Part shown: positions 1-64,000 of the stretch, piece by piece
How the letters are laid out: each line of letters starts with the position of its first letter
How positions within the stretch are numbered: position 1 is the stretch's first letter
Virus record (IMG/VR): IMGVR_UViG_3300042522_001179
Location: 1 to 64,000 of that record
Length of the DNA: 64,000 bases
Source of the DNA: a virus
Reading direction: 5' to 3' (one strand)
The notes under the pieces: generated by a model
Database searches by the model: none
Told to the model about the DNA's origin: nothing
What the model saw: only the letters and a program-made list of their open reading frames with translations
Program-made: the position numbers and the translations under genes

Positions 1-115
1 TATTCCGTTCAAAAGAACAATAAGTAAACATACCTACGATTGTTTCATTAATTTCTTGGCGCAATATACTCTTATCCTCCTCGCTTATTGCTAGGTAAAT
101 TTCAAGGTACCCCAC
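1..115 (-). CDS. Partial hypothetical protein, cut by left window edge
   Basis: An open minus-strand frame enters from base 115 and runs off the left edge. A GTG at 115-113 follows a purine-rich stretch that could act as ribosome binding site. The translation is protein-like, reading MGYLEIYLAISEEDKS and onward, mostly acidic and helical in character. The frame is also open for about 18 codons upstream of the GTG, up to a TGA, so the start is uncertain. It would be the next gene on the minus strand after the terminator at 278-303. No family is recognised. It is too short to be sure, and a chance frame cannot be excluded. Confidence 0.35.
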   Translation of the reverse strand, partial: MGYLEIYLAISEEDKSILRQEINETIVGMFTYCSFERN

Positions 116-277
116 CTTTCTTTTTTTCTTCCCACAATCAATCTCGGAGGGAGTATTGGAGAAGGCTCAGGAAAATCATTTACCTTTTTGGTCCTATAAG
201 GGGCCATTTCGAAGCAAAAAATTAAGTAATATTCAATCTTTGTGATGGTTTTACCTAGTTAGCCCAAGTTTTTACAC

Positions 278-303
278 AAAAAAGCCGAGGTGTTATCCTC
301 GGC
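278..303 (-). terminator. Rho-independent terminator of the 329-535 gene
   Basis: Seen on the minus strand: a perfect 7-bp GC-rich stem (GCCGAGG with CCTCGGC, positions 284-290 and 297-303), a 6-base loop, then six T residues. It lies 26 bases past the stop of the minus-strand gene at 329-535, as expected for an intrinsic terminator. Confidence 0.8.
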
Positions 304-328
304 ATATCAACTTATGTTCTTCTTAGCT

Positions 329-535
329 TTAAAAAGTATTTCTTGCAGCTTCTGCAGCATTAATAGCTTTGGCATATTGCTCCCAATCGGGTTTTTGGCG
401 GGCTAATTCCCCCCTGGAACCCTGAATAAAAGTACGTACTTCAATTGGACTGGCTCCCGAGTCAACCATTTCCTCTGCTTTGGCTTTAATTGCCTTTAAA
501 GCAACAATTCGTTGGGCTCTATCGTTTGCTTCCAT
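329..535 (-). CDS. Small hypothetical protein, 68 aa
   Basis: Starts with ATG at 535 and encodes a helical, charged 68-residue protein with repeated Lys/Ala runs and no membrane segment. It is followed directly by an intrinsic terminator, which supports a real, separately terminated transcript. The region 536-664 between it and the plus-strand virion module must hold divergent promoters; AT-rich -10-like stretches are present but none is clearly convincing. No family recognised. Small alanine/lysine-rich proteins of this kind are common in phage early or accessory regions, so the role is unknown. Confidence 0.6.
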   Translation of the reverse strand: MEANDRAQRIVALKAIKAKAEEMVDSGASPIEVRTFIQGSRGELARQKPDWEQYAKAINAAEAARNTF

Positions 536-664
536 TGTAAAAAATTAGTTTTTGCCCTAATTGGACGTTAAACTTCAGCAATGTTCTTAGTCTATAGCAT
601 CTATTTTTCGCATAACACCACGTAAAATACAAATATCAAGAATTTAGTAAGCAAATAGTTTCTA

Positions 665-2482
665 ATGGCGTTAGCACCGGCCGATTTTTACGCATATAGC
701 CGTGCCACTGGAACTCCAGTCCCAGAAGATCCTGAAGAAAGGGCGCAGATGGCGCCTGCTGTACTTGAATTTCGCCGCAATCAACTCAAAGCCCCGCAAC
801 AAGAGTCAAATCTACTTGCCTCCATTGGTACAGCCGCCCTGGGCCTTGGTGCTTTAGCTGGTGGTGTGTTGGGCGCGCGTAATTTGATGCGTCGTGGAGC
901 ACAAATTCCTAAAGGTCCTAATAAATCTGCAACTGCTGGCGTCCGCCAAGGTGATCTTTCGGAAATGGCGCAGGGTGTGCGAGAAGCTGCAGCTGTACCT
1001 TTAAAATTTGCCGCTTCCGAACCTGCTCCTTCCAAAGTTGTTGCTCGTAGCGTCATGCCTACTGAGCAAGAATCTTTTGAAGTGTTCAATCGTCAATTAC
1101 AACAAGCAATTCCAGAACCAACTGCGCAAGAAATTGATTTCAGCAACGCACCTTCCCGCTATACGCAAGGATCTCCACGTTTTGGGTACGGTAAAACATA
1201 TCGTCCTGATCCAAAAGATATTAACGAAAGAATCCTTGGACCTGTATCCCAAGAACTTGCGGAAGCTCGTCGTGTAGACGCAACCCAACGCTTGCTTAAC
1301 GCTGCCAAACAACGACAAGAAGATTTTGGTTTAACAAACCAGGCATTAGGTGCTTTGCAGTCAGGCGAAGACCAAATGACAGGACGCATCAAGAATGCGT
1401 TACAACGAAACGAAGATATTGATATTGGTCGTATTGATTTTGCAGAAGACCAAGTCAAAGTACGGCAAGGTATTCCATTAGAGCAGGCAACTCCTCCCCA
1501 AGCCGCTGGCTACGTACCAGACCATGCAATCAATACTGTTGCCGCTAGTATGCCAGATGGTTTGCCCTTGGATCAAGCTGAAGGTGGCGGACGGATTGAC
1601 GCTTTAGTTGAACAAGGTAAACGTTACTTGCGCGCTCAGGAAGTTGATCTTGATTACGACTACACAACTGAGAACCTGGCGCAAACAAGACAAGTTAATG
1701 ATCGAATTGCACGTGCAACAGCTTTAAAAAATACCGCCGAGCGCATCCTTCAACAAGAGGTAAGTGGACCTTCGTTAATTGACACGGCACGTGAGGTCTC
1801 AAGTAATCAACGCGCTCAACTCAACGCACAAGGCTTTGCAGGAGAAGCACTAGAACGTCAACTTCTCCAAAATATGCGCGGTAACTTCCCAGAAGGTCAG
1901 GCAGTAATGCAACCTTTAAAAGAACAAACTGCACGCATTAACCGTGTGGGAATGCCAAGTGAGATCTTGGTACGGGAAAACATTGGTTCTGTGGAGCCCC
2001 TGCGTCAAGGCGATCCAGAACGTGTAAGTAAACCAGCCTCACAACAAGCTGGTTATTCGGGTGGTATCCGTGGCATGGGACGCATTACCCGGGAAGACAT
2101 TGAACCAGAAGGTGGTGGTTTAGGTGTTTATGGCTTAGAACCTAAATATGCTTCTGGCGCCGTGCGTAAACGTGGTGAGTTTGGTGAGTCTGAATATGGC
2201 GAGTTGGGATACGAATATTCTTCTGCTGCTGAACGTCGCCCTACCGAGTTGGTAAGTAAAACAGACTTAGAAAATTTACGTGATCCGTACTCAACGCTGT
2301 CCAACGAACAACTCGGAGAGTTGTCTATGTACGGCAACGAGACCGATGCCTACAATGCACAACGGCAACTTACCAAACGTGCATCGATAGATGTGTCAAG
2401 CAAATTGAGAACGCTACAATTATCAAATAAACCTAAGGAAGCAGAAGGTTTCCTTACTCGTTTCAAGCAAAACTTACTGTGA
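665..2482 (+). CDS. Large virion-type hypothetical protein, 605 aa
   Basis: First gene of the plus-strand structural module. After about 45 polar residues there is a Gly/Ala-rich hydrophobic segment (about residues 49-70) followed by Arg residues, then a long Glu/Gln/Arg-rich, low-complexity helical body. This architecture, a lone hydrophobic hairpin plus long soluble region, is seen in phage internal virion or ejection proteins, but no catalytic motif is present and the role is inferred from context. There is no clear Shine-Dalgarno site before the ATG. The stop overlaps the next start (TGATG), implying translational coupling with the following small gene. Confidence 0.8.
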   Translation: MALAPADFYAYSRATGTPVPEDPEERAQMAPAVLEFRRNQLKAPQQESNLLASIGTAALGLGALAGGVLGARNLMRRGAQIPKGPNKSATAGVRQGDLSEMAQGVREAAAVPLKFAASEPAPSKVVARSVMPTEQESFEVFNRQLQQAIPEPTAQEIDFSNAPSRYTQGSPRFGYGKTYRPDPKDINERILGPVSQELAEARRVDATQRLLNAAKQRQEDFGLTNQALGALQSGEDQMTGRIKNALQRNEDIDIGRIDFAEDQVKVRQGIPLEQATPPQAAGYVPDHAINTVAASMPDGLPLDQAEGGGRIDALVEQGKRYLRAQEVDLDYDYTTENLAQTRQVNDRIARATALKNTAERILQQEVSGPSLIDTAREVSSNQRAQLNAQGFAGEALERQLLQNMRGNFPEGQAVMQPLKEQTARINRVGMPSEILVRENIGSVEPLRQGDPERVSKPASQQAGYSGGIRGMGRITREDIEPEGGGLGVYGLEPKYASGAVRKRGEFGESEYGELGYEYSSAAERRPTELVSKTDLENLRDPYSTLSNEQLGELSMYGNETDAYNAQRQLTKRASIDVSSKLRTLQLSNKPKEAEGFLTRFKQNLL

Positions 2483-2709
2483 TGACCAAAGAAAAAAAGA
2501 AAGATAAAAAATGGATTCAAGGCGCTGATATTAAAGAAGGCGCCTTCACTGCCAAAGCTAAGCGTAAAGGTATTACCTCTGCTCAGCTTCAAGAAAACGT
2601 ATTGTCTGATCCAGATAAGTACGATGAGAAAACCGTCAAGCAAGCACGGCTGCGTCAAACCTTGGTAGGATTACACAAGAAGAAAAAAGAAAAACAAACT
2701 GAGGGTTAA
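2482..2709 (+). CDS. Small basic phage protein, 75 aa
   Basis: Lysine-rich protein whose ATG overlaps the preceding stop in a TGATG. The centre reads KEGAFTAKAKRKG, followed by a segment with VKQARLRQTL. This pattern (GA-x-TAKAKR... KQARLRQTL) recalls small proteins present in many unrelated phages, whose function is unknown. Its stop again overlaps the start of the next gene at 2709 (TAATGG), so three genes here are translationally linked. Possible roles include a DNA-binding or virion core component; this is inference only. Confidence 0.75.
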   Translation: MTKEKKKDKKWIQGADIKEGAFTAKAKRKGITSAQLQENVLSDPDKYDEKTVKQARLRQTLVGLHKKKKEKQTEG

Positions 2710-3272
2710 TGGCTAAAGATTCACGCCTGGACCTAGGCCGATATATTAATTACGCAAAAGACCCGTTTACAAAAAAACGGCAGCTTAACTTTGATGAGCT
2801 GTTTCAATCACAGGCCAGCGAAGGGCAATATCCCTGGAATCCATCGCGCTTTACACAAAGCGATCTATTGCGCAAGATGATGACGCGCAAGCTTCAACTT
2901 AATCCAGGTTTGAATTTTGTTGGAGAAACTGCAGAAGAGTACGAAGTCTTTGCCAATATAGGTAGATTTAAACGTGTTGAAGACTATGATTTTCAAAACG
3001 GCAGGGCATTAACGTCGCAACGCCCAGAAGATCAACCTGGCTATGACGCCCTTTGGTTGAGTGTTTACCAACTCAGTCCTACCATCCCTGGAGAAAAAAA
3101 AGCAAAAAATCCAATGCCACGTGCTTCTAACCCAGATCCCAAAGGCTTGCTCATGAAAGCAGCAGAGCGCCGCGTAGATAACGAAGTCAAGGGAAATACT
3201 TCTGTTGCGGAATTGCTTAGTAAATCAAAAACGCCTGGACATTCAGACGTAAGAAAGTTAAACGTAGGTTGA
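2709..3272 (+). CDS. Hypothetical virion-module protein, 187 aa
   Basis: Starts at the ATG overlapping the previous stop. A soluble, charged protein with several aromatic residues and no membrane segment, ending in a basic tail. It lies third in a row of co-oriented genes ahead of terminase and portal, so a structural or assembly role is the simplest reading. No known domain is recognised. The next gene follows after 30 bases that contain an AT-rich, -10-like element (TACAAT around 3276). Confidence 0.7.
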   Translation: MAKDSRLDLGRYINYAKDPFTKKRQLNFDELFQSQASEGQYPWNPSRFTQSDLLRKMMTRKLQLNPGLNFVGETAEEYEVFANIGRFKRVEDYDFQNGRALTSQRPEDQPGYDALWLSVYQLSPTIPGEKKAKNPMPRASNPDPKGLLMKAAERRVDNEVKGNTSVAELLSKSKTPGHSDVRKLNVG

Positions 3273-3302
3273 GTACAATAAAGAAAAGAATTTGACAATA
3301 CA

Positions 3303-3890
3303 GTGAGATTAGCTGGCGTTGCTAAAGGGTTAACCAAGGCAGACCTTAAATCGGTTGCCGGTAGCGTTGGTGCTGGCAGTGCACTTGCTGGTGGTTTTGG
3401 TTTGATGGCAGGTGGGCCAGCCTTAGGTGTTGCATCTGCTGCAACTGATTTTGCCCTGGCCTATCCATTGACCCTGGCTGCAAGGGCTGCAAGACCTGGT
3501 AAATATCGGACCGTAATTAACGAAACCGGAAAACAAGTTACCGAACATGTTCCTTCAAGATTAGAAGGAGCAGCAAACTTAATTGGTTCTATTATTTCTC
3601 CTGTTGCTGCTGATCTTGTAATGGGTGGCGGGATGGCACGACAAGTAGAACCTACGGCCATGTCACAAGATCAAACGATCATGCATCAAATGATGCAACG
3701 TGCCGCCGTAAATGGCATGGAAGTTCCCCAAGAAGTTGCTCCTTATACTCAATATCAAACCGCCGGCTTACCTAATCGCAATCAATTTCTCAACAACTAC
3801 ATTTACCCGCCTGTAGCGGGTACAGAAGTTGAACTTCCTGATGCTGTAAAACGTGCATTACAACGTACTGGCCTGGAGCTGGGACTATGA
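3303..3890 (+). CDS. Gly/Ala-rich hydrophobic virion-type protein, 195 aa
   Basis: Begins with GTG at 3303. The first half contains a long Gly/Ala/Val run (about residues 18-60) with small-residue GxxxG-like spacing, suitable for one or two membrane-inserting helices, and another apolar stretch follows near residues 95-110. The C-terminal third is soluble. It overlaps the next gene by 4 bases (ATGA), so the two are probably made together. Proteins that can insert into the host membrane during DNA ejection have this look, but no homologous family is recognised. Confidence 0.7.
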   Translation: MRLAGVAKGLTKADLKSVAGSVGAGSALAGGFGLMAGGPALGVASAATDFALAYPLTLAARAARPGKYRTVINETGKQVTEHVPSRLEGAANLIGSIISPVAADLVMGGGMARQVEPTAMSQDQTIMHQMMQRAAVNGMEVPQEVAPYTQYQTAGLPNRNQFLNNYIYPPVAGTEVELPDAVKRALQRTGLELGL

Positions 3891-4792
3891 ACGTATTACA
3901 GGCGTTAGCAAAAGGTGCCAAGACAACTGAACGTCTTCAGCGTGAGTTTGAAATAGATAGTCTTTCAATTGTCCCTGGAACAAGAGGGGCTAAATCTTTT
4001 CGTGAGGGGATTCAAGCAGAAGGAATTAGTGCACGTCAAACTCCGGCTCAATTTGCAGGAGCCTATGCAGCTCGCGTAGTTACTGACCTTACCAACGACG
4101 GCACGCGGATGCTGTTGTGGCGTAGCAACCATCCCAACGCAATTGCTGATATGGTAGGCGGCGCTGCTATTGGTAAACAAGCAGCAAAAGAAATGGGACC
4201 ACTTAAAACTGGTCTTATTAACCTTGCAGCCCTTGGCCCTGGCATTGCCGTTGCTGGTGCATATGACCTGACTAATGTTGGTGAAATGTTCCGCCCCAAA
4301 GGCTTTGCTCAGAATTATTCACCAGAAGGAGCTGATGATCGCCGGCAAACAGAGCAGCCAGTACAAGAAGGATTTGAACGGTTGTTCCTGGGGCGCACAG
4401 GCCAGCCTTTGAAATACGAAACTGCCAAACAAGATATTCCTAGCCTTACACCCGAACGTTATGGTAACTACATGCGTTCTTATTATCAAGACAACGGTCT
4501 TTTTGGCATCATTAAAGCAACTCCTGAAAATCTCCAAGGAGTACCGGAAGTTCGTTTGATGAACTATCCCGTTACTATTCCTTCTGCTCTTGGTGTTCTT
4601 GGTGGTGCTGCCGCTGCTGGTGTAGCAGCACGTTCCACTCAAGGTCCTGGGCGCTTCCGTAAATCAGCTATTGCAGGACTTGCTGGTTCTCTTGGTGGCA
4701 TTCTTGCAGGTAATGTAGCCAACGAAGTTGTTGCCGCCGGTAATCGCCCAAGGCTGCCAACGACTGCTGAATACGAAAGTATGCAGTACTGA
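3887..4792 (+). CDS. Hydrophobic-segment virion-type protein, 301 aa
   Basis: ATG overlaps the stop of the upstream gene. Visible features are a soluble N-terminal half, a Gly/Ala-rich apolar segment near residues 90-125, and a second near 228-280 that ends shortly before the C-terminus, again with many GxxxG spacings. It shares this composition with the neighbouring proteins at 3303, 4825 and 14934, pointing to a set of membrane-active internal virion proteins. Function is inferred from composition and position only; there is no enzymatic motif. Confidence 0.72.
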   Translation: MNVLQALAKGAKTTERLQREFEIDSLSIVPGTRGAKSFREGIQAEGISARQTPAQFAGAYAARVVTDLTNDGTRMLLWRSNHPNAIADMVGGAAIGKQAAKEMGPLKTGLINLAALGPGIAVAGAYDLTNVGEMFRPKGFAQNYSPEGADDRRQTEQPVQEGFERLFLGRTGQPLKYETAKQDIPSLTPERYGNYMRSYYQDNGLFGIIKATPENLQGVPEVRLMNYPVTIPSALGVLGGAAAAGVAARSTQGPGRFRKSAIAGLAGSLGGILAGNVANEVVAAGNRPRLPTTAEYESMQY

Positions 4793-4824
4793 TAGAATCT
4801 ATTTTATAAGAAACATTTTTAATA

Positions 4825-5670
4825 ATGGCTGTATATTCAGATCCCTGGTCGTCGCCTGTACAGGCACCTTACAGTACGTTAAATTACAATACTTCTACGC
4901 CTACTTCGCAAGATTTTCTCGCCAGGGCACGCGAAAAAGTAACAGAAAAAATGCGTGGTGGTAAAAAAGTTTTAGAAGGTGCTGTTCAACAAGGTGGCGA
5001 GCTTCTCCAGGGACTTGCCAATCGCCCTGGCCTTGGTCGCGCCGCTTTCATTGGAGGTATGGTCCCCGGGGCTATGACCGCTGCTTCTGAAGCCGCCGCA
5101 GGGCGTTCACTAGGAGCAGGCGTTGCTCTTGGTGCAGGAGCCCTCACATCTGGTCTGGGTACCGCTCTACTGAAAACAAATAATCCTCTAGCAAAACTTG
5201 CTGGTGGTGCGTTAATGCTTGGCGGCACTGTTATCCCTGGTATGGTCGCTAGTGGCGCAGAAGCTATCCGTCAAGAAGTAACTGATCGTCCAACGGAAGG
5301 CAAAGGTGACTTTCAGACCGAAGTTGCACGCATGAAGCAACTCGCTGGTGTGGGCCTTGAGTTAGGGCGCAATGAACTTGCAATGCGCACAAATAATATC
5401 GTTGATTTAACTCAACGTTTAAATCAAGTTGATATTGAACAACAAAAAGCTGAATATCCAATTCTTGCAAAAATGAAGAACGACGAGTTAATTCGTTCTC
5501 AGTCGATGCTTAACTCCCAGAACAATGCTTACATGCAGCAGATGGTCCTTGGGACGGCCAGCAACCTTGTCTTAGATGCCCAGCGGGAGCGTGGTGCTCT
5601 TGCCCGTCAATACATCGCTTCTAGCCCCTACAACGTAGTACTAGCGGCTCCCAACGTTTCGATTGGTTGA
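4825..5670 (+). CDS. Gly/Ala-rich virion-type protein with helical C-terminus, 281 aa
   Basis: After about 65 mostly polar residues comes a long Gly/Ala/Leu-rich hydrophobic block (about residues 66-150) that could form two or three membrane helices, then an amphipathic helical C-terminal half with many Leu/Gln/Asn residues (about 175-260). An AT-rich -10-like stretch lies in the 32-base spacer before it. The stop nearly abuts the next gene (ATG at 5673). It belongs to the same compositional group as its two upstream neighbours. No family name can be given. Confidence 0.72.
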   Translation: MAVYSDPWSSPVQAPYSTLNYNTSTPTSQDFLARAREKVTEKMRGGKKVLEGAVQQGGELLQGLANRPGLGRAAFIGGMVPGAMTAASEAAAGRSLGAGVALGAGALTSGLGTALLKTNNPLAKLAGGALMLGGTVIPGMVASGAEAIRQEVTDRPTEGKGDFQTEVARMKQLAGVGLELGRNELAMRTNNIVDLTQRLNQVDIEQQKAEYPILAKMKNDELIRSQSMLNSQNNAYMQQMVLGTASNLVLDAQRERGALARQYIASSPYNVVLAAPNVSIG

Positions 5671-5672
5671 TC

Positions 5673-6146
5673 ATGGCATATTCCTTCGATCCCAAACTGC
5701 CTTTCCTAGGTGGAATTGCAGGCCTCAATCTTCCCGGCTCTACAGGAACCACTGATTCTGCTTTTGGTGGGATGTTGAATGTGGCACCACTGACTCCGAG
5801 TTTTACTGGCACACAACCAGGAGCAACTAATCCTTATCCACAGGGAAGCAACGAAAGCATGTTGTGGATGATGAATAAAATGCAAAGAGATACCGAAGAG
5901 CGTGGTGATCTCAAATACAATACTTTGTATGACAAGATTTCCAAGCAGCGTCAACAAGAAGCGCGTGAAGCCTTTGGCTGGAAAATGTTAGGACAAGGCT
6001 TAAATGCAATTCAGTCTACGGGACAAGCTCTTGCAACAACTTTATACAATCCGGCTAGTGTTGAAATCACATCTAGGACTCCTGGCTTGCTTGCCAACAT
6101 CTACGCCCAAGATCTAGCTGGTGCGCGTAGAAAATATATCAGCTAG
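5673..6146 (+). CDS. Hypothetical virion-module protein, 157 aa
   Basis: The ATG at 5673 comes 2 bases after the upstream stop and is preferred over an in-frame TTG at 5667. The first 60 residues are Gly/Pro/Thr-rich and flexible; the middle is strongly charged and helical; the end is moderately hydrophobic. Position in the tight plus-strand series ahead of terminase suggests a minor structural protein. No recognisable domain. Confidence 0.68.
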   Translation: MAYSFDPKLPFLGGIAGLNLPGSTGTTDSAFGGMLNVAPLTPSFTGTQPGATNPYPQGSNESMLWMMNKMQRDTEERGDLKYNTLYDKISKQRQQEAREAFGWKMLGQGLNAIQSTGQALATTLYNPASVEITSRTPGLLANIYAQDLAGARRKYIS

Positions 6147-6245
6147 GTATAATAAGGGAATAGGCAATGGCAATTTCTAATCCGGCAAATTATCTTACGC
6201 CGACCACGTCTTCTTTTTTTGCCGCTCACTAAACCCGCAGGTGCC

Positions 6246-6629
6246 ATGATAGATCCCGGAACAGCTACAGTAATTGCAGGAGGAGCTTCCCTACTTGGTA
6301 GCGGAATCGGCGCGGCTGGCGGTAAGAATGCAGGTAATCAAGCAAGGGCTGCTGCACGAGAACAAGCTTTAGCAGTTCAGCAAGCCGGACGTGAGGCGCC
6401 CATTGCTAATTTTGGTTTTGATGTAGCTGGTAAAAAATTTGATACTTTATTTGGTGGTCCAGCGGACCGCTTTAATCTTGCTCAAGATACCGCACTGCAA
6501 GGCGCCTTGGTAACAAACCCAGGTTCTTATGGCTCAATTGATGCGCGCAGAGATGCATTGCGTCGAAATGTAGAACTTTTTGGTGCACGCACCCCTGGCT
6601 ATGGAGCCGCCTTTAACAGGTTTGTGTAA
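6246..6629 (+). CDS. Gly/Ala-rich small virion-type protein, possible frameshifted start
   Basis: ATG at 6246 begins a 127-residue protein with an immediate Gly/Ala hydrophobic segment (residues 6-25) and a soluble, Phe- and Arg-containing remainder. The same frame also has a TTG start at 6219. Just upstream a better placed ATG at 6167, preceded by an AAGGGAATAGG-like site, opens a frame of only 21 codons. It reaches a run of seven T residues (6214-6220) and stops at 6232, while the continuing frame is this one. The true product may therefore start at 6167 and need a +1 shift or hold an indel. Confidence 0.6.
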   Translation: MIDPGTATVIAGGASLLGSGIGAAGGKNAGNQARAAAREQALAVQQAGREAPIANFGFDVAGKKFDTLFGGPADRFNLAQDTALQGALVTNPGSYGSIDARRDALRRNVELFGARTPGYGAAFNRFV

Positions 6630-6658
6630 TCTAAAATAAATTCAACGCACTAAATAGA

Positions 6659-7312
6659 ATGGCAAAAAATAAACCTGACAAAAATATTTATGAAAGCATT
6701 CTTAATGCAGGGCAAAACACTGGGCCAGGAGTAAACCTATCTAGTGATCAATTTGAACAGTTATTAAACCGATCCTCGCCATACGGAGGTAGTTTTGGTA
6801 CTGGCTCAAGCGCAGGCGCTGGTTCAATGCTTGGAATCCAAGCGGGTAGAAAAGCACTACAAGACATCACAAAAGGATACGGACGGTTTGGAAAACAAGA
6901 TGCAGCAGATTTGTTTGGAACCTTAGAGTCTCAAATTAGACGCGGTGCCATTTCCACTGATTTAGCAGCAGAAGAATATTTAAATGCCGCAAGATTTGGC
7001 AACGTTAAAAACGCTTTTAGCAAAGCGGAAAAACTTGCCACAATGGATCAAGGCTTTGTTGATCCTTCTAAGTATCAAAGGTATCAACCCTTTATGCAGT
7101 TAAATGCCCAACAGCTTTTGGGACGCAACCTGAGTGAAGGCGAGTTAAATGCTTATACAGAAGCATTCCGTGGCATGGGTATTTCCAAGCCTGCAGATGT
7201 TTCTGCTGCTTTTGGTAATATGCTTTTGAGTACTCCAGAAGCACGCAGTCGTGAAGTAGTTGTGAGTAAAGGGCTATTCGACAGAACGCCTAATTTGAAT
7301 CTTGCAATGTGA
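6659..7312 (+). CDS. Hypothetical virion-module protein, 217 aa
   Basis: Soluble protein with a Gly/Ser-rich turn near residues 40-60 and helical remainder; no membrane segment. A clear TAAAATAAA element lies 18-27 bases before the ATG, one of a family of AT-rich motifs that precede many genes in this module. Its position between virion-type genes suggests a minor structural role; nothing more can be said from the sequence. Confidence 0.68.
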   Translation: MAKNKPDKNIYESILNAGQNTGPGVNLSSDQFEQLLNRSSPYGGSFGTGSSAGAGSMLGIQAGRKALQDITKGYGRFGKQDAADLFGTLESQIRRGAISTDLAAEEYLNAARFGNVKNAFSKAEKLATMDQGFVDPSKYQRYQPFMQLNAQQLLGRNLSEGELNAYTEAFRGMGISKPADVSAAFGNMLLSTPEARSREVVVSKGLFDRTPNLNLAM

Positions 7313-7343
7313 ATTTTTAATTTTATAATATAAAAAAATAGCC

Positions 7344-8042
7344 ATGCCAAAAAAAACAGCACAACAACTCCTCCAAAGCTTTGGAGGTACAATTACCCAA
7401 AACGAGCTGGAACAATTTGAAAACGCCGGCTATGACATTGATAAAGCAAAAAACTATGCCAAGAATACCGGTGGCGTAAGTTTTAACTCTAACGCTCAAA
7501 CGTATTATTCTGCAGGTGGCGCCGCTGGGGCTGCTACGACTGCGGCTGCTGCGGCTGCTCCACCTCCTAGTGGAAATACAGATGGCCTGTATAGCTTTGA
7601 CGGCCAGTTCATGTCACAGGATGAGTTTAATTATAAGGCTGCGTATGGCCTTAGCGAACTCAACGGACAAATTCAATCAAATTTACAAACTTTAATAAAC
7701 CAAGGCAGTGCTAATGTTGCAAATATTTCCGCTAACGCGCAGATGTATGGTTATACCACGCAAGCTAATGCGCAAAAATACGTAGCAGATAAAGCAGGTG
7801 AATCCGCAAAAGATGTTGCAAATATACAGGCACAAAACAATATCAATCTTCAGGCAATTGTTAATGCAGGCCTGCAAGACGTTGCAAAAATCCAAGGCGA
7901 AACATCACGTGATGTAGAAAAAACACGTGGTGAATTTGGCGTCAAACAAGAGGAAACACGCCAGCGAGGTTCTCGTGACATTGCACGCATTGGCGGTGAA
8001 GCAGGTATTTACCAAGGCTTGCTGGGTGCATTTAATTTTTAA
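7344..8042 (+). CDS. Ala/Gln/Asn-rich fibrous virion-type protein, 232 aa
   Basis: The N-terminal 60 residues are polar, followed by an alanine/glycine/proline-rich linker (about 52-78). From residue 100 onward the sequence is a repetitive string of short Ala/Asn/Gln/Val units such as ANVANISANAQ and NAQKYVADKAGES, then charged RG/RE units to a hydrophobic end. This repetitive helical pattern suggests an elongated coiled structure, for example a core or whisker component. An unusually AT-rich spacer with TATAATATAAA precedes it. Function is unknown. Confidence 0.68.
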   Translation: MPKKTAQQLLQSFGGTITQNELEQFENAGYDIDKAKNYAKNTGGVSFNSNAQTYYSAGGAAGAATTAAAAAAPPPSGNTDGLYSFDGQFMSQDEFNYKAAYGLSELNGQIQSNLQTLINQGSANVANISANAQMYGYTTQANAQKYVADKAGESAKDVANIQAQNNINLQAIVNAGLQDVAKIQGETSRDVEKTRGEFGVKQEETRQRGSRDIARIGGEAGIYQGLLGAFNF

Positions 8043-8097
8043 TTGATATAATTTAAAAATAGCTTTTGCTATACTTTAAGAAACCTTTGAGGTGCTC

Positions 8098-8403
8098 ATG
8101 TCCAAGACTCCTACTGCTACCCCTACAAGCGGGTATACCTCTGGTGCGTACTACCAGCAATTAGTTACTCAATCTAAGTCTGAAGATCCGGCTGTAAAAG
8201 CTGCAGCTATTAAAGAATTAAATGATATTGATAAAGAACAATATCAATCTCAATATGGTCCCAAGTCTTTTGATATTGGTGAGTTCGAAGGTCTCCTGAG
8301 CCGCCTGGAAGGTTCCAAGATGCGTCAAAAGCGTCAAGAAAGCGTTGAAGGTCGCCGTGGCACCATGACGCAAGGTCTTGCTAGCATGATGACGAACTTC
8401 TGA
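8098..8403 (+). CDS. Small hypothetical protein, 101 aa
   Basis: ATG at 8098 is chosen because GAGGTG stands a few bases upstream; a TTG at 8092 in frame is less likely. The protein has a Thr/Pro/Gly-rich N-terminus, a charged helical middle and a basic end rich in Arg, Gln and Met. It is the first of three very closely packed small genes (8098, 8406, 8581) that lead to the small terminase candidate. No family recognised. Confidence 0.65.
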   Translation: MSKTPTATPTSGYTSGAYYQQLVTQSKSEDPAVKAAAIKELNDIDKEQYQSQYGPKSFDIGEFEGLLSRLEGSKMRQKRQESVEGRRGTMTQGLASMMTNF

Positions 8404-8405
8404 TA

Positions 8406-8588
8406 ATGCAAGCTTCTGCCGCGCCAAAGACTGAGCCCACTGAAAGTTCAGATCTTAACTTATATAAAAAAGCGGCAGAAGTTGCTTATCAATTTGCCAA
8501 AAAACGTTCCGAAAAAGAACTTGATACCACTGAGGAATCTTTTGGCTCAGATGAAAAAAAGAACCGGGACAGTAGTTTAAATGTCTAA
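8406..8588 (+). CDS. Small charged hypothetical protein, 60 aa
   Basis: Starts 2 bases after the previous stop and overlaps the next gene by 8 bases. The product is highly charged, with a Lys/Glu-rich helix and an acidic Asp/Ser tail. It has no recognisable motif. The tight packing on both sides supports it being translated. Confidence 0.55.
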   Translation: MQASAAPKTEPTESSDLNLYKKAAEVAYQFAKKRSEKELDTTEESFGSDEKKNRDSSLNV

Positions 8589-8862
8589 TTCTGCTAACAC
8601 TGATTCGGATTATTCCGAAGATCCGTTTTCGTGGCTTTTCGACGAAGATAAAGCCACGAAAGCCGCTGGAGTTGCTAAGATCTATCAAGATGTCTCCGTT
8701 GGCTCTTCCAAGGAGAAAATGCAAGAGCAAGGAGAACAAGAACGTGAAACCATCGCGCTCGGCGCAGAAGAGCAACGCAAGTCCGCAGAGCAGGCCCAGG
8801 AGTTCGGTGAGAGGGACGAATCACGCGATTACTCCCAGGCCCAGCGAGCTTATCGATATTGA
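8581..8862 (+). CDS. Charged coiled-coil-like protein, 93 aa
   Basis: ATG at 8581 overlaps the preceding gene. The second half (about residues 45-85) is a strongly charged Gln/Glu/Arg helix with few hydrophobic residues. Its last 56 bases are read in another frame by the following gene if that starts at GTG 8807. It could be a small assembly or terminase-associated factor; this is inferred from position only. Confidence 0.55.
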   Translation: MSNSANTDSDYSEDPFSWLFDEDKATKAAGVAKIYQDVSVGSSKEKMQEQGEQERETIALGAEEQRKSAEQAQEFGERDESRDYSQAQRAYRY

Positions 8863-9349
8863 GGTTTTTAAAACCTGGATCGATAATCTGGATAGTGCAG
8901 CTGAAGAAGCTTACCTCTCCTTTTGTAAAGACAACAACTCTGTTATTGAATGTTTCCTTTATGCCAGGTTTCTTGGTTATGAAGGAAGCATTGTGGCGTG
9001 TGACCTATGGGTAAACAGCGAATTTGAAAAACCTGATCATAGAAAAGTTCTTCTCAATGAAATTGAGGAGATGCAGGAAGATATTCGCAAGTTACGCCAA
9101 GCTGTCGAGGATGATATCGTCAAGCGAGATGCGGGAGTCGCCAGGATTGCCAGCATGCAAAAAGAACTTCGTGGAACTATTGCTCAATTAGATCTTTTCA
9201 CTTCTTCTAGGGACCGCAAAGGCTTGCTAATGGCTGGAGCTGATCGTGCAATTCGTGAGTTAGTTTTCATTTTTAAAGATGATCCTATTGAGATTCCACT
9301 GCATGAAGCTTCGATGAGTGTTTGGGCTCGCATGCAGCTAGAAGAATAG
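8807..9349 (+). CDS. Terminase small-subunit candidate, 180 aa
   Basis: The open frame extends back to an ATG at 8672, but residues before about 46 look like an out-of-frame reading of the previous gene, so I choose GTG 8807, which has AGGAG at 8798-8802. The protein begins with a helical segment (EVFKTWIDNLDS), continues with an aromatic helical region, then a clear coiled coil with Glu/Arg heptads (about residues 85-140). Helical N-terminus plus coiled-coil oligomerisation region, and the place two genes before the large terminase, fit a small terminase subunit. No sequence signature proves it. Confidence 0.55.
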   Translation: MRGTNHAITPRPSELIDIEVFKTWIDNLDSAAEEAYLSFCKDNNSVIECFLYARFLGYEGSIVACDLWVNSEFEKPDHRKVLLNEIEEMQEDIRKLRQAVEDDIVKRDAGVARIASMQKELRGTIAQLDLFTSSRDRKGLLMAGADRAIRELVFIFKDDPIEIPLHEASMSVWARMQLEE

Positions 9350-9379
9350 TAATCATAAAATAAACAAAAGATCAAAACA

Positions 9380-9673
9380 ATGTCTGCTTCTACAGATATC
9401 CCTGAACTTGCTGGACGGATGCCAAACATTGTCCGCGAGCTTCAGCGTACCCGCATGGGCCTTGGCCCTAGTCAAAACGTTGCTGGTGCGAGTGATATCG
9501 CCAGTACAGCAAAAGCAATGTTTGGTACCACTCCCCCAAATACTGAGGTAAATGGCAAACAAAATGCCCCCGCAGCTCCTGGCGCACTTCAAAAAGACGG
9601 AAGCGAAGAAAGCGGACGGCTCGCAAATGAACGACAAGGAAAAACACAAGGCCGCTTTGGAAAAGGCGCGTAA
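9380..9673 (+). CDS. Hypothetical protein, 97 aa
   Basis: Short, largely disordered protein rich in Gly, Ala, Asn and Pro, with a basic C-terminus. A CATAAAATAAA element ends 15 bases before its ATG. It lies directly before the large terminase, where many phages carry the small terminase, but it lacks a coiled coil or helix-turn-helix and is less suited to that role than the 8807 gene. No function assigned. Confidence 0.6.
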   Translation: MSASTDIPELAGRMPNIVRELQRTRMGLGPSQNVAGASDIASTAKAMFGTTPPNTEVNGKQNAPAAPGALQKDGSEESGRLANERQGKTQGRFGKGA

Positions 9674-9730
9674 GTTTAAAGAGTCACGCTCCAATAAATA
9701 AGTTAGTATTAACTTAACTGCAGACATAGA

Positions 9731-11257
9731 GTGCCTTCTTATCTTCATCTTGCTTACAGGCGTAACGCACGTGTTGCCTCCAAGAATTACAAAGTAAGAG
9801 AAAATAAGAACGAGGATTCACTCCAGCGTGCACGGGATGACTTCGGTTACTTTTGCGAGTACGTAGCCGATAAACCTCCAGCGGAACATCACAAGGAGTG
9901 GCACCGCAAGTTTGTAACAGATCAAGATAGCTCCTGTCTAATCAAGATTGCTGGCCCTAACGTTGACCTGCTTGCTCCTCGTGGCTCAGCAAAAAGTACA
10001 GTGCTCGGCCTGTTGACAGCCTGGGCCATTGGGATCCATACAACTGCCAAGCTTCCTCTTCAGATTCTTTACCTTTCTTACACCGTTGATATTGCACGTT
10101 CTAAGTCTGCAACCATCAAACGAATCATTGAAAGTAAGCGATATCAAGAAGTTTTTCCAACAGTACGCCTTCTTAAAAACGTAACCAGTAATGAGTATTG
10201 GTCTATTGACCATAAGTTTGCTGGTATTGACGTAACGGGTGACGAGCAATTCACACTCTGTGCGGCAGGCTTGAAAGGTTCAGTGACCTCTAAGCGTTCG
10301 CACCTGGTGATGATTGATGACGCCATCAAATCAGCCGCTGATATTGCAAACCCTGACATCAGAAAAATGATGCAGGACAACTGGAACGCGGTGATTGCAC
10401 CAACGATGTTTGAAGGGGCACGCGCCATCTGCCTTGGTACTCGCTTCAGACATGATGACATTCACTCCACCACGTTCAACGAACAAAACAATTGGCAGCA
10501 GATTATTCTGTCTGCAATTCACAATGATCCCAAGACTGGTGAGGAGATGTCCTATTGGCCAGAGATGTGGTCATTGGAGTATCTAAAAGAGAAGAAACGA
10601 CAGGCACCTATTGCTTTTTCCTTCCAGTACATGAATCAAATTATCAGGCAAAACGAACTGTCGTTGGCACCTGAATTGATTGTCAAGGCTGAAATCTCTA
10701 CAGAGTTTGATGCTCTTGGTATTGGCGTTGACTTGTCTGCTGGCATCAAGGAAAAGAACGATTACACAGTTATGATTCTTGGTGGTCGCATTGGCGACCG
10801 CATCCATATTATTGATTACCGACGTATTCGCGTAATGGGTAATTTGGAAAAACTAGATGCTATGAAGGAGCTTCTCAATGATTGGTCTATTCTTGGTCGT
10901 GATGACGGTGGCAATTACTTCCCTACTTATTCAACTTGCGATATATGGTCCGAAGCTGTTCAATACCAAGCATCGCTAGAAGCAGATTTCAAACGTGTTT
11001 GCTTAAGCAATGAAGGACTGTATAACTTAATCTGGCACCCCGTCAAAGGATTCCGCGCAGATAAGTTGGCACGTTTCCGTGGGATTATTGGTATGTTTGA
11101 AGACCGAAAGATTATCTTTAATCGCTACCGTAATTTCACTGCAATGTTTGAAGAGCTAACTAACTTTGGCGTTAGTAGTCACGATGACTGTGTTGATGCG
11201 TTAGTGTGGCTGGTCACAGGTCTTGCACGCAAAGGTCAATTGCAACTTGATTACTAA
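9731..11257 (+). CDS. terL: Terminase large subunit (DNA packaging ATPase/nuclease)
   Basis: Cleaves concatemeric phage DNA and powers its packaging through the portal. It begins with GTG at 9731. The ATPase domain shows Walker A APRGSAKST (about residues 82-90) and Walker B HLVMIDD (about 191-197). The C-terminal nuclease domain shows VDLSAG (about 335) followed by a conserved aspartate-rich end, SSHDDCVDALVWL, near residue 490. Length of 508 residues is usual for the family. The 57-base spacer before it contains the palindrome AAGTTAGTATTAACTT. Gene order, with portal, scaffold and capsid downstream, agrees. Very secure assignment. Confidence 0.95.
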   Translation: MPSYLHLAYRRNARVASKNYKVRENKNEDSLQRARDDFGYFCEYVADKPPAEHHKEWHRKFVTDQDSSCLIKIAGPNVDLLAPRGSAKSTVLGLLTAWAIGIHTTAKLPLQILYLSYTVDIARSKSATIKRIIESKRYQEVFPTVRLLKNVTSNEYWSIDHKFAGIDVTGDEQFTLCAAGLKGSVTSKRSHLVMIDDAIKSAADIANPDIRKMMQDNWNAVIAPTMFEGARAICLGTRFRHDDIHSTTFNEQNNWQQIILSAIHNDPKTGEEMSYWPEMWSLEYLKEKKRQAPIAFSFQYMNQIIRQNELSLAPELIVKAEISTEFDALGIGVDLSAGIKEKNDYTVMILGGRIGDRIHIIDYRRIRVMGNLEKLDAMKELLNDWSILGRDDGGNYFPTYSTCDIWSEAVQYQASLEADFKRVCLSNEGLYNLIWHPVKGFRADKLARFRGIIGMFEDRKIIFNRYRNFTAMFEELTNFGVSSHDDCVDALVWLVTGLARKGQLQLDY

Positions 11258-11295
11258 TTCTAAAATAAATAAAGAAAAATCAAAACTTTATACCA

Positions 11296-11589
11296 GTGGG
11301 TCCTGAATATCTCGCCCTTGGCCTAACAGCTCTTGTCTCCGCATTTACCGGGGGTAGCTGGGTGGCCAATAAAATACTAGACCGTCAACAAGAGCGTCTT
11401 CAAGGTGCTCACGACTATATCGGTTCACAAAAAAGAAGGATTGATATTTTGGAAGATCAAATCAATCGCATGCCTTTGGAGTATGTATTGAAAGTTGACT
11501 TCCTCAGAGAAATCAAAGAAATGCATGATAACTTTAAGCAGATCAACAATAAGCTTGATAAGCTAATGGAAAAGCTTTTGGAAAAATGA
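11296..11589 (+). CDS. Membrane-anchored coiled-coil protein, 97 aa
   Basis: GTG start at 11296. Residues 5-25 form a Leu/Ala/Gly-rich hydrophobic segment ending in GGSWVANK, followed by a long charged coiled coil to the C-terminus. This is a type of small phage protein with an N-terminal membrane anchor and periplasmic or cytoplasmic coil. Spanin-like or holin-associated roles are possible, but it sits between terminase and portal rather than with the lysins. It overlaps the next gene by 4 bases. A CTAAAATAAAT element lies 25 bases upstream. Confidence 0.7.
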   Translation: MGPEYLALGLTALVSAFTGGSWVANKILDRQQERLQGAHDYIGSQKRRIDILEDQINRMPLEYVLKVDFLREIKEMHDNFKQINNKLDKLMEKLLEK

Positions 11590-11768
11590 GTTACATCTTG
11601 GAGGTCCAGGAGGACGAAAACGGAGATCAATACATCACGCTACCCGATGAGGTTGTTGACGAGCTTGGCTGGCAGGAAGGGGATATTCTCAACTGGGACG
11701 TAAAAGGAAATGGAATCATTCTGCATAAAGTCAACGATTGCTCTGGTTACGAAGTAATAGAAGAGTAA
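11586..11768 (+). CDS. AbrB/MazE-type swapped-hairpin protein, 60 aa
   Basis: Overlaps the previous stop by ATGA. The sequence ITLPDEVVDELGWQEGD followed by a short beta strand ending IILHK matches the swapped-hairpin AbrB fold used by SpoVT/AbrB regulators and MazE antitoxins. There is no adjacent toxin gene, so it is more likely a small phage DNA-binding regulator or a host-regulator mimic than half of a toxin-antitoxin pair. The fold call is moderately secure; the target is unknown. Confidence 0.72.
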   Translation: MSYILEVQEDENGDQYITLPDEVVDELGWQEGDILNWDVKGNGIILHKVNDCSGYEVIEE

Positions 11769-11791
11769 AATAGAAGCAAAGAGAGATTCAG

Positions 11792-12142
11792 ATGTCTTAT
11801 CAAGTGGTAAAAGGCGAAAGTAACGTTCCCGGGGCAGCTGGTAACTTAAGGCCCGGCGGCTTACTGGCAGCTGGTATTCCCGTTGGACAAGACCCGCGCC
11901 TTCCCATGTCCCAGGCAGATTTTCAGCATTATATGGGCGGAGTAAAACTAGACCGTCTTCTGGGACCCATTCAAGAGCAGCGGGGCCTTCAGCGATTTCA
12001 CGAGATAATGCGGCAAGGTGTCCCCGGTGCTTCCATGCCTGGAGGGGGAGGAACGCCTATGGGTAATGCTGGTTTTTACATGGGCCCTCAGCTTGGGCAA
12101 ATGACACCACCTGCTGGGTTCCAGAACAAAACAGTTTCTTGA
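11792..12142 (+). CDS. Gly/Pro/Met-rich virion-type protein, 116 aa
   Basis: ATG at 11792 with GTAAAATAG about 20 bases before it. The product is rich in Gly, Pro, Met and Gln, with little predicted secondary structure, the composition of flexible virion or portal-accessory proteins. It directly precedes the portal gene by 35 bases. No family recognised. Confidence 0.62.
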   Translation: MSYQVVKGESNVPGAAGNLRPGGLLAAGIPVGQDPRLPMSQADFQHYMGGVKLDRLLGPIQEQRGLQRFHEIMRQGVPGASMPGGGGTPMGNAGFYMGPQLGQMTPPAGFQNKTVS

Positions 12143-12177
12143 TTTATTGTTAGTATTACTAAAACAGAGGAGCAATA

Positions 12178-14496
12178 GTGGCTGACGCTGTAAGTCGACT
12201 TAAGGAAATCATTAATTCTTATCTTGAAAAAGATGGGAGCGTTGGCGTCGACACAGGTATCATTGCTTCTCATATTGCGCAGATGAAACTTTTTGGCATT
12301 CGCCAAGGGGTTGAATTTTTCCCATCTCAAGATAACTTTGGTGCACAACGCAAAGATTTTATCGACCGCGTACTGAAGTACAACAAGATGGATATCCGCC
12401 TGGATTCCATTTGGGAATACTTTTTGTGTGACGGAAAGGGTCTTTTTTACATCCGTCCCACCAAATTTAACTACCGTCTCTATTACTTCCGCGCTCACGA
12501 ATATCGCTCGTATTACAACGTAGATGGTGAGCTAGATGAAGTGGTCATCATCTACAGCTATAAAGTCCGCAAGGGCTTTGGGTTGAATGACACGATCAAC
12601 ATTAAGAGCATCACTGGCTCGGCTGTAACAGGCGATCAGGGTGCAAAGCGCTACATTAGACTTTCCATTAAAGCCGACGAAATTGAAGAAACCCATTCGG
12701 AAGGTGAAATGTCATTTGACATGCCCTCCTATGCGGTACCAGGGAAAACTAAAACGTTTAAAAATACATTAGGTTTTATTCCTTGCGTTGAGATCTTTAA
12801 TAACCCAAAAGGTTTCTCTACGGAAGGCGTTGGCGACTTTGATTCAATGGCCAACCATATCATCATTCACGATGAAATGGTTCGTACGATGCGTAAGAAC
12901 GTACAGTTCTTTGGTAACCCAACATTGCTTTCGTCACGTCCTAAGACGGACCTTATGGAAGCTGGAGGTGATACCACTATTCAGCGTCCATCTATTGCAG
13001 CAAACTCTGGCTTCAATAGTCCCAGTGCATTAAGCCGGTCGACGTTTAAGTCTGATCCAATTAGTCGTGGAGTTGACGGTACCATCCGCGTACCACGCGT
13101 CATTGCCAACCTGGAGCCAAATGACCGTGTTGGGTACATCGTCCCAGATGCTATCACTGGTGACCAAAATGCATTTGCACGTCAGTACCGAGAAGAGATT
13201 CGTACTGCTCTTGGCGGTGTTGATGAACTTTCAATTTCTGCTGGTGTAACGGCAACTGAATACAAGTCGTTGTTTGGACGTGTTTCTGCAACTTCAAAGA
13301 AAAAAGCAAATGCTATTTATACTCATGGCATTTGTCGTTGCCTTGAATTAATTATTTATCAAGAAGAGCAACTTTTCAAAAACACCCTGGCACAAGCAGC
13401 CGGACTTGAGAAGCCTGTTTCACCTTCCAAAGACTCATCTGAAGAAGAAGTTGCTGCATATGAAGATGCACTTAAGCAGCACAACGATAAAGTTAAACAG
13501 TTAATGATGGCTTGTGTTCAGGCTCAACAGATTCCGCCTGGAGTTATGGGCTTGATTCCTGACGGGGATGTCACAATGTTGTGGCGCTGGTTAGGTCCTG
13601 TGTACGAAGATTCGACACAAGATATTCTCAACAACTCCATCGTGGTACGAAATCTGCAAGAATTAGGTGTTGATAGCATTGAAGCACTGAAATACCTCTT
13701 CCCGTCTAAGACGGATGAGGAACGGGCCGAGATGTTATCTGGGTTCCCGTTCAGGATGGTTAACGAATTGCAGAGTGCTTACTCTCAGTTTGCCAAGCTA
13801 GTGGGGGGAATGATGCAGACGCCCCACCCGCAATCACCGGATCTTCCGATGGCTGCGGATCCAAGATTGGATTTAACCCCGTATCTGTATCGAACGTTAG
13901 AAGCTTTACAAAAGGAGATGAGTTATGCAGGACGCTACCGTCCAGTCGATCCCACAGATGAGCCCCGCACAGCCGTCAGTAGCCCCGAGCAGCTACGTGA
14001 CAGCAGCGGCTCCGGCGCCCAGCAGCTACCAAGCGGCTCCGGTGGCGTACCAAGTGGGGACCGCTTACCCCCAAGCGATTCCTCAAGCGAATATCAGCTA
14101 CCAATCCGCCCCTATTCAGTACGCCCCCCAATCCCAACCGGCGGAAGCACCGGCGGGGAATCCTTGGGAATCGGCGTTCAACAAGGTGGTGAACCTGCTG
14201 AGCGCACCAGTTCAATCCCCGTTCCAGGGTCAACCGTCAGCTCCGACGACCTATACCCCGGCCAATTACGGACAAGCCCAAAGCCCGGCTACTTGGAACT
14301 CGGCAGCCCCGACCTCATTAACCAGCCCGGCCTCATCGCCCAGCTATTCCCAAACTTCGTCGAGTCCTTCCTTAGCGGACGTGGCGGACTACCTGGGTCT
14401 GAGCCAGGAAAGCCGAGTAGTGATCGACGCGTACGGGGTGGAAGCTCCGGCCCTGCTAAACCAGTACGCCCTTCAACTCGAAGGAATGCTCGATAG
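12178..14496 (+). CDS. Portal protein with long overprinted C-terminal extension
   Basis: Forms the dodecameric ring through which DNA enters and leaves the head. GTG start at 12178 has AGGAG six bases upstream. The first 580 residues look like a portal: an N-terminal alpha/beta clip region with many aromatic residues, a central region with DEMVRTMRKN, and a long helical stem/wing with repeated Gln and Glu. Size, the position after terminase and before scaffold and capsid all agree. From residue 583 on (13925) the frame runs 190 codons of Ser/Gly/Pro-rich sequence that overlaps the next gene in another frame, so the true portal end may be functionally near residue 580. Call rests on context and general features. 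Confidence 0.75.
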   Translation: MADAVSRLKEIINSYLEKDGSVGVDTGIIASHIAQMKLFGIRQGVEFFPSQDNFGAQRKDFIDRVLKYNKMDIRLDSIWEYFLCDGKGLFYIRPTKFNYRLYYFRAHEYRSYYNVDGELDEVVIIYSYKVRKGFGLNDTINIKSITGSAVTGDQGAKRYIRLSIKADEIEETHSEGEMSFDMPSYAVPGKTKTFKNTLGFIPCVEIFNNPKGFSTEGVGDFDSMANHIIIHDEMVRTMRKNVQFFGNPTLLSSRPKTDLMEAGGDTTIQRPSIAANSGFNSPSALSRSTFKSDPISRGVDGTIRVPRVIANLEPNDRVGYIVPDAITGDQNAFARQYREEIRTALGGVDELSISAGVTATEYKSLFGRVSATSKKKANAIYTHGICRCLELIIYQEEQLFKNTLAQAAGLEKPVSPSKDSSEEEVAAYEDALKQHNDKVKQLMMACVQAQQIPPGVMGLIPDGDVTMLWRWLGPVYEDSTQDILNNSIVVRNLQELGVDSIEALKYLFPSKTDEERAEMLSGFPFRMVNELQSAYSQFAKLVGGMMQTPHPQSPDLPMAADPRLDLTPYLYRTLEALQKEMSYAGRYRPVDPTDEPRTAVSSPEQLRDSSGSGAQQLPSGSGGVPSGDRLPPSDSSSEYQLPIRPYSVRPPIPTGGSTGGESLGIGVQQGGEPAERTSSIPVPGSTVSSDDLYPGQLRTSPKPGYLELGSPDLINQPGLIAQLFPNFVESFLSGRGGLPGSEPGKPSSDRRVRGGSSGPAKPVRPSTRRNAR

Positions 14497-14929
14497 CGCC
14501 GTAGCCTGGGGCCACCGCGCACAAAATCTGATTGCTGGTTATGCCGACTATGCAGTCAACGCACACAACCTGCTTGCCGGTTATGCCGACTTTGCAGTTG
14601 CTGAGCATACCGAAAATCTGGCTTACAACGAAATCCTGACCAACCCTGACGTTCTTAGCGATTACACGCTGAAGTTCTTTGGTCCTGAGGGTCCGTACCC
14701 CGTGTACGAAAATGAAGCTCAACTGGCAACCCGTGGTTATCCCACCGCTCCGGTTCAAGCTAACTACGGCAACTTCCCCGCTCCTCCTTCTGCTGCTGCT
14801 CCTCAGCAACCTGAAAACTTCTGGGGCAGCTTTAAGCAACAAATGGATACGAGCCCTGAAAATGCTTGGCGTCTTCTGAACTACGCCCAGCCCAACGTGG
14901 TTGCAAACAAACTGTTTGTGATGGAGTGA
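13925..14929 (+). CDS. Scaffold-type protein, 334 aa, overlapping the portal gene
   Basis: ATG at 13925 has AAAGGAG about 8 bases upstream, a strong site. The N-terminal 150 residues are a low-complexity Pro/Ala/Gln/Ser/Tyr string; the C-terminal half is helical with twice-repeated GYADYAV/GYADFAV units and ends in a short amphipathic tail. A disordered acidic or polar body between portal and major capsid gene is typical of internal scaffolds. In the 572-base overlap its third codon positions are mostly G or C, as in the capsid genes, suggesting this frame is the one under strong selection. The scaffold role is inferred. Confidence 0.72.
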   Translation: MQDATVQSIPQMSPAQPSVAPSSYVTAAAPAPSSYQAAPVAYQVGTAYPQAIPQANISYQSAPIQYAPQSQPAEAPAGNPWESAFNKVVNLLSAPVQSPFQGQPSAPTTYTPANYGQAQSPATWNSAAPTSLTSPASSPSYSQTSSSPSLADVADYLGLSQESRVVIDAYGVEAPALLNQYALQLEGMLDSAVAWGHRAQNLIAGYADYAVNAHNLLAGYADFAVAEHTENLAYNEILTNPDVLSDYTLKFFGPEGPYPVYENEAQLATRGYPTAPVQANYGNFPAPPSAAAPQQPENFWGSFKQQMDTSPENAWRLLNYAQPNVVANKLFVME

Positions 14930-14933
14930 GGCA

Positions 14934-15476
14934 ATGCGCCCTCTTCTTAAGTACGGTGTGCCTGCCGCTGCTGGTTTAGCAACTGGTGGGTACGCCCTTT
15001 CTCAAGGTGAAGATCCAGGCTCTGCTGTACTCGCCGCAGGTGCCGGTGCTCTTGGCGGTGCGGCTGGCTTACTTGGAGCTCGTCTAGCTGGTAAATATTC
15101 CCCTGGACTGGTTTCCAAGGTTCAAGATTCCGCATTGCTTCCTTTGGCTGAAAAAATGGAGCAAGCGGCTGAACGAATTCCTAGTAAATCAGGAATTCGC
15201 TCTGGTCTAATGCAGGCAGCTTTCACTCCTGTCGAAAGAGCTGCAAATGTTGTTTTGAAGCCATCTCAAGAAAGGATGGCAGGTAAGATTGCCGCTGCAG
15301 GTTTAGTACCGGCTTCTGCACTTGCTGCTGGCCTAGGTGGCACTGCGCTTGGTGCTATCCCTGGCGCAATGGGTATCCCTGGTTTCCAGCAACAACAGTA
15401 CGTGGATCCTGAACAATATGGCTCAAGTAACACGATGGGTGCACGTGCATCCACGACTACAGCGCAGTACATGTAA
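14934..15476 (+). CDS. Gly/Ala-rich hydrophobic protein between scaffold and capsid, 180 aa
   Basis: Starts 4 bases after the scaffold stop, with GGAGTGAGG covering the stop. It has a hydrophobic Gly/Ala segment at residues 7-50, an amphipathic middle, and a second hydrophobic segment near 115-150. It shares its style with the 3303, 3887 and 4825 proteins. A head-associated minor protein is likely given its place between scaffold and major capsid. No family recognised. Confidence 0.7.
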   Translation: MRPLLKYGVPAAAGLATGGYALSQGEDPGSAVLAAGAGALGGAAGLLGARLAGKYSPGLVSKVQDSALLPLAEKMEQAAERIPSKSGIRSGLMQAAFTPVERAANVVLKPSQERMAGKIAAAGLVPASALAAGLGGTALGAIPGAMGIPGFQQQQYVDPEQYGSSNTMGARASTTTAQYM

Positions 15477-15577
15477 TTGAATAAATTACGGCCTGCTAAA
15501 ATTTGTGTTAGATAAGACATATAAATGTCTGAATCTTTCACCCGATAAATTCCTGCGACACTGGAGGATAAAGTAAA

Positions 15578-16747
15578 GTGTTCATTGATAACGACTTTCC
15601 AAAGATTTTGGGCGCGGAACTCTACCGTCCCCACCCTGCGTACATCGCTGAGATGGCAGTGGAGCCTGTGGTTGTCCACGACTTCACTCGTCAGCCTGGT
15701 CAAACCGTCCAGTTAGACCGCTACAAGTTCTGGGGTACCCCTGGTACTAAGGACAGCCGTGAGCGTATTGCCGACCAAACCATCGGTACCGCTAATAGCC
15801 GTAACATCACCAAGGAAAAAGTTCTGGTGGTGCTTAAGGAATACACCGGTCCTGCGGACCCCGGCGATCCCACCCAGCCCAGCACTTTTAAAATTGCTCG
15901 GGAGACGTTGATCACCGCTCAGCGCCTGCTGCTGGACTCTGGGAACCTTAACATGTTCCACCAGTCCATCGGTAGCCTGACGCTGCTTGATGACTACCGT
16001 CGTTGGCGCGACCGCGTCTTTATTGACGAACTGGCCAAAGCCGAAGCTAACGGTGTTGCTTCCTCTACCCAAGGTGGTTACTACTTCCCCGGCGGTAAAG
16101 TTAAGGACGCCTCTGGTCGTGTATCCTACACCCAGGCTCAGTACGAAGCTCAAGTGCAACAGTTCCAGGTGCGTACCGACCTGCTGACCGTTGTTAAGGA
16201 TCTGCGTAAGCGCAACGTGCCGACCTTCGCTGATGGTCTGTATCGTTGCATTTGCGATCCTACTTTCATGATGCACCTGCGTCGTGACCCCGACTTCCGT
16301 GAGATCGCTCGTTACTCTGGTAACCCCGGCCAAGGCATGTACATGGGCAACCCCATGCTGCCTAACAACGCCAGCTTCTACCAGGGCCCCCAAGCCGGCC
16401 AAGGTTACTTCCTGGCTGGTGAACCTGTCATGCCCACCGGCGTGCAGTTTGAAGGCGTCAAGTTCTTCGAGTCGACCAACTTCCCGACCAAGAGCATCAC
16501 TGCTGACCTTAACATTGGCGGTAGCTCCAACTACACTTCTTACGAAGTTGCTCAGGGTTACTTCTTCGGTCCTCAGGCCATTGGCGTGGGTATCGGCGGC
16601 CCCAATGCTCAGGTGCTGATTAACAACAACGACGACTTCAGCCGTTTTATCATCCTGATTTGGCAACTGTACGCTGGCTTCGAGATCCTGAACAAAGATT
16701 TCGTGACCACCGCCTTCAGCTTCCTGCAAGACGACGGCATCATCTGA
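15578..16747 (+). CDS. Major capsid protein (HK97-fold, N4 gp56-like candidate)
   Basis: Builds the icosahedral shell. GTG start at 15578 has GGAGG 11 bases upstream and a 100-base leader with a small GACAT/ATGTC hairpin. The 389-residue length, an early region with TRQPGQTVQLDRYKFWG, a central LRRDPDFREIARY, and a late beta-rich part with FFGPQAIGVGIG followed by a final helix resemble the N4 gp56 type of major capsid protein. Codons are strongly biased to G/C in the third position, unlike most neighbours, as expected for the most abundant protein. Position after scaffold and before a putative decoration gene agrees. Confidence 0.82.
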   Translation: MFIDNDFPKILGAELYRPHPAYIAEMAVEPVVVHDFTRQPGQTVQLDRYKFWGTPGTKDSRERIADQTIGTANSRNITKEKVLVVLKEYTGPADPGDPTQPSTFKIARETLITAQRLLLDSGNLNMFHQSIGSLTLLDDYRRWRDRVFIDELAKAEANGVASSTQGGYYFPGGKVKDASGRVSYTQAQYEAQVQQFQVRTDLLTVVKDLRKRNVPTFADGLYRCICDPTFMMHLRRDPDFREIARYSGNPGQGMYMGNPMLPNNASFYQGPQAGQGYFLAGEPVMPTGVQFEGVKFFESTNFPTKSITADLNIGGSSNYTSYEVAQGYFFGPQAIGVGIGGPNAQVLINNNDDFSRFIILIWQLYAGFEILNKDFVTTAFSFLQDDGII

Positions 16748-16778
16748 TAACAATAAATAAATTACTTAGGAGAAATAA

Positions 16779-17576
16779 ATGACCTATTTATCTTCCAAAA
16801 AAATCTACCCGGGTAACTGGGCAGAGCCTCTGAACGGTTGGTACAAGAACATTGATGCTTCTGCTGATGGCGTCAATGATGGTTCCAAGGGCGGCCCCAC
16901 TTCGGTGCTGGCTACCCCTGGCTACCGTTATTTCCAGCAGCGTGGTTACGTGGCCGTTACCGCCACCTCTGGCACTCCTGTTGCTACCGGCAACGTGATC
17001 ATTCCTTCGCCTTACCGCCAGGATGACACCCGTACCGACATCACTGGCATGGTGATCTCTGGTACCACCGTCCAGCCTTCTTTTGTGTATCGCACCGCCA
17101 TCTCCGTTGCTTCTGGCTGGGGTGATGGTCGCGTGGCTTCCGGTGTGTATGCCGCCACTGGTAACATCATCTCCTTCGGTCGCGACTCCAGCGGCCCCAC
17201 TGCCGCTTCTGGCGTTGGCGAAGGCGTGATTCAAGCCAACCTGACCTCCACTGTGTCTGGTGACGCCGCCACCAAGATTTACTTCGCTGGTGGTAACCAA
17301 GCCTTTGGTACCAATCCGTTCATCACTACTACCGGCGCTCCTGGCGTCTCCGGTGGTGTGTGCTACTACGCTGCTACCACTGGCGTCACTCTGAAAGTGT
17401 TTGCCAAAGGTGCTGCTAACGACACCTCTACTTCCGGTGGTTTCTACATCTCGACCGCTGATGCTGCTGCTGGCCGCACTGGTTATCTGGTTGTGGAAGT
17501 GTGCTACATCCAGCCTGATGATGCCCCTGGTTATGAGGACATCGATGGCTACCTGACTGGCCGCACTGTTAGCTGA
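16779..17576 (+). CDS. Probable capsid decoration or vertex protein, 265 aa
   Basis: ATG preceded by AGGAGA. A Gly/Thr/Ser/Val-rich, all-beta-type protein without charge clusters or membrane segments. It shares the same G/C-rich third-position codon bias as the major capsid gene just upstream, implying very high expression. Abundant beta-rich proteins encoded directly after the major capsid gene are commonly decoration or head-fibre proteins; this is inference from position, composition and codon bias. An imperfect terminator-like hairpin follows at 17590-17612. Confidence 0.65.
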   Translation: MTYLSSKKIYPGNWAEPLNGWYKNIDASADGVNDGSKGGPTSVLATPGYRYFQQRGYVAVTATSGTPVATGNVIIPSPYRQDDTRTDITGMVISGTTVQPSFVYRTAISVASGWGDGRVASGVYAATGNIISFGRDSSGPTAASGVGEGVIQANLTSTVSGDAATKIYFAGGNQAFGTNPFITTTGAPGVSGGVCYYAATTGVTLKVFAKGAANDTSTSGGFYISTADAAAGRTGYLVVEVCYIQPDDAPGYEDIDGYLTGRTVS

Positions 17577-17589
17577 TTAGGTTAATATA

Positions 17590-17612
17590 AGACCAGAGAG
17601 AAAATCTGGTCT
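17590..17612 (+). promoter_or_regulatory. Hairpin between decoration gene and HhH gene
   Basis: AGACCAG (17590-17596) pairs perfectly with CTGGTCT (17606-17612) around a purine-rich 9-base loop. Only a few T residues follow, so termination would be weak. The next ATG begins 2 bases after the stem, and the only Shine-Dalgarno-like purines (AGAGAAAA) lie in the loop, so the hairpin may lower expression of the downstream gene relative to the capsid genes. Confidence 0.5.
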
Positions 17613-17614
17613 TT

Positions 17615-18028
17615 ATGATTCTTCATCAGCATAAAAAAACAGGCGCTCGCGTCAAGATTGTAAGTGAATGGGACAATGGCGATTGGTTCATGGTCGAAGA
17701 TCAGGACGGTCGCCTTTACACTGCTTACAAAACCGAACTTATCCCTGACGAGCAGGCTACTAAAAAAGTGACTGCTCTTCAAGTCAAAGATAAGGCGGCA
17801 CAAGAAGAGCCACGGACCTTCCCCCCAGACCACCGTTTGAATATCAACTCGGCCACCGCCCAAATGATCGCAGATCATATTAAAGGCATTGGACTGAAGA
17901 CTGCCCGAGAGATCAAAGATCTACAGATGTCCTTATCGGGTGAGAGATTTAACAGCCTCGAGCAGTTAAAGCAAATCAAAAGGGTTGACTGGGATTCCGT
18001 ACTTGCTGCCGACCTAGTCCGCGTTTAA
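17615..18028 (+). CDS. ComEA-like helix-hairpin-helix protein, 137 aa
   Basis: The N-terminal 50 residues form a small beta-type region (WDNGDWFMVEDQDGR) of SH3-like character. Residues 70-137 form a ComEA/SLBB-type helix-hairpin-helix unit: NINSATAQMIADHIKGIG, a KTAREI helix, then LEQLKQIKRVDW, the classic double HhH used for sequence-independent DNA binding. In a phage it may act as a virion DNA-binding or head-closure factor. It is followed by a strong terminator. Confidence 0.72.
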   Translation: MILHQHKKTGARVKIVSEWDNGDWFMVEDQDGRLYTAYKTELIPDEQATKKVTALQVKDKAAQEEPRTFPPDHRLNINSATAQMIADHIKGIGLKTAREIKDLQMSLSGERFNSLEQLKQIKRVDWDSVLAADLVRV

Positions 18029-18043
18029 CTTATCTCCTATTAG

Positions 18044-18067
18044 CCCCTGGGAAACCAGGGGTTTTTT
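18044..18067 (+). terminator. Rho-independent terminator after the capsid/HhH block
   Basis: Perfect 7-bp stem CCCCTGG/CCAGGGG with a GAAA tetraloop, followed by six T residues. It closes the transcript that carries the scaffold, capsid, decoration and HhH genes. Confidence 0.92.
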
Positions 18068-18094
18068 AGTCTTAAAATTAAAAATAAAAGAATA

Positions 18095-18769
18095 ATGGCA
18101 GGCATTTCATTCTTAGGAAATATTGGCAGTACCGGAACCTCCACTGGTCCCCATGGTCATATATACGTAAGAGATCTTGGTACGGGAAAACACATTGACC
18201 CAAGTACTATTCGCAGTGCATTAACTGGTTTACGTATTGGCGAGCAAAGGGTTCCTGCAATTATCAAAAATGAGAAAGGGCAATTAGTTTTAAATCCAGC
18301 TTCCAACGTAGCTGTTACATCTAAATTTGGTCCTCGCACCGCACCTACTGCTGGGGCATCTTCTTTCCACCAAGGGGAAGACTGGGCCCTTCCCGAAGGA
18401 ACGCCTGTATACATGGAAGGTGCAGGCAAATTTACACCTCTTGCTAACCAAGGGGGTTACGGAAATCTGGCAACATTTAAAACGGGAGATAACAAATACG
18501 AAGTTGGTATTGGACACATGGCAAGCCTTGGCAAGGCTGCCGAATTTGCAAGTAATCAAACGCCAACGTCCAACGCACAAAACACTGGATCCAATATGGA
18601 TTCTTTTGTGCAAGCCATGATGTATGGGGCATCCCTGGTACAACCCAAACAAAAGACTTTACAACAATCAATGTTTGAACAAATGGCAGCTTCTGCCATG
18701 GCCCCTAGACGTAGCTTGGCTCAAGAAATGTTGGAACAATACATCAACTCAAATCCCTACCAAGGTTAA
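18095..18769 (+). CDS. M23-family peptidase, virion-associated candidate
   Basis: Zinc endopeptidase of the lysostaphin/LytM type that cuts peptidoglycan cross-links. Residues 73-155 hold the core: SKFGPRTAP, then HQGEDWALPEGTPVY with the zinc-binding H-x-x-x-D, and later VGIGHMASL supplying a further histidine. The second His of the usual HxH motif is not evident (GHM instead), so activity may be altered. The C-terminal 70 residues are Gln/Met-rich and helical. Location among virion genes suggests cell-wall opening during infection rather than lysis. Confidence 0.75.
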   Translation: MAGISFLGNIGSTGTSTGPHGHIYVRDLGTGKHIDPSTIRSALTGLRIGEQRVPAIIKNEKGQLVLNPASNVAVTSKFGPRTAPTAGASSFHQGEDWALPEGTPVYMEGAGKFTPLANQGGYGNLATFKTGDNKYEVGIGHMASLGKAAEFASNQTPTSNAQNTGSNMDSFVQAMMYGASLVQPKQKTLQQSMFEQMAASAMAPRRSLAQEMLEQYINSNPYQG

Positions 18770-18818
18770 GTTTTAAGGGATTCTTTGCATTTATAATTGA
18801 AAGATACGCAAGTTAGAA

Positions 18819-19280
18819 GTGCAGTTATCTGACTTTGACAAAAGTAGGGTCAGGTATCACCTGGGCTATTTCACGGTCTCTGTTCCGGCGGGCGATTACG
18901 CACGTCTGGAAGAGGCCCTGAACACTGTCCCGGATTCGTACTTCTACGATAAAATCACAATTCAAATTGGCCGTTGTGATACCGCCGAGAAAAAGACTGA
19001 GGTTGCCACCTCGCCTTCTACTCGACTTGAAAGTATTGCTGGCGACGTTGACCGTACTATTCGGTCGAGTAATGCCAAGGAAGCGTTAAAAGTTTGGGAT
19101 GAGATTTATCTCTACGAAACAAATCGTTTGGCTGGCATTCTTTACGTCCCTAACTACAAGGATCCGTTCCAGGCTCGTTACCGTTACGAACGCTCTGGTG
19201 CTGAATTTATCCAGGCATTACCTGGCCCTGCCGACACAGCTGTTGGCTCACGTCTTTATTTACATGAGGTTTGGAGGTAA
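18819..19280 (+). CDS. Hypothetical connector-type virion protein, 153 aa
   Basis: GTG start at 18819. A compact alpha/beta protein with aromatic and charged residues evenly spread and no membrane segment. It lies after the head genes and before tail-type genes, where head-completion or adaptor proteins usually are, but no diagnostic motif is visible. Its stop codon lies inside the strong ribosome binding site (GGAGG) of the next gene. Confidence 0.62.
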   Translation: MQLSDFDKSRVRYHLGYFTVSVPAGDYARLEEALNTVPDSYFYDKITIQIGRCDTAEKKTEVATSPSTRLESIAGDVDRTIRSSNAKEALKVWDEIYLYETNRLAGILYVPNYKDPFQARYRYERSGAEFIQALPGPADTAVGSRLYLHEVWR

Positions 19281-19282
19281 TT

Positions 19283-20326
19283 ATGAACCCGGCACTTCTT
19301 CGCGGTATTTCTGCTATTCCAGGATTAGCAAGTCGTTTTGGTGGTAGTGCTGCAGGGCTTACCTTACGACAGGCTACACCTGCTGCCGGTGCCTTACTTA
19401 ATCGAGGCATGTCTGCGGCTCAACTTGCTGGTGGCGGTATCCTTGGAGCCCTCGGCACTGCGTTATCTCTTGGTGGAGATACAGCACAAAAACCACAGTG
19501 GGGTGCAATCCCTCCCAAAGATAAGCGAGGTGAGTCTTACCGTGACGCTGAGCTGCGTTTAGGGAACCGTGGTGGCAGTGGCGGTAATGCCGGTTATTCA
19601 GTTGCTCCTACCCAAGGTCAGCAAGGTTCCTACTCCCCTGCCGCCGAACGTGCATACCAGCAAGAAGCATCACGCGTTGCTCAGCTTACCGCACAAGATC
19701 CTGAGCTTCAGCGTTACGAACTTGCACGTGCCGGTGCCAAGACCCAAGAAGAAATGAATGCCGCCCGTGATATTGGCATGCAAATCTGGGCACAAAAACA
19801 CGGTGGTCTTGCAGGTAAAGTAAAGCCTGGTCAGTCAGGTTACGACGCAATTCAAGGCACTATTAACGCAGGTGCCATGGGGCAACCTACTGAGATGGGT
19901 GCATTTGCTGGTGCCCAACCTTCTAGTTTGCTTTTTAACCCCTCTAATCCGCTTGCAACTGCACCTCCGACCGGACCTGTTGATTACACAACGGTTGCAC
20001 CTTCTGCATTCACCGGCGCAACTGGTCTTGGAGCTGAGTCCAGCTACTTTGGTGGCGCAGCCAACCAACAGCAAGCTAAGATGTTTACTCGGTTCCAAGA
20101 TGCAGCCCCTGGCGGTACGCCCCTGCAGACCGGCATGAATGCATTGCTTGCTCCTGGCAGCGTTCCCGCACCGATGGCTTCTTACCAAGGCGCTCAAGGT
20201 CTTTCGCCTGTTGGTACCAGCTTAACTCCTGACGCAAATGCGTACGCTTCAAGTCTGGCATCAGATAAAGCCCAAGCACAAGCTGAAGAGTTTAAAAAGA
20301 AACTGTTAAGCGCACAATCCAAATAA
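19283..20326 (+). CDS. Gly/Ala-rich virion-type protein, 347 aa
   Basis: ATG 19283 is chosen because GGAGGT precedes it; the in-frame TTG at 19271 lies inside the previous gene. The first 60 residues are hydrophobic Gly/Ala/Leu-rich; the rest is a Gln/Gly/Ala/Pro-rich low-complexity body. It resembles the internal virion-type proteins at the left end. No family recognised. Confidence 0.7.
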   Translation: MNPALLRGISAIPGLASRFGGSAAGLTLRQATPAAGALLNRGMSAAQLAGGGILGALGTALSLGGDTAQKPQWGAIPPKDKRGESYRDAELRLGNRGGSGGNAGYSVAPTQGQQGSYSPAAERAYQQEASRVAQLTAQDPELQRYELARAGAKTQEEMNAARDIGMQIWAQKHGGLAGKVKPGQSGYDAIQGTINAGAMGQPTEMGAFAGAQPSSLLFNPSNPLATAPPTGPVDYTTVAPSAFTGATGLGAESSYFGGAANQQQAKMFTRFQDAAPGGTPLQTGMNALLAPGSVPAPMASYQGAQGLSPVGTSLTPDANAYASSLASDKAQAQAEEFKKKLLSAQSK

Positions 20327-20411
20327 ATATCTGGCATTGCACAGCATGTAAGCCCAGCCAACTGGACACAGATCTTTGATCTATGGGTGCCAGTGTAGTT
20401 GCTTTAAACCA

Positions 20412-20528
20412 ATGATTCTCTGTCCTAAGTTTGTTAAACGTACTTTGACCTATCTGGCTACGGCCCTTGCGCTGCAAACCGTATTTATCCCTGGTCTCAA
20501 AGCAAGTTCAAACTGGGTAGGAGAATAA
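20412..20528 (+). CDS. Tiny membrane or secreted peptide, 38 aa
   Basis: ATG at 20412 opens a 38-residue frame with a basic N-terminus (PKFVKR), a hydrophobic core (TYLATALALQTVFIPG) and a short polar tail, the layout of a signal peptide or single-span membrane peptide. Its end overlaps the ribosome binding site of the transglycosylase gene that follows. It lies in an otherwise empty 212-base gap. It could be a small lysis or virion membrane peptide, or a chance frame. Confidence 0.4.
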   Translation: MILCPKFVKRTLTYLATALALQTVFIPGLKASSNWVGE

Positions 20529-20538
20529 GGTAAATACC

Positions 20539-21234
20539 ATGAGTACTGGACGCATTGGAACCCTAAAACCGGAAGACCGCGCCGCTGTATTTCAATCAGC
20601 GCAACGTCTTGGCTTGAACCCCTACGAATTTGGTGCGCTTATTCACCAAGAGTCTGGGTTCAGACCTAATGTTTACGGTGGGGCTGGTGGTAACTATTAT
20701 GGCCTAATTCAATTTGGCGGCCCAGAACGTGCAAAATATCTAGATAAAAATAAGCTAGGTAATTACACAATTGCAGAACAGCTGCCAGCTGTAGAAAGAT
20801 TCCTTACTGACCGTGGTTATAAGCCTGGTCAAATGGGCATTGATCGTGCATACGCGACGATCTTAGGTGGAAATCCAAACGTAAATCTTAATGCCAAGGA
20901 TTCGTTTGGCACTTCTGTTGCAAGTTCTTTGCCGAAGTTTAAAGAAGGTGGTGCTCTTTACAAGGCTGCGCAAGCAACCCTAGGAGATCCGCTAACTCAG
21001 CAAACTTCTACTCCTGCATCCACCTCTGGTACACCAGCTAAAAGTTCTATTGATCCCCAGGCTTTGCTTGGTATGTTCATGGGACAAATGCTGGCAGGCG
21101 GTAATCAAAACATCAATCAAAAATTGTTGTCCCTTATGTCTCCTTCCGCGAGTCAAATGGACAGGGATTTATTTGATGCTGAGTATTACACGCCAGTAAG
21201 TCCTTTCTTGGCACAATTAACTGGTCGACAGTAA
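20539..21234 (+). CDS. Lytic transglycosylase-like virion protein, 231 aa
   Basis: The N-terminal half matches the SLT/goose-lysozyme-like fold: the catalytic glutamate in ALIHQESGF (about residue 38), then NYYGLIQFGG, the usual G-L-x-Q-F/I motif. Such enzymes cleave the glycan strand to help the tail or ejected core cross the wall. The C-terminal half is low-complexity and helical, as in virion-bound forms. It pairs functionally with the M23 peptidase two genes upstream. Confidence 0.78.
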   Translation: MSTGRIGTLKPEDRAAVFQSAQRLGLNPYEFGALIHQESGFRPNVYGGAGGNYYGLIQFGGPERAKYLDKNKLGNYTIAEQLPAVERFLTDRGYKPGQMGIDRAYATILGGNPNVNLNAKDSFGTSVASSLPKFKEGGALYKAAQATLGDPLTQQTSTPASTSGTPAKSSIDPQALLGMFMGQMLAGGNQNINQKLLSLMSPSASQMDRDLFDAEYYTPVSPFLAQLTGRQ

Positions 21235-21272
21235 TACCGCTAAAATAAGTGTAATAGCCTAGGAGAAAACAA

Positions 21273-22049
21273 TTGGCCTCTACTAGTACAAACAAGCAAC
21301 CCCTGTTGGTTGACCGTCCTTTATTTGATTCTGTTCGCGTAACTACGCAGACAGTTGGCAGTCAGGCCGGTAACACTGTCTTTGTTCAAGGGGGCCAATC
21401 TCCTTCGATCTTGGTCGATATGGATGCGACCTTTAGCGAAGATAACAATAATGGTGGCGTTGTTGATTCTGTCACAATCATCAGAAACGACAAGTACCGT
21501 GACGCTGATTACACAATTAGTAGCGGCACTTCTGGCACTGTAATTGCACTGACCAGTGGTCAGCAAGTCTTTATTCAGAACACGGGTGTTCTTGGCACTG
21601 CAGCCATGAGTGGCTATGGTTACTACACTTATACCGGCGTCGCTACATTGACCGGTATTAATACCAGTTTAATTTTCTCTGGTGGCACAACAAGTGGTTT
21701 CACTTACAACGGTGTTGCATATAACCAACCTGCTGTAACTTTTGTTTTTTACCATACTCGTAATACCACTACGCCTATTCCGGCTTCAGGTGATTACCGT
21801 GTACTGTTCACTAAAACAGTCCCTGCAGGCAGTGGTCAAGTCGACTGCTCTGACGTGATGCCTGCCCTTGCCGTTCCTACGGCACAAGCAGGTAATACTA
21901 CCGGCCTCGGTCCCACAGCACCCCTCCGCAACAAAGGGGTTTACCTGGAACGTGGCGACCGGATTTATGTGGGTGTTTTTGCGGAAGGTCCGAACATCTC
22001 TGGTTATACTCCTGGCGCTCACATTTACGCACAAGGCGGATTCTTCTAA
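21273..22049 (+). CDS. Beta-rich tail or collar-type protein, 258 aa
   Basis: Starts with TTG at 21273, supported by AGGAGA eight bases upstream; CTAAAATAAGT lies further upstream. The protein is Thr/Gly/Ser/Val-rich with alternating hydrophobic residues, typical of beta-sandwich virion proteins. It is followed after 3 bases by the 486-residue protein, suggesting a joint role in the tail or collar. No family recognised. Confidence 0.65.
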   Translation: MASTSTNKQPLLVDRPLFDSVRVTTQTVGSQAGNTVFVQGGQSPSILVDMDATFSEDNNNGGVVDSVTIIRNDKYRDADYTISSGTSGTVIALTSGQQVFIQNTGVLGTAAMSGYGYYTYTGVATLTGINTSLIFSGGTTSGFTYNGVAYNQPAVTFVFYHTRNTTTPIPASGDYRVLFTKTVPAGSGQVDCSDVMPALAVPTAQAGNTTGLGPTAPLRNKGVYLERGDRIYVGVFAEGPNISGYTPGAHIYAQGGFF

Positions 22050-22052
22050 ACC

Positions 22053-23513
22053 ATGTCGCCCAAGCAGGGTGATCTCTTTGGCAACTTTAGTCAAAGGATT
22101 GAATTTAAACCAGCCGCTATTAAGCCCATAACCACGGAATTTTCTCGTGGTGCAGTACCCAACTCCATTGTTGCAATGGATAGGGAATCTGCCTGGGCAA
22201 GATGGCGACGTGGATATGAACTTGCTGTAACAGTAGGCATTCAACGGGGTTTGACGTTCCCGTTCCGTTACACAATGCCAACACCACCAGGTACGGAAGT
22301 GCACCCTGGTAATCAGCCCTTGATCGTAGGTGTTGTACAAGGGTTTCCAACGTCGAATAGAGAATTTGGTATTCATTGGACCGGTTGTCGCGTTGGTGCA
22401 CTTCTGCGTTTTGATAACGTATTTGATTCCACTGGTACCAGGGCAAGCGTTGCTTCTATTACTGAAGACGCAGATAACTGGTACGTACAGCTTGCCGGCA
22501 CCTGGAATGTCAGCAACCCTCTCCCAGCCCCTCTCTACGTGCCTCCTGTGGGCAGTAATGCGGCACTCAAACCTCTGAACGGCGAGATCATTGAAGACCG
22601 CCTTCTAGAGGCTGGTGGGACGCCTTTGACAAGTGATACGTTAAACTTGGCTACAAATAAAAAATATGGCTACGTTCAAGCATTGCTGCTAGATGTGAAT
22701 GGTACGTCTGGTGTTCTTACGCTAAAAAAAGCAGGATCTTTTGAGTCAACTCCTGATGGCGTATTTATTACTCCAGCAAGTCGTCCTCCTGCCATCGGCA
22801 GGTTCCTGACACTTGGCACTAGATACGCATGTACTTGCCAGGATTTCAGCCGTCGCAGTTATGCTTATTTCCGTGACATGTTGGGCAGCTCCACAAAGAG
22901 ATTTCCTTACACAAGGCCATCCTCCTTGAAGTATGGGCGTCATGAGTTAATTACAGATGCAAATGGAAACATAAACAACAACGCAGATACCGATATAAAT
23001 GTCAACAGGCGTTTAGAGCTTACATTTGAATCCGTAGACAATCCTGGTTTATTCAGGGATTTTGGCGGACGATATTTGCGAAATGTGCCAAGCGTAGGTG
23101 CAGCAGAAGGCCCTGGTACATTTGTTGACTACAAGGCCGTAGATAATCAGATCGTTAGCTTTGATGACTACTGGACTCCATTGTTAGACGAGATGCGATA
23201 TTGCAAACATATTTACGCATTACGTTTTCAAGAAGGAATCATTCTCCCTGAGCCATCCGATGTACCTATTGATATGGACGAAGGCATGGTTAGGTGGGAA
23301 CAAAAGCTTGTCAATGAGTCAAGCGTAATGAAGAAACATTCTGAGTACATGGATTCTATAAATGGCCTTAAGTACATGGACCTTCCTCCCAGTAATTTTC
23401 AGTCTCCTCAAATGCTTCCAATGATGCAAAAACTTTTGAACGTACCGGCTAGTTTTATCAAGCGTGCTAATTTTGAAATACAGCGCAAAGACGGAGCATT
23501 TACAAGTGGCTGA
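22053..23513 (+). CDS. Tail-type structural protein with SWIM-like Cys/His motif, 486 aa
   Basis: A large alpha/beta protein with many aromatic residues and an Asn/Asp-rich loop. It contains YACTCQDF (about residue 265) and much later RYCKHIYAL (about 390). These read as a C-x-C ... C-x-H set like SWIM zinc fingers, but with an unusually long insertion of about 120 residues. The position after tail-type genes suggests a tail tube or nozzle component. Whether it binds zinc is untested. Confidence 0.65.
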   Translation: MSPKQGDLFGNFSQRIEFKPAAIKPITTEFSRGAVPNSIVAMDRESAWARWRRGYELAVTVGIQRGLTFPFRYTMPTPPGTEVHPGNQPLIVGVVQGFPTSNREFGIHWTGCRVGALLRFDNVFDSTGTRASVASITEDADNWYVQLAGTWNVSNPLPAPLYVPPVGSNAALKPLNGEIIEDRLLEAGGTPLTSDTLNLATNKKYGYVQALLLDVNGTSGVLTLKKAGSFESTPDGVFITPASRPPAIGRFLTLGTRYACTCQDFSRRSYAYFRDMLGSSTKRFPYTRPSSLKYGRHELITDANGNINNNADTDINVNRRLELTFESVDNPGLFRDFGGRYLRNVPSVGAAEGPGTFVDYKAVDNQIVSFDDYWTPLLDEMRYCKHIYALRFQEGIILPEPSDVPIDMDEGMVRWEQKLVNESSVMKKHSEYMDSINGLKYMDLPPSNFQSPQMLPMMQKLLNVPASFIKRANFEIQRKDGAFTSG

Positions 23514-23727
23514 TTTTGGAGATGTAATTGAAACTAAATATGTGTTGTCTGAAAACCAATTAGATACCAGTGCCTTTGGCAACAGCACTGTGTATTACAG
23601 CGGCAACCCTATTGTTTATTCTCCAGGTGATGTAGTCAATCTTCCTTACACAGTTGATGAATTGTCGACAATGGAAGCAGTAGGCTTGGCTTGGGCTGCA
23701 TACGCAAGTGGTATTGAACCTGCATAA
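23506..23727 (+). CDS. Small hypothetical protein, 73 aa
   Basis: GTG at 23506 overlaps the end of the previous gene by 8 bases; upstream in-frame residues duplicate the neighbour's coding region and are not used. The product is acidic and beta-type, ending in a hydrophobic helix. It closes the plus-strand virion module before an opposite-strand gene. No family recognised. Confidence 0.6.
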   Translation: MADFGDVIETKYVLSENQLDTSAFGNSTVYYSGNPIVYSPGDVVNLPYTVDELSTMEAVGLAWAAYASGIEPA

Positions 23728-23754
23728 AAAAACGACTCCGTATTACCGGAGCCG
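23726..23754 (-). terminator. Rho-independent terminator for the minus-strand HTH gene
   Basis: On the minus strand an 8-bp stem with one mismatch (23733-23740 with 23747-23754) is followed by seven T residues. It lies 20 bases beyond the stop of the HTH gene at 23775. The plus-strand side lacks a T run after the stem, so it acts mainly on the minus strand. Confidence 0.8.
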
Positions 23755-23774
23755 TTGCTTACCTCTTCAGGAGA

Positions 23775-24017
23775 TCAAGAAGCAATAGCGAGCTTTTCTT
23801 GTTTGGCAAGATGCTTGCGTACTGCGTTAACGTTCCATAGGTAGCCATCCCGTGAACGAGTGCAGGCAAAAGCCGCGAAATGCGGACCGAGCTTTAGGGT
23901 GCCATTGTCGCGGTACTTGAAGAGCGTCTTGCGGTCGATACCGAGGAGTTCTTCCGCACGCTGGACGGAGACCCATCCTTGGTTTTTTGCCATGACTTGA
24001 ACAGGGCGTTTACTCAT
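23775..24017 (-). CDS. MerR/excisionase-type helix-turn-helix protein, 80 aa
   Basis: A small DNA-binding protein. WVSVQRAEELLGIDRKTLFKYR is a winged HTH of the excisionase/MerR type (residues 15-36), followed by a short wing and a basic helix. It is a solitary minus-strand gene between two plus-strand blocks, with its own terminator. This suggests a locally acting regulator, perhaps controlling the divergent promoter in the 111-base AT-rich spacer shared with the HNH gene at 24129. No integrase is nearby. Confidence 0.75.
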   Translation of the reverse strand: MSKRPVQVMAKNQGWVSVQRAEELLGIDRKTLFKYRDNGTLKLGPHFAAFACTRSRDGYLWNVNAVRKHLAKQEKLAIAS

Positions 24018-24128
24018 CCACAGTAGCTGGTGTCAAGCCCGTGTCAACCAGTTTAATAAAAATTTTATCTCTTTATTTTTGGCTTAACAGATAGGTGAAA
24101 TTAAAATAAGATAACGGCAATTAAATAC

Positions 24129-24497
24129 ATGTTTTGCAACGAGCACGAGCCCCTTGCTTTGCTAGTTGAATTAACGCCAAAACTTGCCAAGAAACGTTTT
24201 CGAGATGAAATTTATAAATCCTGGAACCATTGCTGTGGTTACTGTGGAGAGCCGGCAACAAGCTTAGATCATATAGTGCCCCGGTTTAAATCTGGATCTT
24301 CTAATCGCTATAATCTTTTGCCTGCTTGCAGGCGGTGTAACACCAACAAAGCCAGTGAAAAAATGCAAGAATGGTATTTAAAGCAGTCTTTTTTTGATGC
24401 CTTAAAACTTGAAAAAATTACCAACTGGATGCAGCAAGATACACTAGAATTACTACCCTGGAAGCCCAGGCTTGACGATAAAAATTTTGCTGCGTAA
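24129..24497 (+). CDS. HNH endonuclease, 122 aa
   Basis: Contains CGYCGEPATSLDHIVPR and later NLLPACRRCNTNKA: two CxxC zinc knuckles flanking the catalytic DH and an Asn, the HNH motif. Phages use such enzymes either as packaging-associated nucleases or as mobile homing endonucleases. It lies immediately before the 988-residue gene (3-base gap) and away from terminase, so a homing or free-standing role is more likely. TTAAAATAAG precedes it. Confidence 0.85.
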   Translation: MFCNEHEPLALLVELTPKLAKKRFRDEIYKSWNHCCGYCGEPATSLDHIVPRFKSGSSNRYNLLPACRRCNTNKASEKMQEWYLKQSFFDALKLEKITNWMQQDTLELLPWKPRLDDKNFAA

Positions 24498-24500
24498 CCA

Positions 24501-27467
24501 ATGGCAACTTATAACACAACCACAAAAACCTGGACGCCTTTTTCTTACGACACAAATCAAAAAACAGACTACACTGCCGAAGCTTTTGTATCTCAGTACC
24601 CAGATAAAACAGCAGCTGATTTTGCGTCTACCTATCCGGCAGACAGACCAACCAACTTAGCAACCACGCAGAAGTTCTTTGTCAAGTTTAAAGATAACGG
24701 TAAAGTCGATGAAATAAAAATTCAAGACACGGATCCTGGTGAAAACTGGAAAAAATATGAATTAAGGGCGGGCAAGGAAATAGGTGATTATAATTTTGAA
24801 TTTCCAAATGGTGATAATGACAATCGCAAACAAGCATTAAAAGCTGCAAGAGATCAATTAGATACTAACAACACTACAAACAACAACAATGCTTCGGCAA
24901 ATGCTCAAGATATCACAAATCGCACAACTGCAGCAACTCAGTACAATGCGACACAACTTACAAATCGCAACAATGCAGCGGCACAGTTAAATGCTCAAAA
25001 TCAATTAACAAAAAACAAAAATACAGCCATTAATAATTTTAGCTCTTCGCTTATTTCATTAGCGTCTACTACTCAAGGTGGAGACTATATAAACAAACTA
25101 AAAGCTTTAGATGATAGCACTTTGCGAAGTGCCGGATTGACTGACGCAGAAATCTCAACTGTATTTAATGCAGCAAAAGGTTCTTTTGATACTTTTTATT
25201 TAAATGAAAAAGTGACTCCTTGGGACGCGGTTTCCCAGGGTGTTCAGCCTCCTACTGGTGGATTTAATGCGACTTATTATCAAACACAATACCCAGGCGC
25301 ATTAAGCGAATGGAATGCTGCACAAGCAGTGAATGTTAACGGGCGTGTTTTTAAAAACTTAGATATTACTGCTCGTTACGATCAAAACACTTATCTTTTG
25401 CAGCATTACACAAACGTAGGCAGGCACGCTGGATACCGTGGAAACGAGGCGTTGGAATCCCAACAAGTATCTAGTTATTCCGAAACACTTACTGATTACG
25501 AAAAACAAATATATAGAGATCAAGTTTTAGGTATTACCACGCAAGATGGGAAAGAGGTCATTGACCTTGATATGCCTGAGTATGACGAAGAAGGAAAGTT
25601 AATAAATGCACCAGATATAAATACTGGATTTGAGCAGGCACTAGGACAGTTGTTTGGCTCAGAAACAGCTAAGCAAGAAAAGAAACTTCAATTGCTTGCT
25701 CAAGATGTTTTGCAAGAGTCGATTAAAGAGCTTAAAAAAGCCAAACAAAAAGAAGCCGATTTAATGACGCTAAACAATCTACCTGGATATAGCGAAATTG
25801 CAAACATGCATACTACTCTTTCTAATTCACTTTTAGGTGACGCCTCTTTTGGTGGCATGCTTGGTTTCATTGATCCTAATAGAACAATGCAAAAAGGGCT
25901 TGAGCAAGATATTAAAAACCTTACTGGCACCTCCTCTAATTCAACAATTTACAACTGGCAAAAATGGTTTGACGATACGTTGACCAAACGGTATGAAGAA
26001 TTTGAGTTAGAAATGGCCAAGCGTACCCCAGAAGAAATTCAACAGTTCCAAGATCAAGCTAAAAAAGACCTGGAAGAATACAACGAAAAAGTCAAAAGTG
26101 ATCCCAGTGCAACAAAGCCTTTGCTTATTGAACAAGCTGAAAAATACAATTTAGACATAAACAATGTGGATCAATTTAAAGAATTGTTGTCGAAAACTGA
26201 TCAAGATTCGCAAAAACAATTTGTAACCAGTTTTATCAATGGCTACCTTAAGCCTCGTTTTGATCAATCAAAATCCATGGATGAGTTTATTAGTTACTTA
26301 GACGTAAAAGAAGAAGAGCAAAATATTTTTCAATCGCAATCTGTTATTAATAAATTAAAGCAAGTTGCAGAGCTTAGGAGTAATGCATTGCTTAGTTTTT
26401 ATAAGGCAGCTGAAGCTGCTAAAAAAAGTTTTGACGTTGATTTTTATTTGGATCCTGTAGGTAAATCTACAAAAGATTTGACGGTAGAGCAAAAATTAGT
26501 TTATGAAAAACAAAAAGATATTGTTGATTCAGATTTTGAAGCTGCCAAAAAAGGAACCAGTTCTAATGGAGTAAATTGGGCGACAGAAGCTTATCGCTAT
26601 GGTTACGAAGGTAACTACAAAACAGATGCAAAAGCGTTTGCTAAGTTACATTATCAAGTCCTTGGTTCAACTGGGCAGCTTAAAGATGCCGAAGGAAAAT
26701 CAATTGTTCTAGACCCAGCGGAAAATATTCTTAATTACAATGAGCTGCAAAATAAAATTTCAGAAATCACAAAAGAACTTGTTATACGTCAAGATTTGTA
26801 TGGAGACACTGCTTTTATGCAATTTGTTACGCCAGAAGAATTTGCAGATTCTGTCTTGGGATCTATTAGTCCAGAAGAAAACAAAGAAGAATGGGAAAAG
26901 ATTGTTAAGCAACTTGGGCTTGAGGGAGAACAGGCTACTGTTGACAACGTAAAACAATATTTAATTGATTCTTTTAGAACAGAAGAAGCACTTAAAATCC
27001 GAGAAGCCATTAAGTACTTAAACGAACAAAAACAAGCCTTGGATCAACAGACCCTTGGTGCGACTTACATTGAAAGAGAAGATGACGTAAAAGAAGCCAA
27101 TGCAGAACCCGAAACTCAGCTGTACCAAATTTTTCAATCTGCTGGTTACAAGGGGACAGAGGATGATTTTTATACAAACTTTATGCCCGATGTAGACAGA
27201 GAGGATCAAGCATTACTTGGCAAGGCTATGTCGGGAGGAAACTTGTTTACGTCTTTAAATCTTTCTGATCCTCTTAGTGCCTTTAATAGTATTGCAGGTT
27301 TAATGGACGAGCCAGATGAACCAACTGCAAAAAGTTCATCGACTAGCAATGCAAAATCTTCTTATTTTAATATGTTTAGTGGGGATGAAGACGAGTTTTT
27401 AACTCAATCAAAAAGCGCTCAATCTATCCTTGGTGAATTTACGTCAATGTTTAAAGGATTTAGCTGA
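24501..27467 (+). CDS. Very large virion-type protein, 988 aa
   Basis: Rich in Asn, Gln, Lys and Glu with long helical stretches, lacking hydrophobic membrane segments. Residues 125-180 form an Asn/Thr/Ala/Gln repeat. Near residues 250-320 is a small motif region with YYQTQYPGALSEW and HYTNVGRHAGYRGN. The remainder is mostly helical with coiled-coil potential. The size and position after tail genes and before lysozyme suggest an internal core or tape-measure-like protein, but no enzymatic or family signature is recognised. It is AT-rich compared with the capsid genes. Confidence 0.75.
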   Translation: MATYNTTTKTWTPFSYDTNQKTDYTAEAFVSQYPDKTAADFASTYPADRPTNLATTQKFFVKFKDNGKVDEIKIQDTDPGENWKKYELRAGKEIGDYNFEFPNGDNDNRKQALKAARDQLDTNNTTNNNNASANAQDITNRTTAATQYNATQLTNRNNAAAQLNAQNQLTKNKNTAINNFSSSLISLASTTQGGDYINKLKALDDSTLRSAGLTDAEISTVFNAAKGSFDTFYLNEKVTPWDAVSQGVQPPTGGFNATYYQTQYPGALSEWNAAQAVNVNGRVFKNLDITARYDQNTYLLQHYTNVGRHAGYRGNEALESQQVSSYSETLTDYEKQIYRDQVLGITTQDGKEVIDLDMPEYDEEGKLINAPDINTGFEQALGQLFGSETAKQEKKLQLLAQDVLQESIKELKKAKQKEADLMTLNNLPGYSEIANMHTTLSNSLLGDASFGGMLGFIDPNRTMQKGLEQDIKNLTGTSSNSTIYNWQKWFDDTLTKRYEEFELEMAKRTPEEIQQFQDQAKKDLEEYNEKVKSDPSATKPLLIEQAEKYNLDINNVDQFKELLSKTDQDSQKQFVTSFINGYLKPRFDQSKSMDEFISYLDVKEEEQNIFQSQSVINKLKQVAELRSNALLSFYKAAEAAKKSFDVDFYLDPVGKSTKDLTVEQKLVYEKQKDIVDSDFEAAKKGTSSNGVNWATEAYRYGYEGNYKTDAKAFAKLHYQVLGSTGQLKDAEGKSIVLDPAENILNYNELQNKISEITKELVIRQDLYGDTAFMQFVTPEEFADSVLGSISPEENKEEWEKIVKQLGLEGEQATVDNVKQYLIDSFRTEEALKIREAIKYLNEQKQALDQQTLGATYIEREDDVKEANAEPETQLYQIFQSAGYKGTEDDFYTNFMPDVDREDQALLGKAMSGGNLFTSLNLSDPLSAFNSIAGLMDEPDEPTAKSSSTSNAKSSYFNMFSGDEDEFLTQSKSAQSILGEFTSMFKGFS

Positions 27468-27739
27468 TGTCCGATAAAGCACGTAAAGCTGCTTCTGCAG
27501 CAAAAATACACAAAGATTCCATGGAATGCAACAAGCCCCGACACGACGTGCAAGGCGGTAAGAAATCTGTTGTGAAAGCATGTGAAGGTGGCCAAGAAAA
27601 AATTGTGCGCTTTGGTGACGCCAACATGGAAATTAAACGAGACAACCCAGAGCGCCGCAAGAACTTTCGCGCAAGACACAACTGCGACGAGCCCAAGAGC
27701 AAATTAACGGCTGGCTACTGGTCGTGCAAAGCCTGGTAA
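27467..27739 (+). CDS. Conserved small phage protein with Cys-rich C-terminus, 90 aa
   Basis: ATG overlaps the preceding stop. A basic protein whose middle (EKIVRFGDANMEI) and end (RHNCDEPKSK... YWSCKAW) form a pattern I associate with small proteins widespread in aquatic tailed phages; function unknown. Four cysteines may bind metal. It is probably a structural or assembly accessory co-translated with the 988-residue protein. Confidence 0.75.
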   Translation: MSDKARKAASAAKIHKDSMECNKPRHDVQGGKKSVVKACEGGQEKIVRFGDANMEIKRDNPERRKNFRARHNCDEPKSKLTAGYWSCKAW

Positions 27740-27775
27740 TTTGAGCTAGGCTGCTGACGTTGTTACCTCAACGCC

Positions 27776-27901
27776 ATGGCAAAACCCAAGTCAACCTCTT
27801 TGGTAAAAATTGAAGCCAAGCCCAAGCTCACCCGTCAAGGCGATGGCAAGCACTCCAAGCCCAGCCATGGACGCAAGTTGAGCAGGGGTCAGGGCAAGTA
27901 A
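27776..27901 (+). CDS. Tiny basic protein, 41 aa
   Basis: ATG at 27776 encodes 41 residues, almost all Lys, Pro, Ser, Gly and Arg, ending GRKLSRGQGK. It fills the gap between the Cys-rich protein and the lysozyme. Very short basic proteins with GQG ends recur in phage genomes and could bind nucleic acid. The basic, biased composition and tight fit support it as a gene; function unknown. Confidence 0.55.
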   Translation: MAKPKSTSLVKIEAKPKLTRQGDGKHSKPSHGRKLSRGQGK

Positions 27902-27944
27902 TCTAAATTAGTGTGTATGATTGGGAGTAACGATAGTTGCTCCC

Positions 27945-28604
27945 ATGTCAGATTTTAGTGAAGCAGTACGCCTCATTTGCAAGCATGAGGGGTTTAATGA
28001 AAAGGCTTATGCAGATCCCGTAACCGAAACAGAGCCTTACACAATTGGTTTTGGTACACAGTTTTACCCAGACGGAGAACCGGTAAAACGTGGACAGTAC
28101 TGCACAAAACACAAAGCTATGGAATATCTGTACCATGAGCTTGCGGTAATTGATCAAAACCTGGAAAAGTTAAATCTTGGTTTAGATACTTACATGCGAC
28201 AGGCATTGCTTTCGTTTATTCATTCGGTTGGCTGGGAGTCTTTTCTTTACAGTGCAATTCCAGACCTCGTTGAAATTGAAGACTGGCCTGGTGCGGTCAA
28301 AGAAATAAATCAGTGGATCTATGACTACTACCATAATGTTGTTGGCGGGATGGTAGAGCGCCGTCGGGAGGAAGTGGATCTGTTTCTTAAAGATATTAAA
28401 ACTGTTCCCCGCGAGGCTACTGATCTTTTGTTAGCTGCTTTCCGTACCTACACTGCTGCGCCCCACGAAGTCAAGGCAATCAGAAAATTGGAAGAAAGCA
28501 CAAGTCCCTACGACCTTGCTCAGTTTGCTAATAATTTTAAGCTTAGTCAAAATCCCTGGAGCGAAGCCACCCATGAAGAGGTAGACGCTATCTTTAATGT
28601 GTAG
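27945..28604 (+). CDS. Endolysin, GH24 T4-lysozyme type, 219 aa
   Basis: Hydrolyses the glycan backbone of peptidoglycan at lysis. ATG 27945 is preferred over an upstream TTG at 27921. The catalytic site reads CKHEGFNEKAY (Glu at about residue 14) and EPYTIGFGTQF, matching the E...T-x-G-x-GT pattern of GH24. A helical body follows with SFIHSVGW and RRREEVDLF. The C-terminal 65 residues go beyond the usual T4-type length and may be a wall-binding or regulatory region. No signal peptide is present, so a holin is needed. Confidence 0.88.
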   Translation: MSDFSEAVRLICKHEGFNEKAYADPVTETEPYTIGFGTQFYPDGEPVKRGQYCTKHKAMEYLYHELAVIDQNLEKLNLGLDTYMRQALLSFIHSVGWESFLYSAIPDLVEIEDWPGAVKEINQWIYDYYHNVVGGMVERRREEVDLFLKDIKTVPREATDLLLAAFRTYTAAPHEVKAIRKLEESTSPYDLAQFANNFKLSQNPWSEATHEEVDAIFNV

Positions 28605-28628
28605 ACTTAGAATACTTTTATTGACCCA

Positions 28629-28937
28629 ATGAAGGAATCAATGGCACGTTCGGTAGAACCACAGCATTTTGAGCTTCCATTGGAACTTCAATTTGCCATG
28701 CGTAAGGCCGAATTACAGGCCGAAGAGATGACCTGGGATGAGTTGTACTCAGCCCTTCTGAATCTTTACCATCAACGGTTAATGGAATGGCAAGCAGTCA
28801 AGGAAATCTTGGCGGATGAAAACATTGATATTGACTTTGGACATCCAACCGATATCGAGTTAGCACAACTTGCCGCCGCCTGCATTGCAGACGACGACGA
28901 AGAAGATGATGAAGACGAATATTTTCAGCCTTTCTGA
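28629..28937 (+). CDS. Acidic-tailed hypothetical protein, 102 aa
   Basis: A helical protein ending in a run of Asp and Glu residues (about 88-98). It follows the lysozyme by 24 bases and ends convergent with the minus-strand DUF3310 gene, whose stop it overlaps by 13 bases. The acidic tail could bind a basic partner or mimic DNA; this is a guess. No family recognised. Confidence 0.65.
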   Translation: MKESMARSVEPQHFELPLELQFAMRKAELQAEEMTWDELYSALLNLYHQRLMEWQAVKEILADENIDIDFGHPTDIELAQLAAACIADDDEEDDEDEYFQPF

Positions 28938-29458
28938 GCTGATTCGTCAAGTTCAATAAGGCGGTTTAGATACCACTGAGCTTTCTTCAGTGACTCTACG
29001 CCGCCTTTTTGGCGTTCACGCCATTGATACTTGACACAGTTGCCCTTGAGGTAGCCACGGTACTCCTCTGGGGTCAGCTGAGCTTCAATTGCTTCGATGC
29101 ATTCGATTGCACCAGAGGCATAGTGAGGGGGATGATTGACCAAGTCAACCGGTTCTTCCACTTGCAGCAAAGTGGGTTTTGCCCATGGCACAGGACAAAC
29201 CCCATCTTTACAACCGGTATTTTCTTCTACTGGAGCGAAGAAATCTTTCCAGTCCTTTAGCGCATCAGTCCCTTGCGGCGCAGGGATAGATTTTTTTCCT
29301 TCTCGGGCACTGCTTCCAGCTCCAGCACCAACGCTTTCGGCTTGGGAGAAGAGGTCGGGTACCGGGAAAGTGCTTCCTCCATTGAGGGGATCAGCCCCGT
29401 CGTTCCGGGCCGTCCGCCCTCGATTGCCAGATTTGTCCTCGGCCTGTCGTCCTGACAT
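28925..29458 (-). CDS. DUF3310-family protein (T7 gp1.7-related candidate)
   Basis: The C-terminal 75 residues contain VNHPPHYASGAIECIEAIEAQ, then NCVKYQWRERQKGG and a final AQWYLNRLIEL: the DUF3310/SaV-like signature. Phage T7 gp1.7, a reported nucleotide kinase, belongs to this group as far as I recall, so a role in nucleotide metabolism fits the neighbouring dCTP deaminase. The first 75 residues are low-complexity and overlap a second minus-strand frame by about 200 bases, so the real start may be further in. The domain call is secure; the length is not. Confidence 0.82.
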   Translation of the reverse strand: MSGRQAEDKSGNRGRTARNDGADPLNGGSTFPVPDLFSQAESVGAGAGSSAREGKKSIPAPQGTDALKDWKDFFAPVEENTGCKDGVCPVPWAKPTLLQVEEPVDLVNHPPHYASGAIECIEAIEAQLTPEEYRGYLKGNCVKYQWRERQKGGVESLKKAQWYLNRLIELDESAQKG

Positions 29459-29613
29459 GCAACTAATCCTCTGTTGTACATGTCATACAATGGTACATCA
29501 TTTTCCTCATTGGCGAGAGGTGCACCAAATGTCTCAAGAGACAAGCAACGACACATCACTTCGTCGTAAACGTTTTGATCCCAAAACGGATCGGAGTCCA
29601 TGTATTGATGCAT
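29257..29613 (-). CDS. Hypothetical protein overlapping the DUF3310 gene, 118 aa
   Basis: ATG at 29613. The first half occupies its own DNA; the second half overlaps the N-terminal part of the DUF3310 frame. Its translation (PSMEEALSRYPTSSPKPKA and onward) looks at least as protein-like as the competing frame. It may be the real gene here with DUF3310 starting internally, or the two may genuinely overlap. No family recognised. Confidence 0.5.
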   Translation of the reverse strand: MHQYMDSDPFWDQNVYDEVMCRCLSLETFGAPLANEENDVPLYDMYNRGLVACQDDRPRTNLAIEGGRPGTTGLIPSMEEALSRYPTSSPKPKALVLELEAVPEKEKNLSLRRKGLMR

Positions 29614-29678
29614 GATATAAAACCTTTGTGTTGGCTCTAGTACAATATTATCACGGACATTGTGGGCTAAATATTAAA

Positions 29679-29984
29679 ATGCAGCGACGTGGAGTAACCA
29701 CTGGCAGCTCTGGTGCTGAGCTTAGTGATCTTAACCCTGAGCACAGTTATGACATTGACGTTCGGCGCCTGGATCCAGAAGAACGTCAAGTTGCTGAACG
29801 TTCAAACGCAGCACAGCCTGGGATTGCAAAATATTTTCGTGCAGCTAAAGCAGCCGGTAAATTTCAACAATCAAGCCAAATAAATGAACTCACTTCAGCC
29901 TATCGAGGTGACAGGATAGGCCGAGGTGGGAGCACTAATTATGCAGACAAACCTACCGATCAATTCGGCAAATATTTTGTCTAA
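29679..29984 (+). CDS. Hypothetical protein, 101 aa
   Basis: ATG at 29679 is chosen over an upstream TTG; a TACAATATTAT promoter-like stretch lies about 30 bases before it. The product is polar, rich in Arg, Asp, Gly and Ala, with helices in the middle and a Gly-rich end. It is an isolated plus-strand gene between two minus-strand genes and ends with a 4-base convergent overlap with the dCTP deaminase gene. No family recognised. Confidence 0.62.
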   Translation: MQRRGVTTGSSGAELSDLNPEHSYDIDVRRLDPEERQVAERSNAAQPGIAKYFRAAKAAGKFQQSSQINELTSAYRGDRIGRGGSTNYADKPTDQFGKYFV

Positions 29985-30568
29985 GCCTTAGGAAGCACAA
30001 CTTCTTTTTGTTGGTTCTGATACTTACCCTTACGGTCTTGATAAGTAACATCGCAGGGGTTGCCGCGATAGAACAGCAGTTGCGTAACGCCTTCATCTGC
30101 GTAAACGCGATTAAACAACCCAGTGCAGTTGCTGATTTCTAAGGTCAGGTAACCTTCCCACCCAGACTCCGCAGGGGTGATGTTGACCAGGATCCCAGAC
30201 CGTGCGTAGGTTGATTTACCGACCGCAACAACGGTCACATCCCTGGGCAGCTTAAGCCGTTCTTGCGCCACGCCAAGGCAGTAACCGTAGGGAGGCAGCA
30301 GGAAGTACTGGCCTTTCTCGTCCTCCAGTAATTCGGCAGGAGTAAGAATTGTCTCATCAAACGCTTTGGGATCGCAATCACCCTTTTGAATGCGGCCAAA
30401 AATCAAGCATTGCTTGGGCGACAAGCGGATGTCGTAACCATATGAGCTAAGGCCATAGCTCAAGATACGGCGCCCATCTTCTTCGCTGACAAGGCGATCC
30501 TGGAACGGCGTAATCATTTCTTCCGTTTCTGCCAGGTGCTTGATTTCGCGGTCGCAAAGAATGCTCAT
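29981..30568 (-). CDS. dcd: dCTP deaminase, 195 aa
   Basis: Converts dCTP to dUTP, feeding dTTP synthesis for phage DNA replication. The trimeric dUTPase-like fold is marked by SSYGYDIRL (about residue 42), VGKSTYARSGILVNITPAE with the catalytic Glu, GWEGYLTLEISN, and EGVTQLLF. Length fits the monofunctional enzyme (about 190 residues). ATG 30568 is preferred over an upstream TTG. It belongs to a compact minus-strand operon with a methyltransferase-like and HTH gene. A bifunctional dCTP deaminase/dUTPase cannot be excluded by eye. Confidence 0.95.
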   Translation of the reverse strand: MSILCDREIKHLAETEEMITPFQDRLVSEEDGRRILSYGLSSYGYDIRLSPKQCLIFGRIQKGDCDPKAFDETILTPAELLEDEKGQYFLLPPYGYCLGVAQERLKLPRDVTVVAVGKSTYARSGILVNITPAESGWEGYLTLEISNCTGLFNRVYADEGVTQLLFYRGNPCDVTYQDRKGKYQNQQKEVVLPKA

Positions 30569-30601
30569 GGGTCGTTTCAATCGTTTATCAGTATATCGAA
30601 C

Positions 30602-31189
30602 TTAGGCAAGCACTCGTCCTTTTTCGCTGTAAATGTCAATAAATTTCTGGGTGGCCGCAGCGGAATCATTCATTGGTTGCAAGTACACCAAGAAGGATGT
30701 GCACGTTTTGTGGACTGTCACACCAGTGCTTGAATTTCGGAACAATCTTGGCGGTGTTTTTAAAATGCACATAGGAAAGTCAAAGATCCTTTGGTCATAT
30801 CGGATCATTTCCAAGCAGTTTGTAAAGTACAAGCCTTGTTCAATGCTTCCGTTCAACCAATTGCCGTACAGTTTTTTGAACCAGAGGGCATGAGAAGAAA
30901 TCAAAGTGGGAGACGTAGCTCTTGTTTTTTTCCACCTATCATTTTTCTTGTCCCAGAAGTAGGTGCCACTTGGAGGAAATAAGTAGACCTTGCCGAACCA
31001 GTCCTGACAGTTGATGGCATCATCCTGTGGAGTGTAATACTTATCAGCATTGACATATTCGTTTGCCACCTTGGAACTGGCAACATCTAGATCAATGTTT
31101 CCAAGTAGTGCGTGAGCAGCCTGCACCAAGTCTTTGTTGGTGATCAGCTCAATGTCTTCAACACTTTTTCTAATGTCTGGAATTGACAT
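30602..31189 (-). CDS. Phage Dam-like DNA methyltransferase with altered catalytic motif
   Basis: Resembles the phage N6-adenine methyltransferase family: LDVASSKVANEY (about residue 33), a YYTPQDDAINCQDWFG segment and the following beta strand. Where active members carry an N/D-PP-Y/F catalytic motif, this protein has LFPPSG (about residue 71), so the polar first residue is a Phe and the aromatic fourth is a Ser. It may be inactive, bind DNA only, or modify another atom. The start overlaps the preceding stop by one base, within the minus-strand operon. Confidence 0.7.
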   Translation of the reverse strand: MSIPDIRKSVEDIELITNKDLVQAAHALLGNIDLDVASSKVANEYVNADKYYTPQDDAINCQDWFGKVYLFPPSGTYFWDKKNDRWKKTRATSPTLISSHALWFKKLYGNWLNGSIEQGLYFTNCLEMIRYDQRIFDFPMCILKTPPRLFRNSSTGVTVHKTCTSFLVYLQPMNDSAAATQKFIDIYSEKGRVLA

Positions 31190-31575
31190 CAGTCCTCCGA
31201 GACACTGTTGTAATCCACTTCAAAATACCGAATTCCTTCTTGATCATTAATTACGTAACCAGCTTTTTCCGTTGGATCAATTTTTTGTGCGGCCTCAAGA
31301 ATACGCCGAAAACTTTCTGCAAGGTCACCATTATTACCTTGCTCACACTCTTCTTGGGCACTGTGGATTTCTTTGAGTGTCCAAAAGAACATGGAGCGTT
31401 CTTTGTTGTCAGGCTGGAACACCATTACGCCTGGGCCTTCATGCTCCCAGAATTGGCAATACTGTTGTCCCATGTCGCCAAGGATTAACCGCACTGTTGC
31501 GTTCAGCATGCGTGCCTTGGTTTGATCCATATCAGGACCAATGGTTGCCGCAATTAATTTTTCACGCCTGCTCAT
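31189..31575 (-). CDS. Hypothetical protein, 128 aa
   Basis: ATG at 31575. A soluble alpha/beta protein with an acidic, helical centre and no membrane segment or recognised motif. It overlaps the previous gene by 14 bases and the next by one, so it is translated as part of the minus-strand operon running from the HTH gene to dCTP deaminase. Role unknown; probably early takeover or replication-linked from context. Confidence 0.7.
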   Translation of the reverse strand: MSRREKLIAATIGPDMDQTKARMLNATVRLILGDMGQQYCQFWEHEGPGVMVFQPDNKERSMFFWTLKEIHSAQEECEQGNNGDLAESFRRILEAAQKIDPTEKAGYVINDQEGIRYFEVDYNSVSED

Positions 31576-32032
31576 GATTTAATAAATGCTGTCGGTTTAA
31601 CGAATCAAGAAGTTTTGGTAAGGGTTGATAGATGACTACAAGCTTACCAAGGTTTCCACGTTTTTTTACAAGCTTGCCCCTTTCATCCCTTAGCTTATCA
31701 AATTCACCTGACCGAATCAAATATTCGGCTACACAACGCAAGCGACGTTTAAGGGGCAATTCTGCTAACGGAAATTTACCACAGATTGTATCTGGTTGCA
31801 TGTTTTTGAATGCCAAACGCAATCGATTTGCCAATGTCATATTGGAATTGGCATCTTCCTCTTCGTAGTTCCTGATGATTTCCAGGTAACGCCTAAGGCA
31901 TTTATCATCAAACGAGCCACTGGGCGGTAAAAAATCATTTACTTGCAACACCACAGAAGAAGGCAGCAAGGCTTCATGGTTCTTAATGGTGATGGAATCA
32001 ATGTCAACTCCCTCTAAACGATGTGTTCTCAA
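31562..32032 (-). CDS. Basic hypothetical protein, 156 aa
   Basis: Begins with TTG at 32032 overlapping the HTH gene stop by 4 bases. A Lys/Arg/Leu-rich alpha-helical protein with a very basic C-terminal third (KRRLRC..., RGKLVKKRGNLGKLVV), suggesting nucleic-acid binding. The middle has an aliphatic helix pair reminiscent of winged-helix proteins, but no certain domain. Part of the compact minus-strand operon. Confidence 0.7.
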   Translation of the reverse strand: MRTHRLEGVDIDSITIKNHEALLPSSVVLQVNDFLPPSGSFDDKCLRRYLEIIRNYEEEDANSNMTLANRLRLAFKNMQPDTICGKFPLAELPLKRRLRCVAEYLIRSGEFDKLRDERGKLVKKRGNLGKLVVIYQPLPKLLDSLNRQHLLNHEQA

Positions 32033-32439
32033 GGTAACGGCCCCCGATCAACAAGCGTATACATATCAGTTCTTCTGAAATCAAGCTGAGTAACTTCTTT
32101 ATTTTTGGCAAATGAAGCTACTAATTGATTCCACGGAATTCGAATAACCGCTTTTTTGGCAGGATCTGGAGTGACATTGACATAGTGGATGCCCTCAGTC
32201 CAGCCTTTACCTGGGTTTTTTTTGCCGGAAGAAATCCAATTTCTAATGGTTTGGTCAGAGATCCCAAGTCGTTGGGCACATTCTTCTGTCGATACGTACT
32301 CATCGGCAAAAGCCTCTGGATTGACTATGTCAGTTTCTTCATTGGCATAGCGTGCATGCCACATAGATGCAAGGATATTTCTTATACCCTTTAATTCTTT
32401 GGCAATGTCTTCAAGGCTTTTACGTAGTCCGTACTGCAT
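32029..32439 (-). CDS. HTH DNA-binding protein, 136 aa
   Basis: First gene of the minus-strand operon that ends with DUF3310. YVSTEECAQRLGISDQTIRNW is a clear helix-turn-helix of the excisionase/AlpA type at about residues 48-68, followed by a wing and a beta region. The N-terminal 45 residues are helical and may dimerise. As the leading gene beside the divergent region 32440-32491 it is a good candidate autoregulator of this operon. Confidence 0.78.
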   Translation of the reverse strand: MQYGLRKSLEDIAKELKGIRNILASMWHARYANEETDIVNPEAFADEYVSTEECAQRLGISDQTIRNWISSGKKNPGKGWTEGIHYVNVTPDPAKKAVIRIPWNQLVASFAKNKEVTQLDFRRTDMYTLVDRGPLP

Positions 32440-32491
32440 ACCAACATATCTTCTGTTTAAATGCTAATCTATAGGAAAATAATTTGCGATC

Positions 32492-32797
32492 ATGGAAGAT
32501 CAAATTCCCCCCAGCCAAGTGCCAAGTCAACCGGCAGTAGAAGGTCAAATCACAGCAGGGATGATTGCTGAAATGAAAGCACGGGCCCGGGAGCTTGCTG
32601 TACAACAAACCATTGCCCAACGCGCCGCCATGCAGGATCAACAACAATTACCTCAAATTGTTTATGTAAAACGCAATTTAACTGTTGCTGAAATTCTATT
32701 AACGCTTTTGCTTGCTTGTGGAATTGTTACCGGTGTCCAGTGGTCCTGGAACATTGCAAGTAATGTTTTGCCTCGCGTTGAGATTAAAGTGCGTTGA
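32492..32797 (+). CDS. Single-span membrane protein, 101 aa
   Basis: The N-terminal 65 residues are polar and Gln/Ala/Pro-rich, followed by one hydrophobic helix (LLTLLLACGIVTGVQWSW region, about residues 70-90) and a short basic tail. It starts the plus-strand tail-fibre block. It could be a holin-like or virion membrane protein; one span and a long cytosolic N-terminus are unlike classical holins. No family recognised. Confidence 0.7.
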   Translation: MEDQIPPSQVPSQPAVEGQITAGMIAEMKARARELAVQQTIAQRAAMQDQQQLPQIVYVKRNLTVAEILLTLLLACGIVTGVQWSWNIASNVLPRVEIKVR

Positions 32798-32840
32798 ATA
32801 AAGCAACTTATAATTAAATGAGGAATTGCGGTAAAAATGG

Positions 32841-33143
32841 GTGGCGAATAGACGCATTACAGAGCTTCCTGCCATTAATGGACTAGACATTAACGAGCAA
32901 GATTTACTGACTTTGGTCCATGTGTTTGAAGTGGACCCAACTTTACGCAATAAAAAAATTACCTTTGTACAACTAAAGGACTATTTAAATCAATACTATG
33001 CCAAGGCGAGCATAGGCGCCGAAAAAACAATTGCAACTGCAACAACTCCTGGGACAAAAGGAGAAATTTGCTGGGATGCAAATTACATTTATGTTTGTAT
33101 TGCAACAAACACTTGGAAGCGAACCGGACTTTCTTCTTGGTAA
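32841..33143 (+). CDS. Small tail-fibre-associated protein, 100 aa
   Basis: GTG start at 32841. Contains RRITELPAINGLDINEQDLL near the start and GEICWDANYIYVCIATNTWKR near the end. Both segments recur in many phage tail-fibre and baseplate-type proteins, the second forming a small beta cap at fibre tips. It sits directly before the giant fibre and may form a base or tip part with it. Precise role inferred. Confidence 0.72.
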   Translation: MANRRITELPAINGLDINEQDLLTLVHVFEVDPTLRNKKITFVQLKDYLNQYYAKASIGAEKTIATATTPGTKGEICWDANYIYVCIATNTWKRTGLSSW

Positions 33144-33160
33144 ATAAATCCTGAAATACA

Positions 33161-36100
33161 ATGGCATACGGAACTCTTAAGGTTGATAACATCACATTTA
33201 CCAGTAGTGGTGTTGACAAGACAATCACCGTTTCCGGTATTGTCACAAATATTTCTGGTAATATTACCGTTACCGGCACGATTCAAGGTGCTGTTGTTGT
33301 TGGCACTACAACTGTTTCTGGTGCTTTGGTTACTGGCAACGCCGGTGCATTTGGCACGTTAACAGGAAACACCGCAGGTTTCACAACAATAACTGGCACA
33401 ACCGTTACAGGTACAACTATTAATGCACAGTCCGGTGTTTTTACTGCGCGGCTTTCAGGTGCAACTGTAACTGGCAATGCTGGTGTATTTGACACGCTAA
33501 CAGGCAACACCGCAGGTTTCACAACAATTACAGGAACAACCGTTACGGGTACTACGGTTAATGCGGTATCTGGTAACTTTGCAACACGGCTTTCGGGCGC
33601 AGTTATAACTGGCGATACCGCAGGTTTTACCACAGTAACTGGCGTTACCATTACAGGCATAACTGTTAATGCAGCATCTGGCAACTTTACAACACGGCTT
33701 TCGGGCGCAACTATAACAGGTGATGCCGGTGAATTCAGTACTTTAACAGGCAACACCGCAGGCTTTACAACAATTACGGGAGTAACCGTTACAGGTATTA
33801 CGGCAAATTTTGCAACCGGTAATTTTGTTTCTTTAACGGGGACTACGACAACAGGTACAAACGCAAACTTCACAACAGGTACATTTTCTACCAGTGTCAG
33901 CGGTTTAACCGTAGTTGGTACGACTGGTACATTTACTTCTTTAACGGGGACTACTACTCAAGGCACTACAGCATCTTTTACTACTGGTACATTTACTTCT
34001 TTAACAGGAACTACCGCTCAAGGCAGTACAGCAAATTTTGCAACTGGCACATTCACTTCTTTAACAGGGACTACAACAACAGGAACTACTGCCAATTTTG
34101 TAAGCGGTAATTTCACAACTCAAATTTCTGGTGCAGCAATTACGGGTAACACCGCAGGATTTACCACGGTTACTGGAATAACCGTAACGGGAATTACTGC
34201 TAATTTTGTAAGCGGTAATTTTACAACGCAGCTTTCGGGCGCTACTATTACCGGAAATACAATTCTTGGAAGCAATATTAATGGTGTATCTGGAACTTTT
34301 GATGCTCAAGTAAGCGGTACAACCGTTCTTGGTACCACAGGTACATTTACTGCTTTAACTGGTACTACAACAACAGGTACAAACGCAAACTTTACTACTG
34401 GTACATTCTCCACTCGCGTCAGTGGTTTAACTGTAGTAGGTACGACTGGCACATTTACTTCCTTAACCGGAACCACAACAACAGGTACAAACGCAAACTT
34501 CACAACAGGTACGTTTTCTACCCGCGTCAGTGGTTTAACCGTAGTTGGCACTACGGGCACATTTACTGCTTTAACCGGAACCACAACAACAGGTACAAAC
34601 GCAAACTTCACAACAGGTACGTTTTCTACCCGCGTCAGTGGTTTAACCGTAGTTGGCACTACGGGCACATTTACTGCTTTAACTGGTATTACAACAACAG
34701 GTACAAACGCAAACTTTACTACTGGCACATTTTCTACTCGTGTCAGCGGTTTAACTGTAGTAGGTACTACAGGTACATTTACTTCTTTAACTGGGACCAC
34801 TACTCAAGGCACTACGGCATCTTTTACAACCGGTACATTTACTACAATTACAGGTCAAAACTTTAAAAACACAAATCCCAATAATGTGTTTTTTGGATTA
34901 AACGCTGGAAATGCAATTACGACAGGCTCTTCTAGTGTTGGTGTTGGTATTAGTAGTTTAAGTGGCTGTACATCCGGCTCTTTTAATGTTGCAGTTGGGC
35001 ACGAAACACTTAGCGCAAATACCACCGGAGACGGTAACGTCGCTATTGGATATCGCGCCCTTGCAAGCGCAACAGAGTCTTATCAAAGTGTTGCAGTTGG
35101 CCATCTAGCCATGGAGTTGGCGGCAGCAGGCACCGCTTATAACGTTGGAGTAGGACACGCTGCTTTAAAATATGCACTTGATGCGGGCAGTGTTGCGGTT
35201 GGACATACTGCAGGAGAAAACCATACAACAGGCGGTCCTATAACTGCAATTGGTTTTAATGCAGCTTACAGTTCTACATCAGCAGCTGGTATAACCGCTA
35301 TTGGTACAAACGCCCTTTACTTTAATACTACGGGCTCTGATAATATTGCAATTGGCCTTAGTGCTGGTTACGGTATTACGACAGGCTCTAGAAATACTGG
35401 TATTGGATGTAGTGCCATAGTAGGCGGTATTACACAAACAACAGATGTAATTGGAATTGGGTACAATAGTTTAACTTTTAACGCGGCGTCATTCCTTATT
35501 GCAATTGGAAACAGTTCGTTAGTCAATAATTCAACTGGTATTGAAAATATAGCCATTGGTCATAATACCCTCTCTAGCAATACAGAGGGAGCTGGCAATC
35601 TTGCAATTGGTAATGGTGCTATAGCAAGTTCTGTTACAGTAGATAAGAACCTTGCCATAGGTTCGTATGCATTAACTTATGCGCTAAGTGGCAGGAATAC
35701 AGCAATTGGCTATTTTGCTCTTAACAACAATACAACTGGAATATCCAATATTGCCCTCGGTACAGAGTCGGTGTATTTTAATACGACAGGCTCTAGAAAT
35801 ATAGGAATAGGCGACCAGGTTTTAACGACTAGTACTACTGCAAATGATAATACGGCAGTTGGTCATACTAGTTTGTTCGCTAATACCATAGGCAGTGGCA
35901 ACATTGCTATTGGCTCTTTTGTTTTAGATGACAATACAACAGGCAACTTTAATATTGGTGTGGGCGTTAATGCGCTTACCAGTAATACTATCGGTAGCGG
36001 AAATATTGCCATTGGCGCTAATGCCCTTGGAACAAATACCACTGCTAACACTAACGTTGCCATTGGAAACAGCTCGTTAAATGTTAATACGACCGGTGCC

Positions 36101-37450
36101 AGTAACATTGCTATTGGATTTAATGCGTTAAGCGCCAATACAGTTGCTAGTGACAACATTGGAATTGGAAGAAATGCGTTACTTGTTAATACAACAGGCG
36201 TTAACAATATCGCTATCGGCACGGCTGTCTTAGACGCAAACAGTACAGGTACCGCTAATATTGGAATTGGATTTTCTGCTTTAGGCGCTAACTCAATTGG
36301 TAGCGGTAACGTAGGTATTGGAAGTAACGCACTACTTGGCAATACTACAGGCACCAACAATATTGCGATTGGCAGTAGTGCAGTTGATGCAAATACCATT
36401 GGCATTAACAATATTGGCATTGGCCTTAATGCCTTGGGTGCTAATACAACGGGAAATAATAATATTGCACTTGGCAATAATACATTGCTTGCTAATACTA
36501 TTGGAAGTGGTAATGTTGCCTTAGGCAATACAACCCTCGACTCGAACACCACCGGAAGTAATAATATTGCCATAGGCGCTGAGGCTTTAAACACTAATTC
36601 ATCCGGTACTGATAATATTGCAATTGGCAAGAGCGCATTATTTACTGCTACCACTGCTATTAACAATATTGCGATTGGCACTAATGCGCTTAGTGGCGTG
36701 ACCACTGGTGGCAGTAATATTGGCATTGGTCCATCTGCACTTCTTGTCAATACAATTGGAGTCAACAATATTGCACTTGGTAATAGTGCAGTTGATGCCA
36801 ATACAACAGGCATACAAAACATTGGTATTGGCGTCAATGCATTGGGAGCCAATACTGTTGGTACAAATAATGTCGCAATTGGTAACGCGGCCCTTGATGT
36901 TAATACAACAGGCATTAGCAACGTTGCCATCGGCTCTGATGCTCTTGGCTCTAACACTATTGCTTCTGGAAATACGGCGGTTGGGAGCCTGGCGGGTAAC
37001 ACACTTACAACCGGTGTAAACAACACATGTTTAGGAAATAACGCTCAGGCTTCTGCGGCAACTGTTACGGGTGAATTTACCCTTGGAAACGCAGATATTG
37101 TCAACTTGCGTTGTGCTGACACAACAATTTCTACATTGTCTGATCGGCGTGATAAAACAAATATTAAAGACCTGCCTTATGGTGTAACGTTTATCCAAGC
37201 GCTTCGCCCTGTTCAATTTGATTGGGCTACTAGAGATGGGTCAAGAAAAGGAAGAAAAGACTTTGGTTTTATTGCCCAGGAGCTGGATCAAGTTGAAGAA
37301 ACTTTTGATTGCAGGGAATATACACGGCTTGTTCACAAAGACAATCCAGAAATCTGGGAGGCTGATCCCATGAAAACGTATCCAATCCTGGTCAAGGCCG
37401 TGCAAGAACTTTCCGAACGTGTTGCGTTCTTAGAAAACAACATAAAGTAA
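33161..37450 (+). CDS. Giant repeat-built tail fibre with S74 self-cleaving chaperone, 1429 aa
   Basis: Receptor-binding fibre in three parts. Residues 1-570 are Thr/Gly/Val repeats of about 18-36 residues (e.g. TTVTGTTINAQSG, GTFSTRVSGLTVVG), typical of a beta-helical shaft. Residues 575-1275 are head-type repeats such as NNIAIGTNALSG, like YadA/Hia trimeric adhesins. The C-terminal 120 residues form a peptidase S74 intramolecular chaperone: the SDRRDKTNIKDL motif gives the Ser and Lys (S-x4-K) of the autocleavage dyad, then FGFIAQELD and a coiled-coil end. The chaperone folds the trimer and is then cut off. Confidence 0.92.
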   Translation: MAYGTLKVDNITFTSSGVDKTITVSGIVTNISGNITVTGTIQGAVVVGTTTVSGALVTGNAGAFGTLTGNTAGFTTITGTTVTGTTINAQSGVFTARLSGATVTGNAGVFDTLTGNTAGFTTITGTTVTGTTVNAVSGNFATRLSGAVITGDTAGFTTVTGVTITGITVNAASGNFTTRLSGATITGDAGEFSTLTGNTAGFTTITGVTVTGITANFATGNFVSLTGTTTTGTNANFTTGTFSTSVSGLTVVGTTGTFTSLTGTTTQGTTASFTTGTFTSLTGTTAQGSTANFATGTFTSLTGTTTTGTTANFVSGNFTTQISGAAITGNTAGFTTVTGITVTGITANFVSGNFTTQLSGATITGNTILGSNINGVSGTFDAQVSGTTVLGTTGTFTALTGTTTTGTNANFTTGTFSTRVSGLTVVGTTGTFTSLTGTTTTGTNANFTTGTFSTRVSGLTVVGTTGTFTALTGTTTTGTNANFTTGTFSTRVSGLTVVGTTGTFTALTGITTTGTNANFTTGTFSTRVSGLTVVGTTGTFTSLTGTTTQGTTASFTTGTFTTITGQNFKNTNPNNVFFGLNAGNAITTGSSSVGVGISSLSGCTSGSFNVAVGHETLSANTTGDGNVAIGYRALASATESYQSVAVGHLAMELAAAGTAYNVGVGHAALKYALDAGSVAVGHTAGENHTTGGPITAIGFNAAYSSTSAAGITAIGTNALYFNTTGSDNIAIGLSAGYGITTGSRNTGIGCSAIVGGITQTTDVIGIGYNSLTFNAASFLIAIGNSSLVNNSTGIENIAIGHNTLSSNTEGAGNLAIGNGAIASSVTVDKNLAIGSYALTYALSGRNTAIGYFALNNNTTGISNIALGTESVYFNTTGSRNIGIGDQVLTTSTTANDNTAVGHTSLFANTIGSGNIAIGSFVLDDNTTGNFNIGVGVNALTSNTIGSGNIAIGANALGTNTTANTNVAIGNSSLNVNTTGASNIAIGFNALSANTVASDNIGIGRNALLVNTTGVNNIAIGTAVLDANSTGTANIGIGFSALGANSIGSGNVGIGSNALLGNTTGTNNIAIGSSAVDANTIGINNIGIGLNALGANTTGNNNIALGNNTLLANTIGSGNVALGNTTLDSNTTGSNNIAIGAEALNTNSSGTDNIAIGKSALFTATTAINNIAIGTNALSGVTTGGSNIGIGPSALLVNTIGVNNIALGNSAVDANTTGIQNIGIGVNALGANTVGTNNVAIGNAALDVNTTGISNVAIGSDALGSNTIASGNTAVGSLAGNTLTTGVNNTCLGNNAQASAATVTGEFTLGNADIVNLRCADTTISTLSDRRDKTNIKDLPYGVTFIQALRPVQFDWATRDGSRKGRKDFGFIAQELDQVEETFDCREYTRLVHKDNPEIWEADPMKTYPILVKAVQELSERVAFLENNIK
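33832..34850 (+). repeat. Tandem 108-base repeats in the fibre gene
   Basis: Within the shaft region a 36-codon unit is repeated in tandem; two adjacent copies near 34,470-34,685 are nearly or fully identical in bases (unit beginning TTAACCGGAACCACAACAAC), others differ by silent changes. Shorter 60-base units of the same kind flank them. Identity at silent positions implies recent duplication or recombination, so copy number and fibre length may vary among relatives. Confidence 0.85.
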
Positions 37451-37492
37451 AACAAAAAAACTGTTATAATACATTTAGTAAGTTTTTTCGCA

Positions 37493-37804
37493 ATGGCTTT
37501 TATTAATGCGATTGGGGCAACCAAGGCTCTTTCTAAAGCAATCCCCACTGTTAAAACCAACGGTAAAGTTAAAAAATGGGATTTAACTGTTGTTTATTCT
37601 TGTGGTGGTTTAACTAAAGATTTTAGCCGCGAGGTTGATGTTGAGTATTTAGATAAAGAGCCTAGCGATTTTACAAAAGCTGAGTTGCTGGGCCTTTGCA
37701 ATACCGTACATTTGGATATGGTGTTTGATAGTTTTTACGGCAGCATGACCAGTGCGCCCACCGAAAATAAAGTTACTGATTTTGACATTACTTCGCTGAG
37801 CTGA
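37493..37804 (+). CDS. Hypothetical protein after tail fibre, 103 aa
   Basis: Preceded by TATAAT at 37464-37469 and an AT-rich spacer, so it may have its own promoter. A mixed alpha/beta protein with a Lys-rich first half and an acidic second half, no membrane segment. Genes directly after fibres are often small fibre chaperones or accessory proteins, which is the best guess here. No family recognised. Confidence 0.65.
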   Translation: MAFINAIGATKALSKAIPTVKTNGKVKKWDLTVVYSCGGLTKDFSREVDVEYLDKEPSDFTKAELLGLCNTVHLDMVFDSFYGSMTSAPTENKVTDFDITSLS

Positions 37805-37814
37805 AGTATTTACG

Positions 37815-38420
37815 GTGAATCGATTTAAGCAGAGGCTCCAGCATTTAAAGCGTCCGATAAAGAATGTTTTAGATGTTGGAGCGTATAGGGGTGATTTCGC
37901 GCGGGTAATCCAAGAAGTTTTTCCTACTGCAAAAATTAAATGCATTGAAGGCGACGAAAGGCAGGCTTCATTTCTTGAAACATTTGACACAGATTTTTAT
38001 CTGCTTGGGCGTAAAACTAAGCAGGTAGATTTTTACACACTGCCAGAAAATTGTTGTACAACTGGCAGTTCTATCTATAAAGAAAATACGATTCATTACC
38101 AAGAACCCTTGGTGATTAAAAAATGGTGTTATGCATTAGATGATTTGCATTTCCCTTCGTTTGATTTAATTAAACTTGATGTACAAGGAGCCGAGCTTGA
38201 TATTTTAAAAGGAGGTAAAAAATACTTGGCCGAGACCAAGCCTACTTATTTACTTCTTGAAACATCAGTACAGCAATACAATCAAGGGGCACCCCTGGCT
38301 GGAGAAGTGATTTCATACCTTAATAAAAAAGGCTATAACTTACGCGATGTTATTGATGTGCTTTATGATCAAAGCAATCAATTACTACAGGTTGATTTCC
38401 TGTTCGAGTGTGACACCTAA
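37815..38420 (+). CDS. FkbM-family methyltransferase, 201 aa
   Basis: SAM-dependent O-methyltransferase acting probably on a sugar or glycan. The SAM site is VLDVGAYRGDFARV (about residues 16-29), followed by KCIEGDE binding the adenosine ribose, and the FkbM hallmark LIKLDVQGAELDIL (about 117-130). GTG start at 37815. It is followed by two overlapping glycosyltransferase genes, forming a small sugar-modification cassette beside the tail fibre, which may decorate the fibre or the host surface. Confidence 0.85.
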   Translation: MNRFKQRLQHLKRPIKNVLDVGAYRGDFARVIQEVFPTAKIKCIEGDERQASFLETFDTDFYLLGRKTKQVDFYTLPENCCTTGSSIYKENTIHYQEPLVIKKWCYALDDLHFPSFDLIKLDVQGAELDILKGGKKYLAETKPTYLLLETSVQQYNQGAPLAGEVISYLNKKGYNLRDVIDVLYDQSNQLLQVDFLFECDT

Positions 38421-39336
38421 GCAACCTAAAGGCGGAACAGAAATCCTGGTCGAAACACTTAGGCAGAACCTGGATTTCACTGGAATCAACTTGATTGTAT
38501 CTGTTTGCAAGCCTGAATTAATTGTACCTGGCAAAAAGAATATTTTATTACAAGAGTTAAGCTATGACCAGGAAAATGTGCAGGGAATGCGGAGCCCTTC
38601 TTTTGTAGACGCCATTGATTGTTTCATTTATGACTCCCACTGGTGCTATGAAAAATTTAGAGAAAAATTAAATACGCCGCCTTGGAAATCTACTGTAATC
38701 AAAAATGCAACCACTTCTTTTGAGGTAAAGCCAAAACCAAAGGAAAAGCTAAAGCTTATCTACACGTCTACTCCATGGCGAGGGTTGCATGTATTGCTAC
38801 GTGCTTTTCAAATATTAAATCGGAACGATATTGAACTAGATGTTTATTCATCTACAACTATTTATGGCCCAGCTTTTGCAAAATCTGTAGAAGGAAAGTT
38901 TGATTCTTTATTTGAAAATTTACGCAATACGCCTGGGATTAATGTCATGGGTTATGCTTCAAATGACAAAATCCGCGCCGCTTTGCAAGATGCGCATATT
39001 TTTGCGTATCCAAGTGTTTTTGAAGAGACTTCTTGTATTTCAGCAATTGAAGCAATGTGCGCTGGTTGTCAAGCAGTCGTAACAAACTATGGTGCTTTAT
39101 TTGAAACGTGTGGTGAATACGCTGAATTTGTAACTTATGACAACAACCACGAAAGGCTTGCTCATAATTATGCCAAGGTACTGAGCAGAGTGATCGACAA
39201 TTACTGGTACCCTGGAAACCAAGCTATACTTACGGAACAGACAACGTTTTACAACAAGAATTGGACATGGCAAAAAAGATTATCCCAATGGCAGCAGTTA
39301 CTCAAAAAAATAAAAACAAACCAAGACGTGTTTTAA
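38410..39336 (+). CDS. GT4-type glycosyltransferase, 308 aa
   Basis: GTG 38410 is chosen, overlapping the methyltransferase stop; residues upstream in this frame duplicate the neighbour. Features of the GT-B fold: KGGTEILVETL near the start, LIYTSTPWRGLHVLLRAF in the donor domain, and AYPSVFEETSCISAIEAMCAG carrying the E-x7-E motif with the glycine-rich turn. It transfers a sugar from a nucleotide donor. It overlaps the following GT-A gene by about 70 bases. Confidence 0.85.
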   Translation: MTPKQPKGGTEILVETLRQNLDFTGINLIVSVCKPELIVPGKKNILLQELSYDQENVQGMRSPSFVDAIDCFIYDSHWCYEKFREKLNTPPWKSTVIKNATTSFEVKPKPKEKLKLIYTSTPWRGLHVLLRAFQILNRNDIELDVYSSTTIYGPAFAKSVEGKFDSLFENLRNTPGINVMGYASNDKIRAALQDAHIFAYPSVFEETSCISAIEAMCAGCQAVVTNYGALFETCGEYAEFVTYDNNHERLAHNYAKVLSRVIDNYWYPGNQAILTEQTTFYNKNWTWQKRLSQWQQLLKKIKTNQDVF

Positions 39337-39980
39337 TTGGTACTCCGGCATTAGACGGACGAGTTGATGCCTGGTACTCGTACGCTCTACATGAAATTGG
39401 CAAACAAAGTTTGTTAAACAACATTGATGTAAATATTATTTTGCTGTCGTATGAAAGCATTTTACCAATGGCTCGCAACCAAATTTTAACGGCGGCTATT
39501 GAAGGAGATTTTGACTCTCTCGTTTTTATTGATTCAGATGTTTATTGCGATCCACAGGCTTTTATCTCAGTTGTCACAGATACTTTTGACGTTGTTGCAA
39601 TCCCAACGGTTAAAAAAACTGACATTGAAAGTTACGATATTAAACCAAAAGAAAATTTTGAAATCAAAGATGGGTATTTGACTGTCGATTGGGTAAGCAC
39701 TAGTTGTTTGAAGTTAAGCAAAAAAGTATTAAAAGATCTTGCTAACAACAGTAACCAGACAATGTTTCGGGGAAATGCGTTGTACAACATTTGTCAATAC
39801 GATTTTATGAATGAGAATTTTATGGGAGAAGACGTGTATTTGTGCAATAAAATTAAAAGACTTGGTTACGAGATTTGGGTTAGCACTGCATCTACTTGTA
39901 TGCACATTGGACCTAAAGTGTATAAAGGAGATTTTAAAAAAGTGTTAGAAAATGTCAATCAAATTAACGGAGGCAGCTGA
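39267..39980 (+). CDS. GT-A-type glycosyltransferase, 237 aa
   Basis: ATG 39267 lies inside the preceding gene in another frame. RRVLIGTPALDGRVD near the start, ILPMARNQILTAA, and the metal-binding VFIDSDVYC (D-x-D, about residue 90) mark a GT2-like GT-A enzyme; ENFMGEDVYLC in the C-terminal half supplies the acceptor-side acidic residues. Together with the upstream GT4 and FkbM genes it probably builds or caps a short glycan. Its end overlaps the endolysin start. Confidence 0.82.
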   Translation: MAKKIIPMAAVTQKNKNKPRRVLIGTPALDGRVDAWYSYALHEIGKQSLLNNIDVNIILLSYESILPMARNQILTAAIEGDFDSLVFIDSDVYCDPQAFISVVTDTFDVVAIPTVKKTDIESYDIKPKENFEIKDGYLTVDWVSTSCLKLSKKVLKDLANNSNQTMFRGNALYNICQYDFMNENFMGEDVYLCNKIKRLGYEIWVSTASTCMHIGPKVYKGDFKKVLENVNQINGGS

Positions 39981-41064
39981 ATATTTCAAAAAAGAGCAAC
40001 ATCAGATTGACTCTTGGAACTGGCTGCAAACACAAATTGATTCTGAAATTTTAGAAAAATTTGCAATCAAATACCGGACTTCGCCAACGGCACCTGTTAA
40101 ATATGCAAATACATGGGAAGGTGTTCTTGCTGCCGCAAAGGAAGCAGGCGCAAAATATCCGGAATGTGTAGCTGCCCAATGGGCCCTGGAGTCAAACTGG
40201 GGCAAAGATACTTCGGGCACGTATAACTACTACGGCCTTAAAGGATCTGGTACAACAGTTAATACTCAGGAATTTATTAACGGTCAATGGGTAACAATTA
40301 AAGCTGGGTTTATTGACTTTCCAGATCTTTACACCTGCACTTGCTACTTAGTTGATCGGTGGTACAAAGACTACGGTACATACAAAGGTGTTAATCGGGC
40401 CACAAGCAGGAATAATTGCGCCAATTTATTGGTTGCCGAAGGTTACGCTACAGATCCCGGCTATGCAACAAAATTAATCCAGATCATGGATAAGCAACTT
40501 GGTGCACCAGGTGGCAGTACAGCAGATGCGACAACGTCTAAAACTTTGTCCGTGCCTTATTTTTATCAGCTTGACAACCAATCTGGTACAGGATACCGCG
40601 AATGTTTTTCGTCGAGTTGCGCAATGATTTCGGCTTACTACGGCAAAGTCAAATCTGATGATGAGTACAATAAAATTCGCGCTAAGTACGGAGACACTAC
40701 GGATAAAGACGCTCAGCTAGCAGCTCTGCGATCCTTGGGACTTAAAGCGACTTTTATTACAAACGGTAATGCCGCATTACTAGAAAATGAAATTCGCAAC
40801 GGAAAGCCAGTGGCTGTTGGCTGGTTGCATCAGGGCAATGTAAACTATCCTGCTGGTGGCGGGCACTGGACCTGTTGCGTTGGTTTTGCAGCTGATTACT
40901 TTGTGCACAACGATCCAAATGGTGAGGCAAATATGGTGAATGGAGGGTACGTCAGTAACTCTGCTGCGCGTGGCAAAGATGTAAAATACAGCCGTAAAAA
41001 TTGGCTGCGTCGTTGGGAGTGCGACGGTAACAACACAGGTTGGGCAATTATTGTATCAAAGTGA
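39952..41064 (+). CDS. Two-domain endolysin: glucosaminidase plus C39-like peptidase, 370 aa
   Basis: Residues 45-185 match a FlgJ/GH73-type N-acetylglucosaminidase, with AAQWALESNWG (catalytic Glu) and NYYGLKGSG. Residues 195-370 match a papain-like C39-type peptidase: ECFSSSCAM with the nucleophilic Cys, GGGHWTCCVGF with the His, and VHNDPNGE with the Asp. It could cut both glycan strand and peptide bridge. No signal peptide is seen. This is the fourth peptidoglycan-active enzyme in the window and may be a fibre- or lysis-linked depolymerase. Confidence 0.88.
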   Translation: MSIKLTEAAEYFKKEQHQIDSWNWLQTQIDSEILEKFAIKYRTSPTAPVKYANTWEGVLAAAKEAGAKYPECVAAQWALESNWGKDTSGTYNYYGLKGSGTTVNTQEFINGQWVTIKAGFIDFPDLYTCTCYLVDRWYKDYGTYKGVNRATSRNNCANLLVAEGYATDPGYATKLIQIMDKQLGAPGGSTADATTSKTLSVPYFYQLDNQSGTGYRECFSSSCAMISAYYGKVKSDDEYNKIRAKYGDTTDKDAQLAALRSLGLKATFITNGNAALLENEIRNGKPVAVGWLHQGNVNYPAGGGHWTCCVGFAADYFVHNDPNGEANMVNGGYVSNSAARGKDVKYSRKNWLRRWECDGNNTGWAIIVSK

Positions 41065-41222
41065 AACGTAATAAAAATTTAAAAATTCGCGTCAACATGT
41101 GTTGGGAAGTTGGCGACGAAAAAAAATGCGTAACCCTCAGCAAAGAAGAGGCTTACGCAACTAAAAAATGGGTGGAAGACAACAATGGTGTTGTGTTCTG
41201 GACTCAGGTGTTGCCTAATTGA
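41061..41222 (+). CDS. Small hypothetical protein, 53 aa
   Basis: GTG at 41061 overlaps the endolysin stop (GTGA). The product is basic at the start, with a beta hairpin and two closely spaced Cys residues (VNMCWEVGDEKKC). It ends directly against the stop of a minus-strand gene. Tight coupling to the endolysin suggests a lysis-accessory role, unproven. Confidence 0.55.
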   Translation: MKRNKNLKIRVNMCWEVGDEKKCVTLSKEEAYATKKWVEDNNGVVFWTQVLPN

Positions 41223-41387
41223 TCAGCGTTGCTTGGCGCGACCAATCACTAAACCACCAATTTCAATTAACTTGTACAACTTACGCGCAACTCGATCATC
41301 TTTAGGAGTTGGTGTTAAAGCGCAAATTGCTGAACATGCCGCATGGATGGCAAGAGCAACTTCAAAGTACTTGTTAAGGTGTTCCAT
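41223..41387 (-). CDS. Small hydrophobic amphipathic protein, 54 aa
   Basis: ATG at 41387 on the minus strand. It encodes a mildly hydrophobic helix (FEVALAIHAACSAICAL), a TPTPKDD turn and a second amphipathic helix ending basic. Two helices around a Pro turn, adjacent to an endolysin gene, fit a small membrane-active protein, possibly a holin-type factor; this is inference. It abuts the preceding plus-strand stop without spacing. Confidence 0.6.
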   Translation of the reverse strand: MEHLNKYFEVALAIHAACSAICALTPTPKDDRVARKLYKLIEIGGLVIGRAKQR

Positions 41388-41414
41388 GGTCCTGTCTAAT
41401 TTTTATCATTCTAT

Positions 41415-41837
41415 CTATAGTTTTCTCATAAGCATAAAGCTACGTTCGTTTGGATCGTAATTCCAAACAAAATCTTCGTGTTTAGAAAACCAGCCGTAAT
41501 ACATACGTGCTTGTTTTTCTGGTTTGACTGATGCACAACGCAGGCAAATTACGTCGTTAATTTCAATTTCTTGTAGCCATTCTTTTACCTTGCGTAAGCC
41601 AATAGCTAATGTCCTTGGTCCTTCTTTACCTGTCATAGATAAATTCAACTGACGCACCCGTTTGTTTTTGCGAAGCTTGGCCCAGTCGTTTAGTTGCCTG
41701 CGGCTTTTGCTGATTGCTAAGCTTGCAAGCCACACGTATCCGTTGTTGATATCTAGCCATGGCGTCAGTCTCATCTGAAGCCAATAACCATTTGCTATAG
41801 CTTTCGTAAATATCTTTGATTTTCTTTTGGGGATCAT
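41415..41837 (-). CDS. Hypothetical protein, 140 aa
   Basis: A basic protein with conserved-looking C-terminal half (RKVKEWLQEIEINDVICLRC, then a WFSKHEDFVW segment). The N-terminal 70 residues overlap another minus-strand frame (41626-41862, beginning MSYLRGLMNDPQKK) that also looks protein-like. The real arrangement may be a short upstream gene and a later start for this one. No family recognised. Confidence 0.6.
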   Translation of the reverse strand: MIPKRKSKIFTKAIANGYWLQMRLTPWLDINNGYVWLASLAISKSRRQLNDWAKLRKNKRVRQLNLSMTGKEGPRTLAIGLRKVKEWLQEIEINDVICLRCASVKPEKQARMYYGWFSKHEDFVWNYDPNERSFMLMRKL

Positions 41838-41974
41838 TCATTAATCCTCGTAAATACGACATTCCCTAGCCCAGGGATTTTGCTCACAGTATATTTCAAA
41901 ATTTGTATGAGTGCTAGGTACGTTGATTTGACAACGTTTAAACAGCTTACAGATAAGCCAATTATAAAAACGCA

Positions 41975-42898
41975 TCATGGCCTGGTAATTAAAGGACTAA
42001 AGATTTCGGGCAAAGCATCTCCTGGGCTTCTTTCACGTTGCCAAGCCTCGGTCCATTCAATTCGAGAATGTTCATGAACAGAATTATAATCGTAAGACTC
42101 CGAAGGTTCAATAATAAATTTATCCTTAGGCGCCTCTGGAGTATCGAAGCCAATTAACCACACTGAATTTTCTGAAATTGTAACGGTGACTCCATCAGCA
42201 ATAGTAGCTTCTGTAAAAGTAAAGCCGTTGAATCCAGGTGGTATTGTGTAGTTTACATCAAAAAGAGGACCAATAACAATAGTGGTTCCTGTGTTGATTT
42301 GATTTTCTTGTACTAAAAAGTCTCCATCAGTATCCTCTAAAAGGATAAACATTTCAGTTGTTGATATTTCAACAACAATTCCAAGACTGTAATCAAGTTG
42401 TTCGTTGCGTGTGCTTGAAACACAAATTAAATAACTGCCAGGTTGCAAGGCAAAATAAAGATCATTGCCTTTATCGATTGAATATCTGTTAAATTCGTTG
42501 TACAGGTTAGAACCTGCACCCATAACATTTCCTAGATAGGGATAGTATGGATTTCCATCTAATGAGGTAGCTAATTCACTATCCGCTTGGAAAATCATGC
42601 GCCCTTGAATGGGCGTTAAATTTAAATCGTACGCAGAAACTTGGATATAGTTAGGACGAGGATCTCCTTTACGTGTAACAATCCACGCAGGAACTTCCAA
42701 GTTTATTTGAAACCAGTGGTTGTACGTCCCTCCACCAAAGCCACCGTTTGAATATTGATTTGTATCTGCACGGCCGACAACTTTATTGACAGGCCCTAAT
42801 GAGCCTGTCAAATAACGAAGTGAAGTTTGGTTAAAACTTCCAAGAAGTAATGGATTCTGACGCGTTCTTTGCCGTTGAGACTGAGATGAGCGTGTCAT
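41975..42898 (-). CDS. Beta-rich virion-type protein, 307 aa
   Basis: A basic, disordered first 25 residues is followed by a long series of beta strands with Asn/Gly/Tyr turns, no membrane segment and no enzyme motif. It has the look of a fibre, spike or baseplate-periphery protein, though it is encoded on the opposite strand to the main virion module. It follows two HNH genes in the same direction. Function inferred only from composition. Confidence 0.6.
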   Translation of the reverse strand: MTRSSQSQRQRTRQNPLLLGSFNQTSLRYLTGSLGPVNKVVGRADTNQYSNGGFGGGTYNHWFQINLEVPAWIVTRKGDPRPNYIQVSAYDLNLTPIQGRMIFQADSELATSLDGNPYYPYLGNVMGAGSNLYNEFNRYSIDKGNDLYFALQPGSYLICVSSTRNEQLDYSLGIVVEISTTEMFILLEDTDGDFLVQENQINTGTTIVIGPLFDVNYTIPPGFNGFTFTEATIADGVTVTISENSVWLIGFDTPEAPKDKFIIEPSESYDYNSVHEHSRIEWTEAWQRERSPGDALPEIFSPLITRP

Positions 42899-42918
42899 TC
42901 AATATAAATATTATCGTT

Positions 42919-43593
42919 TTATTCATTGTACTCGGGGGGTTCTTTAACATACAAAGGGTCTGTTATGGCCATTTTGTAATTTTGTTTTAAGACTGGATCA
43001 ATTGTTTTATGGTTTAGAAGACGACGATTAAAAAGCATCAAACGCTCTGCGTTGAATTTGGTTTCAAACGGTGAGATAGTTTGTGGTGGCATGTTGCGAT
43101 TCCAGCTGGAAACCAAGTGAAGTGGGTTACAACAAGCTTTGTTTCCACACAGTCTGGTAACGGGCATAGACCCAACATCTCCCCATGCACATTGGTATAC
43201 AGCTTTATGCATGTTTAGATTTTCAGATTTTTGCTTGCTATAACCTGAACGATAGGAGGGCAAGCAAATGCGCTTGGGCGTTTTGTCGCCGCTGCCAGTG
43301 ATCGGCCAGCATTCCTGGGGAGAGTTGACCGTGACTGTGTTCCAAAGGTTTGCGTACTTGGCTTTGTAGTCCGCATGTAGGTAGCTCACGTCAAAGCCGC
43401 AAACATTACTGAGGATTTTGTGAACACATTCGTAACACCAGTGTTTGGATGAGTCTCGGATGAGATGACCGTGAGCACAGGGGTAGCCCCGATAGTAACC
43501 GTGAGACTCAAGAATCTCATTACTGAGATTGTGAATATTTTCCAAATAACGAAACTGAGGAATCTCAGTGGTGCTTGCAATAAGACGGGCCAT
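42919..43593 (-). CDS. HNH-type zinc-binding homing endonuclease candidate, 224 aa
   Basis: The C-terminal half has the HNH-like hallmark TRLCGNKACCNPLHLVSSWNR (CxxxxC...N-P-x-H-L) typical of phage homing endonucleases. The first half carries an additional CxxH...CxxC cluster (YPCAHGH... HWCYECVHK) that may bind a second zinc. It directly follows another HNH_3-like gene, separated by 2 bases. The pair probably forms a mobile or formerly mobile unit. Confidence 0.78.
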   Translation of the reverse strand: MARLIASTTEIPQFRYLENIHNLSNEILESHGYYRGYPCAHGHLIRDSSKHWCYECVHKILSNVCGFDVSYLHADYKAKYANLWNTVTVNSPQECWPITGSGDKTPKRICLPSYRSGYSKQKSENLNMHKAVYQCAWGDVGSMPVTRLCGNKACCNPLHLVSSWNRNMPPQTISPFETKFNAERLMLFNRRLLNHKTIDPVLKQNYKMAITDPLYVKEPPEYNE

Positions 43594-43595
43594 GG

Positions 43596-43967
43596 TCAGA
43601 AGAGTTCAGATTTGGGACAGTAGTTGTAAACAGTCGGTCCTGGTGTGCGTTTCTTTTGATACGCAGTAGACAAGGTCAGTTCCAGGCGGTTGTCTTTCTC
43701 TGGGTTTGACTCCGCATGGATCACGTCCCCACCAGTGGGTTCCTTGCCCGTCTGGAGGTACCAGACGAGCCTGTGGGCCAGGTATCGATCTCCGTTAACG
43801 CAAACCTTGTAGAAGCCTGTGATGGGGTCATAGGTGCCAGCAGGGTCTCCAACCCTCCGATGCCTGTGGGCCATGCACCATTCCAGTCCAGAAGGAGTCT
43901 TGGAAGAGAGCTTGAGACGTTTGCGGAGCCACCAAAGCTCGGGAAAGGGCTTGTAATTCCGTGCCAT
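43596..43967 (-). CDS. HNH_3-like homing endonuclease, 123 aa
   Basis: Carries the HNH_3 pattern: YLAHRLVWYLQTGKEP, then GGDVIHAESNPEKDNRLELT in place of the common vDHidgn...DNR..NL, followed by a short DNA-recognition tail. Such proteins are free-standing homing nucleases in phage. It is preceded by a large nested hairpin (43989-44090) within its leader, the kind of structure known to hold phage homing nuclease translation down. The second metal-binding His position appears as DVIH, so activity is likely but untested. Confidence 0.78.
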   Translation of the reverse strand: MARNYKPFPELWWLRKRLKLSSKTPSGLEWCMAHRHRRVGDPAGTYDPITGFYKVCVNGDRYLAHRLVWYLQTGKEPTGGDVIHAESNPEKDNRLELTLSTAYQKKRTPGPTVYNYCPKSELF

Positions 43968-43988
43968 GTGCAGACTTTGGGCCTTTTT

Positions 43989-44090
43989 CAGACAATACCC
44001 CCTACTTTAATCTTTATATAGGTTAAATCACAAAGATTCCTGGTTTTGTGATTTGTCCTAGAAGGGTTTGAAAGTGGGGGGTATTGTCTG
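43989..44090. repeat. Nested inverted repeats: 20-bp outer and 10-bp inner stems
   Basis: 43989-44008 pairs with 44071-44090 over 20 bases with a single T/G mismatch (wobble in RNA). Inside, 44025-44034 pairs perfectly with 44045-44054 over 10 bases. On the plus strand the outer stem is followed by five T residues. On the minus strand the structure lies in the leader of the HNH_3 gene, 22 bases before its ATG. Confidence 0.9.
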
Positions 44091-44241
44091 TTTTTCCCGC
44101 AATCTCTGCACCGACACCTTGGTCTCGCCTTGAGACACCAGTTGTACCAATGCTTTTTAGCCTTCAGTATTTGCTGTAGTACAAATATACCCTGCAGAGT
44201 TACTCCGTCTTACCCTGGTCTCATCTTGAGATTGTTGTCAC

Positions 44242-44274
44242 AAAAAGAAAGCCCCGCCAAAGCAGGGCCTTTTA
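44242..44274 (-). terminator. Terminator after glycosyltransferase gene
   Basis: On the minus strand GCCCTGC/GCGGGGC form a 7-bp stem (one mismatch) with a TTTG loop, followed by TTTCTTTTTG. It lies about 20 bases after the stop of the minus-strand gene at 44289. The plus side has four T residues, so weak bidirectional action is possible. Confidence 0.8.
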
Positions 44275-44288
44275 ACTCACCTTGAGTC

Positions 44289-45545
44289 TCAAACGGGAGT
44301 AAACGCTTTGGACCCTTTTTTCTTTTTGTTTTTTTTCTTGACGTTTTCTTTGTCTGCGGCTTCTTCTCCCAGCACCTCTTGGAACGCCTCATCAAATTGA
44401 GAGGCGACCGTATCCCAGTCAAATGCTTCGTCAGTAGCCCTCTCGTAACAGGCTTGCGCCACGGCATCCAGCTCGTTACGGTTCTCGTACAGCTCCACCA
44501 GGATTTCAGTTAGATGCTCTACGGAGGGGCATGGCATCTCCCGACCGTAGTTTGTATCTACGTCTACGTGATCGCAACGGATCAATTTGCCGTAGCCATC
44601 AAAAATTTCTTTACAAGACGTGTGGTCTGGCACTACTTGAGCCACTTTGCATGCGGCATGTTCAAAGTTAACAAGTCCCCAGCCTTCGCCTTTGCAAGTG
44701 TTGACGCCTACATCAACTGCGTTATAGATGTCATTTAGCATCTCAACGTTTACGTTTGGCGGCGATTGCGTGTTTGTGGTCATAATAATGCGACCGTTTG
44801 GATCTAACCCATTACGCATCATTTCCCGACCAAAGACTGGCATTACATCCCACCCTTGATCTTTCAATCCCATGTGGAGATACAGTTGAACATCTGGACG
44901 ACCCACCGCAAACCGTGCGAAAGCAGCAATCGTGATATCAATGCGCTTGCGGAATTGATTTCGATTTCCGTTAAACACAATAAAGATATCCTCGCGCAGG
45001 CCCAGCCGTTTACGCGCTTCTGCTTTTGACTTGGGTGCGAATTGACCCGTGGTGACACCGTGGGGAATCACAGTGATTGGACGTTCAACGCCCCCTTTAA
45101 TTGCTTCAAGTGCACCAAATTCCGTGTAGCAGATTGCACTATCCCATTCATTAGCAGTATCTGCTAGAGCACCATGCCAGCCGTAGCTATCCATGGGGAA
45201 ATACCCCACAAACTTAAAGCCAATATTTTTTTTTAAATCGGCAATACGTTTGTATTGTTCATTGATAATCCAAATGTCATTCATTGTGAAAACAATATCC
45301 GGACGTTCGCGCTCTACAACTTCGCAAATGCGCTCTTCTCCAAACGGTGCTTGTTGGAACCGATTAGAAGACGGATACATTTTGTAGTCGTCTTGCAGGG
45401 GTGTTGGATCACCCCACCAGTTGTGACCCAAGACCACAATTTCGTACTTATCTTTTAGTCGACTAAGGACATTTTCTGTGACACGGGCAAATCCCGTCAT
45501 AGCAACAATGTCACCACACCAAAGAAGCTTAGGTTTTTTACTCAT
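44289..45545 (-). CDS. GT4-type glycosyltransferase, 418 aa
   Basis: A GT-B fold enzyme: LLWCGDIVAMTGFARVTENV at the start, a donor-domain segment VFNGNRNQFRKRIDITIAAF, and VGVNTCKGEGWGLVNFEHAAC with the E-x7-E motif binding the nucleotide sugar. The C-terminus is a charged Lys-rich tail (KKKNKKKKG). It is a minus-strand gene beside SpeD and prim-pol, separate from both other sugar cassettes. Target unknown; host surface or phage DNA/protein glycosylation are possibilities. Confidence 0.85.
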   Translation of the reverse strand: MSKKPKLLWCGDIVAMTGFARVTENVLSRLKDKYEIVVLGHNWWGDPTPLQDDYKMYPSSNRFQQAPFGEERICEVVERERPDIVFTMNDIWIINEQYKRIADLKKNIGFKFVGYFPMDSYGWHGALADTANEWDSAICYTEFGALEAIKGGVERPITVIPHGVTTGQFAPKSKAEARKRLGLREDIFIVFNGNRNQFRKRIDITIAAFARFAVGRPDVQLYLHMGLKDQGWDVMPVFGREMMRNGLDPNGRIIMTTNTQSPPNVNVEMLNDIYNAVDVGVNTCKGEGWGLVNFEHAACKVAQVVPDHTSCKEIFDGYGKLIRCDHVDVDTNYGREMPCPSVEHLTEILVELYENRNELDAVAQACYERATDEAFDWDTVASQFDEAFQEVLGEEAADKENVKKKNKKKKGSKAFTPV

Positions 45546-45568
45546 TAATTTGAGATACTCTCAAATAA

Positions 45569-45928
45569 CTATACAGAAGTTGAAGGAGTTATTGACCTGC
45601 AAAGCTCACGTTTTTCCGCAGTTTTTGCTTTGAGTTTTGTTTTTAAAAATTCAGCCGCTTTATGCGTATTAGTTGTATCCCCGCAGGTATACAAATCAAT
45701 TGCTGCATATCCAATTTCGGGCCATGTATGGATAGATGCATGTGACTCTGCCAGCAATGCTAGTAGCGTTACACCTTGTGGTTTAAATTGTTCGCCAATA
45801 ATCCTAAGAATTGTCGCATTAGACATTCGGAGCGCTGTTTCTAACAACTCCTGTAGTTGGGCGTAATCATCCAGGATCTCCGCGTCACAGTCGTAGAGAT
45901 CCAGGATTAAGTGGCGGCCATTAGACAT
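45569..45928 (-). CDS. speD: S-adenosylmethionine decarboxylase proenzyme, 119 aa
   Basis: Makes decarboxylated AdoMet, the aminopropyl donor for spermidine synthesis. The prokaryotic SpeD signature LLAESHASIHTWPE is present: cleavage between Glu61 and Ser62 would create the pyruvoyl group. His67 and Cys82 (YTCGD) fall at the spacing of the catalytic His and Cys in the bacterial enzyme. Its length is normal. It overlaps the end of the prim-pol gene by 8 bases. speD is a known auxiliary gene in cyanophages, supporting a cyanobacterial host. Confidence 0.95.
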   Translation of the reverse strand: MSNGRHLILDLYDCDAEILDDYAQLQELLETALRMSNATILRIIGEQFKPQGVTLLALLAESHASIHTWPEIGYAAIDLYTCGDTTNTHKAAEFLKTKLKAKTAEKRELCRSITPSTSV

Positions 45929-48569
45929 CTTCTAATTCAAGCTCATCCTCCATTGTCGCACTACCATCTGCCTTTAGATCTACACCGTAGAATTCTTTGT
46001 ACTTTTCTTTATCAGATGCGACTTCTACAATGGAAGGCCAGCTTTCGTATTTCGAGCTGGACTCTCGCACTGCCACATTGATTACACGCATGCCCCTGGT
46101 ATTGCGTTTGCAGTATACATTGATTCCCAATTGGTGAGTGCAGATGTCAATAAATAGGGGTTCAAAACGACAGCGCGACATGATGCCAACGTTGCAGTTA
46201 CGACAGAACTCTGCATAGCTGGCATACAACCATTTGTCTTTGTTGGCATAAAAATTAGTAAGCCCCGCCGGTGCACTCCTGGTAAATCCAACAGCAGTAC
46301 TGACGTTTACATCAAACACAACTTTATGTTCCATCCAGTCCAGGATTGGGTTAGACCGTAGGGTCTGCATCTTGCTGAACTTTTTGAAGAACGGCACCTT
46401 GTTTGACGTATCCATCAAGTAGTCACGCATATCTTCTTCATTCATATCCAGCAGCCAGTTCACCAATCCGGGCAGCAAGTGAGCAAACTCACCCTGCGGA
46501 TCACCTTTGGAATTGAACTTAATCAATTCTTTTTGTTCATTAGGCCCGCCCTGGAAGGGGCGGTCAAAAGGAATGGTGAGACGACGACGTGACAAACCAG
46601 ATGTGTAGTCGGTGGTTTGAATTGCCTCGTTGGCAGTAACGATGACAACACCCTTGAACTGGAATGGCTCTTGATTCTCATTTTGATACTTGCGCTCAGA
46701 ACGAATCCAGTCATTACCAGTGATTGCCTTTAGCCGTGATACGGAGCCACCCCAACGGTCTGCATCTTGGAACAGCAGCAGCTTTTTGCCCATGTAGCTT
46801 GCGGCTTCAAAACGGTTTTTCTCCAGATTTTCAAAGTCTGTTGAATAAACGTTCTTGCGTCCAACTAATGCCACGGCCAGGTTTGCATAAGTTGATTTAC
46901 CAGATTTACCTGGGCCGACGATCTCAACAAACTTTTGAATTTCGTAACGTCCCAGAAGTGTTGCCCGCAGCCATGCCCGCAGGACTTGCGTACGCTCCCA
47001 GCTATCGTGCTGCGTATGCTTCAGCCATTTAATAATATCTTCACATGTGGCGGCAGGGTTGTACTCATAGGGCATCTGCTGGGTCAGATAAAAATCCCTT
47101 GTAAAAGGCAACAGTTCTTTTGTGTCCACGTCCAGGACACCATTTAAGAACAGCAAGTAGCTGCCGCCGTCGTACCAATCTTTGAAGTAAAGCGTGGATT
47201 GTAGGTGCTCATACATGTCACCCATCATTTTAGAGTTGAAACCAGTTTTGACCAGATCAGGCATTGCCTTCAACTTGGCACGGATATCGCCATACATTTC
47301 AATCTTGCTTAACGGTGACCAAAGACCAGGCCCTTCGTGCTGATACATGAAAAATTGCCCGTGCACCAAGCTATACAGCAGGTTCCCCTGGTACATTTGC
47401 AAGAGCATATCCGCAATCACATCAGATGATGCGTTCCGTACTTGTTGGTCTTTGCCTTGTTTTTCCGTTTTTTCAGTCTCCAGTTGACGCTGCTGCCTCG
47501 GTTTCCGAGTCGGCTTCTTACCTACAGCAGGAGCAGTTTCTTCAAGTAGTGCCATTACTTCCAAGTCCGGTTCAATCGATTCCAACAGAGTGGACACATG
47601 TTCAAGTGTCGCATCATCAACATTCATCGCCTTATAGTCCTGAGAAGGCTTCCAACCCTGCTCACGAGCCACATGAATCAGAGAGCCAAGACCACGACCA
47701 CCCCCTTTACTGAAGGAGCGCCACCGTTTTTGGCACTCACCATCACGGTATTTTTCTGATTGCTTAGACCATTCGTCCCATTCATCCAACAGGGATTCAT
47801 CCAATGAATGGAGCGTCTGGCCGACCGTAATCCAGATGTCGTAATCATCTGCAGCTTCCGGAGGCATCCCCCATGTTGCCTCCACAGCCAGCTGCATGTC
47901 GCGTTCCAGGTCAACCTTGGACTGCACCACAAAACCAGGACCAACAACCCTAGTAGTTTCCTGGGCCGGAACTCCCTGCTTGACATTTTTATTAATGATC
48001 TCAGTCAGTAACCAGTCAGGGAAATCAGGCAGGCTATCCACCCACTCAAACCCTTGATCAGGCGCAGTAAAGTACCCATCCGTCTCAGGGTGCAGACCCA
48101 TTAACACGCCTTGGTGCTTACACCAAAGGATCTCAAGCTTCTCTTTATTTCCTTCAGCGTGCCAAGTGTATTTGTTACGGATGAAATGCTTCTGTTTGTC
48201 GCGGGGCAACTTGTACAGTTTGCGTTCGCGCCCAGGCTTACCACTTTGAATGGTCAGCGTTTTTGGTAAAGCTTCATTGAACTCCAGAGAGGAGATAGAA
48301 GTGATGAGGTCGTAAACAGTTGGCCCGTCAACGTCAACCCATACGAAGCCGTAAGGATTGTTATAGGCGGGCCCACCAAGAAGGCCAATCGCTTTGCAAG
48401 TTCCATTTAAGATTTCTTCTTCAATTTCACGGACGCTGAATGGTTTGTTTTGCCAGCCGGTCGTGTAAGGGTCTTTGTTGGCGCCCAGGGGGGTGAGCGG
48501 CCAGTCGATAGGAATGTATTCGAGCTTGATTTCGCCCGGTTTGAGGGCCTGCTGGTTCTTGCTGGTCAT
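45921..48569 (-). CDS. Prim-pol/D5-type primase-helicase, 882 aa
   Basis: Replication initiator. Residues 1-190 form an archaeo-eukaryotic primase-like prim-pol domain (PLTPLGANKDPYTTGWQ, AIGLLGG, then FVWVDVDG with the D-x-D). Residues 240-330 hold a primase C-terminal segment (KRWRSFSKGGGRGLGSL). Residues 545-690 form a D5/SF3 helicase: Walker A GPGKSGKST, Walker B LLLFQDAD, sensor VVIVTANE and a TSGLSRRR arginine finger. Such fused enzymes replicate phage and plasmid DNA. It is translationally linked to SpeD and a small upstream gene. Confidence 0.93.
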   Translation of the reverse strand: MTSKNQQALKPGEIKLEYIPIDWPLTPLGANKDPYTTGWQNKPFSVREIEEEILNGTCKAIGLLGGPAYNNPYGFVWVDVDGPTVYDLITSISSLEFNEALPKTLTIQSGKPGRERKLYKLPRDKQKHFIRNKYTWHAEGNKEKLEILWCKHQGVLMGLHPETDGYFTAPDQGFEWVDSLPDFPDWLLTEIINKNVKQGVPAQETTRVVGPGFVVQSKVDLERDMQLAVEATWGMPPEAADDYDIWITVGQTLHSLDESLLDEWDEWSKQSEKYRDGECQKRWRSFSKGGGRGLGSLIHVAREQGWKPSQDYKAMNVDDATLEHVSTLLESIEPDLEVMALLEETAPAVGKKPTRKPRQQRQLETEKTEKQGKDQQVRNASSDVIADMLLQMYQGNLLYSLVHGQFFMYQHEGPGLWSPLSKIEMYGDIRAKLKAMPDLVKTGFNSKMMGDMYEHLQSTLYFKDWYDGGSYLLFLNGVLDVDTKELLPFTRDFYLTQQMPYEYNPAATCEDIIKWLKHTQHDSWERTQVLRAWLRATLLGRYEIQKFVEIVGPGKSGKSTYANLAVALVGRKNVYSTDFENLEKNRFEAASYMGKKLLLFQDADRWGGSVSRLKAITGNDWIRSERKYQNENQEPFQFKGVVIVTANEAIQTTDYTSGLSRRRLTIPFDRPFQGGPNEQKELIKFNSKGDPQGEFAHLLPGLVNWLLDMNEEDMRDYLMDTSNKVPFFKKFSKMQTLRSNPILDWMEHKVVFDVNVSTAVGFTRSAPAGLTNFYANKDKWLYASYAEFCRNCNVGIMSRCRFEPLFIDICTHQLGINVYCKRNTRGMRVINVAVRESSSKYESWPSIVEVASDKEKYKEFYGVDLKADGSATMEDELELEDV

Positions 48570-48751
48570 GCTCGCTTCTGTTCCTTGAGTTCTACTTTAA
48601 AGTCTCGCGTGGGGTAGTACGTTTCTTTTGTCACAACAAATGCATGAAGATGCATAACGGTGGGCAGACAAAAACAGTCCCCGTCCGCCGCATTATCCAT
48701 GAGGCTACGGAGCGTATTTATCCACTCACCAATGGCCACGGGAATGTCCAT
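48566..48751 (-). CDS. Small hypothetical protein upstream of prim-pol, 61 aa
   Basis: Overlaps the prim-pol start by 4 bases (ATGA), so it is translated with it. A mixed small protein with two Cys residues (DCFCLP) and a basic tail; no motif recognised. Confidence 0.6.
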   Translation of the reverse strand: MDIPVAIGEWINTLRSLMDNAADGDCFCLPTVMHLHAFVVTKETYYPTRDFKVELKEQKRA

Positions 48752-48820
48752 TGGGTTGGAGATGAGACTTTTATTATCCTACGGGCACCAATCCACGCTG
48801 CCCTCAAATAATCCTATAGA

Positions 48821-48994
48821 TTACTTGGACTCTTCAGTCCCAGACTGGGATTTCTTAATTTCTTCATCCCATTCTTTCATGATCTGATTGTAGGAATCCA
48901 CTGGATCCCTACCAGTCTCAATACAAGACGAGGTTGCAACAGACCAGGCGATGCGCTTGCGTCGTTCTAAGGGATTATCAGTATTCCAGGGCAT
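48821..48994 (-). CDS. Small charged hypothetical protein, 57 aa
   Basis: ATG at 48994, 3 bases past the PD-(D/E)XK gene stop; ends TAA at 48821. The product is helical and charged, with RRKRIAWSVATSSC near the start and an acidic/Lys-rich end. Tight spacing after the nuclease gene and natural composition support it. Function unknown. Confidence 0.62.
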   Translation of the reverse strand: MPWNTDNPLERRKRIAWSVATSSCIETGRDPVDSYNQIMKEWDEEIKKSQSGTEESK

Positions 48995-48997
48995 GGC

Positions 48998-49996
48998 TCA
49001 GATCAGATCAGGGTCGTACACATTGCAATGTTCGATCTGTTTGTAGTACTCTTCTACTACTTTCAACCAGTCTCCCCTCAAGGAATCCAGAAACTTCCTG
49101 GAGATCTTAAAGACTTGTGTACGTACAGGTGTCGACACCAAGATGGCTGCTTGCTGAACCCGCATACCAAGAGTCTGCTCAATACCTAGGTCATAAGCAG
49201 CGAGTTGCTTACAGGTCTTTTTGAATTTCATGTGACCTCCCAAGAGATCGCGCCATTCAACCGACCCTTTCTCCAGGTCTTTGGGCCACTTGCGACTGTA
49301 TGGCTTGACACTGGTCTTCAAGTCGGCAAGCGTCAGTTTATTTCCTACGACACCAATGATGTCAGGCGAACCAACCCAAGCCCTGCCCTCATCATCGTGG
49401 GCCCACACCCTGCCGATACCATCTTCTGATAATGTGAATTGATGTTTGTCCAGCAGAGGAGTCTCTGCCCATAGCACCTCGTCAAACTGATCGAGGATAC
49501 CTGGCATCCCAGCCCAAAATTCTTGGTACTCCTCAGCAATGTCAGGGTTCTTGTCCCCTTTTAGGTAGCACTCCATGCCATAGTGGATAGCAGTTCCACG
49601 TTCGGCAGCAGCTTCCTTTACGCCTGGATTGTTCTTACTCCACATCTCCAGCTTCCGTTTGTTTGCTTCGGATGCTGTCTCTGAAATAATTGTAGTTACA
49701 CTGGGCGCCGGCCCTGTTACAAACGGGGTATGGTAGTGTCGCTTTCCGTTGATTGTAATACGGGCGGGGCGGCTGTTCAGCTCCCGCATCAACTCTGGTT
49801 GCTCTTGATATTTCAGCGACCATGGGTCGCTTGATTCCAGTTTAGCAACCATTAACGGTTTTGTATATTGTTTATAAGATAGCGCATTTGCCAACCGTTT
49901 GGCTGTAGATTTCAAATAGTTCTGCGTGTAATTCCCCATGAAAGGGTTTGAAATCTCTATTGGCACAGTCCTTGGCGCAATCCTCGTGCTAACCAT
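48998..49996 (-). CDS. PD-(D/E)XK nuclease, Cas4/RecB type, 332 aa
   Basis: Probable exonuclease for DNA repair, recombination or host DNA degradation. Motifs in order: AAAERGTAIHYGME (motif I), GSPDIIGVVG (motif II Asp), LADLKTSVKPY (D-x-K, motif III) and KTCKQLAAYDLG (Q-x-x-x-Y). This is the RecB/Cas4 arrangement. No cysteine cluster is seen, so the iron-sulfur version of Cas4 is unlikely. It sits upstream of prim-pol in the same direction, consistent with replication-recombination. Confidence 0.87.
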   Translation of the reverse strand: MVSTRIAPRTVPIEISNPFMGNYTQNYLKSTAKRLANALSYKQYTKPLMVAKLESSDPWSLKYQEQPELMRELNSRPARITINGKRHYHTPFVTGPAPSVTTIISETASEANKRKLEMWSKNNPGVKEAAAERGTAIHYGMECYLKGDKNPDIAEEYQEFWAGMPGILDQFDEVLWAETPLLDKHQFTLSEDGIGRVWAHDDEGRAWVGSPDIIGVVGNKLTLADLKTSVKPYSRKWPKDLEKGSVEWRDLLGGHMKFKKTCKQLAAYDLGIEQTLGMRVQQAAILVSTPVRTQVFKISRKFLDSLRGDWLKVVEEYYKQIEHCNVYDPDLI

Positions 49997-50030
49997 TGTT
50001 GATATCTACATCATCTTTGGCTCTCACTGA
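49938..50030 (+). CDS. Tiny single-span membrane peptide, 30 aa
   Basis: ATG at 49938 encodes 30 residues dominated by one hydrophobic helix (GTVLGAILVLTIVDIYIIFG). Its TGA overlaps the next ATG (TGATG). It lies antisense over the start of the PD-(D/E)XK gene, so overlapping use of both strands would be required. Composition and coupling to two further small genes make it plausible; expression is unproven. Confidence 0.5.
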   Translation: MKGFEISIGTVLGAILVLTIVDIYIIFGSH

Positions 50031-50179
50031 TGACCAGCAACCTCACCCGGTTCTACCTAGAAGAGGAGTTTGAGTACGTCGCCAAGGCTCCCGTCATCGA
50101 CGTAGAAACTACGGAAGCTGACGAGGTTGAGCAAAAGCTCAAAGATCAAGATATTATTTATACACGCGTTGACTTGTGA
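50030..50179 (+). CDS. Small acidic hypothetical protein, 49 aa
   Basis: Begins in the TGATG shared with the membrane peptide and ends in a TGATG shared with the glycosyltransferase gene. The product is acidic (FYLEEEFEYVAK, TTEADEVEQKL), probably helical. Three-gene coupling supports translation. No family recognised. Confidence 0.55.
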   Translation: MTSNLTRFYLEEEFEYVAKAPVIDVETTEADEVEQKLKDQDIIYTRVDL

Positions 50180-50922
50180 TGTCCAAAGCACCACCCATTG
50201 AGATGATCGGTACCATGGTCCTTAACGGGGCCGATGATCTGTGGAATCATTTTGCAAGTATTGATCATCCCCTCAAACGTTATGTCATCATTGATAACTC
50301 TATGGGCAAGTACCCCGCAGTGCGGGGCACCATCGAACAAATCAAACAGGACAAACCTGAGCATATTGATGAAGTTGTAATACTTCAAAACAATTTGAAC
50401 GTCGGTTTCTCTGGTAGCGTCAATCAAATTGTTCGTCAGAATACCGACTGTTCATATTGGTGCATCTTTTCGGTGGATTGGCATCCACGCCCAGGTGAGC
50501 TAGCCAAACTGGCAGAGCGTCTTACCAAACCATTCACTCAGTTTCTATGCGACGAAACAATGAGTGGATATTCGGCTATGGTATTTAAGCCCCAACTAAT
50601 TCAAAAGGTTGGGCTAATGGACGAAAACTTTTTTCCCGCATACTTCGAGGACAATGATCATCGGTATCGCATGGAACTTACTGGGCTCTCATGGGATTAC
50701 TTTCAGATGGCCTTTGACCACAAAGTTAGCAGCACCTTGCACAGCAATGAGCAATTCAAAAACCGAAACAATGTCACATACCACAACAACGGAATGTATT
50801 ACCTTGAAAAATGGGGAGGATTCCCTGGAAACGAACGATACAAACATCCTTTCAACAGCAAAGCCCCAGTCTCCCACTGGAGCTATGATCCAAAACGAAG
50901 CGAGCAACAGCGATGGATTTGA
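50179..50922 (+). CDS. GT2-family glycosyltransferase, 247 aa
   Basis: ATG 50179 is chosen because it overlaps the previous stop. GT-A features: MVLNGADDLWNHF, YVIIDNSMG, then NVGFSGSVNQIV (glycan-binding loop) and CIFSVDWHP in place of the usual D-x-D, followed by FFPAYFEDNDHRYR with the ED acceptor motif. It opens a sugar cassette with a NAD-dependent epimerase and an RfbH-like dehydrase, so it may transfer the unusual deoxysugar they help make. Confidence 0.85.
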   Translation: MSKAPPIEMIGTMVLNGADDLWNHFASIDHPLKRYVIIDNSMGKYPAVRGTIEQIKQDKPEHIDEVVILQNNLNVGFSGSVNQIVRQNTDCSYWCIFSVDWHPRPGELAKLAERLTKPFTQFLCDETMSGYSAMVFKPQLIQKVGLMDENFFPAYFEDNDHRYRMELTGLSWDYFQMAFDHKVSSTLHSNEQFKNRNNVTYHNNGMYYLEKWGGFPGNERYKHPFNSKAPVSHWSYDPKRSEQQRWI

Positions 50923-51758
50923 GTCTTTACGGCGGGACGGGTATTATCGGCACTTATTTCAACGGTTTGTACGCTTGCAATAACATCCCACGCAACCAGC
51001 TTGAACCCCTGGGTGACGAGGTACTGTACTTAATCAGTACAACAGATAACACTACGTTCAAAGAAAATCCGTTTGTTGACGTAGATACTAATCTTGTGCA
51101 GCTTTTGCACAGGCTGGAAGCATGCCGTCGTGTTGGAATCAAGACATTTAACTTTGTAAGCAGTTGGTTTGTTTACGGCTCTAGTTACAACTGCCCCAAT
51201 GAAGAAGCCATCTGCGATCCCAAAGGGTTTTATTCCGTCACCAAGTATGCCGCAGAGAAGCTTTGCCGCACATACTGCACTGCCCATGGAATCAACTACC
51301 GCATCCTGCGTCTAGGCAATGTTTATGGCCATGATGGTTACGGTGATTACAGGCGCCATGCTTTGCATTACCTGATTAGGCAACTGAAGTGGGACCGGGA
51401 TATTAATGTTTACATCAATTTATCTCGCGACTACATCCATATCTTGGATACCTGTCGTGCCATTGACTTGATCTGCAGGCAAGGCATCCTTAACTCCACG
51501 TACAACATTGGCACAGGCATTGCAACACGCCTAGGCGATTGCCTGGACCAAGCCAAAGACTTACTTAAATCCAAAGCGTGTGTCCTTCGTTCCAATGTTC
51601 CTTGTGACTATGACCAAGCAATTAGATTTTCTTTGGACTGTGGCCGTCTTTTTAGGTTAGGATTTGAACCACAGATTGCCATCCAACAAGGCATCACAGA
51701 TTTATGTCTAAATCGAAAGTTCTGTACTCCGGACCCTACTTTGATGGAGCAGAAGTAG
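50913..51758 (+). CDS. NAD-dependent epimerase/dehydratase (SDR), 281 aa
   Basis: Extended SDR enzyme acting on a nucleotide sugar. The NAD site is GGTGIIGTYF (residues 8-17), the catalytic FVSSWFVYG and YSVTKYAAEK supply Ser and the Y-x-x-x-K pair, and LRLGNVYGHDGYG is typical of sugar epimerases. It overlaps the neighbouring genes on both sides, forming one operon with the GT2 and the RfbH-like dehydrase. Confidence 0.88.
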   Translation: MDLSLYGGTGIIGTYFNGLYACNNIPRNQLEPLGDEVLYLISTTDNTTFKENPFVDVDTNLVQLLHRLEACRRVGIKTFNFVSSWFVYGSSYNCPNEEAICDPKGFYSVTKYAAEKLCRTYCTAHGINYRILRLGNVYGHDGYGDYRRHALHYLIRQLKWDRDINVYINLSRDYIHILDTCRAIDLICRQGILNSTYNIGTGIATRLGDCLDQAKDLLKSKACVLRSNVPCDYDQAIRFSLDCGRLFRLGFEPQIAIQQGITDLCLNRKFCTPDPTLMEQK

Positions 51759-52960
51759 AGGCTGCTATCAAGACGCTTGAGAAAGGTGTCTGGTACCCAG
51801 CCGGTAAAGAGGTTGAAAAGTTTGAACGTCAGTTTTCAAAACGATTCAACTTCAAAGAATCTTTGATGGTCAACAGCGGTAGTTCCGCTAACCTTGTCAT
51901 GGTTGCTGCCCTTAAGGCGTACTATGAATGGCCTGATGGCGCTGAAATTATTGTCAGTGTTGTTGGCTTCCCCACTACTGTCAACCCCATCATTCAAAAT
52001 GGACTGACCCCCAAGTTTGTCGACATCACCTGGAGTGATCTAAACTGGGACCTTGATGAGGTTGAAGATGCAATCACAGACAAAACGGTGGCTGTATTTA
52101 GTAGTCCTGTTTTGGGGAACAGCTATGACATGGATCGTCTGGTCGATATTTGTGAACGCCGTCAAGTCAAGCTCATTGCTGATAACTGCGATTCACTAGG
52201 TTCCCGCTGGAATGATCTGTACCTAACAGAGTATGCAGTAGCTGCATCTTGTTCTTTTTATCCTGCACACCACATCACTACCCTTGAAGGTGGCATGGTG
52301 TCTTCTGGTAATCCAGAGCTCATTCGTTTAGCTCGCCAGTTTGCCTGGTGGGGACGCGACTGCTATTGCGTTGGTGCTTGCAACATGCTTGCCAACGGCA
52401 GTTGCAACAAGCGGTTTGATAAGTGGCTCGAGGATTACGATTGCGTGGTCGACCACAAGTATGTGTTCAGCCAGATTGGTTACAACCTAAAGCCTTTGGA
52501 TCTGCAAGGTGCAGTTGGTCAAGTTCAATTACGCAAGTTTGATGAAATCCACGACTTACGTCGTGATAATTATTCTTTTATCAAAGAATGTTTTGAAGGC
52601 TTCCCTTCTGAAGTACGTGTGATTGACGAAAAGCCACAAGCTGAAACGTCATGGTTTGGTGTGCCAATTGTATGTGACAATCCTAAAGTGAAGCATGCAC
52701 TTCAGCAGTATCTCGAAAAGAATGGTATTCAAACGCGCAATTATTTTGCTGGTAATCTACTACTGCATCCAGCTTACAAGCATCTTGGCAATCCCAAAGA
52801 TTATCCAAATGCATACGAAGTACTGAAACGCGTATTTTTCCTTGGTACTTCCCCTACCTTGATTGATAGCGACTTGAATTACATTAAGAAAATCCTTCAA
52901 GACTTCATGGCAACTGCCCCTATTGGTCTCGATGGATACAGCTCTGCTTTTGTTATGTAG
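51704..52960 (+). CDS. RfbH/E1-like CDP-sugar 3-dehydrase (DegT/AHBA fold, Fe-S), 418 aa
   Basis: A DegT/DnrJ/EryC1-fold protein in which the PLP-binding lysine is replaced by histidine: SFYPAHHITTLEGG (His189 at the lysine site). Four Cys are placed as in the E1 dehydrase: Cys162 (DNCDSLGS), then 57 residues, Cys220-x-Cys222 (RDCYC) and a further Cys at 234 (GSCNKRF). This is the signature of PMP/iron-sulfur 3-dehydrases that remove the C3 hydroxyl in 3,6-dideoxyhexose synthesis. An E3-type reductase partner is not seen, so the host may supply it. Unusual in a phage. Confidence 0.88.
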   Translation: MSKSKVLYSGPYFDGAEVEAAIKTLEKGVWYPAGKEVEKFERQFSKRFNFKESLMVNSGSSANLVMVAALKAYYEWPDGAEIIVSVVGFPTTVNPIIQNGLTPKFVDITWSDLNWDLDEVEDAITDKTVAVFSSPVLGNSYDMDRLVDICERRQVKLIADNCDSLGSRWNDLYLTEYAVAASCSFYPAHHITTLEGGMVSSGNPELIRLARQFAWWGRDCYCVGACNMLANGSCNKRFDKWLEDYDCVVDHKYVFSQIGYNLKPLDLQGAVGQVQLRKFDEIHDLRRDNYSFIKECFEGFPSEVRVIDEKPQAETSWFGVPIVCDNPKVKHALQQYLEKNGIQTRNYFAGNLLLHPAYKHLGNPKDYPNAYEVLKRVFFLGTSPTLIDSDLNYIKKILQDFMATAPIGLDGYSSAFVM

Positions 52961-52975
52961 TTTATTTAAAAGCCA

Positions 52976-53224
52976 ATGCCCATTACCTTTATACTTAAAG
53001 CACCAACCGAATCCCAAATGGCTTTATCTAATCAAGTTAAGCAAGCTATTGATGATGCATCCGTTAATTTGCGAGAGGCATTAGCCTTTGCTGCACGCAC
53101 GGAACATCCTGTTGTAATCAGCAGCTTGACTGAAATTCTCATTCGCTTAGACTCCCTGGAGCAAATGGAAGAGCTGATGGATAAATTTGGTAAACCCAAA
53201 GACATTCCTACTTCCTTTGGCTAA
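52976..53224 (+). CDS. Small helical hypothetical protein, 82 aa
   Basis: ATG 52976, with another in-frame ATG at 53018 that would give a 68-residue protein beginning MALSNQVKQAID. A Leu/Ala/Glu-rich helical protein with no motif. It follows the dehydrase by 15 bases with a small promoter-like TATACT in the spacer, and overlaps the next gene by 8 bases. Confidence 0.65.
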   Translation: MPITFILKAPTESQMALSNQVKQAIDDASVNLREALAFAARTEHPVVISSLTEILIRLDSLEQMEELMDKFGKPKDIPTSFG

Positions 53225-53378
53225 ATACTCAGAGGAAGATCGACTTGCCGATTACTTTTGGAAGCTGGAAAGTGTAATGCCCCAGCCTCCAAGCAATTGG
53301 GCTGTTAATGCAAAACCATGTAAGTGGCTTAAACTAATAAAAGAAAGAAATAGTAAAGCCTCTGATGGCACAAGATGA
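53217..53378 (+). CDS. Small hypothetical protein, 53 aa
   Basis: TTG at 53217 is the best start, overlapping the previous stop by 8 bases. Contains YSEEDRLADYFWKLESVMP and a basic end. It overlaps the following small basic gene by 14 bases. No family recognised. Confidence 0.5.
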   Translation: MAKYSEEDRLADYFWKLESVMPQPPSNWAVNAKPCKWLKLIKERNSKASDGTR

Positions 53379-53646
53379 TAGCAAATACTCCAAGCCGGAA
53401 TTGCGCGAGAGTATTAAAGATCGTGTAATGGCTGGATCTAAAGGTGGTAAGCCGGGCCAATGGAGTGCACGCAAGGCTCAGCTTGTTGCTCAGAAGTATG
53501 AAGATGCAGGTGGTGGGTACAAGGGCGGTAAAGGTGATAGCCAAAAATCTTTAGAGAAATGGGGCAAAGAAAAATGGCAGACCAAAGACGAGTACGAGAA
53601 ACGCGGTAAGGCTAAAGCTGCAGCCAAGAGATATAAAGATGGCTGA
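53365..53646 (+). CDS. Small basic conserved viral protein, N-terminal part, 93 aa
   Basis: A Lys/Gly-rich protein containing KPELRESIKDRVMAGSKGG, QWSARKAQLVAQKYEDAGG and SLEKWGKEKW. I recognise this series from a small protein widespread in phages and some giant viruses (DUF5872-like), of unknown function. In those proteins the segment carried by the next gene normally follows in the same chain, so here the two halves are encoded as separate adjacent genes. Confidence 0.72.
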   Translation: MAQDDSKYSKPELRESIKDRVMAGSKGGKPGQWSARKAQLVAQKYEDAGGGYKGGKGDSQKSLEKWGKEKWQTKDEYEKRGKAKAAAKRYKDG

Positions 53647-53845
53647 CAAAGCAATTCAATCTGGATATACCAAGCGTTACCTGCCAGAGAAAGCATGGGC
53701 CTCATTGTCTAAAGAAGAACGTGAGGAGACTGACCGTAAGAAACGCGCTGGCAGTAGAGAAGGAAAACAATTTGTACCCAACACTGAAACAGCAAAGAAA
53801 GCTGGTAAAGCAGCCCGTGCATCCAAACGTTATAAAGATAAATAA
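53639..53845 (+). CDS. Small basic conserved viral protein, C-terminal part, 68 aa
   Basis: Overlaps the previous stop by 8 bases. Contains KRYLPEKAWASLSKEEREETDRKKRAG... reading on to GKQFVPNTETAKKAG, which looks like the second half of the same conserved viral family. The overlap may allow coupled translation, or the pair may be a split of an ancestral single gene. Function unknown; strongly basic and likely nucleic-acid binding. Confidence 0.7.
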   Translation: MADKAIQSGYTKRYLPEKAWASLSKEEREETDRKKRAGSREGKQFVPNTETAKKAGKAARASKRYKDK

Positions 53846-53878
53846 CTCACGTATACTTAATAAAGATTCGTGATCATC

Positions 53879-54073
53879 ATGGAAAAGAAAAAAGCTATTC
53901 CCCCCAAGAAAGCTGTGCCTCCCGCAAAAGGTAAAGCCGCTCCTCCCGTGAAAGGCAAGCCTGCTCCCCCTGTCAAAGGCAAAGGTGGCGCAACTGATAA
54001 GCAAGCGGAAGCCCGCGAAAAGTTTAAAGAGATGATCGCCAAGAAAAAAGCGGACGCTGCCAAAAAGAAATAA
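53879..54073 (+). CDS. Lys/Pro/Ala-rich basic protein, 64 aa
   Basis: ATG at 53879 (a GTG at 53870 is also in frame). The first half consists of Pro/Lys/Ala/Gly repeats (GKAAPPVKGKPAPPVKGKGG), the second of a Lys/Glu helix ending in Lys residues, a histone-H1-like or DNA-condensing composition. It is followed by the structured RNA region. Function unknown. Confidence 0.6.
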   Translation: MEKKKAIPPKKAVPPAKGKAAPPVKGKPAPPVKGKGGATDKQAEAREKFKEMIAKKKADAAKKK

Positions 54074-54083
54074 GGTATCGCGC

Positions 54084-54179
54084 TATACTTTCAGTGCTCA
54101 ATACACACGTCTCGTCCCGTAGGTATTGGCGGTAAGTAGTTAGTCTCAGATCTCGGCTTGAGCAACCGAGATTTTTTTG
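54084..54179 (+). ncRNA. Candidate small RNA with own promoter and terminator
   Basis: A TATACT box at 54084-54089, an imperfect CAATAC/GTATTG hairpin (54099-54104 with 54123-54128) and an intrinsic terminator (stem 54150-54156 with 54166-54172, then seven T residues) define a possible 80-90-base transcript. It could also be only the trailer of the upstream basic gene. No RNA family is recognised. Confidence 0.45.
54150..54179 (+). terminator. Rho-independent terminator
   Basis: ATCTCGG (54150-54156) pairs perfectly with CCGAGAT (54166-54172), followed by seven T residues. It ends transcripts from the upstream basic genes and abuts a promoter facing the structured RNA region. Confidence 0.9.
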
Positions 54180-54186
54180 TTATAAT
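54158..54186 (+). promoter_or_regulatory. Sigma70-type promoter for the structured RNA region
   Basis: TTGAGC at 54158-54163, a 17-base spacer and a perfect TATAAT at 54181-54186. The -35 lies in the loop of the terminator, so both signals share DNA. Transcription would start near 54193 and run into the structured RNA and tRNA-like elements. Confidence 0.7.
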
Positions 54187-54189
54187 TCT

Positions 54190-54435
54190 GAGTGATAGAG
54201 GCCAGGTCCCTGTGCGCGTTAGGCACATAGCCTAGAAGGCGACACACCTGGTCCATCACACAACCCATACTGCTTTGTTGGTATGGCGCAGCGCATGGAC
54301 CGGAAATTTCCAGTCGTTGCGTTTGCGTACAACACCCCTCATGCCTAGCTTGATAACGAGGACGGCTTTACACCGGGCGCACGGGCTTGCAGGCATCCTC
54401 ACTCAGTTATCAATGACGCACAAACCGAGGGGTCA
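54190..54435 (+). ncRNA. Structured non-coding region with competing stems and a pseudoknot
   Basis: No supported frame. Helices seen: GGCCAGGT with ACCTGGTC (54200-54207/54246-54253), enclosing TGTGC/GCACA and a small GCC/GGC hairpin; GGTCCAT with ATGGACC (54250-54256/54295-54301) enclosing CCATAC/GTATGG; CCCCTC with GAGGGG (54335-54340/54427-54432); inside it ATGCCT/AGGCAT (54341-54346/54391-54396) crosses GATAAC/GTTATC (54352-54357/54406-54411). The first two share bases and exclude each other. No named RNA family is recognised. Confidence 0.55.
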
Positions 54436-54437
54436 CT

Positions 54438-54508
54438 CAACCGGTAGTCCAGTGGCAGGACACCCCGACAAGGGAGTTAGATAGTTGGTTCGATTCCAAC
54501 GCGGTTGC
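54438..54508 (+). tRNA. tRNA-like element 1, degenerate anticodon arm (GAC candidate)
   Basis: Acceptor CAACCGG/GCGGTTG pairs 6 of 7, U8-A9 are in place, the D arm GTCC-AGTGGCA-GGAC is canonical and the T arm GTTGG-TTCGATT-CCAAC is perfect. The anticodon arm is short: CCC/GGG with a 6-base loop CGACAA, lacking U33. GAC (Val) would be the most likely anticodon. It may be a decayed or unusual tRNA. Confidence 0.5.
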
Positions 54509-54509
54509 T

Positions 54510-54584
54510 CGCCTGGTCCGAGACAATTGGATAGTACGGCTGCTGCGCTGCAGGGCGATGTAGGTTCGAATCCTACCCAGGTGC
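54510..54584 (+). tRNA. tRNA-like element 2, uncertain anticodon
   Basis: 75 bases, starting 2 bases after element 1. Acceptor CGCCTGG/CCAGGTG pairs over 7 bases with one G-T, and the T arm GTAGG-TTCGAAT-CCTAC is perfect. The D arm and anticodon arm are irregular: CTGC/GCAG with a 6-base loop TGCGCT, from which GCG could be read. No CCA is encoded. Assignment of an amino acid is unsafe. Confidence 0.5.
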
Positions 54585-54613
54585 TTTAGAGTGAGCAGAC
54601 TCAAGCAAATCAA

Positions 54614-55270
54614 ATGAGTTACCTCAATCACAACCTGCCTACGTTTACGTGTTACATCCGAAACGAGTTCCTATACAACCACAAACAAGGCCATGGCGAG
54701 GTGACGTTGTGCGATGTCCACTCAGTGGCCTCTCTGGAGAAGCGCGTCCCTTTATTTGAAGTCTTCCTGGAGAATGGTGTCAACTGGACAAGGCGTCCAA
54801 TCCACGCTCTCTGCTGGAAGCCAGGTGCCCCTAAGCCCGAATTAAATGAGTGCATGTGGTGGGATTGTTTCTCTCCGTATATCGATGTGCAGGTTAGGTC
54901 ACGCCTCTCAAATTTACGTGCGCAGCTGATCAACTTCAAAGGGGAGAAGAAAGGCGGCATCTACATGTTCACCCTTGACTGGTCATGGGAATCTAAATCA
55001 ACTCTTAATACAAACTTCAGCGAAACACCTGAGCACAAGTGTGCGCATTTCTTCCGGATGGATGATGGCAACTTCTATGCATATCCCAATAACCGAGTCA
55101 TTTGGTACGACGACGCCTGGCTTAAGAACCGTATTGAAAAAAACCCTGGCTACGAGATTGACTTGACTGAGTACAGCGTAGAGAACTCACGGATGATTGA
55201 GACGTCCAACCATTTTATATACGAGACAACAGCCACAGGTGAACAGGATTTACAGTTAGTTTTGGAATAG
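54614..55270 (+). CDS. Hypothetical protein, 218 aa
   Basis: ATG at 54614, 29 bases after tRNA-like element 2. A mixed alpha/beta protein rich in Trp, Asn, His and Cys residues (CMWWDCFSPYIDVQ, FTLDWSWES, HFFRMDDGNFYAYPNNRV), without membrane segments. Its composition is natural but no domain is recognised. Transcription from the 54181 promoter would reach it. Confidence 0.72.
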   Translation: MSYLNHNLPTFTCYIRNEFLYNHKQGHGEVTLCDVHSVASLEKRVPLFEVFLENGVNWTRRPIHALCWKPGAPKPELNECMWWDCFSPYIDVQVRSRLSNLRAQLINFKGEKKGGIYMFTLDWSWESKSTLNTNFSETPEHKCAHFFRMDDGNFYAYPNNRVIWYDDAWLKNRIEKNPGYEIDLTEYSVENSRMIETSNHFIYETTATGEQDLQLVLE

Positions 55271-55285
55271 TAGTACCTGGCTTTG

Positions 55286-55534
55286 GTGCCAACTTCCAAA
55301 GAAAAACTCCAGCGCAATCGGCAAAAGTTTCTTGAGTACAAGAAGACTTTAAATTGCCAGCACTGTGGGTTGAATGATCATCGTGTCCTTGAGTTCCACC
55401 ACGTTGGTGATAAGGACCATAACATATCAAATATGGTTAATCACGGATACGGCTGGCGCCGCATCGAAGAGGAAATAAAGAAATGTATTCCTCTATGCTG
55501 CAACTGCCATAGGTTAGAACACTGGGTTAATTAA
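55286..55534 (+). CDS. HNH endonuclease, 82 aa
   Basis: GTG at 55286 (a TTG at 55283 is also possible). CQHCGLNDHRVLEFHHVGDKD holds the first zinc knuckle and catalytic HH, WRRIEEEIKKCIPLCCNCHRLEH the second knuckle and final His. This is a compact HNH nuclease. It ends convergent with the 690-residue minus-strand gene, overlapping by 4 bases. A homing or free-standing role is likely, as with the HNH proteins at 24129 and 43596. Confidence 0.85.
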   Translation: MPTSKEKLQRNRQKFLEYKKTLNCQHCGLNDHRVLEFHHVGDKDHNISNMVNHGYGWRRIEEEIKKCIPLCCNCHRLEHWVN

Positions 55535-57603
55535 CGTCCAATAATACTGCCAGCGTTGAAACGGTTTAGTAAGTTTTGGAAACCAGATCCAGCTTTATCC
55601 CACCAAGGGCGACCTACAGTACGAGTACCAGCCACTGATCCATAGGGTACTTGAACAGGCTTACCGTTGAGAATAGCCGTTCCCATGCGTGGTTGAATAG
55701 TTGGTGTAGGCCCTGTATAAGTTGAATTAGGACTGGCGGGCTGGTTACGAGTAATCCAATCCTTTCCTGTTTGACCTTTATATGCACGGTTCAAGGCCTC
55801 ACTGGTTTCAATAATACCAAGTCCAGCAAGAGCTCCAGCAGCAACAGGTAGTCCGCCACCAACAATAGCTGCAGGCCTGGCGTATCCAGCCGCGCGTAAA
55901 CCTTGCAATGCTTTAGCGGTACCTCCACCAACAGCAGAACCAACTGCTGTGTTAACCGCAGCAGTAGTTCCTGCTTGCTGGTAATCACCACGAGCTAAAG
56001 CGTCAATTACCGCAGGGTCCATAGCGGTTCCAATAGCACCTGCAGCTAAGCCACCTAAACCTAACCCTTGAATTGGTTTTGATTGTTCAACTAAATTTGC
56101 AACTCTTTTATCTAATAGTTTGTTTGCGGCTTGTGGCCGCAATTTATCTCTATTAATAATGAGTTTACTTACACCTTCTTGTGATTTTCCAAAAGGATCC
56201 AAAGGATCTACTGGTGTTGAATACGTGTCAAGTTCTTGAATATTACTTGCGTTATAGCGAGGATATACATATTTAAATAGTTTATCAAACTCGTCTACTT
56301 TAAAAGGTGAGTAACTTGCTTTATCAGAAGGAGGTAAAATACCTAACTGACGCAAGTCCGTTTTACTTGCAAAAGAACCAGATGGGCTTATGCCTTGTCC
56401 TTGTGCAGGGAATCGACTTACTTTTCCTGCAATGGCTTCGGTCGGAGGCGTAGAAGGCTCTCCAACATTTGGAACAAGACGCGCAAAACGTTCAATTGCT
56501 TGAGACGTTGTTATGTTTTCCGCTTTTGCAAGTGCCTCTAAGTTTTCTTGTAGAATGTCTCCTGGTTTTTTATTTGAACTAAACCTTTCTTTTGTAGGTG
56601 TTTCTTTCTTGCTTTGATAGACAAAAGGCAAACCACGTTCCGCAAGTAACGCTTGCAAATCGCCAGTAGTCAGTTCTCCTCTTGCGCCAATCAAGTCTTT
56701 TCTAAAATGCATATCTCCGCTACTTCTAAGACCCCAAGAAGGACCGGTGCCAGGTCCCAACTCTTCATATTGTTTAAACCGCGCCCTTGGGTCTACTGTT
56801 AAATAATCTTTTTCAGTGTCAGCCGGGTTATCTATTTTAATACTTCCTGTATATAAATACTCTGCTTCTTTAGAAGGATCTGCATTAATGCGGGACACAT
56901 AGATTGAAGGATTAGTCCCGGCCAGTCTTTGCCCTTGCCCCCAGTTGCCTTCTGCATAAGTATATTGTGGCGCGCCTGTGTTTCCCCAAATATAACCAGC
57001 AGTTTGCCCTGGTATTTTTGCAGATAATGTATCTATTTTACGTCCAAGTCTAGCTGTTTCAGCGTTCCATCCTTCTGAGCTTTCAAATTGATTGATTGTT
57101 TTGCCTAGCTTATCTCCCAAGATTTCTGCATAATCTTGTGCAAAACGCGCAGAGTTTGGACCAGGTGTAACTGTGAGGGCTTGTATATCACCCTCGGGGA
57201 AGATTGTTTTGTTTGCAACAGCCTGTTGGTAAGAGCCTAGCTCTGAACTAGGTACACCTGGTTTTGAAGTTAAATACTCCGGATAAAACTTTTCAGTTTG
57301 ATATAGATTTTCGTTTTTAATGTTTTTATCAAATACGCGACTGGTTGCAATACTTTGGCTTAAGGGAATAATAGGAACAAGTGTTTTATTTGCAAGCACT
57401 CCACCACGAGAAGTATCAAACAAACCTGGGCCAGCACCGGGAAACATCCGTTGCGCTTCTTGTTGTTTAATTTTTGCCGTGTCTTCAAGCAGGTTTTGGA
57501 AAGGGAGAAAGGCTCCAGCAGGCGCAGCCAAACCAAAAGCACCTACGCCGCCAAGTGTTTGTAGTGCCTGTTTCTGTTCTTCTGTTAATTTTTTATCAGC
57601 CAT
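55531..57603 (-). CDS. Large virion-type protein with C-terminal Gly/Ala segment, 690 aa
   Basis: The first 30 residues include a Gly/Ala hydrophobic segment; the next 450 are polar with many Pro, Gly and Thr residues; about residues 520-620 form a second long Gly/Ala hydrophobic block; the end is Arg/Gly-rich. It resembles the ejection-type proteins at 665-5670 although it lies 50 kb away on the other strand. Its start overlaps the Dps-like gene stop by one base. Possibly a second copy-type internal virion protein. No family recognised. Confidence 0.75.
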   Translation of the reverse strand: MADKKLTEEQKQALQTLGGVGAFGLAAPAGAFLPFQNLLEDTAKIKQQEAQRMFPGAGPGLFDTSRGGVLANKTLVPIIPLSQSIATSRVFDKNIKNENLYQTEKFYPEYLTSKPGVPSSELGSYQQAVANKTIFPEGDIQALTVTPGPNSARFAQDYAEILGDKLGKTINQFESSEGWNAETARLGRKIDTLSAKIPGQTAGYIWGNTGAPQYTYAEGNWGQGQRLAGTNPSIYVSRINADPSKEAEYLYTGSIKIDNPADTEKDYLTVDPRARFKQYEELGPGTGPSWGLRSSGDMHFRKDLIGARGELTTGDLQALLAERGLPFVYQSKKETPTKERFSSNKKPGDILQENLEALAKAENITTSQAIERFARLVPNVGEPSTPPTEAIAGKVSRFPAQGQGISPSGSFASKTDLRQLGILPPSDKASYSPFKVDEFDKLFKYVYPRYNASNIQELDTYSTPVDPLDPFGKSQEGVSKLIINRDKLRPQAANKLLDKRVANLVEQSKPIQGLGLGGLAAGAIGTAMDPAVIDALARGDYQQAGTTAAVNTAVGSAVGGGTAKALQGLRAAGYARPAAIVGGGLPVAAGALAGLGIIETSEALNRAYKGQTGKDWITRNQPASPNSTYTGPTPTIQPRMGTAILNGKPVQVPYGSVAGTRTVGRPWWDKAGSGFQNLLNRFNAGSIIGR

Positions 57604-58157
57604 TAACCGTTCCGCAATGTAGCTTTAACAAACCAAGCAGCCTTAAAAGCTTGACCACACAGCTCAGCCATATAGTTTTGAATATCAATGGCCCCTACCT
57701 TGGCGGCAATAGGCTCAAGCTTCTTGGCTTTCATGCCAAGCTCCTCAAGGTTCTTGTAGTACACACCAAGCATGTCAGTGCCCTTGTAGGAAGTTACAGT
57801 TTGGATAGGAGGAGCTGCATCTTTAAGCCCACTACCACACATAGGAAGTAAATAATCCATGCTGCGAATAAACTCAGCAAGGGTATCAAACTGTTCAAGG
57901 TGCGTTTCATATTGATCTTTCAGGAATGCGTGGACGCCAAGGAAGTTACCGCCCTCGTAGTTCAGGTGGATAAGATGTGACTGTGTCTCCAGCTCCTTGA
58001 GGTAAGCACACAGAGAGATGCATTGCTGGATGAATGCACCTACATCACCACCAGCCTTGGACTTGGCAGGAGCTTTGGGTTTGTCCTGGGGCTGAGGAAC
58101 GGGTTGAACCTGAGGGGTTTCAGTCACCTGGTACTGCTGAGGGGCAGGGGTATACAT
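57603..58157 (-). CDS. dps: Dps-like ferritin (mini-ferritin), 184 aa
   Basis: ATG 58157 chosen over a GTG at 58163. After a disordered Pro/Gln-rich 45-residue N-terminus comes a four-helix ferritin-like region. The Dps ferroxidase set is complete: His64 and His76 (HLNYEGGNFLGVH), Asp91 and Glu95 (QFDTLAEF), with the exact 12-, 15- and 4-residue spacings of bacterial Dps. Dps binds DNA and stores iron while detoxifying peroxide. In a phage it could protect DNA from oxidative damage in infected, light-exposed cells. The C-terminus is longer than in most Dps proteins. Confidence 0.85.
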   Translation of the reverse strand: MYTPAPQQYQVTETPQVQPVPQPQDKPKAPAKSKAGGDVGAFIQQCISLCAYLKELETQSHLIHLNYEGGNFLGVHAFLKDQYETHLEQFDTLAEFIRSMDYLLPMCGSGLKDAAPPIQTVTSYKGTDMLGVYYKNLEELGMKAKKLEPIAAKVGAIDIQNYMAELCGQAFKAAWFVKATLRNG

Positions 58158-58198
58158 AGTCACATGGCAATAGTACTAGTTTATCAGTTATTAACGCC

Positions 58199-59518
58199 TC
58201 ATCTCGATACCTCTTCCCAATCCATAGATGCAAGTACATCAGAACCAGATTGTGCACTACTACATGCCAAAGTTAATTCTGTAGCTGTACCCGTGAGACC
58301 ATTACGTTCCAGTTGGAAAGCAAACAACGCTTCTTTCAAGATGTCAACAACAGTAGATCCTTGGTTGGAACCATTGGCAAAACCACTGGCAAGGATGCGT
58401 CCTGTACCAATCGTAAAAGATGTACCAGTGATGTTGTATTCAACGGAAGAAGAAGCTCCAGTGGTATTCCATGATCCGGCTGAGGTTGTGCCACCAACAA
58501 TAACTTTCCAGTTGTAGTCTGAGTTGTTGGTAATCCCCATGATTGATAACGCAGTCAAGATAACGATTGCGTCAAGACGGGTTGATTTAAGACGGATAGA
58601 AACTACAGGATATTCAGTAGAAGCATTTGTTAAATCACGCGGAGATGCAACTGGAGTTCCAATGGCAGACTGTGCACCACGTAATTCATATCCCCCTTCA
58701 GACAAGACGGTTGAGCAAACTTGTTTTAACGTACTGCTGCTTGCCGTTGTTCCAACATTAGTAATTTCATAACGCAACGGCAAGGATGCCGTTGTTATAT
58801 AGGTGGATGTAATTAAGTTGGCGTGATGGAATGAATGACAATGGATAAATGCACCATTGATTACAAACCCTGCACGCACGGTGCCAAGACCAAGCCATTC
58901 AATATCAAACCAAAGGATCTGCGCTTTGCTGATATCAAGGGTAAAACCAGACGGCCCGTTGCCATCTAGTTTATCAATGTTCCAGTTGGCTTGAGCTACT
59001 CGTGTTTCAGCAAGACTTCCACTTACAGAGCTACGCTCAACAAATGCCGGCTCTGTAGTACCACTGACTTCCAGGTACATACCGTTGGCTGCACCGTAGT
59101 AACCAACACGCTGTCGTAAGTTCGCCTTTGCAGCATTCATTACAAAGGTTGACATGAACAACAGGGATTTCCCTGGTTGATATGAACAAACCTTGTTGGT
59201 TTCCCTGATGATCTCAGAGCCAGATGCGGTAGTTACATTGAGATCAACAAGACCTTCGTTTGCATTGAATGCGTATGTAGCGCCAGTACCACTAGATGTA
59301 GACCACAAACCATTGTCGTTATAACGATGGCTTGAGTCGAATAAAGTCAGAGGTGCTGATACACGTGTGCGTCCAAAAGCATCACCTGCCATACCAGCGG
59401 GTTGTACATAAGTACTTGAGCCACTTGCAGTGACAACCTCTAGGGGATGCCCACTGCAAGTCTGCACTTTTTCTACGTGATATAGATTTTCGTTCTGGGG
59501 ATCTCTGTATAACGGCAT
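58199..59518 (-). CDS. Virion structural protein, tail or fibre type, 439 aa
   Basis: Begins MPLYRDPQNENLYHVEKVQ and continues with a Thr/Ser/Gly/Val-rich, all-beta sequence with RVSAPLTLFDSSHRY near residue 50. This combination recalls a structural protein widespread in aquatic tailed phages. It is on the minus strand, apart from the main virion module, like 41975. Exact location in the particle unknown. Confidence 0.7.
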   Translation of the reverse strand: MPLYRDPQNENLYHVEKVQTCSGHPLEVVTASGSSTYVQPAGMAGDAFGRTRVSAPLTLFDSSHRYNDNGLWSTSSGTGATYAFNANEGLVDLNVTTASGSEIIRETNKVCSYQPGKSLLFMSTFVMNAAKANLRQRVGYYGAANGMYLEVSGTTEPAFVERSSVSGSLAETRVAQANWNIDKLDGNGPSGFTLDISKAQILWFDIEWLGLGTVRAGFVINGAFIHCHSFHHANLITSTYITTASLPLRYEITNVGTTASSSTLKQVCSTVLSEGGYELRGAQSAIGTPVASPRDLTNASTEYPVVSIRLKSTRLDAIVILTALSIMGITNNSDYNWKVIVGGTTSAGSWNTTGASSSVEYNITGTSFTIGTGRILASGFANGSNQGSTVVDILKEALFAFQLERNGLTGTATELTLACSSAQSGSDVLASMDWEEVSR

Positions 59519-59542
59519 TGTTTTGACATATATTTTTCTATT

Positions 59543-59752
59543 TTACTTCTTGCTATTCCAGGTATCTCTAAGATGACCATAATCCCTGGGCTCAGTTACA
59601 GGCACCTTAACATCTTTACAGACATCGCAAGTTCCTGTATGCCAAGTTGAACAGTGATTCAACGGGCCAATGTACTCCTCTGCTTGGTACCAATTACCAT
59701 GCTGCATGCCACACATGTGACAAACCCAGGCTGGATACTTACTTTGTGCCAT
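59543..59752 (-). CDS. Zinc-ribbon small protein, 69 aa
   Basis: ATG 59752 is preferred because AAGGAA lies 7 bases upstream; an earlier ATG at 59797 lies inside the previous gene. CHMCG ... H and CSTWHTGTCDVCK form two Cys/His knuckles. Probably binds zinc and possibly nucleic acid or protein. It overlaps the preceding gene by 14 bases. Confidence 0.7.
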   Translation of the reverse strand: MAQSKYPAWVCHMCGMQHGNWYQAEEYIGPLNHCSTWHTGTCDVCKDVKVPVTEPRDYGHLRDTWNSKK

Positions 59753-60110
59753 AACCATTTCCTTGCACCAAGTCAGCAAACTCTTTAGCTTGTTCATATT
59801 CTTTTTTAACTACCTCTAGGTTATAGTTTACGGCTGCAACTAAGGCTTCATACAGATCTTTACCTGGTAATTCGTTTGCAAATTCTGCAAGAGTATCTGC
59901 AAAATAATCTTGAGCTTGCCTCTTAAGTTTTTCTGTTGTTGTGTTGTTCATTGCAGTTGCAAGTGTTGGGAATGCCTTGGCTGTGTCATGTAGATTCTCA
60001 CGTGACTGTTTTGAAACTAACGGCGTGTTAATTTCTGCAACAACCCGATTCTTCTTATACCACTCTTGCCATTGCGAAATGACATCTATAGGTTCGTGAG
60101 GGTGATCCAT
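59739..60110 (-). CDS. Helical hypothetical protein, 123 aa
   Basis: ATG 60110 is used; an earlier ATG at 60149 would include the terminator hairpin in the coding region and is rejected. The product is alpha-helical with Lys, Glu and Ala (MDHPHEPIDVISQWQEW at the start) and no membrane segment. It is the first gene after the terminator. No family recognised. Confidence 0.68.
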   Translation of the reverse strand: MDHPHEPIDVISQWQEWYKKNRVVAEINTPLVSKQSRENLHDTAKAFPTLATAMNNTTTEKLKRQAQDYFADTLAEFANELPGKDLYEALVAAVNYNLEVVKKEYEQAKEFADLVQGNGYGTK

Positions 60111-60116
60111 AGTTAA

Positions 60117-60146
60117 ATAAAAAACGCCCCACGAGTGTGGGACGTT
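60117..60146 (-). terminator. Rho-independent terminator inside the early-type minus operon
   Basis: On the minus strand AACGTCCCAC/GTGGGGCGTT form a 10-bp stem with one mismatch and a four-base loop, followed by six T residues. It lies between genes at 60162 and 59739 and separates two transcription units. Confidence 0.82.
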
Positions 60147-60161
60147 CAATCATAGTAAGAA

Positions 60162-60458
60162 TTAAGAGACTACTACTGTTTCTTTCGAAACATTTTGGGT
60201 TTCTTCTAGAAACTTTTCGATAGCTGCAATACGTTCAAAGTACAAGTCCCGGCAAGTAGGGCCAGCCTCTGTCATGCAGAAGCGTTCCCACAGTCCCGTA
60301 TAGGTGTGATTGGTAGGTTGGTACACCTGATAGATGTGCTCAAGAAAGTCAGCCTTCTGCTGTTCCTTGGTAACGTCCCAAGACTGAAGTTGTTCCTTGA
60401 GCCAAGGCGTATCAAAAGCACCAGTCGTATTTAGTTTTTTAAGAAGCTCTTCATTCAT
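60162..60458 (-). CDS. Hypothetical protein, 98 aa
   Basis: ATG 60458 overlaps the upstream gene's stop by 8 bases; an earlier in-frame start lies inside that gene. The product is helical and slightly acidic, with WERFCMTEAGPTCRDLYFER in the second half. No motif recognised. Followed by the terminator at 60117-60146. Confidence 0.65.
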   Translation of the reverse strand: MNEELLKKLNTTGAFDTPWLKEQLQSWDVTKEQQKADFLEHIYQVYQPTNHTYTGLWERFCMTEAGPTCRDLYFERIAAIEKFLEETQNVSKETVVVS

Positions 60459-60648
60459 TGGAGTCAACTGCTGTGATGGAGGTAAAGACACCCTTGATGC
60501 TAGGGCTTGCTTCAAACAAAAGGTCGTCTACTTCATCTTGTAATGCAATTGCAATATCTTGCGGGGTGCGACCAGTGAAGCTGTCGTATTCAACTTCAAG
60601 GTCAACCGCAAAGGATACGGTTAGCTTAGGCACAGCAGTGAGAACCAT
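60451..60648 (-). CDS. Small hypothetical protein, 65 aa
   Basis: ATG at 60648. A compact acidic protein with a beta-strand start (PKLTVSFAVDLEVEY), a TPQDIAIALQDEVD helix and a short end. The 8-base overlap with the next gene suggests coupled translation. No family recognised. Confidence 0.62.
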   Translation of the reverse strand: MVLTAVPKLTVSFAVDLEVEYDSFTGRTPQDIAIALQDEVDDLLFEASPSIKGVFTSITAVDSNE

Positions 60649-60673
60649 TTCTGGAATGGAGGACCCAACTACT

Positions 60674-60931
60674 TTACAGTAATCTCTCTAAAGAGTGCAC
60701 TTGATTACGTTGATAGTAACCAAGTCGTTCTTGAATAATTTGTGTGTAATTGATAGCAGCATCAACCATTTCAGTTGCATCCATAGACGCAGCTAGGTTT
60801 TCATTTGCCAGCATGGCAGCCGTTAATACGGTAACCTGCCACTCCAGCTTGGTACCGATCAATGCAGGAATGGGTGTCCCGTCCTGAGTAAAACCTGCTA
60901 GCAATTCAACCAGCTTGTTTGCATCAGTCAT
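60674..60931 (-). CDS. Small helical hypothetical protein, 85 aa
   Basis: ATG at 60931. Alpha-helical, Leu/Ala/Met-rich protein without strong membrane segments, ending YYQRNQVHSLERLL. Part of the series of small early-type minus-strand genes. No family recognised. Confidence 0.63.
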   Translation of the reverse strand: MTDANKLVELLAGFTQDGTPIPALIGTKLEWQVTVLTAAMLANENLAASMDATEMVDAAINYTQIIQERLGYYQRNQVHSLERLL

Positions 60932-60967
60932 GGAACACCCGTAGTAGTTATCTAATTGTATGGCAGT

Positions 60968-61261
60968 TTATTTTTCTGCCTTGACCATGTGATACCAATA
61001 GGCACGAGCTGCGTTCTGATGGAAGCGCTTACCAAACAAAAGCTTAAGACGTTTTTGCTCCAGCTCATCAACTTCCGTCACGTTGTACGGAAGAACTTCT
61101 TCGCCATCATTAAGGCCAGAAATTTCAAGAGTGTTTATTTCCAGCTGCAGATTAAAATCATCTACAGCGTGGTTGTGACAACTCATCTTGATGTGAGCAT
61201 CTTCTAGATCCGTGGGAGCTTCAATCTTTTGATAGAAGGTCTCCGGGATATTCGGATGCAT
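60968..61261 (-). CDS. Small hypothetical protein, 97 aa
   Basis: ATG 61261 is used; the longer frame upstream duplicates the Gp157-like gene in another register. The product reads MHPNIPETFYQKIEAPTD and onward, with a Cys-x-His (MSCHNHAVDDF) and a basic helical end. It overlaps the Gp157-like gene by about 40 bases. No family recognised. Confidence 0.62.
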   Translation of the reverse strand: MHPNIPETFYQKIEAPTDLEDAHIKMSCHNHAVDDFNLQLEINTLEISGLNDGEEVLPYNVTEVDELEQKRLKLLFGKRFHQNAARAYWYHMVKAEK

Positions 61262-61922
61262 CCAATTCCACCCTTGGCTCTGAGTAGATGCGGCTGGTGC
61301 GTACCGCGTATTCTTGAGTGACTTTGACTCCGAATGGGAGTTGCTGACCGGTTTGGTACGCATTGCGGATGGCATCGAGATTTGGGAGTACTTCGTGTTT
61401 AGTTTTGGGTTCGGTCCTTTCGGCAAGGACCTCCCCTGACATTGAACGTACCACAATTTGCTTGGTTGTGGTGGTCTCTTGCTCAATGCAATAGAGCTGT
61501 CGCTCCTCAGAGTTCCAAAACTCCGGATCGGAATTGATCTCAACAGTAAGATCTTTCTTTTTGCTTAAGGCAAATTGATAGTTCCTACCCTGAATCTTAT
61601 TAGACTCTTGCGGTAAAGAACGTCGCAACCAACCTAGCAAACCCTTGAGGGACCGCAGCTGGGATTCGTGGTGACGCTTGGCTTGTGCAATGAGGTCCCC
61701 TTCCTTCTTGATGCGCTCAAGAGCATCCTCATGGGCCGCCATAGCGTAATAGATACGGTCGACCTTCTCTGAACGGAGAGAGGCACAGGCCTCCAGCTCA
61801 GCTTGCGCCAGCTCTTGGGACTCAGGAGTGAGGAGAGGAAGACTGCGTTCCAGGGCACCATAGTGCTCGTAGAGTTTGAGGATGTTGAGATCCTTAAGCT
61901 TAACCTGTGTGATTTGAGTCAT
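61221..61922 (-). CDS. Gp157-like phage replication-linked protein, 233 aa
   Basis: The first 120 residues form a long charged coiled coil of the siphovirus Gp157 type (AHEDALERIKKEGDLIAQAK), leading into a beta region with NYQFALSKKKDLTVEI, the segment that follows the coil in Gp157 proteins. The C-terminal half is an additional beta-rich region. Gp157-family proteins are found with phage recombination or replication genes and are of uncertain function. Fits the early-type surroundings. Confidence 0.75.
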   Translation of the reverse strand: MTQITQVKLKDLNILKLYEHYGALERSLPLLTPESQELAQAELEACASLRSEKVDRIYYAMAAHEDALERIKKEGDLIAQAKRHHESQLRSLKGLLGWLRRSLPQESNKIQGRNYQFALSKKKDLTVEINSDPEFWNSEERQLYCIEQETTTTKQIVVRSMSGEVLAERTEPKTKHEVLPNLDAIRNAYQTGQQLPFGVKVTQEYAVRTSRIYSEPRVELDASEYPGDLLSKD

Positions 61923-61925
61923 GAC

Positions 61926-62045
61926 CTAGATGTTTTGGAATTTGGATTGAAGCTTGTTTAATGCAAAGGCTAACAAAGCCGCGGCTGCTGTCCAAAGAAT
62001 ATCTTTTAGTACTGGAAGTACAGCAGATGCAAATGCTTCAAACAT
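61926..62045 (-). CDS. Mini membrane protein, 39 aa (holin-like candidate)
   Basis: ATG at 62045, TAG at 61926. One hydrophobic helix (LPVLKDILWTAAAALLAFAL) with a short N-terminus and a basic Lys/Gln tail, the layout of the smallest single-span holins or membrane regulators. It fills the gap between the Gp157-like gene and the 62098 gene. Distance from the lysins argues against a confirmed holin role. Confidence 0.58.
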   Translation of the reverse strand: MFEAFASAVLPVLKDILWTAAAALLAFALNKLQSKFQNI

Positions 62046-62097
62046 GAGTTGAGTGTGTAGGTAGTAGTCAGTTTTACGTCATGACCAGGACGTTGGA

Positions 62098-62424
62098 TCA
62101 AACTTCCTTGATCAACAGTTCTTTAATAAGTTTTATTTCATCCATTAAGTCTTGGCGACTATACATTGTGATTGGATCATACGAACGTTCTTCAACTTTT
62201 TCAGGGGCTTCAGTCTTCTGGATGACACGAGCATCATCACTGGCATTGTACGTAACAGACTCGTACATCTTCCAGATGATGTCGTGAGGCCACCCATCAA
62301 GGTTTACATTTTGTTCCAGGGATACTCGAATAAGAGCATGCATTGTCCTGAAAAGAAACCTGGCTTTATCTTCAAAGATCTCAACGTAGCGATTTTCGTC
62401 AAGGCCGTAAGTGTCAATCGACAT
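62098..62424 (-). CDS. Hypothetical protein, 108 aa
   Basis: ATG 62424 (MSIDTYGL) overlaps the previous stop by 11 bases and is chosen over an upstream start inside that gene. Helical, acidic protein with FEDKARFLFRTMHALI and no membrane segment. No family recognised. Confidence 0.63.
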   Translation of the reverse strand: MSIDTYGLDENRYVEIFEDKARFLFRTMHALIRVSLEQNVNLDGWPHDIIWKMYESVTYNASDDARVIQKTEAPEKVEERSYDPITMYSRQDLMDEIKLIKELLIKEV

Positions 62425-62605
62425 AGCAGTCAAGAGCATTGGTTAGTGATTCGATGATAAAGGATTTTTGTCCTTCTTCACCAAGGTTTGTCCAGTATTC
62501 AAGATCTGGATCTGCATCATCCCACTCAATGCGGATGATGCAACCACCATCTTCTTGGTTAATTACCTCCACTTGTAACTTCTCAACCCAACTGAGAAAG
62601 CTCAT
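62414..62605 (-). CDS. Small phage protein, 63 aa
   Basis: ATG at 62605 overlaps the upstream gene's stop by 4 bases. Contains RIEWDDADPDLEYWTNLGEEG followed by a FIIESLTNAL helix, a pattern common to short proteins of many phages. Function unknown. Translation is coupled on both sides. Confidence 0.65.
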   Translation of the reverse strand: MSFLSWVEKLQVEVINQEDGGCIIRIEWDDADPDLEYWTNLGEEGQKSFIIESLTNALDCYVD

Positions 62606-63543
62606 TTCTTTTTGACAGCAGACTGCAGTTGTGGCAATGCAGTACCAGGGAATGGTACATAGCCTGCCTCCATCATATTGAAAAACAAATCCCAGGCATG
62701 CCCTTGGTTAAACACTTCCTTTGGTTTGTACGTACGCCAATGAGTCAGCGGAGCCTGAGCACCAGACTTGGTGTGCAGCAATACAAACTTGCCTTCACTG
62801 ATATGGTCCTGGGGCGGGGCATACCACCATGCCACACACTTGTCAGGCGTACCACTGGGCAATGCATTACGCACTTCAGTACGCTTGCACAGCAGCTCAC
62901 GGTATTTATGGAACCAAGTCAGGTGGATGCACCAGGGTTTGAATCCTTCAATCTCTTGTTGGAATAACGAAACATTAAGAAGTTGACGCTGAAAGGACCC
63001 ACATGAGCAGTAAGGTTCAGGAGTGCTGGCCTGAACACCGGAGGCGTTTTCCTCCAACTCAGACTCCAAGTCAATTGGCCGAGTCGGACTCCGAAGCCCA
63101 TCCGGCGCAACCAGATGTCCCAGATCCGTCTGGTCATTCTGGAGGAGGGCAACGACTTTGCTGGGGTCTGACAGATGAATGAACTTGTCTGCCCAGTGTT
63201 GTTGGAGCTTGGCATTGGAAGTCAGGTGTCCGAGTGCGTGTGAATAGTTCCAGCCCTTAAACATAACGTAAGCATTGTTATGCCATACACTAGGGCCACG
63301 GTAATTAGGACCAAGGTAAGAAAAGAAGTCTTTGAGTCGGTGAGTATACTGCTGGAACGCTGTCTTGATCAACGTCCGTTCGTAAGCCTGCTCACTACCA
63401 TCACAACGCACCACAACACAATTGTCATCTCGCAGATAAATGCCAGAGATTTCGGTGTCATCAAAGTCTGCATACGCACGACGAATGTTGGACCGTGAAT
63501 AGATGAGGGCTTGGGCTGAGTTGAGTTCGGTTTGGAGTTGCAT
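62602..63543 (-). CDS. SWIM-like zinc-finger protein, 313 aa
   Basis: A soluble protein whose centre has YCSCGSF and, 23 residues on, KPWCIHLTWF: the C-x-C ... C-x-H SWIM arrangement used for DNA or protein binding. The N-terminal 150 residues are alpha/beta with a Gln-rich start; the C-terminal part contains WWYAPPQDHISEGKFVL. No nuclease or transposase residues are obvious. It heads the early-type minus operon and may be a takeover factor. Confidence 0.72.
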   Translation of the reverse strand: MQLQTELNSAQALIYSRSNIRRAYADFDDTEISGIYLRDDNCVVVRCDGSEQAYERTLIKTAFQQYTHRLKDFFSYLGPNYRGPSVWHNNAYVMFKGWNYSHALGHLTSNAKLQQHWADKFIHLSDPSKVVALLQNDQTDLGHLVAPDGLRSPTRPIDLESELEENASGVQASTPEPYCSCGSFQRQLLNVSLFQQEIEGFKPWCIHLTWFHKYRELLCKRTEVRNALPSGTPDKCVAWWYAPPQDHISEGKFVLLHTKSGAQAPLTHWRTYKPKEVFNQGHAWDLFFNMMEAGYVPFPGTALPQLQSAVKKK

Positions 63544-63557
63544 GAGTCTGAGTTGAG

Positions 63558-63761
63558 TTAGATGAAGAGATCAGCGTCCTGGTCCCTGTCGTGAAGTGTA
63601 TCACGATACTTGGTCCGCTTGTAGGCCAAGCGTGCCATCCGATACGTTCCGTAAAGAACGCCAGCCCAGCATACAGGACTACCAATGGCCAAGGCAACCA
63701 CTCCTGCTATGGCAGCAGTTGCGGCACCGTCCTTGATTGCAGCTTTTTCTTCAGGTTTCAT
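63558..63761 (-). CDS. Small membrane protein, 67 aa
   Basis: ATG at 63761. A charged N-terminus, one Ala/Gly/Val-rich hydrophobic helix (about residues 13-38), then a basic helix (RMARLAYKRTKYR) and an acidic end. Single-span membrane protein at the head of the right-hand minus-strand operon. Function unknown. Confidence 0.62.
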   Translation of the reverse strand: MKPEEKAAIKDGAATAAIAGVVALAIGSPVCWAGVLYGTYRMARLAYKRTKYRDTLHDRDQDADLFI

Positions 63762-63840
63762 TTGTGATTGTTAATACATTTTGAAGTTTTGATCTAGGGT
63801 TTACTATAGATGTAACCTATGGGTGCCAACTGAATAAACC

Positions 63841-64000
63841 ATGGAAGAAATCAAATACGTACCATTAACTAAATTTCAAATTGAACCAACGCTTGATGAT
63901 AAGTTTTGGCTAGAAAAAATCAAACGATCAATTGAAGATTGCAATTCAGTAAGTACCTTAAAAGAAATGGCGACCTTGCTTGCGCAGATCGCCACTCAAC
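63841..64000 (+). CDS. Partial hypothetical protein at right window edge
   Basis: ATG at 63841 begins a plus-strand frame that is open to the window end (53 codons): MEEIKYVPLTKFQIEP followed by a charged helical stretch. It lies divergent to the 63761 gene, with an AT-rich promoter-like spacer. No family can be named from this fragment. Confidence 0.55.
   Translation, partial: MEEIKYVPLTKFQIEPTLDDKFWLEKIKRSIEDCNSVSTLKEMATLLAQIATQ

Follow-up and report, generated by a model that had tools for sequence, protein, structure and literature searches.

A predicted E1-type iron-sulfur sugar 3-dehydratase of a phage-type branch, encoded in a three-gene cassette of an S-EIV1-like virus

The stretch of DNA analyzed here (the window; 64,000 nucleotides, positions 1 to 64,000 of the IMG/VR virus record IMGVR_UViG_3300042522_001179) carries three plus-strand genes in the order GT2-like, SDR, and E1-like, each overlapping its neighbor (Table 1). 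The GT2-like gene at 50176-50922 agrees with the first-pass annotation, which had placed a GT2 in the same operon as the dehydratase. The parent record is a fragment of 64,182 bases that is related to Synechococcus phage S-EIV1 (79 kb) and includes phage genes for terminase, head, tail-spike-like, endolysin, primase, and exonuclease proteins. S-EIV1 has the flanking exonuclease and the small downstream gene and lacks the GT2/SDR/E1 trio at this site, which marks the cassette as variable cargo. These patterns are best explained by an S-EIV1-like freshwater cyanophage that carries a three-gene surface-sugar cassette. A scan of the cassette for promoters and terminators found sites no more numerous than in shuffled sequences.

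Table 1. Features of the cassette, in positions of the window.
Feature	Position	Strand	Details
GT2-like glycosyltransferase, first gene of the cassette	50176..50922	+	phrog_29879; overlaps SDR start
Compact extended-type SDR, predicted 4-ketoreductase	50913..51758	+	281 aa; GGTGIIG, S84/Y107/K111; overlaps E1 start by 55 bases
Predicted E1-like PMP/[2Fe-2S] sugar 3-dehydratase, phage-type CxC-x11-C subfamily	51704..52960	+	418 aa; open ORF
C162 codon, first predicted [2Fe-2S] ligand (= E1 C193)	52187..52189	+	Alignment
H189-H190 codons (SFYPAHH), His replacing the DegT-family catalytic lysine	52268..52273	+	Alignment, conservation
Predicted [2Fe-2S] loop (C220-x-C222-x11-C234); 4-aa insert; C226 not conserved	52361..52405	+	Alignment, conservation

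Other parts of the window hold further genes of note. The cassette is followed on the plus strand by three successive small, strongly Lys/Ala-rich ORFs (53365-54073; 93, 68, and 67 aa), the third of which is a PPxKGKxAPPVKGK-like repeat; they resemble basic proteins with a role in nucleic-acid binding or in packaging. A 690-aa ORF on the minus strand (55531-57603) has no Pfam or PHROG match, and in S-EIV1 the corresponding region has an annotated sulfate adenylyltransferase gene; DNA similarity close by is 84.7%. Moreover, the glycosyltransferase family PHROG 2170 is also matched at 38347-39336 (+) and 44289-45545 (-), which together with the cassette GT2 brings the glycosyltransferase-like genes of this phage to at least three.

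The last gene of the cassette encodes a DegT-family protein (Pfam match, 2.9e-70). The first-pass annotation had noted that His replaces the DegT lysine and that four cysteines follow the E1 layout with a longer last spacing, and both observations hold at the exact positions. The SFYPAHH motif runs from S184 to H190, and H189 aligns with H220 of E1, the residue changed in the structure 3bb8 (H220K). The cysteines, arranged as C162-x57-C220-x1-C222-x11-C234 compared with x57/x1/x7 in E1, align with the four E1 cysteines, with a four-residue insert between the third and the fourth. Among 86 aligned proteins, H189, H190, and C162 are kept in all 86, and C220, C222, and C234 in 85. Both C162 and H189 are also kept in every member of a set of 217 CxC-x11-C proteins, which was selected by the C220/C222/C234 pattern alone and not by C162 or H189. 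The fifth cysteine of the loop, C226, is present in 56 of these 217 proteins and is not conserved. This conservation of His and Cys among the relatives is far above chance. The top PDB sequence matches are the Yersinia E1 structures 3bcx (E = 2e-67) and 3bb8 (E = 3e-66), with ColD next. An AlphaFold model (pLDDT 81, pTM 0.85; pLDDT below 50 at residues 187-189 and in most of the Cys loop, 225-237) likewise has 3bb8/3bcx as its best Foldseek matches (E = 6e-29). E1 thus comes first both by sequence and by fold, in comparisons like those that had been proposed as a check. The identity of an ordinary lysine aminotransferase is rejected because His occupies the lysine position in all 217 relatives, and that of ColD because all four Fe-S cysteines are present. 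Taken together, these findings identify the product, at the level of sequence, as an E1-type sugar 3-dehydratase with a DegT fold, a His in place of Lys, and a predicted [2Fe-2S] cluster. Its predicted activity is C3 deoxygenation of an NDP-4-keto-6-deoxyhexose.

A narrower assignment to RfbH fares less well. RfbH is the best named family in profile searches, but the RfbH equivalog NF011936 gives 357 bits for the window protein and 360-375 bits for its relatives, which is below the cut-off of 423; a canonical cyanobacterial RfbH scores 679 bits. Canonical cyanobacterial and viral RfbH proteins have a CxC-x7-C motif, whereas the x11 spacing is found throughout the phage-type subfamily, in which the bacterial members have C-x-C-[VT]-G-x2-N-x6-C in common. 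In a tree made by a quick method and with a long central branch, the phage-type clade (56 rows, viral rows intermixed with bacterial ones) is split from canonical RfbH with an SH-aLRT of 100. Thus, of the RfbH/E1-type identity in the first-pass annotation, the E1-type Fe-S dehydratase stands and strict RfbH is rejected by score, spacing, and clade. The phage-type E1 proteins appear from these comparisons to be a sister clade to canonical RfbH that occurs in cyanophages, Prochlorococcus, and scattered bacteria. The CxC-x11-C motif could serve as a marker for telling this branch from RfbH during annotation.

This step had been described as one that phages rarely encode. That description is wrong given the many viral loci and an existing annotation: 519 candidate loci encoding a relative were found in an IMG/VR scan, the best 80 of them at 63-96% identity, and the copy in phage S-H68 is already annotated as CDP-4-dehydro-6-deoxy-D-glucose 3-dehydratase. 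Individual checks covered the best 80 of the 519 candidates and a motif sample of at least 118 loci, two sets that partly overlap; in the motif scan, the E1 of all of the at least 118 viral loci has the x11 spacing. Phage-type E1 is common in viruses, with well over 100 viral loci. Annotated carriers are phages S-H68, S-B05, S-B43, RB11-B, and RN05-S, with E1 proteins at 61-62% identity to the window protein, and one marine single-cell virus. In the literature collection searched, no paper deals with the phage-type E1 subfamily; viral "rfbH" is named once, within a list (PMC11295528). In addition, canonical CWC-x7-C RfbH genes are present in viral contigs (47 confirmed among 62 pattern matches), which means that two separate E1 branches entered viruses.

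Bacterial relatives of the phage type are found in Prochlorococcus, Nitrospirae, Myxococcales, Bdellovibrionales, and others, and as two copies in Nostocales. In a phylum-wide sample of cyanobacteria, 75 of 386 genomes have an E1-like match. Among these 75, the match is of the phage type in HT-58-2 alone (55-57%); the matches in the remaining 74 are at 30-43%, with the x7 spacing in 29 of the 29 motifs read. A 5.3-kb contig of a Rhodothermales MAG has the order GT2-SDR-E1 and 78% identity to the window, and is probably phage DNA that was binned with a bacterial genome.

The SDR gene had been called an epimerase. Its product keeps GxxGxxG and the Ser84/Tyr107/Lys111 triad in a shortened Rossmann region, and it lacks an Asp-Glu pair, which suggests that a 4-ketoreductase fits better than an epimerase. 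The alternative of an NDP-hexose 4,6-dehydratase is rejected, as the protein has SSWFVYG, without the catalytic Asp-Glu pair of the STDEVYG type. A full-length orthologue of this SDR is present in exactly those six annotated phage records whose E1 is above 60% identity. Among the motif-scan loci listed, 67 viral loci with both flanks were counted on both sides of E1: an SDR directly adjoins E1 in 43 (19 upstream and 24 downstream) and is not adjacent in 24, whereas an upstream-only count gave just 25 to 30 of 87. The occurrence on either side indicates that adjacency survives altered gene order.

Genes for dTDP-type sugars also occur beside the dehydratase in sister phages. RmlC and a full RmlB are encoded near E1 in seven of 20 S-EIV1-like records and in S-H68 and RB11-B. 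The neighbors tested score above the cut-offs for dTDP-glucose 4,6-dehydratase and RmlC, and the RmlB neighbors fall far under the cut-off for CDP-glucose 4,6-dehydratase, which argues against the CDP substrate proposed in the first-pass annotation. Neither RmlB nor RmlC was found in the window's own record (64.2-kb fragment) or in a 96% relative (84.6 kb), so substrate supply is assumed for these two. The ascarylose route is known from Yersinia. By analogy, the dehydratase, 3,5-epimerase, 3-dehydratase, and SDR would together resemble this route, but on dTDP.

E1 catalysis requires two electrons. An E3 homologue, which the first-pass annotation had suggested seeking elsewhere in the genome or host, was not found in the viral records searched, of which the window's own is a fragment. 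A Salmonella E3 control matches Fer2, FAD_binding_6, and NAD_binding_1; neither Fer2 nor NAD_binding_1 was detected in 23 viral records. When 13 viral records were searched directly with E3, the only matches were of ferredoxin size and lay in two records, where they correspond to a 100-aa ferredoxin of S-H68 and RB11-B, and the S-EIV1-like records had no match. No E3, RfbF, or RfbG was scored in the at least 118 viral loci of the motif scan. The Nostocales strain HT-58-2, with a complete chromosome and two phage-type E1 copies, has no FAD_binding_6 and no E3 match, and its Fer2 frames are all 274 aa or shorter. A full-length E3 was not found in the cyanobacterial genomes searched, including several with canonical RfbH. 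The absence of E3 is therefore rejected as a mark of the phage-type subfamily, and the E3-free state may hold for cyanobacterial E1s generally. One gammaproteobacterial MAG with a phage-type copy has an E3-like protein (40%).

For SpnQ, an Fe-S homologue of E1 that acts on a dTDP sugar, ferredoxin or flavodoxin systems replace E3 (PMC8987622). Based on this precedent and on the lack of an E3 in the records searched, ferredoxin is the likeliest electron donor of the phage-type E1. Within the window, the gene at 54614-55270 (+), named "ferredoxin" by PHROG 3704, was rejected as the donor, as its product lacks both a Pfam match and the cysteine motif of ferredoxins; the annotation seems to be erroneous. 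Elsewhere, one viral contig (L076) has, roughly 1.2 kb downstream of E1, a plant-type ferredoxin gene at 10077-10376 (Fer2, E = 1e-24), and two others (L056 and L075) have similar ferredoxin genes.

From the family, fold, key residues, gene neighborhood, and lack of an E3 in the records searched, all read from sequence, we infer a probable chemistry, substrate, electron donor, and glycan target. The E1-like enzyme would hold PMP and a [2Fe-2S] cluster, and PMP would bind an NDP-4-keto-6-deoxyhexose as a Schiff base. This substrate is most likely a dTDP sugar, supplied by the host rhamnose pathway or by phage RmlB/RmlC where present. His189 would take the C4' proton, with expulsion of the C3 hydroxyl. 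Two electrons, passed singly via the cluster, would then convert the glucoseen adduct to NDP-4-keto-3,6-dideoxyhexose; they are probably supplied by a plant-type ferredoxin, either that of the photosynthetic host or the phage's own. The 4-keto group may next be reduced by the SDR, which would yield an ascarylose-like dTDP-3,6-dideoxyhexose if RmlC had acted, and the GT2 may attach the 3,6-dideoxyhexose to a host surface polysaccharide. We favor with moderate confidence this reading of the cassette as a ferredoxin-fed dTDP-4-keto-6-deoxyhexose 3-dehydratase, an SDR 4-ketoreductase, and a GT2 that acts on the host surface.

One alternative is a canonical CDP pathway, in which the enzyme would be an ordinary RfbH, take CDP-4-keto-6-deoxyglucose from the host, and rely on the host's E3 in completing an O-antigen dideoxysugar of the host. 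RfbH being the best named family would fit, and some hosts may have the pathway, as judged from the E1/RfbH-like matches in cyanobacterial genomes (75/386). However, the protein scores too low for RfbH and falls in a clade of its own, the adjoining phage genes are of the dTDP type, and the cyanobacterial genomes searched yielded no full-length E3, so we regard this alternative as unlikely. A second possibility is that the chemistry is the same and the sugar is placed on the virion, for example on a tail or capsid protein. The same genome has a large tail-spike-like gene and virion genes, and cyanophages have large glycosyltransferase sets; nevertheless, LPS genes of cyanophages are usually proposed to change the host surface, with effects on other phages or on grazers (PMC9602691), which makes this placement of the sugar improbable as well. 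Finally, the enzyme is very unlikely to work in practice as a 4-aminotransferase that uses glutamate and PLP to yield a 4-amino-6-deoxysugar: the DegT fold, the missing E3, and the side activity of SpnQ without reductase in vitro are compatible with this, but E1 itself does not transaminate (PMC8987622), and the invariant His (217/217) and retained Fe-S cysteines are sensible only with electron delivery.

The favored dTDP- and ferredoxin-based reading concerns a distinct E1 branch that is common in aquatic viruses and occurs with dTDP-type genes and a reductase-like SDR, without E3. The E1 route to 3,6-dideoxyhexoses is usually regarded as CDP-based with a dedicated E3 reductase, and these sugars are immunodominant and phage-recognized in bacterial O-antigens. 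A broader reading is more tentative, and we consider it possible rather than probable: the branch may be an undescribed, E3-free E1 clade with an enlarged CxC-x11-C loop that is directly reduced by photosynthetic ferredoxin and, together with the SDR and in some cases phage RmlB/RmlC, produces dTDP-3,6-dideoxyhexoses during infection. If so, remodeling of surface glycans would be coupled to light-driven electron flow, with host photosynthetic electrons powering the changes that cyanophages make to surface sugars, and one could ask whether ferredoxin docks at the altered Fe-S loop.

Compared with known systems, the phage protein is most like E1/AscC/RfbH, the CDP-4-keto-6-deoxyglucose 3-dehydrase of Yersinia (PDB 3bcx), with which it shares the DegT fold, the His for Lys, and C-x57-C-x-C. 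It differs in having x11 rather than x7 before the last Cys and in its separate clade, and its gene has a compact SDR partner instead of E3 or RfbF/RfbG neighbors. ColD (GDP-4-keto-6-deoxymannose 3-dehydratase), the second PDB sequence match, also has His for Lys and catalyzes C3 dehydration, but it has no Fe-S cluster (PMC8987622), and the GRDCYC stretch of the phage protein is absent from ColD in the alignment. SpnQ, the dTDP-4-keto-2,6-dideoxyglucose 3-dehydrase of the spinosyn pathway, is an Fe-S E1 homologue without a dedicated E3, as is predicted for the phage enzyme; this likeness is by description and not by sequence, and SpnQ differs in its 2,6-dideoxy substrate and its role in natural-product biosynthesis. 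Phages S-H68, S-B05, S-B43, RB11-B, and RN05-S encode E1 proteins of the same subfamily and have an SDR orthologue in each genome, whereas S-H68 and RB11-B differ in additionally having RmlB, RmlC, a cytidylyltransferase-like protein, and a ferredoxin.

Follow-up and report, generated by a model that had tools for sequence, protein, structure and literature searches.

A non-coding RNA island in an S-EIV1-like cyanophage: an abiF-class RNA joined to tRNA-like RNAs as a candidate RNA-only counter-defence

AbiF (Abi_2) is a HEPN RNase toxin of abortive infection and has been reported as a family ancestral to Cas13. According to the accessible parts of the articles concerned, an abiF-motif RNA neutralises AbiF through direct binding, in cis as well as in trans (PMC12373285), and nucleotides in a single-stranded bulge of this RNA are described as inhibiting the RNase (reviewed in PMC12737573). 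For other phage RNAs, the available text describes comparable roles. Phage PhiTE defeats ToxIN by means of pseudo-ToxI, an RNA mimic of ToxI (PMC3475682), RNA anti-CRISPRs (Racrs) are solitary phage RNA units mimicking host immune RNA (PMC10651486), and phage T6 has an anti-Septu locus in which a counter-defence RNA, tRNA-Tyr, lies in a tRNA locus beside the homing endonuclease SegB (PMC13096335). An abiF sRNA has been noted as a conserved motif in a cyanophage, S-CREM1, where it is a standard 37-nt form matching at 51.6 bits; the accessible part of that article connects it neither with AbiF counter-defence nor with tRNA-like RNAs (PMC9964418). In the open-licence literature, no report was found of toxin-less phage abiF RNAs as counter-defence, of abiF RNAs fused to tRNA-like RNAs, of an enlarged abiF form, or of the elements named E1 and TLS-A below.

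The DNA studied here, called the window, comprises 64,000 of the 64,182 bases of an IMG/VR record (IMGVR_UViG_3300042522_001179) that represents an S-EIV1-like cyanophage. At the locus of interest, the nearest isolate in the phage collection is Synechococcus phage S-EIV1, which covers 43% of a 761-base query at 81.7% identity. The flanking ORFs end at 54073 and start at 54614; in the stretch that separates them only short, unremarkable frames are present and there is no convincing gene, which agrees with an initial annotation, made from the letters alone, of about 500 bases without a protein gene. Its coordinates, 54084 to 54600, were slightly off, as the conserved unit runs from about 54148 to 54584. 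This island consists of its own terminator and promoter and four structured elements, arranged on the plus strand in the order terminator hairpin/promoter (54148 to 54186), E1, a spacer with hairpins, E2, TLS-A and TLS-B. By description, not by sequence, it may resemble the T4 tRNA cluster with its stable non-tRNA RNAs C and D.

The island opens with an intrinsic-terminator-type hairpin, AGATCTCGG-CTTGAGCAA-CCGAGATTT, followed by a T run (54148 to 54178, plus strand). It was missed by a terminator scan because its loop measures 9 nt and the limit of the scan is 8. The loop contains the −35 hexamer of a sigma70-type promoter with an extended −10, TTGAGC-17-TATAAT (54158 to 54186, plus strand; 10 of 12 matches), from which transcription is predicted to start near 54193, at the first bases of E1. 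The number of such promoter matches, 2 found against 1.9 expected, is at chance level, but the site recurs beside the terminator-type hairpin in relatives, which supports the promoter proposed at the outset. The same arrangement occurs with changed stem letters in S-EIV1 (L002), L006, L009-L012, L018, L096 and L435; the stem changes on both of its sides among relatives and the −10 hexamer is kept.

The core of the island (54188 to 54440, 253 nt) has a predicted folding energy of −96.9 kcal/mol (z −3.90), and none of 200 shuffled sequences does as well. By energy alone TLS-A (z −1.43), TLS-B (z −0.64) and the promoter stretch (z −1.81) do not stand out. The conclusion that the RNA structure exceeds chance is drawn from the compensatory changes among relatives, not from the energy of every part. 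Covariation scores, read against shuffles that ignore kinship among the sequences (a warning given by the tool), were 0.360 versus 0.145 ± 0.018 for the whole structure of E1 (22 sequences), 0.173 versus 0.070 ± 0.009 for E2 (20 sequences), 0.463 versus 0.153 ± 0.012 for TLS-A (29 sequences) and 0.493 versus 0.237 ± 0.027 for TLS-B (14 sequences). Sliding the partner columns by 1 to 3 positions destroyed the signal in all four alignments. The initial annotation had named in advance the lack of compensatory changes across relatives as the outcome that would count against it; such changes are abundant, its helices are real in E1, E2, TLS-A and TLS-B, and its proposal of a novel structured phage RNA with promoter, pseudoknot and tRNA-like ends is supported. 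Rfam at its own cut-offs gave no match in the whole window. At E 10 two sub-threshold matches appeared in the island region, mir-370 and tRNA-Sec, both at chance level.

Sequence comparison places E2 (54333 to 54433, plus strand) in the abiF RNA class (RF03085, the RNA antitoxin of AbiF/Abi_2 toxins), and here the earlier statement that no known RNA class is present was wrong. The evidence comes from a model, R1, and from pair counts on an alignment, A2. R1 was built from 15 related sequences, with the window and the S-EIV1 type kept out; it finds E2 at exactly 54333 to 54433 with 43.7 bits (E 1.2e-11; next best match in the window, E 0.15) and also recovers E2 of S-EIV1 (47.3 bits) and four further loci of that type. 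The Rfam model RF03085 (gathering score 37 bits) gives no match to E2 of the window even at E 10, most likely because the apical loop is enlarged. The core consists of P1 (54335-54340 with 54427-54432), P2 (54342-54344 with 54418-54420) and the CAAA strand (54421-54424), and the inserted apical part of P3 (54350-54357 with 54406-54413), P4 (54358-54362 with 54396-54400) and P5 (54373-54375 with 54382-54384). With RF03085, E2 shares P1, the one-base bulge, P2, the 3′ CAAA-Y strand and the U that follows. It differs in having no toxin gene, a far larger apical domain and a connection to tRNA-like RNA, and in falling below Rfam detection. In A2, which holds 20 of the 21 distinct E2 sequences (L012 was left out), 91.9% of the cells are paired and 13 of 25 pairs show double changes; P1 is paired in 92.4% and P2 in 100% of cells, both with double changes, so that the fold of the family is present together with its 3′ CAAA strand.

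The 11-nt abiF loop, CUCUCAACGAU, is lacking in E2 and replaced by YUAGCU and AUGAY flanking a helix. The insert lies between these two motifs in all inserted forms except that of L018. From one insert type to another, the first helix of the insert shows covariation (columns 19-22 with 77-80). Standard forms occur as well: among 18 related loci, Rfam finds RF03085 in S-SZBM1 (L005, 55.7 bits) and in two other phage contigs, with E2 in the short form ACCCCC-UAAGCCUCUCAACGAUGCUCAAACCU-GGGGGU. In the position corresponding to E2, L011 has a 37-nt short form (52.2 bits, above the Rfam cut-off of 37), and L018 (28.4 bits) and L125 (23.8 bits) have intermediates with small apical inserts. Apical enlargement is also a feature of some bacterial AbiF loci. 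Of 11 AbiF loci on plasmids, six have an RF03085 match (E 2 or better) immediately 5′ of the gene; four of these six have a longer apical loop, and one scores above and five below the Rfam cut-off. This cut-off hides enlarged-loop abiF RNAs, those of bacterial AbiF genes included. Pfam Abi_2 was confirmed in all four proteins tested from the RF03085-bearing plasmid loci. One of the longer-loop matches (29.7 bits) belongs to the cyanobacterium Synechocystis PCC 6714, whose AbiF also matches 8VZ6, a solved structure of the Abi family (E 7.4e-52). In the sequences searched, Synechocystis PCC 6714 and Synechococcus elongatus IITB6 are the only two cyanobacterial strains with AbiF, which they have on plasmids; the IITB6 locus gives no Rfam abiF match, and a similar hairpin can be drawn there by eye.

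As to the toxin itself, no Abi_2 gene was found in 12 phage records, some of them fragments, among which are those of the window, S-EIV1, S-RIM8, S-PM2 and S-SZBM1; the toxin gene that accompanies the RNA in a type III toxin-antitoxin system is thus missing in 12 of 12. Viral and cellular abiF sites (the latter loci L260-L379) were then compared, both fetched by exact matches to the same 21-base motif. An HMM made from 7 genome and 11 plasmid AbiF proteins detects the toxin no more than 3 kb away from 2 of the 120 viral sites listed (97 without, 21 not evaluable; 2 of 99 evaluable) and from 69 of the 125 cellular sites listed (40 without, 16 not evaluable; 69 of 109 evaluable). With similar flanks grouped, AbiF is nearby in 2 of 66 evaluable viral clusters versus 38 of 69 cellular ones (p 3e-12, among the matches listed). 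A lone abiF motif is no proof of counter-defence, since 40 of the 109 evaluable cellular motifs listed have no detectable AbiF within 3 kb either.

Viral abiF RNAs differ from cellular ones in their connection to tRNAs too. At 48 of the 120 viral sites listed a tRNA is called no more than 300 nt away, in every case on the strand of the motif; the corresponding figures are 9.0% for random positions in these loci and 1 of 125 for the cellular sites listed. When an acceptor stem plus T arm was searched for, a tRNA or tRNA-like structure (TLS) was found directly 3′ of the abiF RNA at 30 of 113 viral and 0 of 117 cellular sites listed (random positions, 1.0%), and in 27 of these 30 it begins 12-14 nt after CAAA. 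The window has the same short linker, as TLS-A starts 13 nt after the CAAA of E2. The 3′ element is either an ordinary tRNA (L182, L235, L237) or an RNA without an ordinary anticodon loop, and common to all is the acceptor/T-arm body. This body is what RNase P and 3′-processing enzymes recognise. A role of the tRNA-like parts in processing or stability is suggested by its being their common part. L172, L179 and L210 have tRNA-like RNAs of 48-49 nt just 3′ of abiF, with an acceptor and a T arm and no room for a full anticodon arm.

The toxin counts and the coupling also bear on the idea that E2 is an orphan antitoxin, either the relic of a phage-borne AbiF system that has lost its toxin or a guard against co-infecting phages or prophages that bear AbiF. 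AbiF indeed occurs on prophages (PMC12373285, accessible part), and the two viral sites with AbiF nearby, among the 99 evaluable ones listed, fit such an origin. A relic would be expected to decay, yet E2 shows compensatory changes, and its recurrent coupling to tRNA-like RNAs has no counterpart at the 117 cellular sites listed. The co-infection version amounts to a mechanistically identical decoy. We regard the orphan antitoxin as improbable.

TLS-A (54438 to 54508, plus strand), defined by a 29-sequence alignment, a second model (R2) and a two-base anticodon reported by ARAGORN, has intact D and T arms, whose loops are canonical. The anticodon arm is replaced by a 5-bp stem with a bulged A and a GACAA pentaloop; in relatives the pentaloop is GACAA or GAUAA, and a seven-base anticodon loop is not formed. 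Its loop may resemble the P22 boxB loop. The alignment, A3, is a chosen set of 29 TLS-A copies, with 94.1% of cells paired and double changes at 13 of 21 pairs; the acceptor, D and T arms all form, the seventh acceptor pair being unpaired in 27 of 29 sequences. While the stem varies from CCC/GGG to GTG/CAC or GCA/TGC, the GACAA loop and the bulged A are kept. Conservation of letters in TLS-A is largely imposed by the search pattern. Rows free of this pattern are L022, fetched by protein, and L144 and L255, fetched by the abiF motif; the likewise abiF-fetched L146, L183 and L202 have the same GACAA arm. R2 scores TLS-A of the window at 88.1 bits, a value that is not independent because the window is among its rows. 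On 80 of the 120 viral abiF loci listed, R2 gave at least 80 bits in four, most other matches looking like ordinary tRNAs.

The only Rfam tRNA match to TLS-A is tRNA-Sec (16.9 bits, cut-off 47). A derivation from tRNA-Glu was considered and rejected, as no isotype is clearly closest, and the apparent best matches, 'tRNA-Leu(caa)', 'His(atg)' and 'Cys(aca)', seem to be TLS-A copies that were misread. ARAGORN reports 40 two-base 'ca' tRNAs on the viral loci. Phage tRNA counts may be inflated by misread TLS-A copies. In the open-licence literature, TLS-A is apparently an undescribed RNA family.

TLS-B (54510 to 54584, plus strand) is a second tRNA-like RNA with a non-canonical middle. In alignment A7 (14 sequences), its acceptor and T stems are paired in 100% of 168 cells, with both-sided changes at 7 of 12 pairs. 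ARAGORN reports no gene here, TLS-A being its only call in the island, and no clear seven-base loop is seen by eye. The two tRNA-like elements described initially are therefore real and covary in relatives. Neither is a plausible decoding tRNA, because TLS-A has no seven-base anticodon loop and TLS-B no recognisable one. The suggestion of a processed tRNA precursor is borne out only in part, as far as the acceptor and T arms of both go. The missing canonical loop, together with the lack of annotation of TLS-A in S-RIM8, S-PM2 and S-SZBM1, where it is present, could indicate decayed, functionless tRNA genes. The extent of pairing in TLS-A and TLS-B and the 13 double-change pairs of TLS-A, whose arm changes with GACAA and the bulged A fixed, make this extremely unlikely.

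E1 (54191 to 54259, plus strand; alignment A5, 22 sequences) has the form GATAGAGG-N6-CYCTG...N6′-TCCATC. Its helices are P0 (54193-54196 with 54255-54258), S1 (54197-54200 with 54208-54211) and S2 (54202-54207 with 54246-54251). S1 and S2 cross in an H-type arrangement, and E1 is predicted to fold as an H-type pseudoknot. The 6-bp S2 is strongly supported, with 99.2% of cells paired and both-sided changes at five of six pairs. S1 is weakly supported: its strands AGAG/CYCU are almost invariant in A5 and pair 9-19 fails in 15 of 22 sequences. The letters of S1 were part of the search pattern and S2 lay outside it. L106 was left out of the alignment because its coordinates were wrong and pointed to a tRNA, L020 and L139 because their 3′ ends were misaligned; in the last two S2 is kept, by eye, as TGCAGT/ACTGCA. 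Of the crossing pairs that could be located, the one in E1 is a conserved candidate pseudoknot; the pair CATGCCT/AGGCATC in E2 was rejected, as S-EIV1 has lost it. By inspection, the third loop of E1 also contains a hairpin, TTAGGC-ACATA-GCCTAG (54219 to 54235, plus strand), that resembles M4; similar hairpins are seen, again by inspection, in other phages, where they are part of the tRNA-like RNAs downstream of abiF. The spacer between E1 and E2 (54260 to 54332) holds two more hairpins, ACCCATAC...GTATGG and GGACCGGAAATTTCC..., and a GGCCGGAAATTCC relative is present in L125.

The 5′ motif of E1 brought up 113 new viral loci, of which 76 hold the S2 partner and the 3′ motif as well, compared with a mean of 14.2 when six-mers were dealt anew and 0.2 when the downstream sequence was shuffled. 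E1 is thus a widespread RNA family (at least 76 viral contigs), apparently undescribed in the open-licence literature. No Rfam antitoxin match to E1 was obtained in the window or in 18 related loci, several of which have E1. A toxin partner was sought in the 76 loci without success: what recurs beside E1 is HNH endonucleases and proteins of unknown function, with no common toxin recognised. A tRNA lies within 300 nt of E1 in 59 of the 76 loci, all 59 on the same strand (random positions, 27.6%). This proximity, the tRNA-like ends and the promoter-like site of the island's own are what would be expected of a processing or stability scaffold of the tRNA-cluster transcript, whose elements guide RNase P, E or III and protect ends, with the abiF shape of E2 due to descent only. 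Processing alone would not require the abiF core (NGC...GCN-CAAA, P1 and P2), which persists in widely differing phages even as the apical loop is exchanged, and ordinary tRNAs need no such linkers. We consider the scaffold unlikely, albeit the most serious of the alternatives.

The neighbourhood of the island was considered as well. The next gene, PHROG 3704 (annotated ferredoxin; 54614 to 55270, plus strand), is a neighbour whose position does not by itself imply regulation. The island lies upstream of it on the same strand, and the related phages L007-L012 keep the same downstream gene beside E1 or E2, as would be expected of a cis-regulatory leader of this gene and its neighbours. Such a function is very unlikely: E1, the abiF-class RNA and TLS-A precede many unrelated genes and also sit between tRNAs, and two tRNA-like elements intervene before the gene. 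A small HNH endonuclease follows at 55283 to 55534 (plus strand), with a counterpart in S-EIV1 at 16917-17153; in 13 of the 76 loci with E1, a member of this enzyme family is encoded no more than 600 nt from E1. A ferritin-like protein is encoded at 57606 to 58163 on the minus strand (PF00210, 41.1 bits), and a ferritin-like gene is also present close to the RNA island of S-EIV1.

The best explanation, to which we assign a probability of roughly 55%, is that the island is an RNA-only counter-defence in which E2 neutralises host AbiF in trans and the tRNA-like ends serve as processing and stability modules. It is favoured by the abiF homology, the lack of a toxin in the phages and a tRNA/TLS coupling that is absent from the cellular sites listed, and supported by the published neutralisation of AbiF in trans and the ToxI mimic of PhiTE. 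E2 most likely acts like the RNA antitoxin whose fold it has. During infection it would bind and inhibit the host AbiF in trans, standing in for the host's own antitoxin RNA, so that abortive infection is prevented; RNA from a lytic phage would keep AbiF silent once the host antitoxin runs out. The tRNA-like parts would let host RNase P and 3′-trimming enzymes excise and protect the RNAs, processing giving E2 a defined 3′ end. In the least certain step, E1 may act as a further decoy for other RNA-controlled or tRNA-directed host toxins, as may perhaps TLS-A, whose GACAA arm has no anticodon. What we infer from the sequences is that E2 would bind and inhibit AbiF, that the RNAs would be processed and that the phage would profit, along with any part played by E1 and TLS-B.

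As far as the available text of the respective articles goes, the closest precedent is the PhiTE pseudo-ToxI, likewise a phage RNA that mimics a type III antitoxin and escapes abortive infection. It concerns another toxin system and RNA, consists of repeats instead of a single unit, and is known from experiment, E2 from sequence (PMC3475682). S-CREM1 shares with the window an abiF RNA in a cyanophage, in the standard instead of the enlarged form (PMC9964418). Racrs are, as E2 would be, solitary phage mimics of host immune RNA, their models being CRISPR repeats and not antitoxins (PMC10651486). The T6 locus has a true tRNA and a GIY-YIG enzyme where the island has tRNA-like RNAs and an HNH enzyme (PMC13096335).

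Besides the lack of an Rfam match to E2, the lone cellular motifs and the finding of cyanobacterial AbiF on plasmids of two strains only, one of them without an Rfam abiF match, three further points weigh against counter-defence by E2. Firstly, the large apical domain of E2 could change or abolish toxin binding. Secondly, the abiF antitoxin of C. difficile has two units and the window has one. Thirdly, lactococcal phage sk1, in which a region is reported to protect against AbiF, was tried as a precedent and has no abiF motif by either model. Apart from this, sk1 (L504) has about 500 nt without annotated genes in its middle transcript (27380-27890), where Rfam reports two tRNAs, at 55.9 and 39.9 bits, neither of which is annotated.

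Much of the non-coding sequence in phage tRNA clusters lacks an explanation; if the counter-defence reading is true, some of it would be RNA counter-defence with a named target, AbiF, tRNA-like RNAs without anticodons would gain a role, and a virus would disarm a host defence by RNA, not by protein. Tentatively, and with less confidence than for the island itself, phage tRNA clusters might double as RNA-only anti-defence islands of exchangeable modules, each against a different RNA-controlled or tRNA-directed toxin, cut free by RNase P at tRNA-like junctions of fixed position and spreading with small HNH endonucleases. In this tentative joint proposal, the modules would be mimics of abiF RNA whose apical domain has been rebuilt, the E1 pseudoknot family, and tRNA-like RNAs with a GNR(N)A-type pentaloop replacing the anticodon.

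Other modules were seen between tRNAs in such clusters. One of these, M3, in L003 (about 1888-1940), L105 and L108, is built of a variable stem, TTTGCG, a short helix with a AAAGATAAA loop, AATGCCG and a stem, and has no Rfam match at gathering scores in these three loci. M4, of the type TAGTCG-YTAKGC-NGATA-GCMTAG-AAAGACG, occurs in L005 (about 1888-1940), L091, L105, L124 and L129; its hairpin type is the one shared with E1 of the window and the tRNA-like RNAs after abiF. Lastly, the cyanophage-type tRNA cluster of L086 contains a cyano_tmRNA match (1705-1955, 116.6 bits) and a manA RNA (2452-2659, 100.2 bits), with TLS-A located between them.

Follow-up and report, generated by a model that had tools for sequence, protein, structure and literature searches.

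Dps proteins typically have a short helix between helices B and C, and the 24-mer ferritins and bacterioferritins carry intrasubunit di-iron ExxH motifs. The canonical ferroxidase centre of Dps consists of five residues (PMC6675082). Most solved Dps structures have a single iron at the site, and in L. innocua Dps this iron is held by the equivalents of His64, Asp91 and Glu95 of the protein described here (PMC7762939). The cyanobacterial NpDps4 has a non-ligating Asn at the fifth position, yet oxidises iron with O2 (PMC6675082, PMC7762939). DNA binding by Dps is usually through positively charged N-terminal tails (PMC7762939). This kind of Dps is already known in phage, as a homologue in Synechococcus phage S-EIV1 was annotated earlier; our literature search did not find a functional study of any phage Dps.

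The window that we analysed is a 64,000-nucleotide stretch of DNA, positions 1 to 64,000 of IMG/VR record IMGVR_UViG_3300042522_001179, which is 64,182 bases in total. Judged by its sequence the genome is that of an S-EIV1-like cyanophage, being largely colinear with S-EIV1 (KJ410740): the terminases are 86% and the major capsid proteins 88% identical, and many other genes also correspond. This colinearity makes a freshwater Synechococcus-type host likely. The initial annotation had spoken of an oxygen-producing host, which fits, since S-EIV1 was isolated on such a host (Synechococcus).

The Dps gene and its fold

57603..58157, minus strand: Dps-family mini-ferritin gene, 184 aa, identified by Pfam, PHROGs, PDB sequence, AlphaFold and structural alignment

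The open reading frame is uninterrupted over its 184 codons, and its product, which starts with MYTPAPQQ, is a real Dps-family mini-ferritin. The sequence matches the ferritin superfamily: Pfam Ferritin PF00210 is hit with an E-value of 2.1e-10 and 41.1 bits, above the curated cut-off of 24.5 bits, and phrog_3636 in PHROGs with an E-value of 5.6e-27. A sequence search of the PDB gave Dps/NapA matches (E 4e-6), among them H. pylori NapA, C. jejuni Dps, Treponema TpF1 and Mycobacterium Dps, and a profile search also pointed to Dps. We rejected an ordinary 24-mer ferritin or bacterioferritin because there is no ExxH motif in the 184-aa sequence, as read directly, and because the nearest PDB sequence matches are Dps. 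There is no second Dps copy in the window, nor in the first 80 loci that we fetched.

We predicted the monomer with AlphaFold2, using an alignment of the window protein and the proteins from the fetched loci. The mean pLDDT was 83.6, and about 95 in the core. Helices are predicted at residues 36-66, 72-99, 108-114, 126-153 and 157-183, which gives a four-helix bundle that has the short BC helix and lacks a fifth helix at the C-terminus. In the Foldseek and VIA-align rankings, subunits of Dps dodecamers came first or close to first (TpF1, PA0962, MrgA, T. elongatus Dps), and the best of these aligned over about 145-150 residues with Z of 20-22 and rmsd of 1.6-2.3. The initial annotation had called the product a Dps-like ferritin and had named a model lacking the ferritin bundle as one outcome that would speak against it. 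The monomer has the bundle and the short BC helix, and together with the family matches (Pfam, phrog_3636 and PDB) it bears the description out.

An old gene of the phage lineage

We found relatives of the phage Dps in 191 candidate stretches of viral contigs. A scan of prokaryotes with one genome per species, 84,980 species in all, gave two matching contigs (L083 and L084), both from a single metagenome-assembled genome (MAG) labelled 'Euryarchaeota' (SP67). Their Dps relatives are 44% identical and keep the four ligands discussed below. The bin is probably contaminated with phage, since L083, the contig that we examined, carries other phage-like genes.

Our tree set the S-EIV1-like proteins and those of L083 and L084 beside nine Dps from the PDB or E. 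coli, four encoded on plasmids and three from Streptomyces phages. The E. coli Dps and NpDps4 sequences were entered by hand, and that of NpDps4 matched PDB 5hjf along its whole length. The S-EIV1-like sequences group with those of the MAG in a single clade, whose branch measures 3.0 changes per site and has 100/100 support, and the Streptomyces phage Dps lie apart from it, grouped with E. coli. By structure-based alignment, the phage Dps is 13-17% identical to solved cyanobacterial Dps, all of them PDB entries; identity to H. pylori and Treponema Dps is 22-23%.

These results bear on whether a host dps gene was recently captured or has contaminated the assembly. We reject this reading, to which we give next to no credence, and found no support for it in these searches or in the tree. 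The clade is deep and far from every sampled cellular Dps, on its long and fully supported branch; identity is lower to cyanobacterial Dps than to H. pylori and Treponema Dps; and the 191 viral stretches stand against two cellular-bin matches from one MAG whose examined contig is phage-like. The phylogeny that the initial annotation asked for, as a guard against recent host contamination, thus gives an old phage clade, and its description of a virally encoded mini-ferritin holds for a gene that sits in an S-EIV1-related phage and belongs to that clade.

To look at prevalence we used contigs picked by their capsid gene (MCP) and not by Dps. Dps was found in all six of the capsid-selected contigs longer than 80 kb and in 8 of the 14 longer than 40 kb. 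One more of the latter had 3' fragments only, and the remainder may be incomplete. The gene looks to be near-core in the S-EIV1-like lineage. For pairs with estimable dS, dN/dS in the Dps core was 0.02-0.14, values that are rough because most pairs have a dS close to or beyond saturation, and they point to a gene under purifying selection. The picture is of a gene long and stably kept in S-EIV1-like cyanophages, near-core there, and not of a stray host gene.

The ferroxidase site

57966..57968, minus strand: His64, ferroxidase ligand (E. coli His51), invariant in 61/61 and aligned with other Dps
57930..57932, minus strand: His76, ferroxidase ligand (E. coli His63), invariant in 61/61
57918..57920, minus strand: Lys80, at the fifth canonical position (E. 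coli Asp67), lacking an acidic residue; K in 45 and G in 16 of 61
57885..57887, minus strand: Asp91, ferroxidase ligand (E. coli Asp78), invariant in 61/61
57873..57875, minus strand: Glu95, ferroxidase ligand (E. coli Glu82), invariant in 61/61

The four core intersubunit residues His64, His76, Asp91 and Glu95 follow the pattern H-x11-H-x14-D-x3-E, which is the exact Dps spacing, and our alignment of 61 distinct viral homologues has each of them without exception. The initial annotation was right about these four residues and their spacing, as their codons in the window sequence confirm. It had also stated that all ferroxidase ligands are intact, and this is true of four of the five canonical positions only: the fifth is Lys80 here, and across the family it is Lys (45/61) or Gly (16/61) and never acidic. 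Among the 16 other Dps in the alignment, cellular and Streptomyces phage, 14 have Asp or Glu at the same position, one has Met and NpDps4 has Asn, so that Lys or Gly is unique to the phage clade among the aligned Dps. The phage proteins thus fall outside the canonical five-residue subclass, which has Asp or Glu at E. coli position 67. They stay within the wider Dps family, because NpDps4 and others also lack this residue (PMC6675082).

As read from the alignment, site A (His64, Asp91, Glu95) would be complete and site B (His76) weakened by the change from Asp to Lys or Gly. In addition, the conserved Dps Trp beside the first His is Leu or Phe in the phage Dps, and His86 and Cys107 are additional invariant residues. 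With the fifth residue and the Trp both changed, ferroxidase activity may be weak or absent. The expectation of the initial annotation, that iron oxidation is probably functional given intact ligands, does not carry over to a site whose site-B carboxylate is replaced clade-wide, and activity is therefore uncertain. NpDps4 is active with its Asn and most solved Dps have one iron, so that we regard iron oxidation by the phage Dps as plausible but probably altered.

We also considered a His-type ferroxidase centre, with His at E. coli position 78 and at the equivalent of His164, and rejected it. Asp91 is invariant, and at position 176, the His164 equivalent, the phage alignment has mostly Phe, Gln or Met, with His never among the common residues.

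The altered site raises an alternative, that this is a DNA-organising Dps with a crippled ferroxidase. Lys80 would leave at best a mononuclear site, and the Lys tail would serve to coat, condense or physically shield the phage DNA. Lys or Gly in 61/61 proteins, found in no other aligned Dps, speaks for it, as does a Lys patch in the tail that is kept while the remaining tail drifts (see below). The four ligands, on the other hand, are invariant down to 66% identity and are kept even in the 44%-identical MAG proteins, and this counts against lost iron chemistry because such invariance would be unexpected if the chemistry were lost. A single iron in most solved Dps, bound in L. innocua by the counterparts of the three site-A residues (PMC7762939), and a working NpDps4 with its Asn (PMC6675082) further weaken the case. 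We consider a crippled ferroxidase rather unlikely. Loss of the fifth ligand is a clade-wide feature and provides a natural test of which Dps function, iron oxidation or DNA binding, the virus needs.

The N-terminal tail and the proposed function

58053..58157, minus strand: disordered N-terminal tail, residues 1-35, Pro/Gln-rich; pLDDT <50, MYT start conserved in relatives
58056..58082, minus strand: Lys patch, residues 26-34 (KPKAPAKSK), putative DNA-binding element by its conservation in 61 proteins

The initial annotation had described an extra Pro/Gln-rich tail of about 45 residues. The composition is as described (8 Pro and 7 Gln in 36 residues), but the disordered stretch covers residues 1-35, and a conserved Lys cluster had gone unmentioned. 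This cluster, K26-P-K-x-P-x-K-S-K34, is the best-conserved part of the tail. Across the 61 proteins K26, P27, P30 and K34 are invariant and K28, K32 and S33 are nearly so, with K or R at 28 and 32. The tail has only four Lys (K26, K28, K32 and K34) against two acidic residues, a point against the reading that we prefer below. It diverges faster than the core, yet is constrained in most comparisons. With residues 1-35 disordered and the KPKxPxKSK patch, the phage protein has the positively charged flexible tail of many, though not all, Dps. By analogy with those proteins, the tail may bind DNA.

Our preferred reading, which we believe somewhat more than we doubt it, is that the most likely function is that of a DNA-binding dodecameric cage that takes up Fe(II) and shields phage DNA from Fenton damage. 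Protection of phage DNA by Dps is plausible. Twelve subunits would assemble into the usual Dps cage, and Fe(II) would be bound at the intersubunit site by His64, Asp91 and Glu95 of site A together with His76 of the weakened site B. The Fe(II) would be oxidised by H2O2 or O2 and the iron stored as Fe(III), with the tail tethering the cage to DNA. In an infected cyanobacterium that is illuminated and evolving oxygen, the cage would remove Fe(II) and peroxide near the replicating phage DNA and limit Fenton damage.

The same cage could instead serve iron management and not DNA protection, by sequestering iron from degraded host photosystems during infection. Membership in the ferritin family, the iron ligands and a relative isolated on an iron-rich photosynthetic host are consistent with this. 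However, it leaves the conserved Lys patch unexplained, and we saw no sequence sign of iron release or transfer; we think it very unlikely. With S-EIV1 in culture, it can be tested directly whether phages control iron and oxidative damage in the cells that they infect.

Gene neighbourhood

58199..59518, minus strand: virion structural protein gene (phrog_1645, 5e-146), directly upstream of Dps
58168..58187, minus strand: promoter-like element CTGATAAACTAGTACTATTG, extended -10-like, upstream of the Dps start and present in 47/52 distinct upstream regions
55531..57603, minus strand: gene for a 690-aa protein with a C-terminal GKPVQVPYGSVAG motif, in translational coupling with Dps through a TAATG overlap; hypervariable slot
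55534-55680, minus strand: GKPxxVPxGSVAG C-terminal region, also in L004, L009, L043, L045, L049, L066, L071, L076 and L082

Upstream. The element CTGATAAACTAGnACTAtTG stands between the structural gene and Dps, some 11-30 nt ahead of the ATG of Dps. Of the 52 distinct Dps upstream regions, 47, that of S-EIV1 among them, keep it at a near-fixed distance, and it looks like an extended -10 promoter. Elsewhere in the window only one weaker site scored above shuffled sequence, at 24436-24455 on the plus strand, where a 988-aa ORF of the structural region begins 65 nt further on, and S-EIV1 has few. Similar weaker sites precede some structural-region genes. With so few further sites a late regulon is suggestive only, and late expression of Dps is a guess.

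Downstream. The start of the 690-aa gene overlaps the Dps stop as TAATG, and a TGATG or TAATG junction follows Dps in about 45 of 81 loci. In the relatives (L002-L082) the slot after Dps is filled by at least eight unrelated-looking protein types, or by nothing. The 690-aa protein has no Pfam or PHROG match and no relative that we could find in the annotated phage collection, and its AlphaFold model (pLDDT 32) is unusable. Several otherwise dissimilar downstream proteins, that of S-EIV1 among them, have the GKPxxVPxGSVAG motif in common. It lies about 33-43 residues from the protein end, and within these loci it occurs only at the slot downstream of Dps. The coupled hypervariable gene points to an uncharacterised polymorphic protein family.

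The slot gene of S-EIV1 (L082:15444-16910) is labelled 'sulfate adenylyltransferase' and has no Pfam or PHROG match; judging from its sequence, the label is probably wrong. One further locus (L241, G033:36500-40214) has the end of a Dps gene, an HNH-like endonuclease ORF, then a repeat of the Dps 3' end and another kind of variable gene. From this arrangement, which looks like homing or cassette exchange, the slot may be a hotspot of recombination. In the window, where the variable gene ends, the opposite strand has an 83-aa ORF (55283-55534, plus strand) that by eye resembles an HNH endonuclease, and S-EIV1 has an 80% identical counterpart in the same place. At 50176-52960 (plus strand) there are consecutive genes for a glycosyltransferase, a nucleotide-sugar epimerase and an aminotransferase, unmatched in S-EIV1, which are possibly a sugar-modification cassette.

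The neighbours on both sides suggest that Dps might be associated with the virion: it would be packaged, or act jointly with the structural protein and the variable protein coupled to it, perhaps in an internal or ejected complex. The phrog_1645 gene precedes Dps in 60 of 81 loci, the downstream overlap recurs in the window and in about 45 loci, and the shared C-terminal motif occurs nowhere else in these loci. On the other side, the phrog_1645 gene is structural in many cyanophages outside the lineage (it is found in many marine cyanophages and HMO-2011) and is not the neighbour of Dps in S-EIV1, many relatives have another downstream gene or none, and Dps has its own promoter-like element. 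We judge virion association to be unlikely. A two-gene system is harder still to credit and we mention it as speculation: a DNA- and iron-binding Dps cage would be co-translated with a swapped polymorphic partner that bears the GKPxxVPxGSVAG tag and might load onto the cage or be packaged with it, and Lys or Gly at the iron site would mark an altered role.

Comparison with known Dps proteins

The closest described protein is the 'DNA-binding ferritin-like protein' of S-EIV1 (AHV82153.1, KJ410740), an orthologue that is 66-69% identical to the window Dps. It has the same start, tail motif and upstream element and a coupled downstream gene, and its fifth position is Gly, so that it belongs to the same Lys/Gly type. 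It differs in having another upstream neighbour, and its downstream gene shares only the C-terminal motif, being otherwise unrelated.

With cellular Dps (E. coli, L. innocua, B. subtilis MrgA, H. pylori NapA, T. elongatus) the phage Dps shares the fold with its BC helix, the intersubunit His/His/Asp/Glu at the same spacing and, in several cases, a flexible basic N-terminal tail. Identity to these proteins is about 13-24%. The phage proteins differ in that the fifth Asp or Glu is Lys or Gly, the Trp after the first His is Leu or Phe, and His86 and Cys107 are extra invariant residues. They resemble the His-type cyanobacterial Dps (NpDps4, TeDpsA) in having no carboxylate at E. coli position 67, where NpDps4 has Asn (PMC6675082), but they keep Asp91 where the His type has His78, and have Phe, Met or Gln where it has His164. 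The Streptomyces phages Mildred21, Emma1919 and Coruscant also encode Dps. Theirs are shorter (about 133 aa), occupy a separate place in the tree and have E. coli-type ligands including Asp67.
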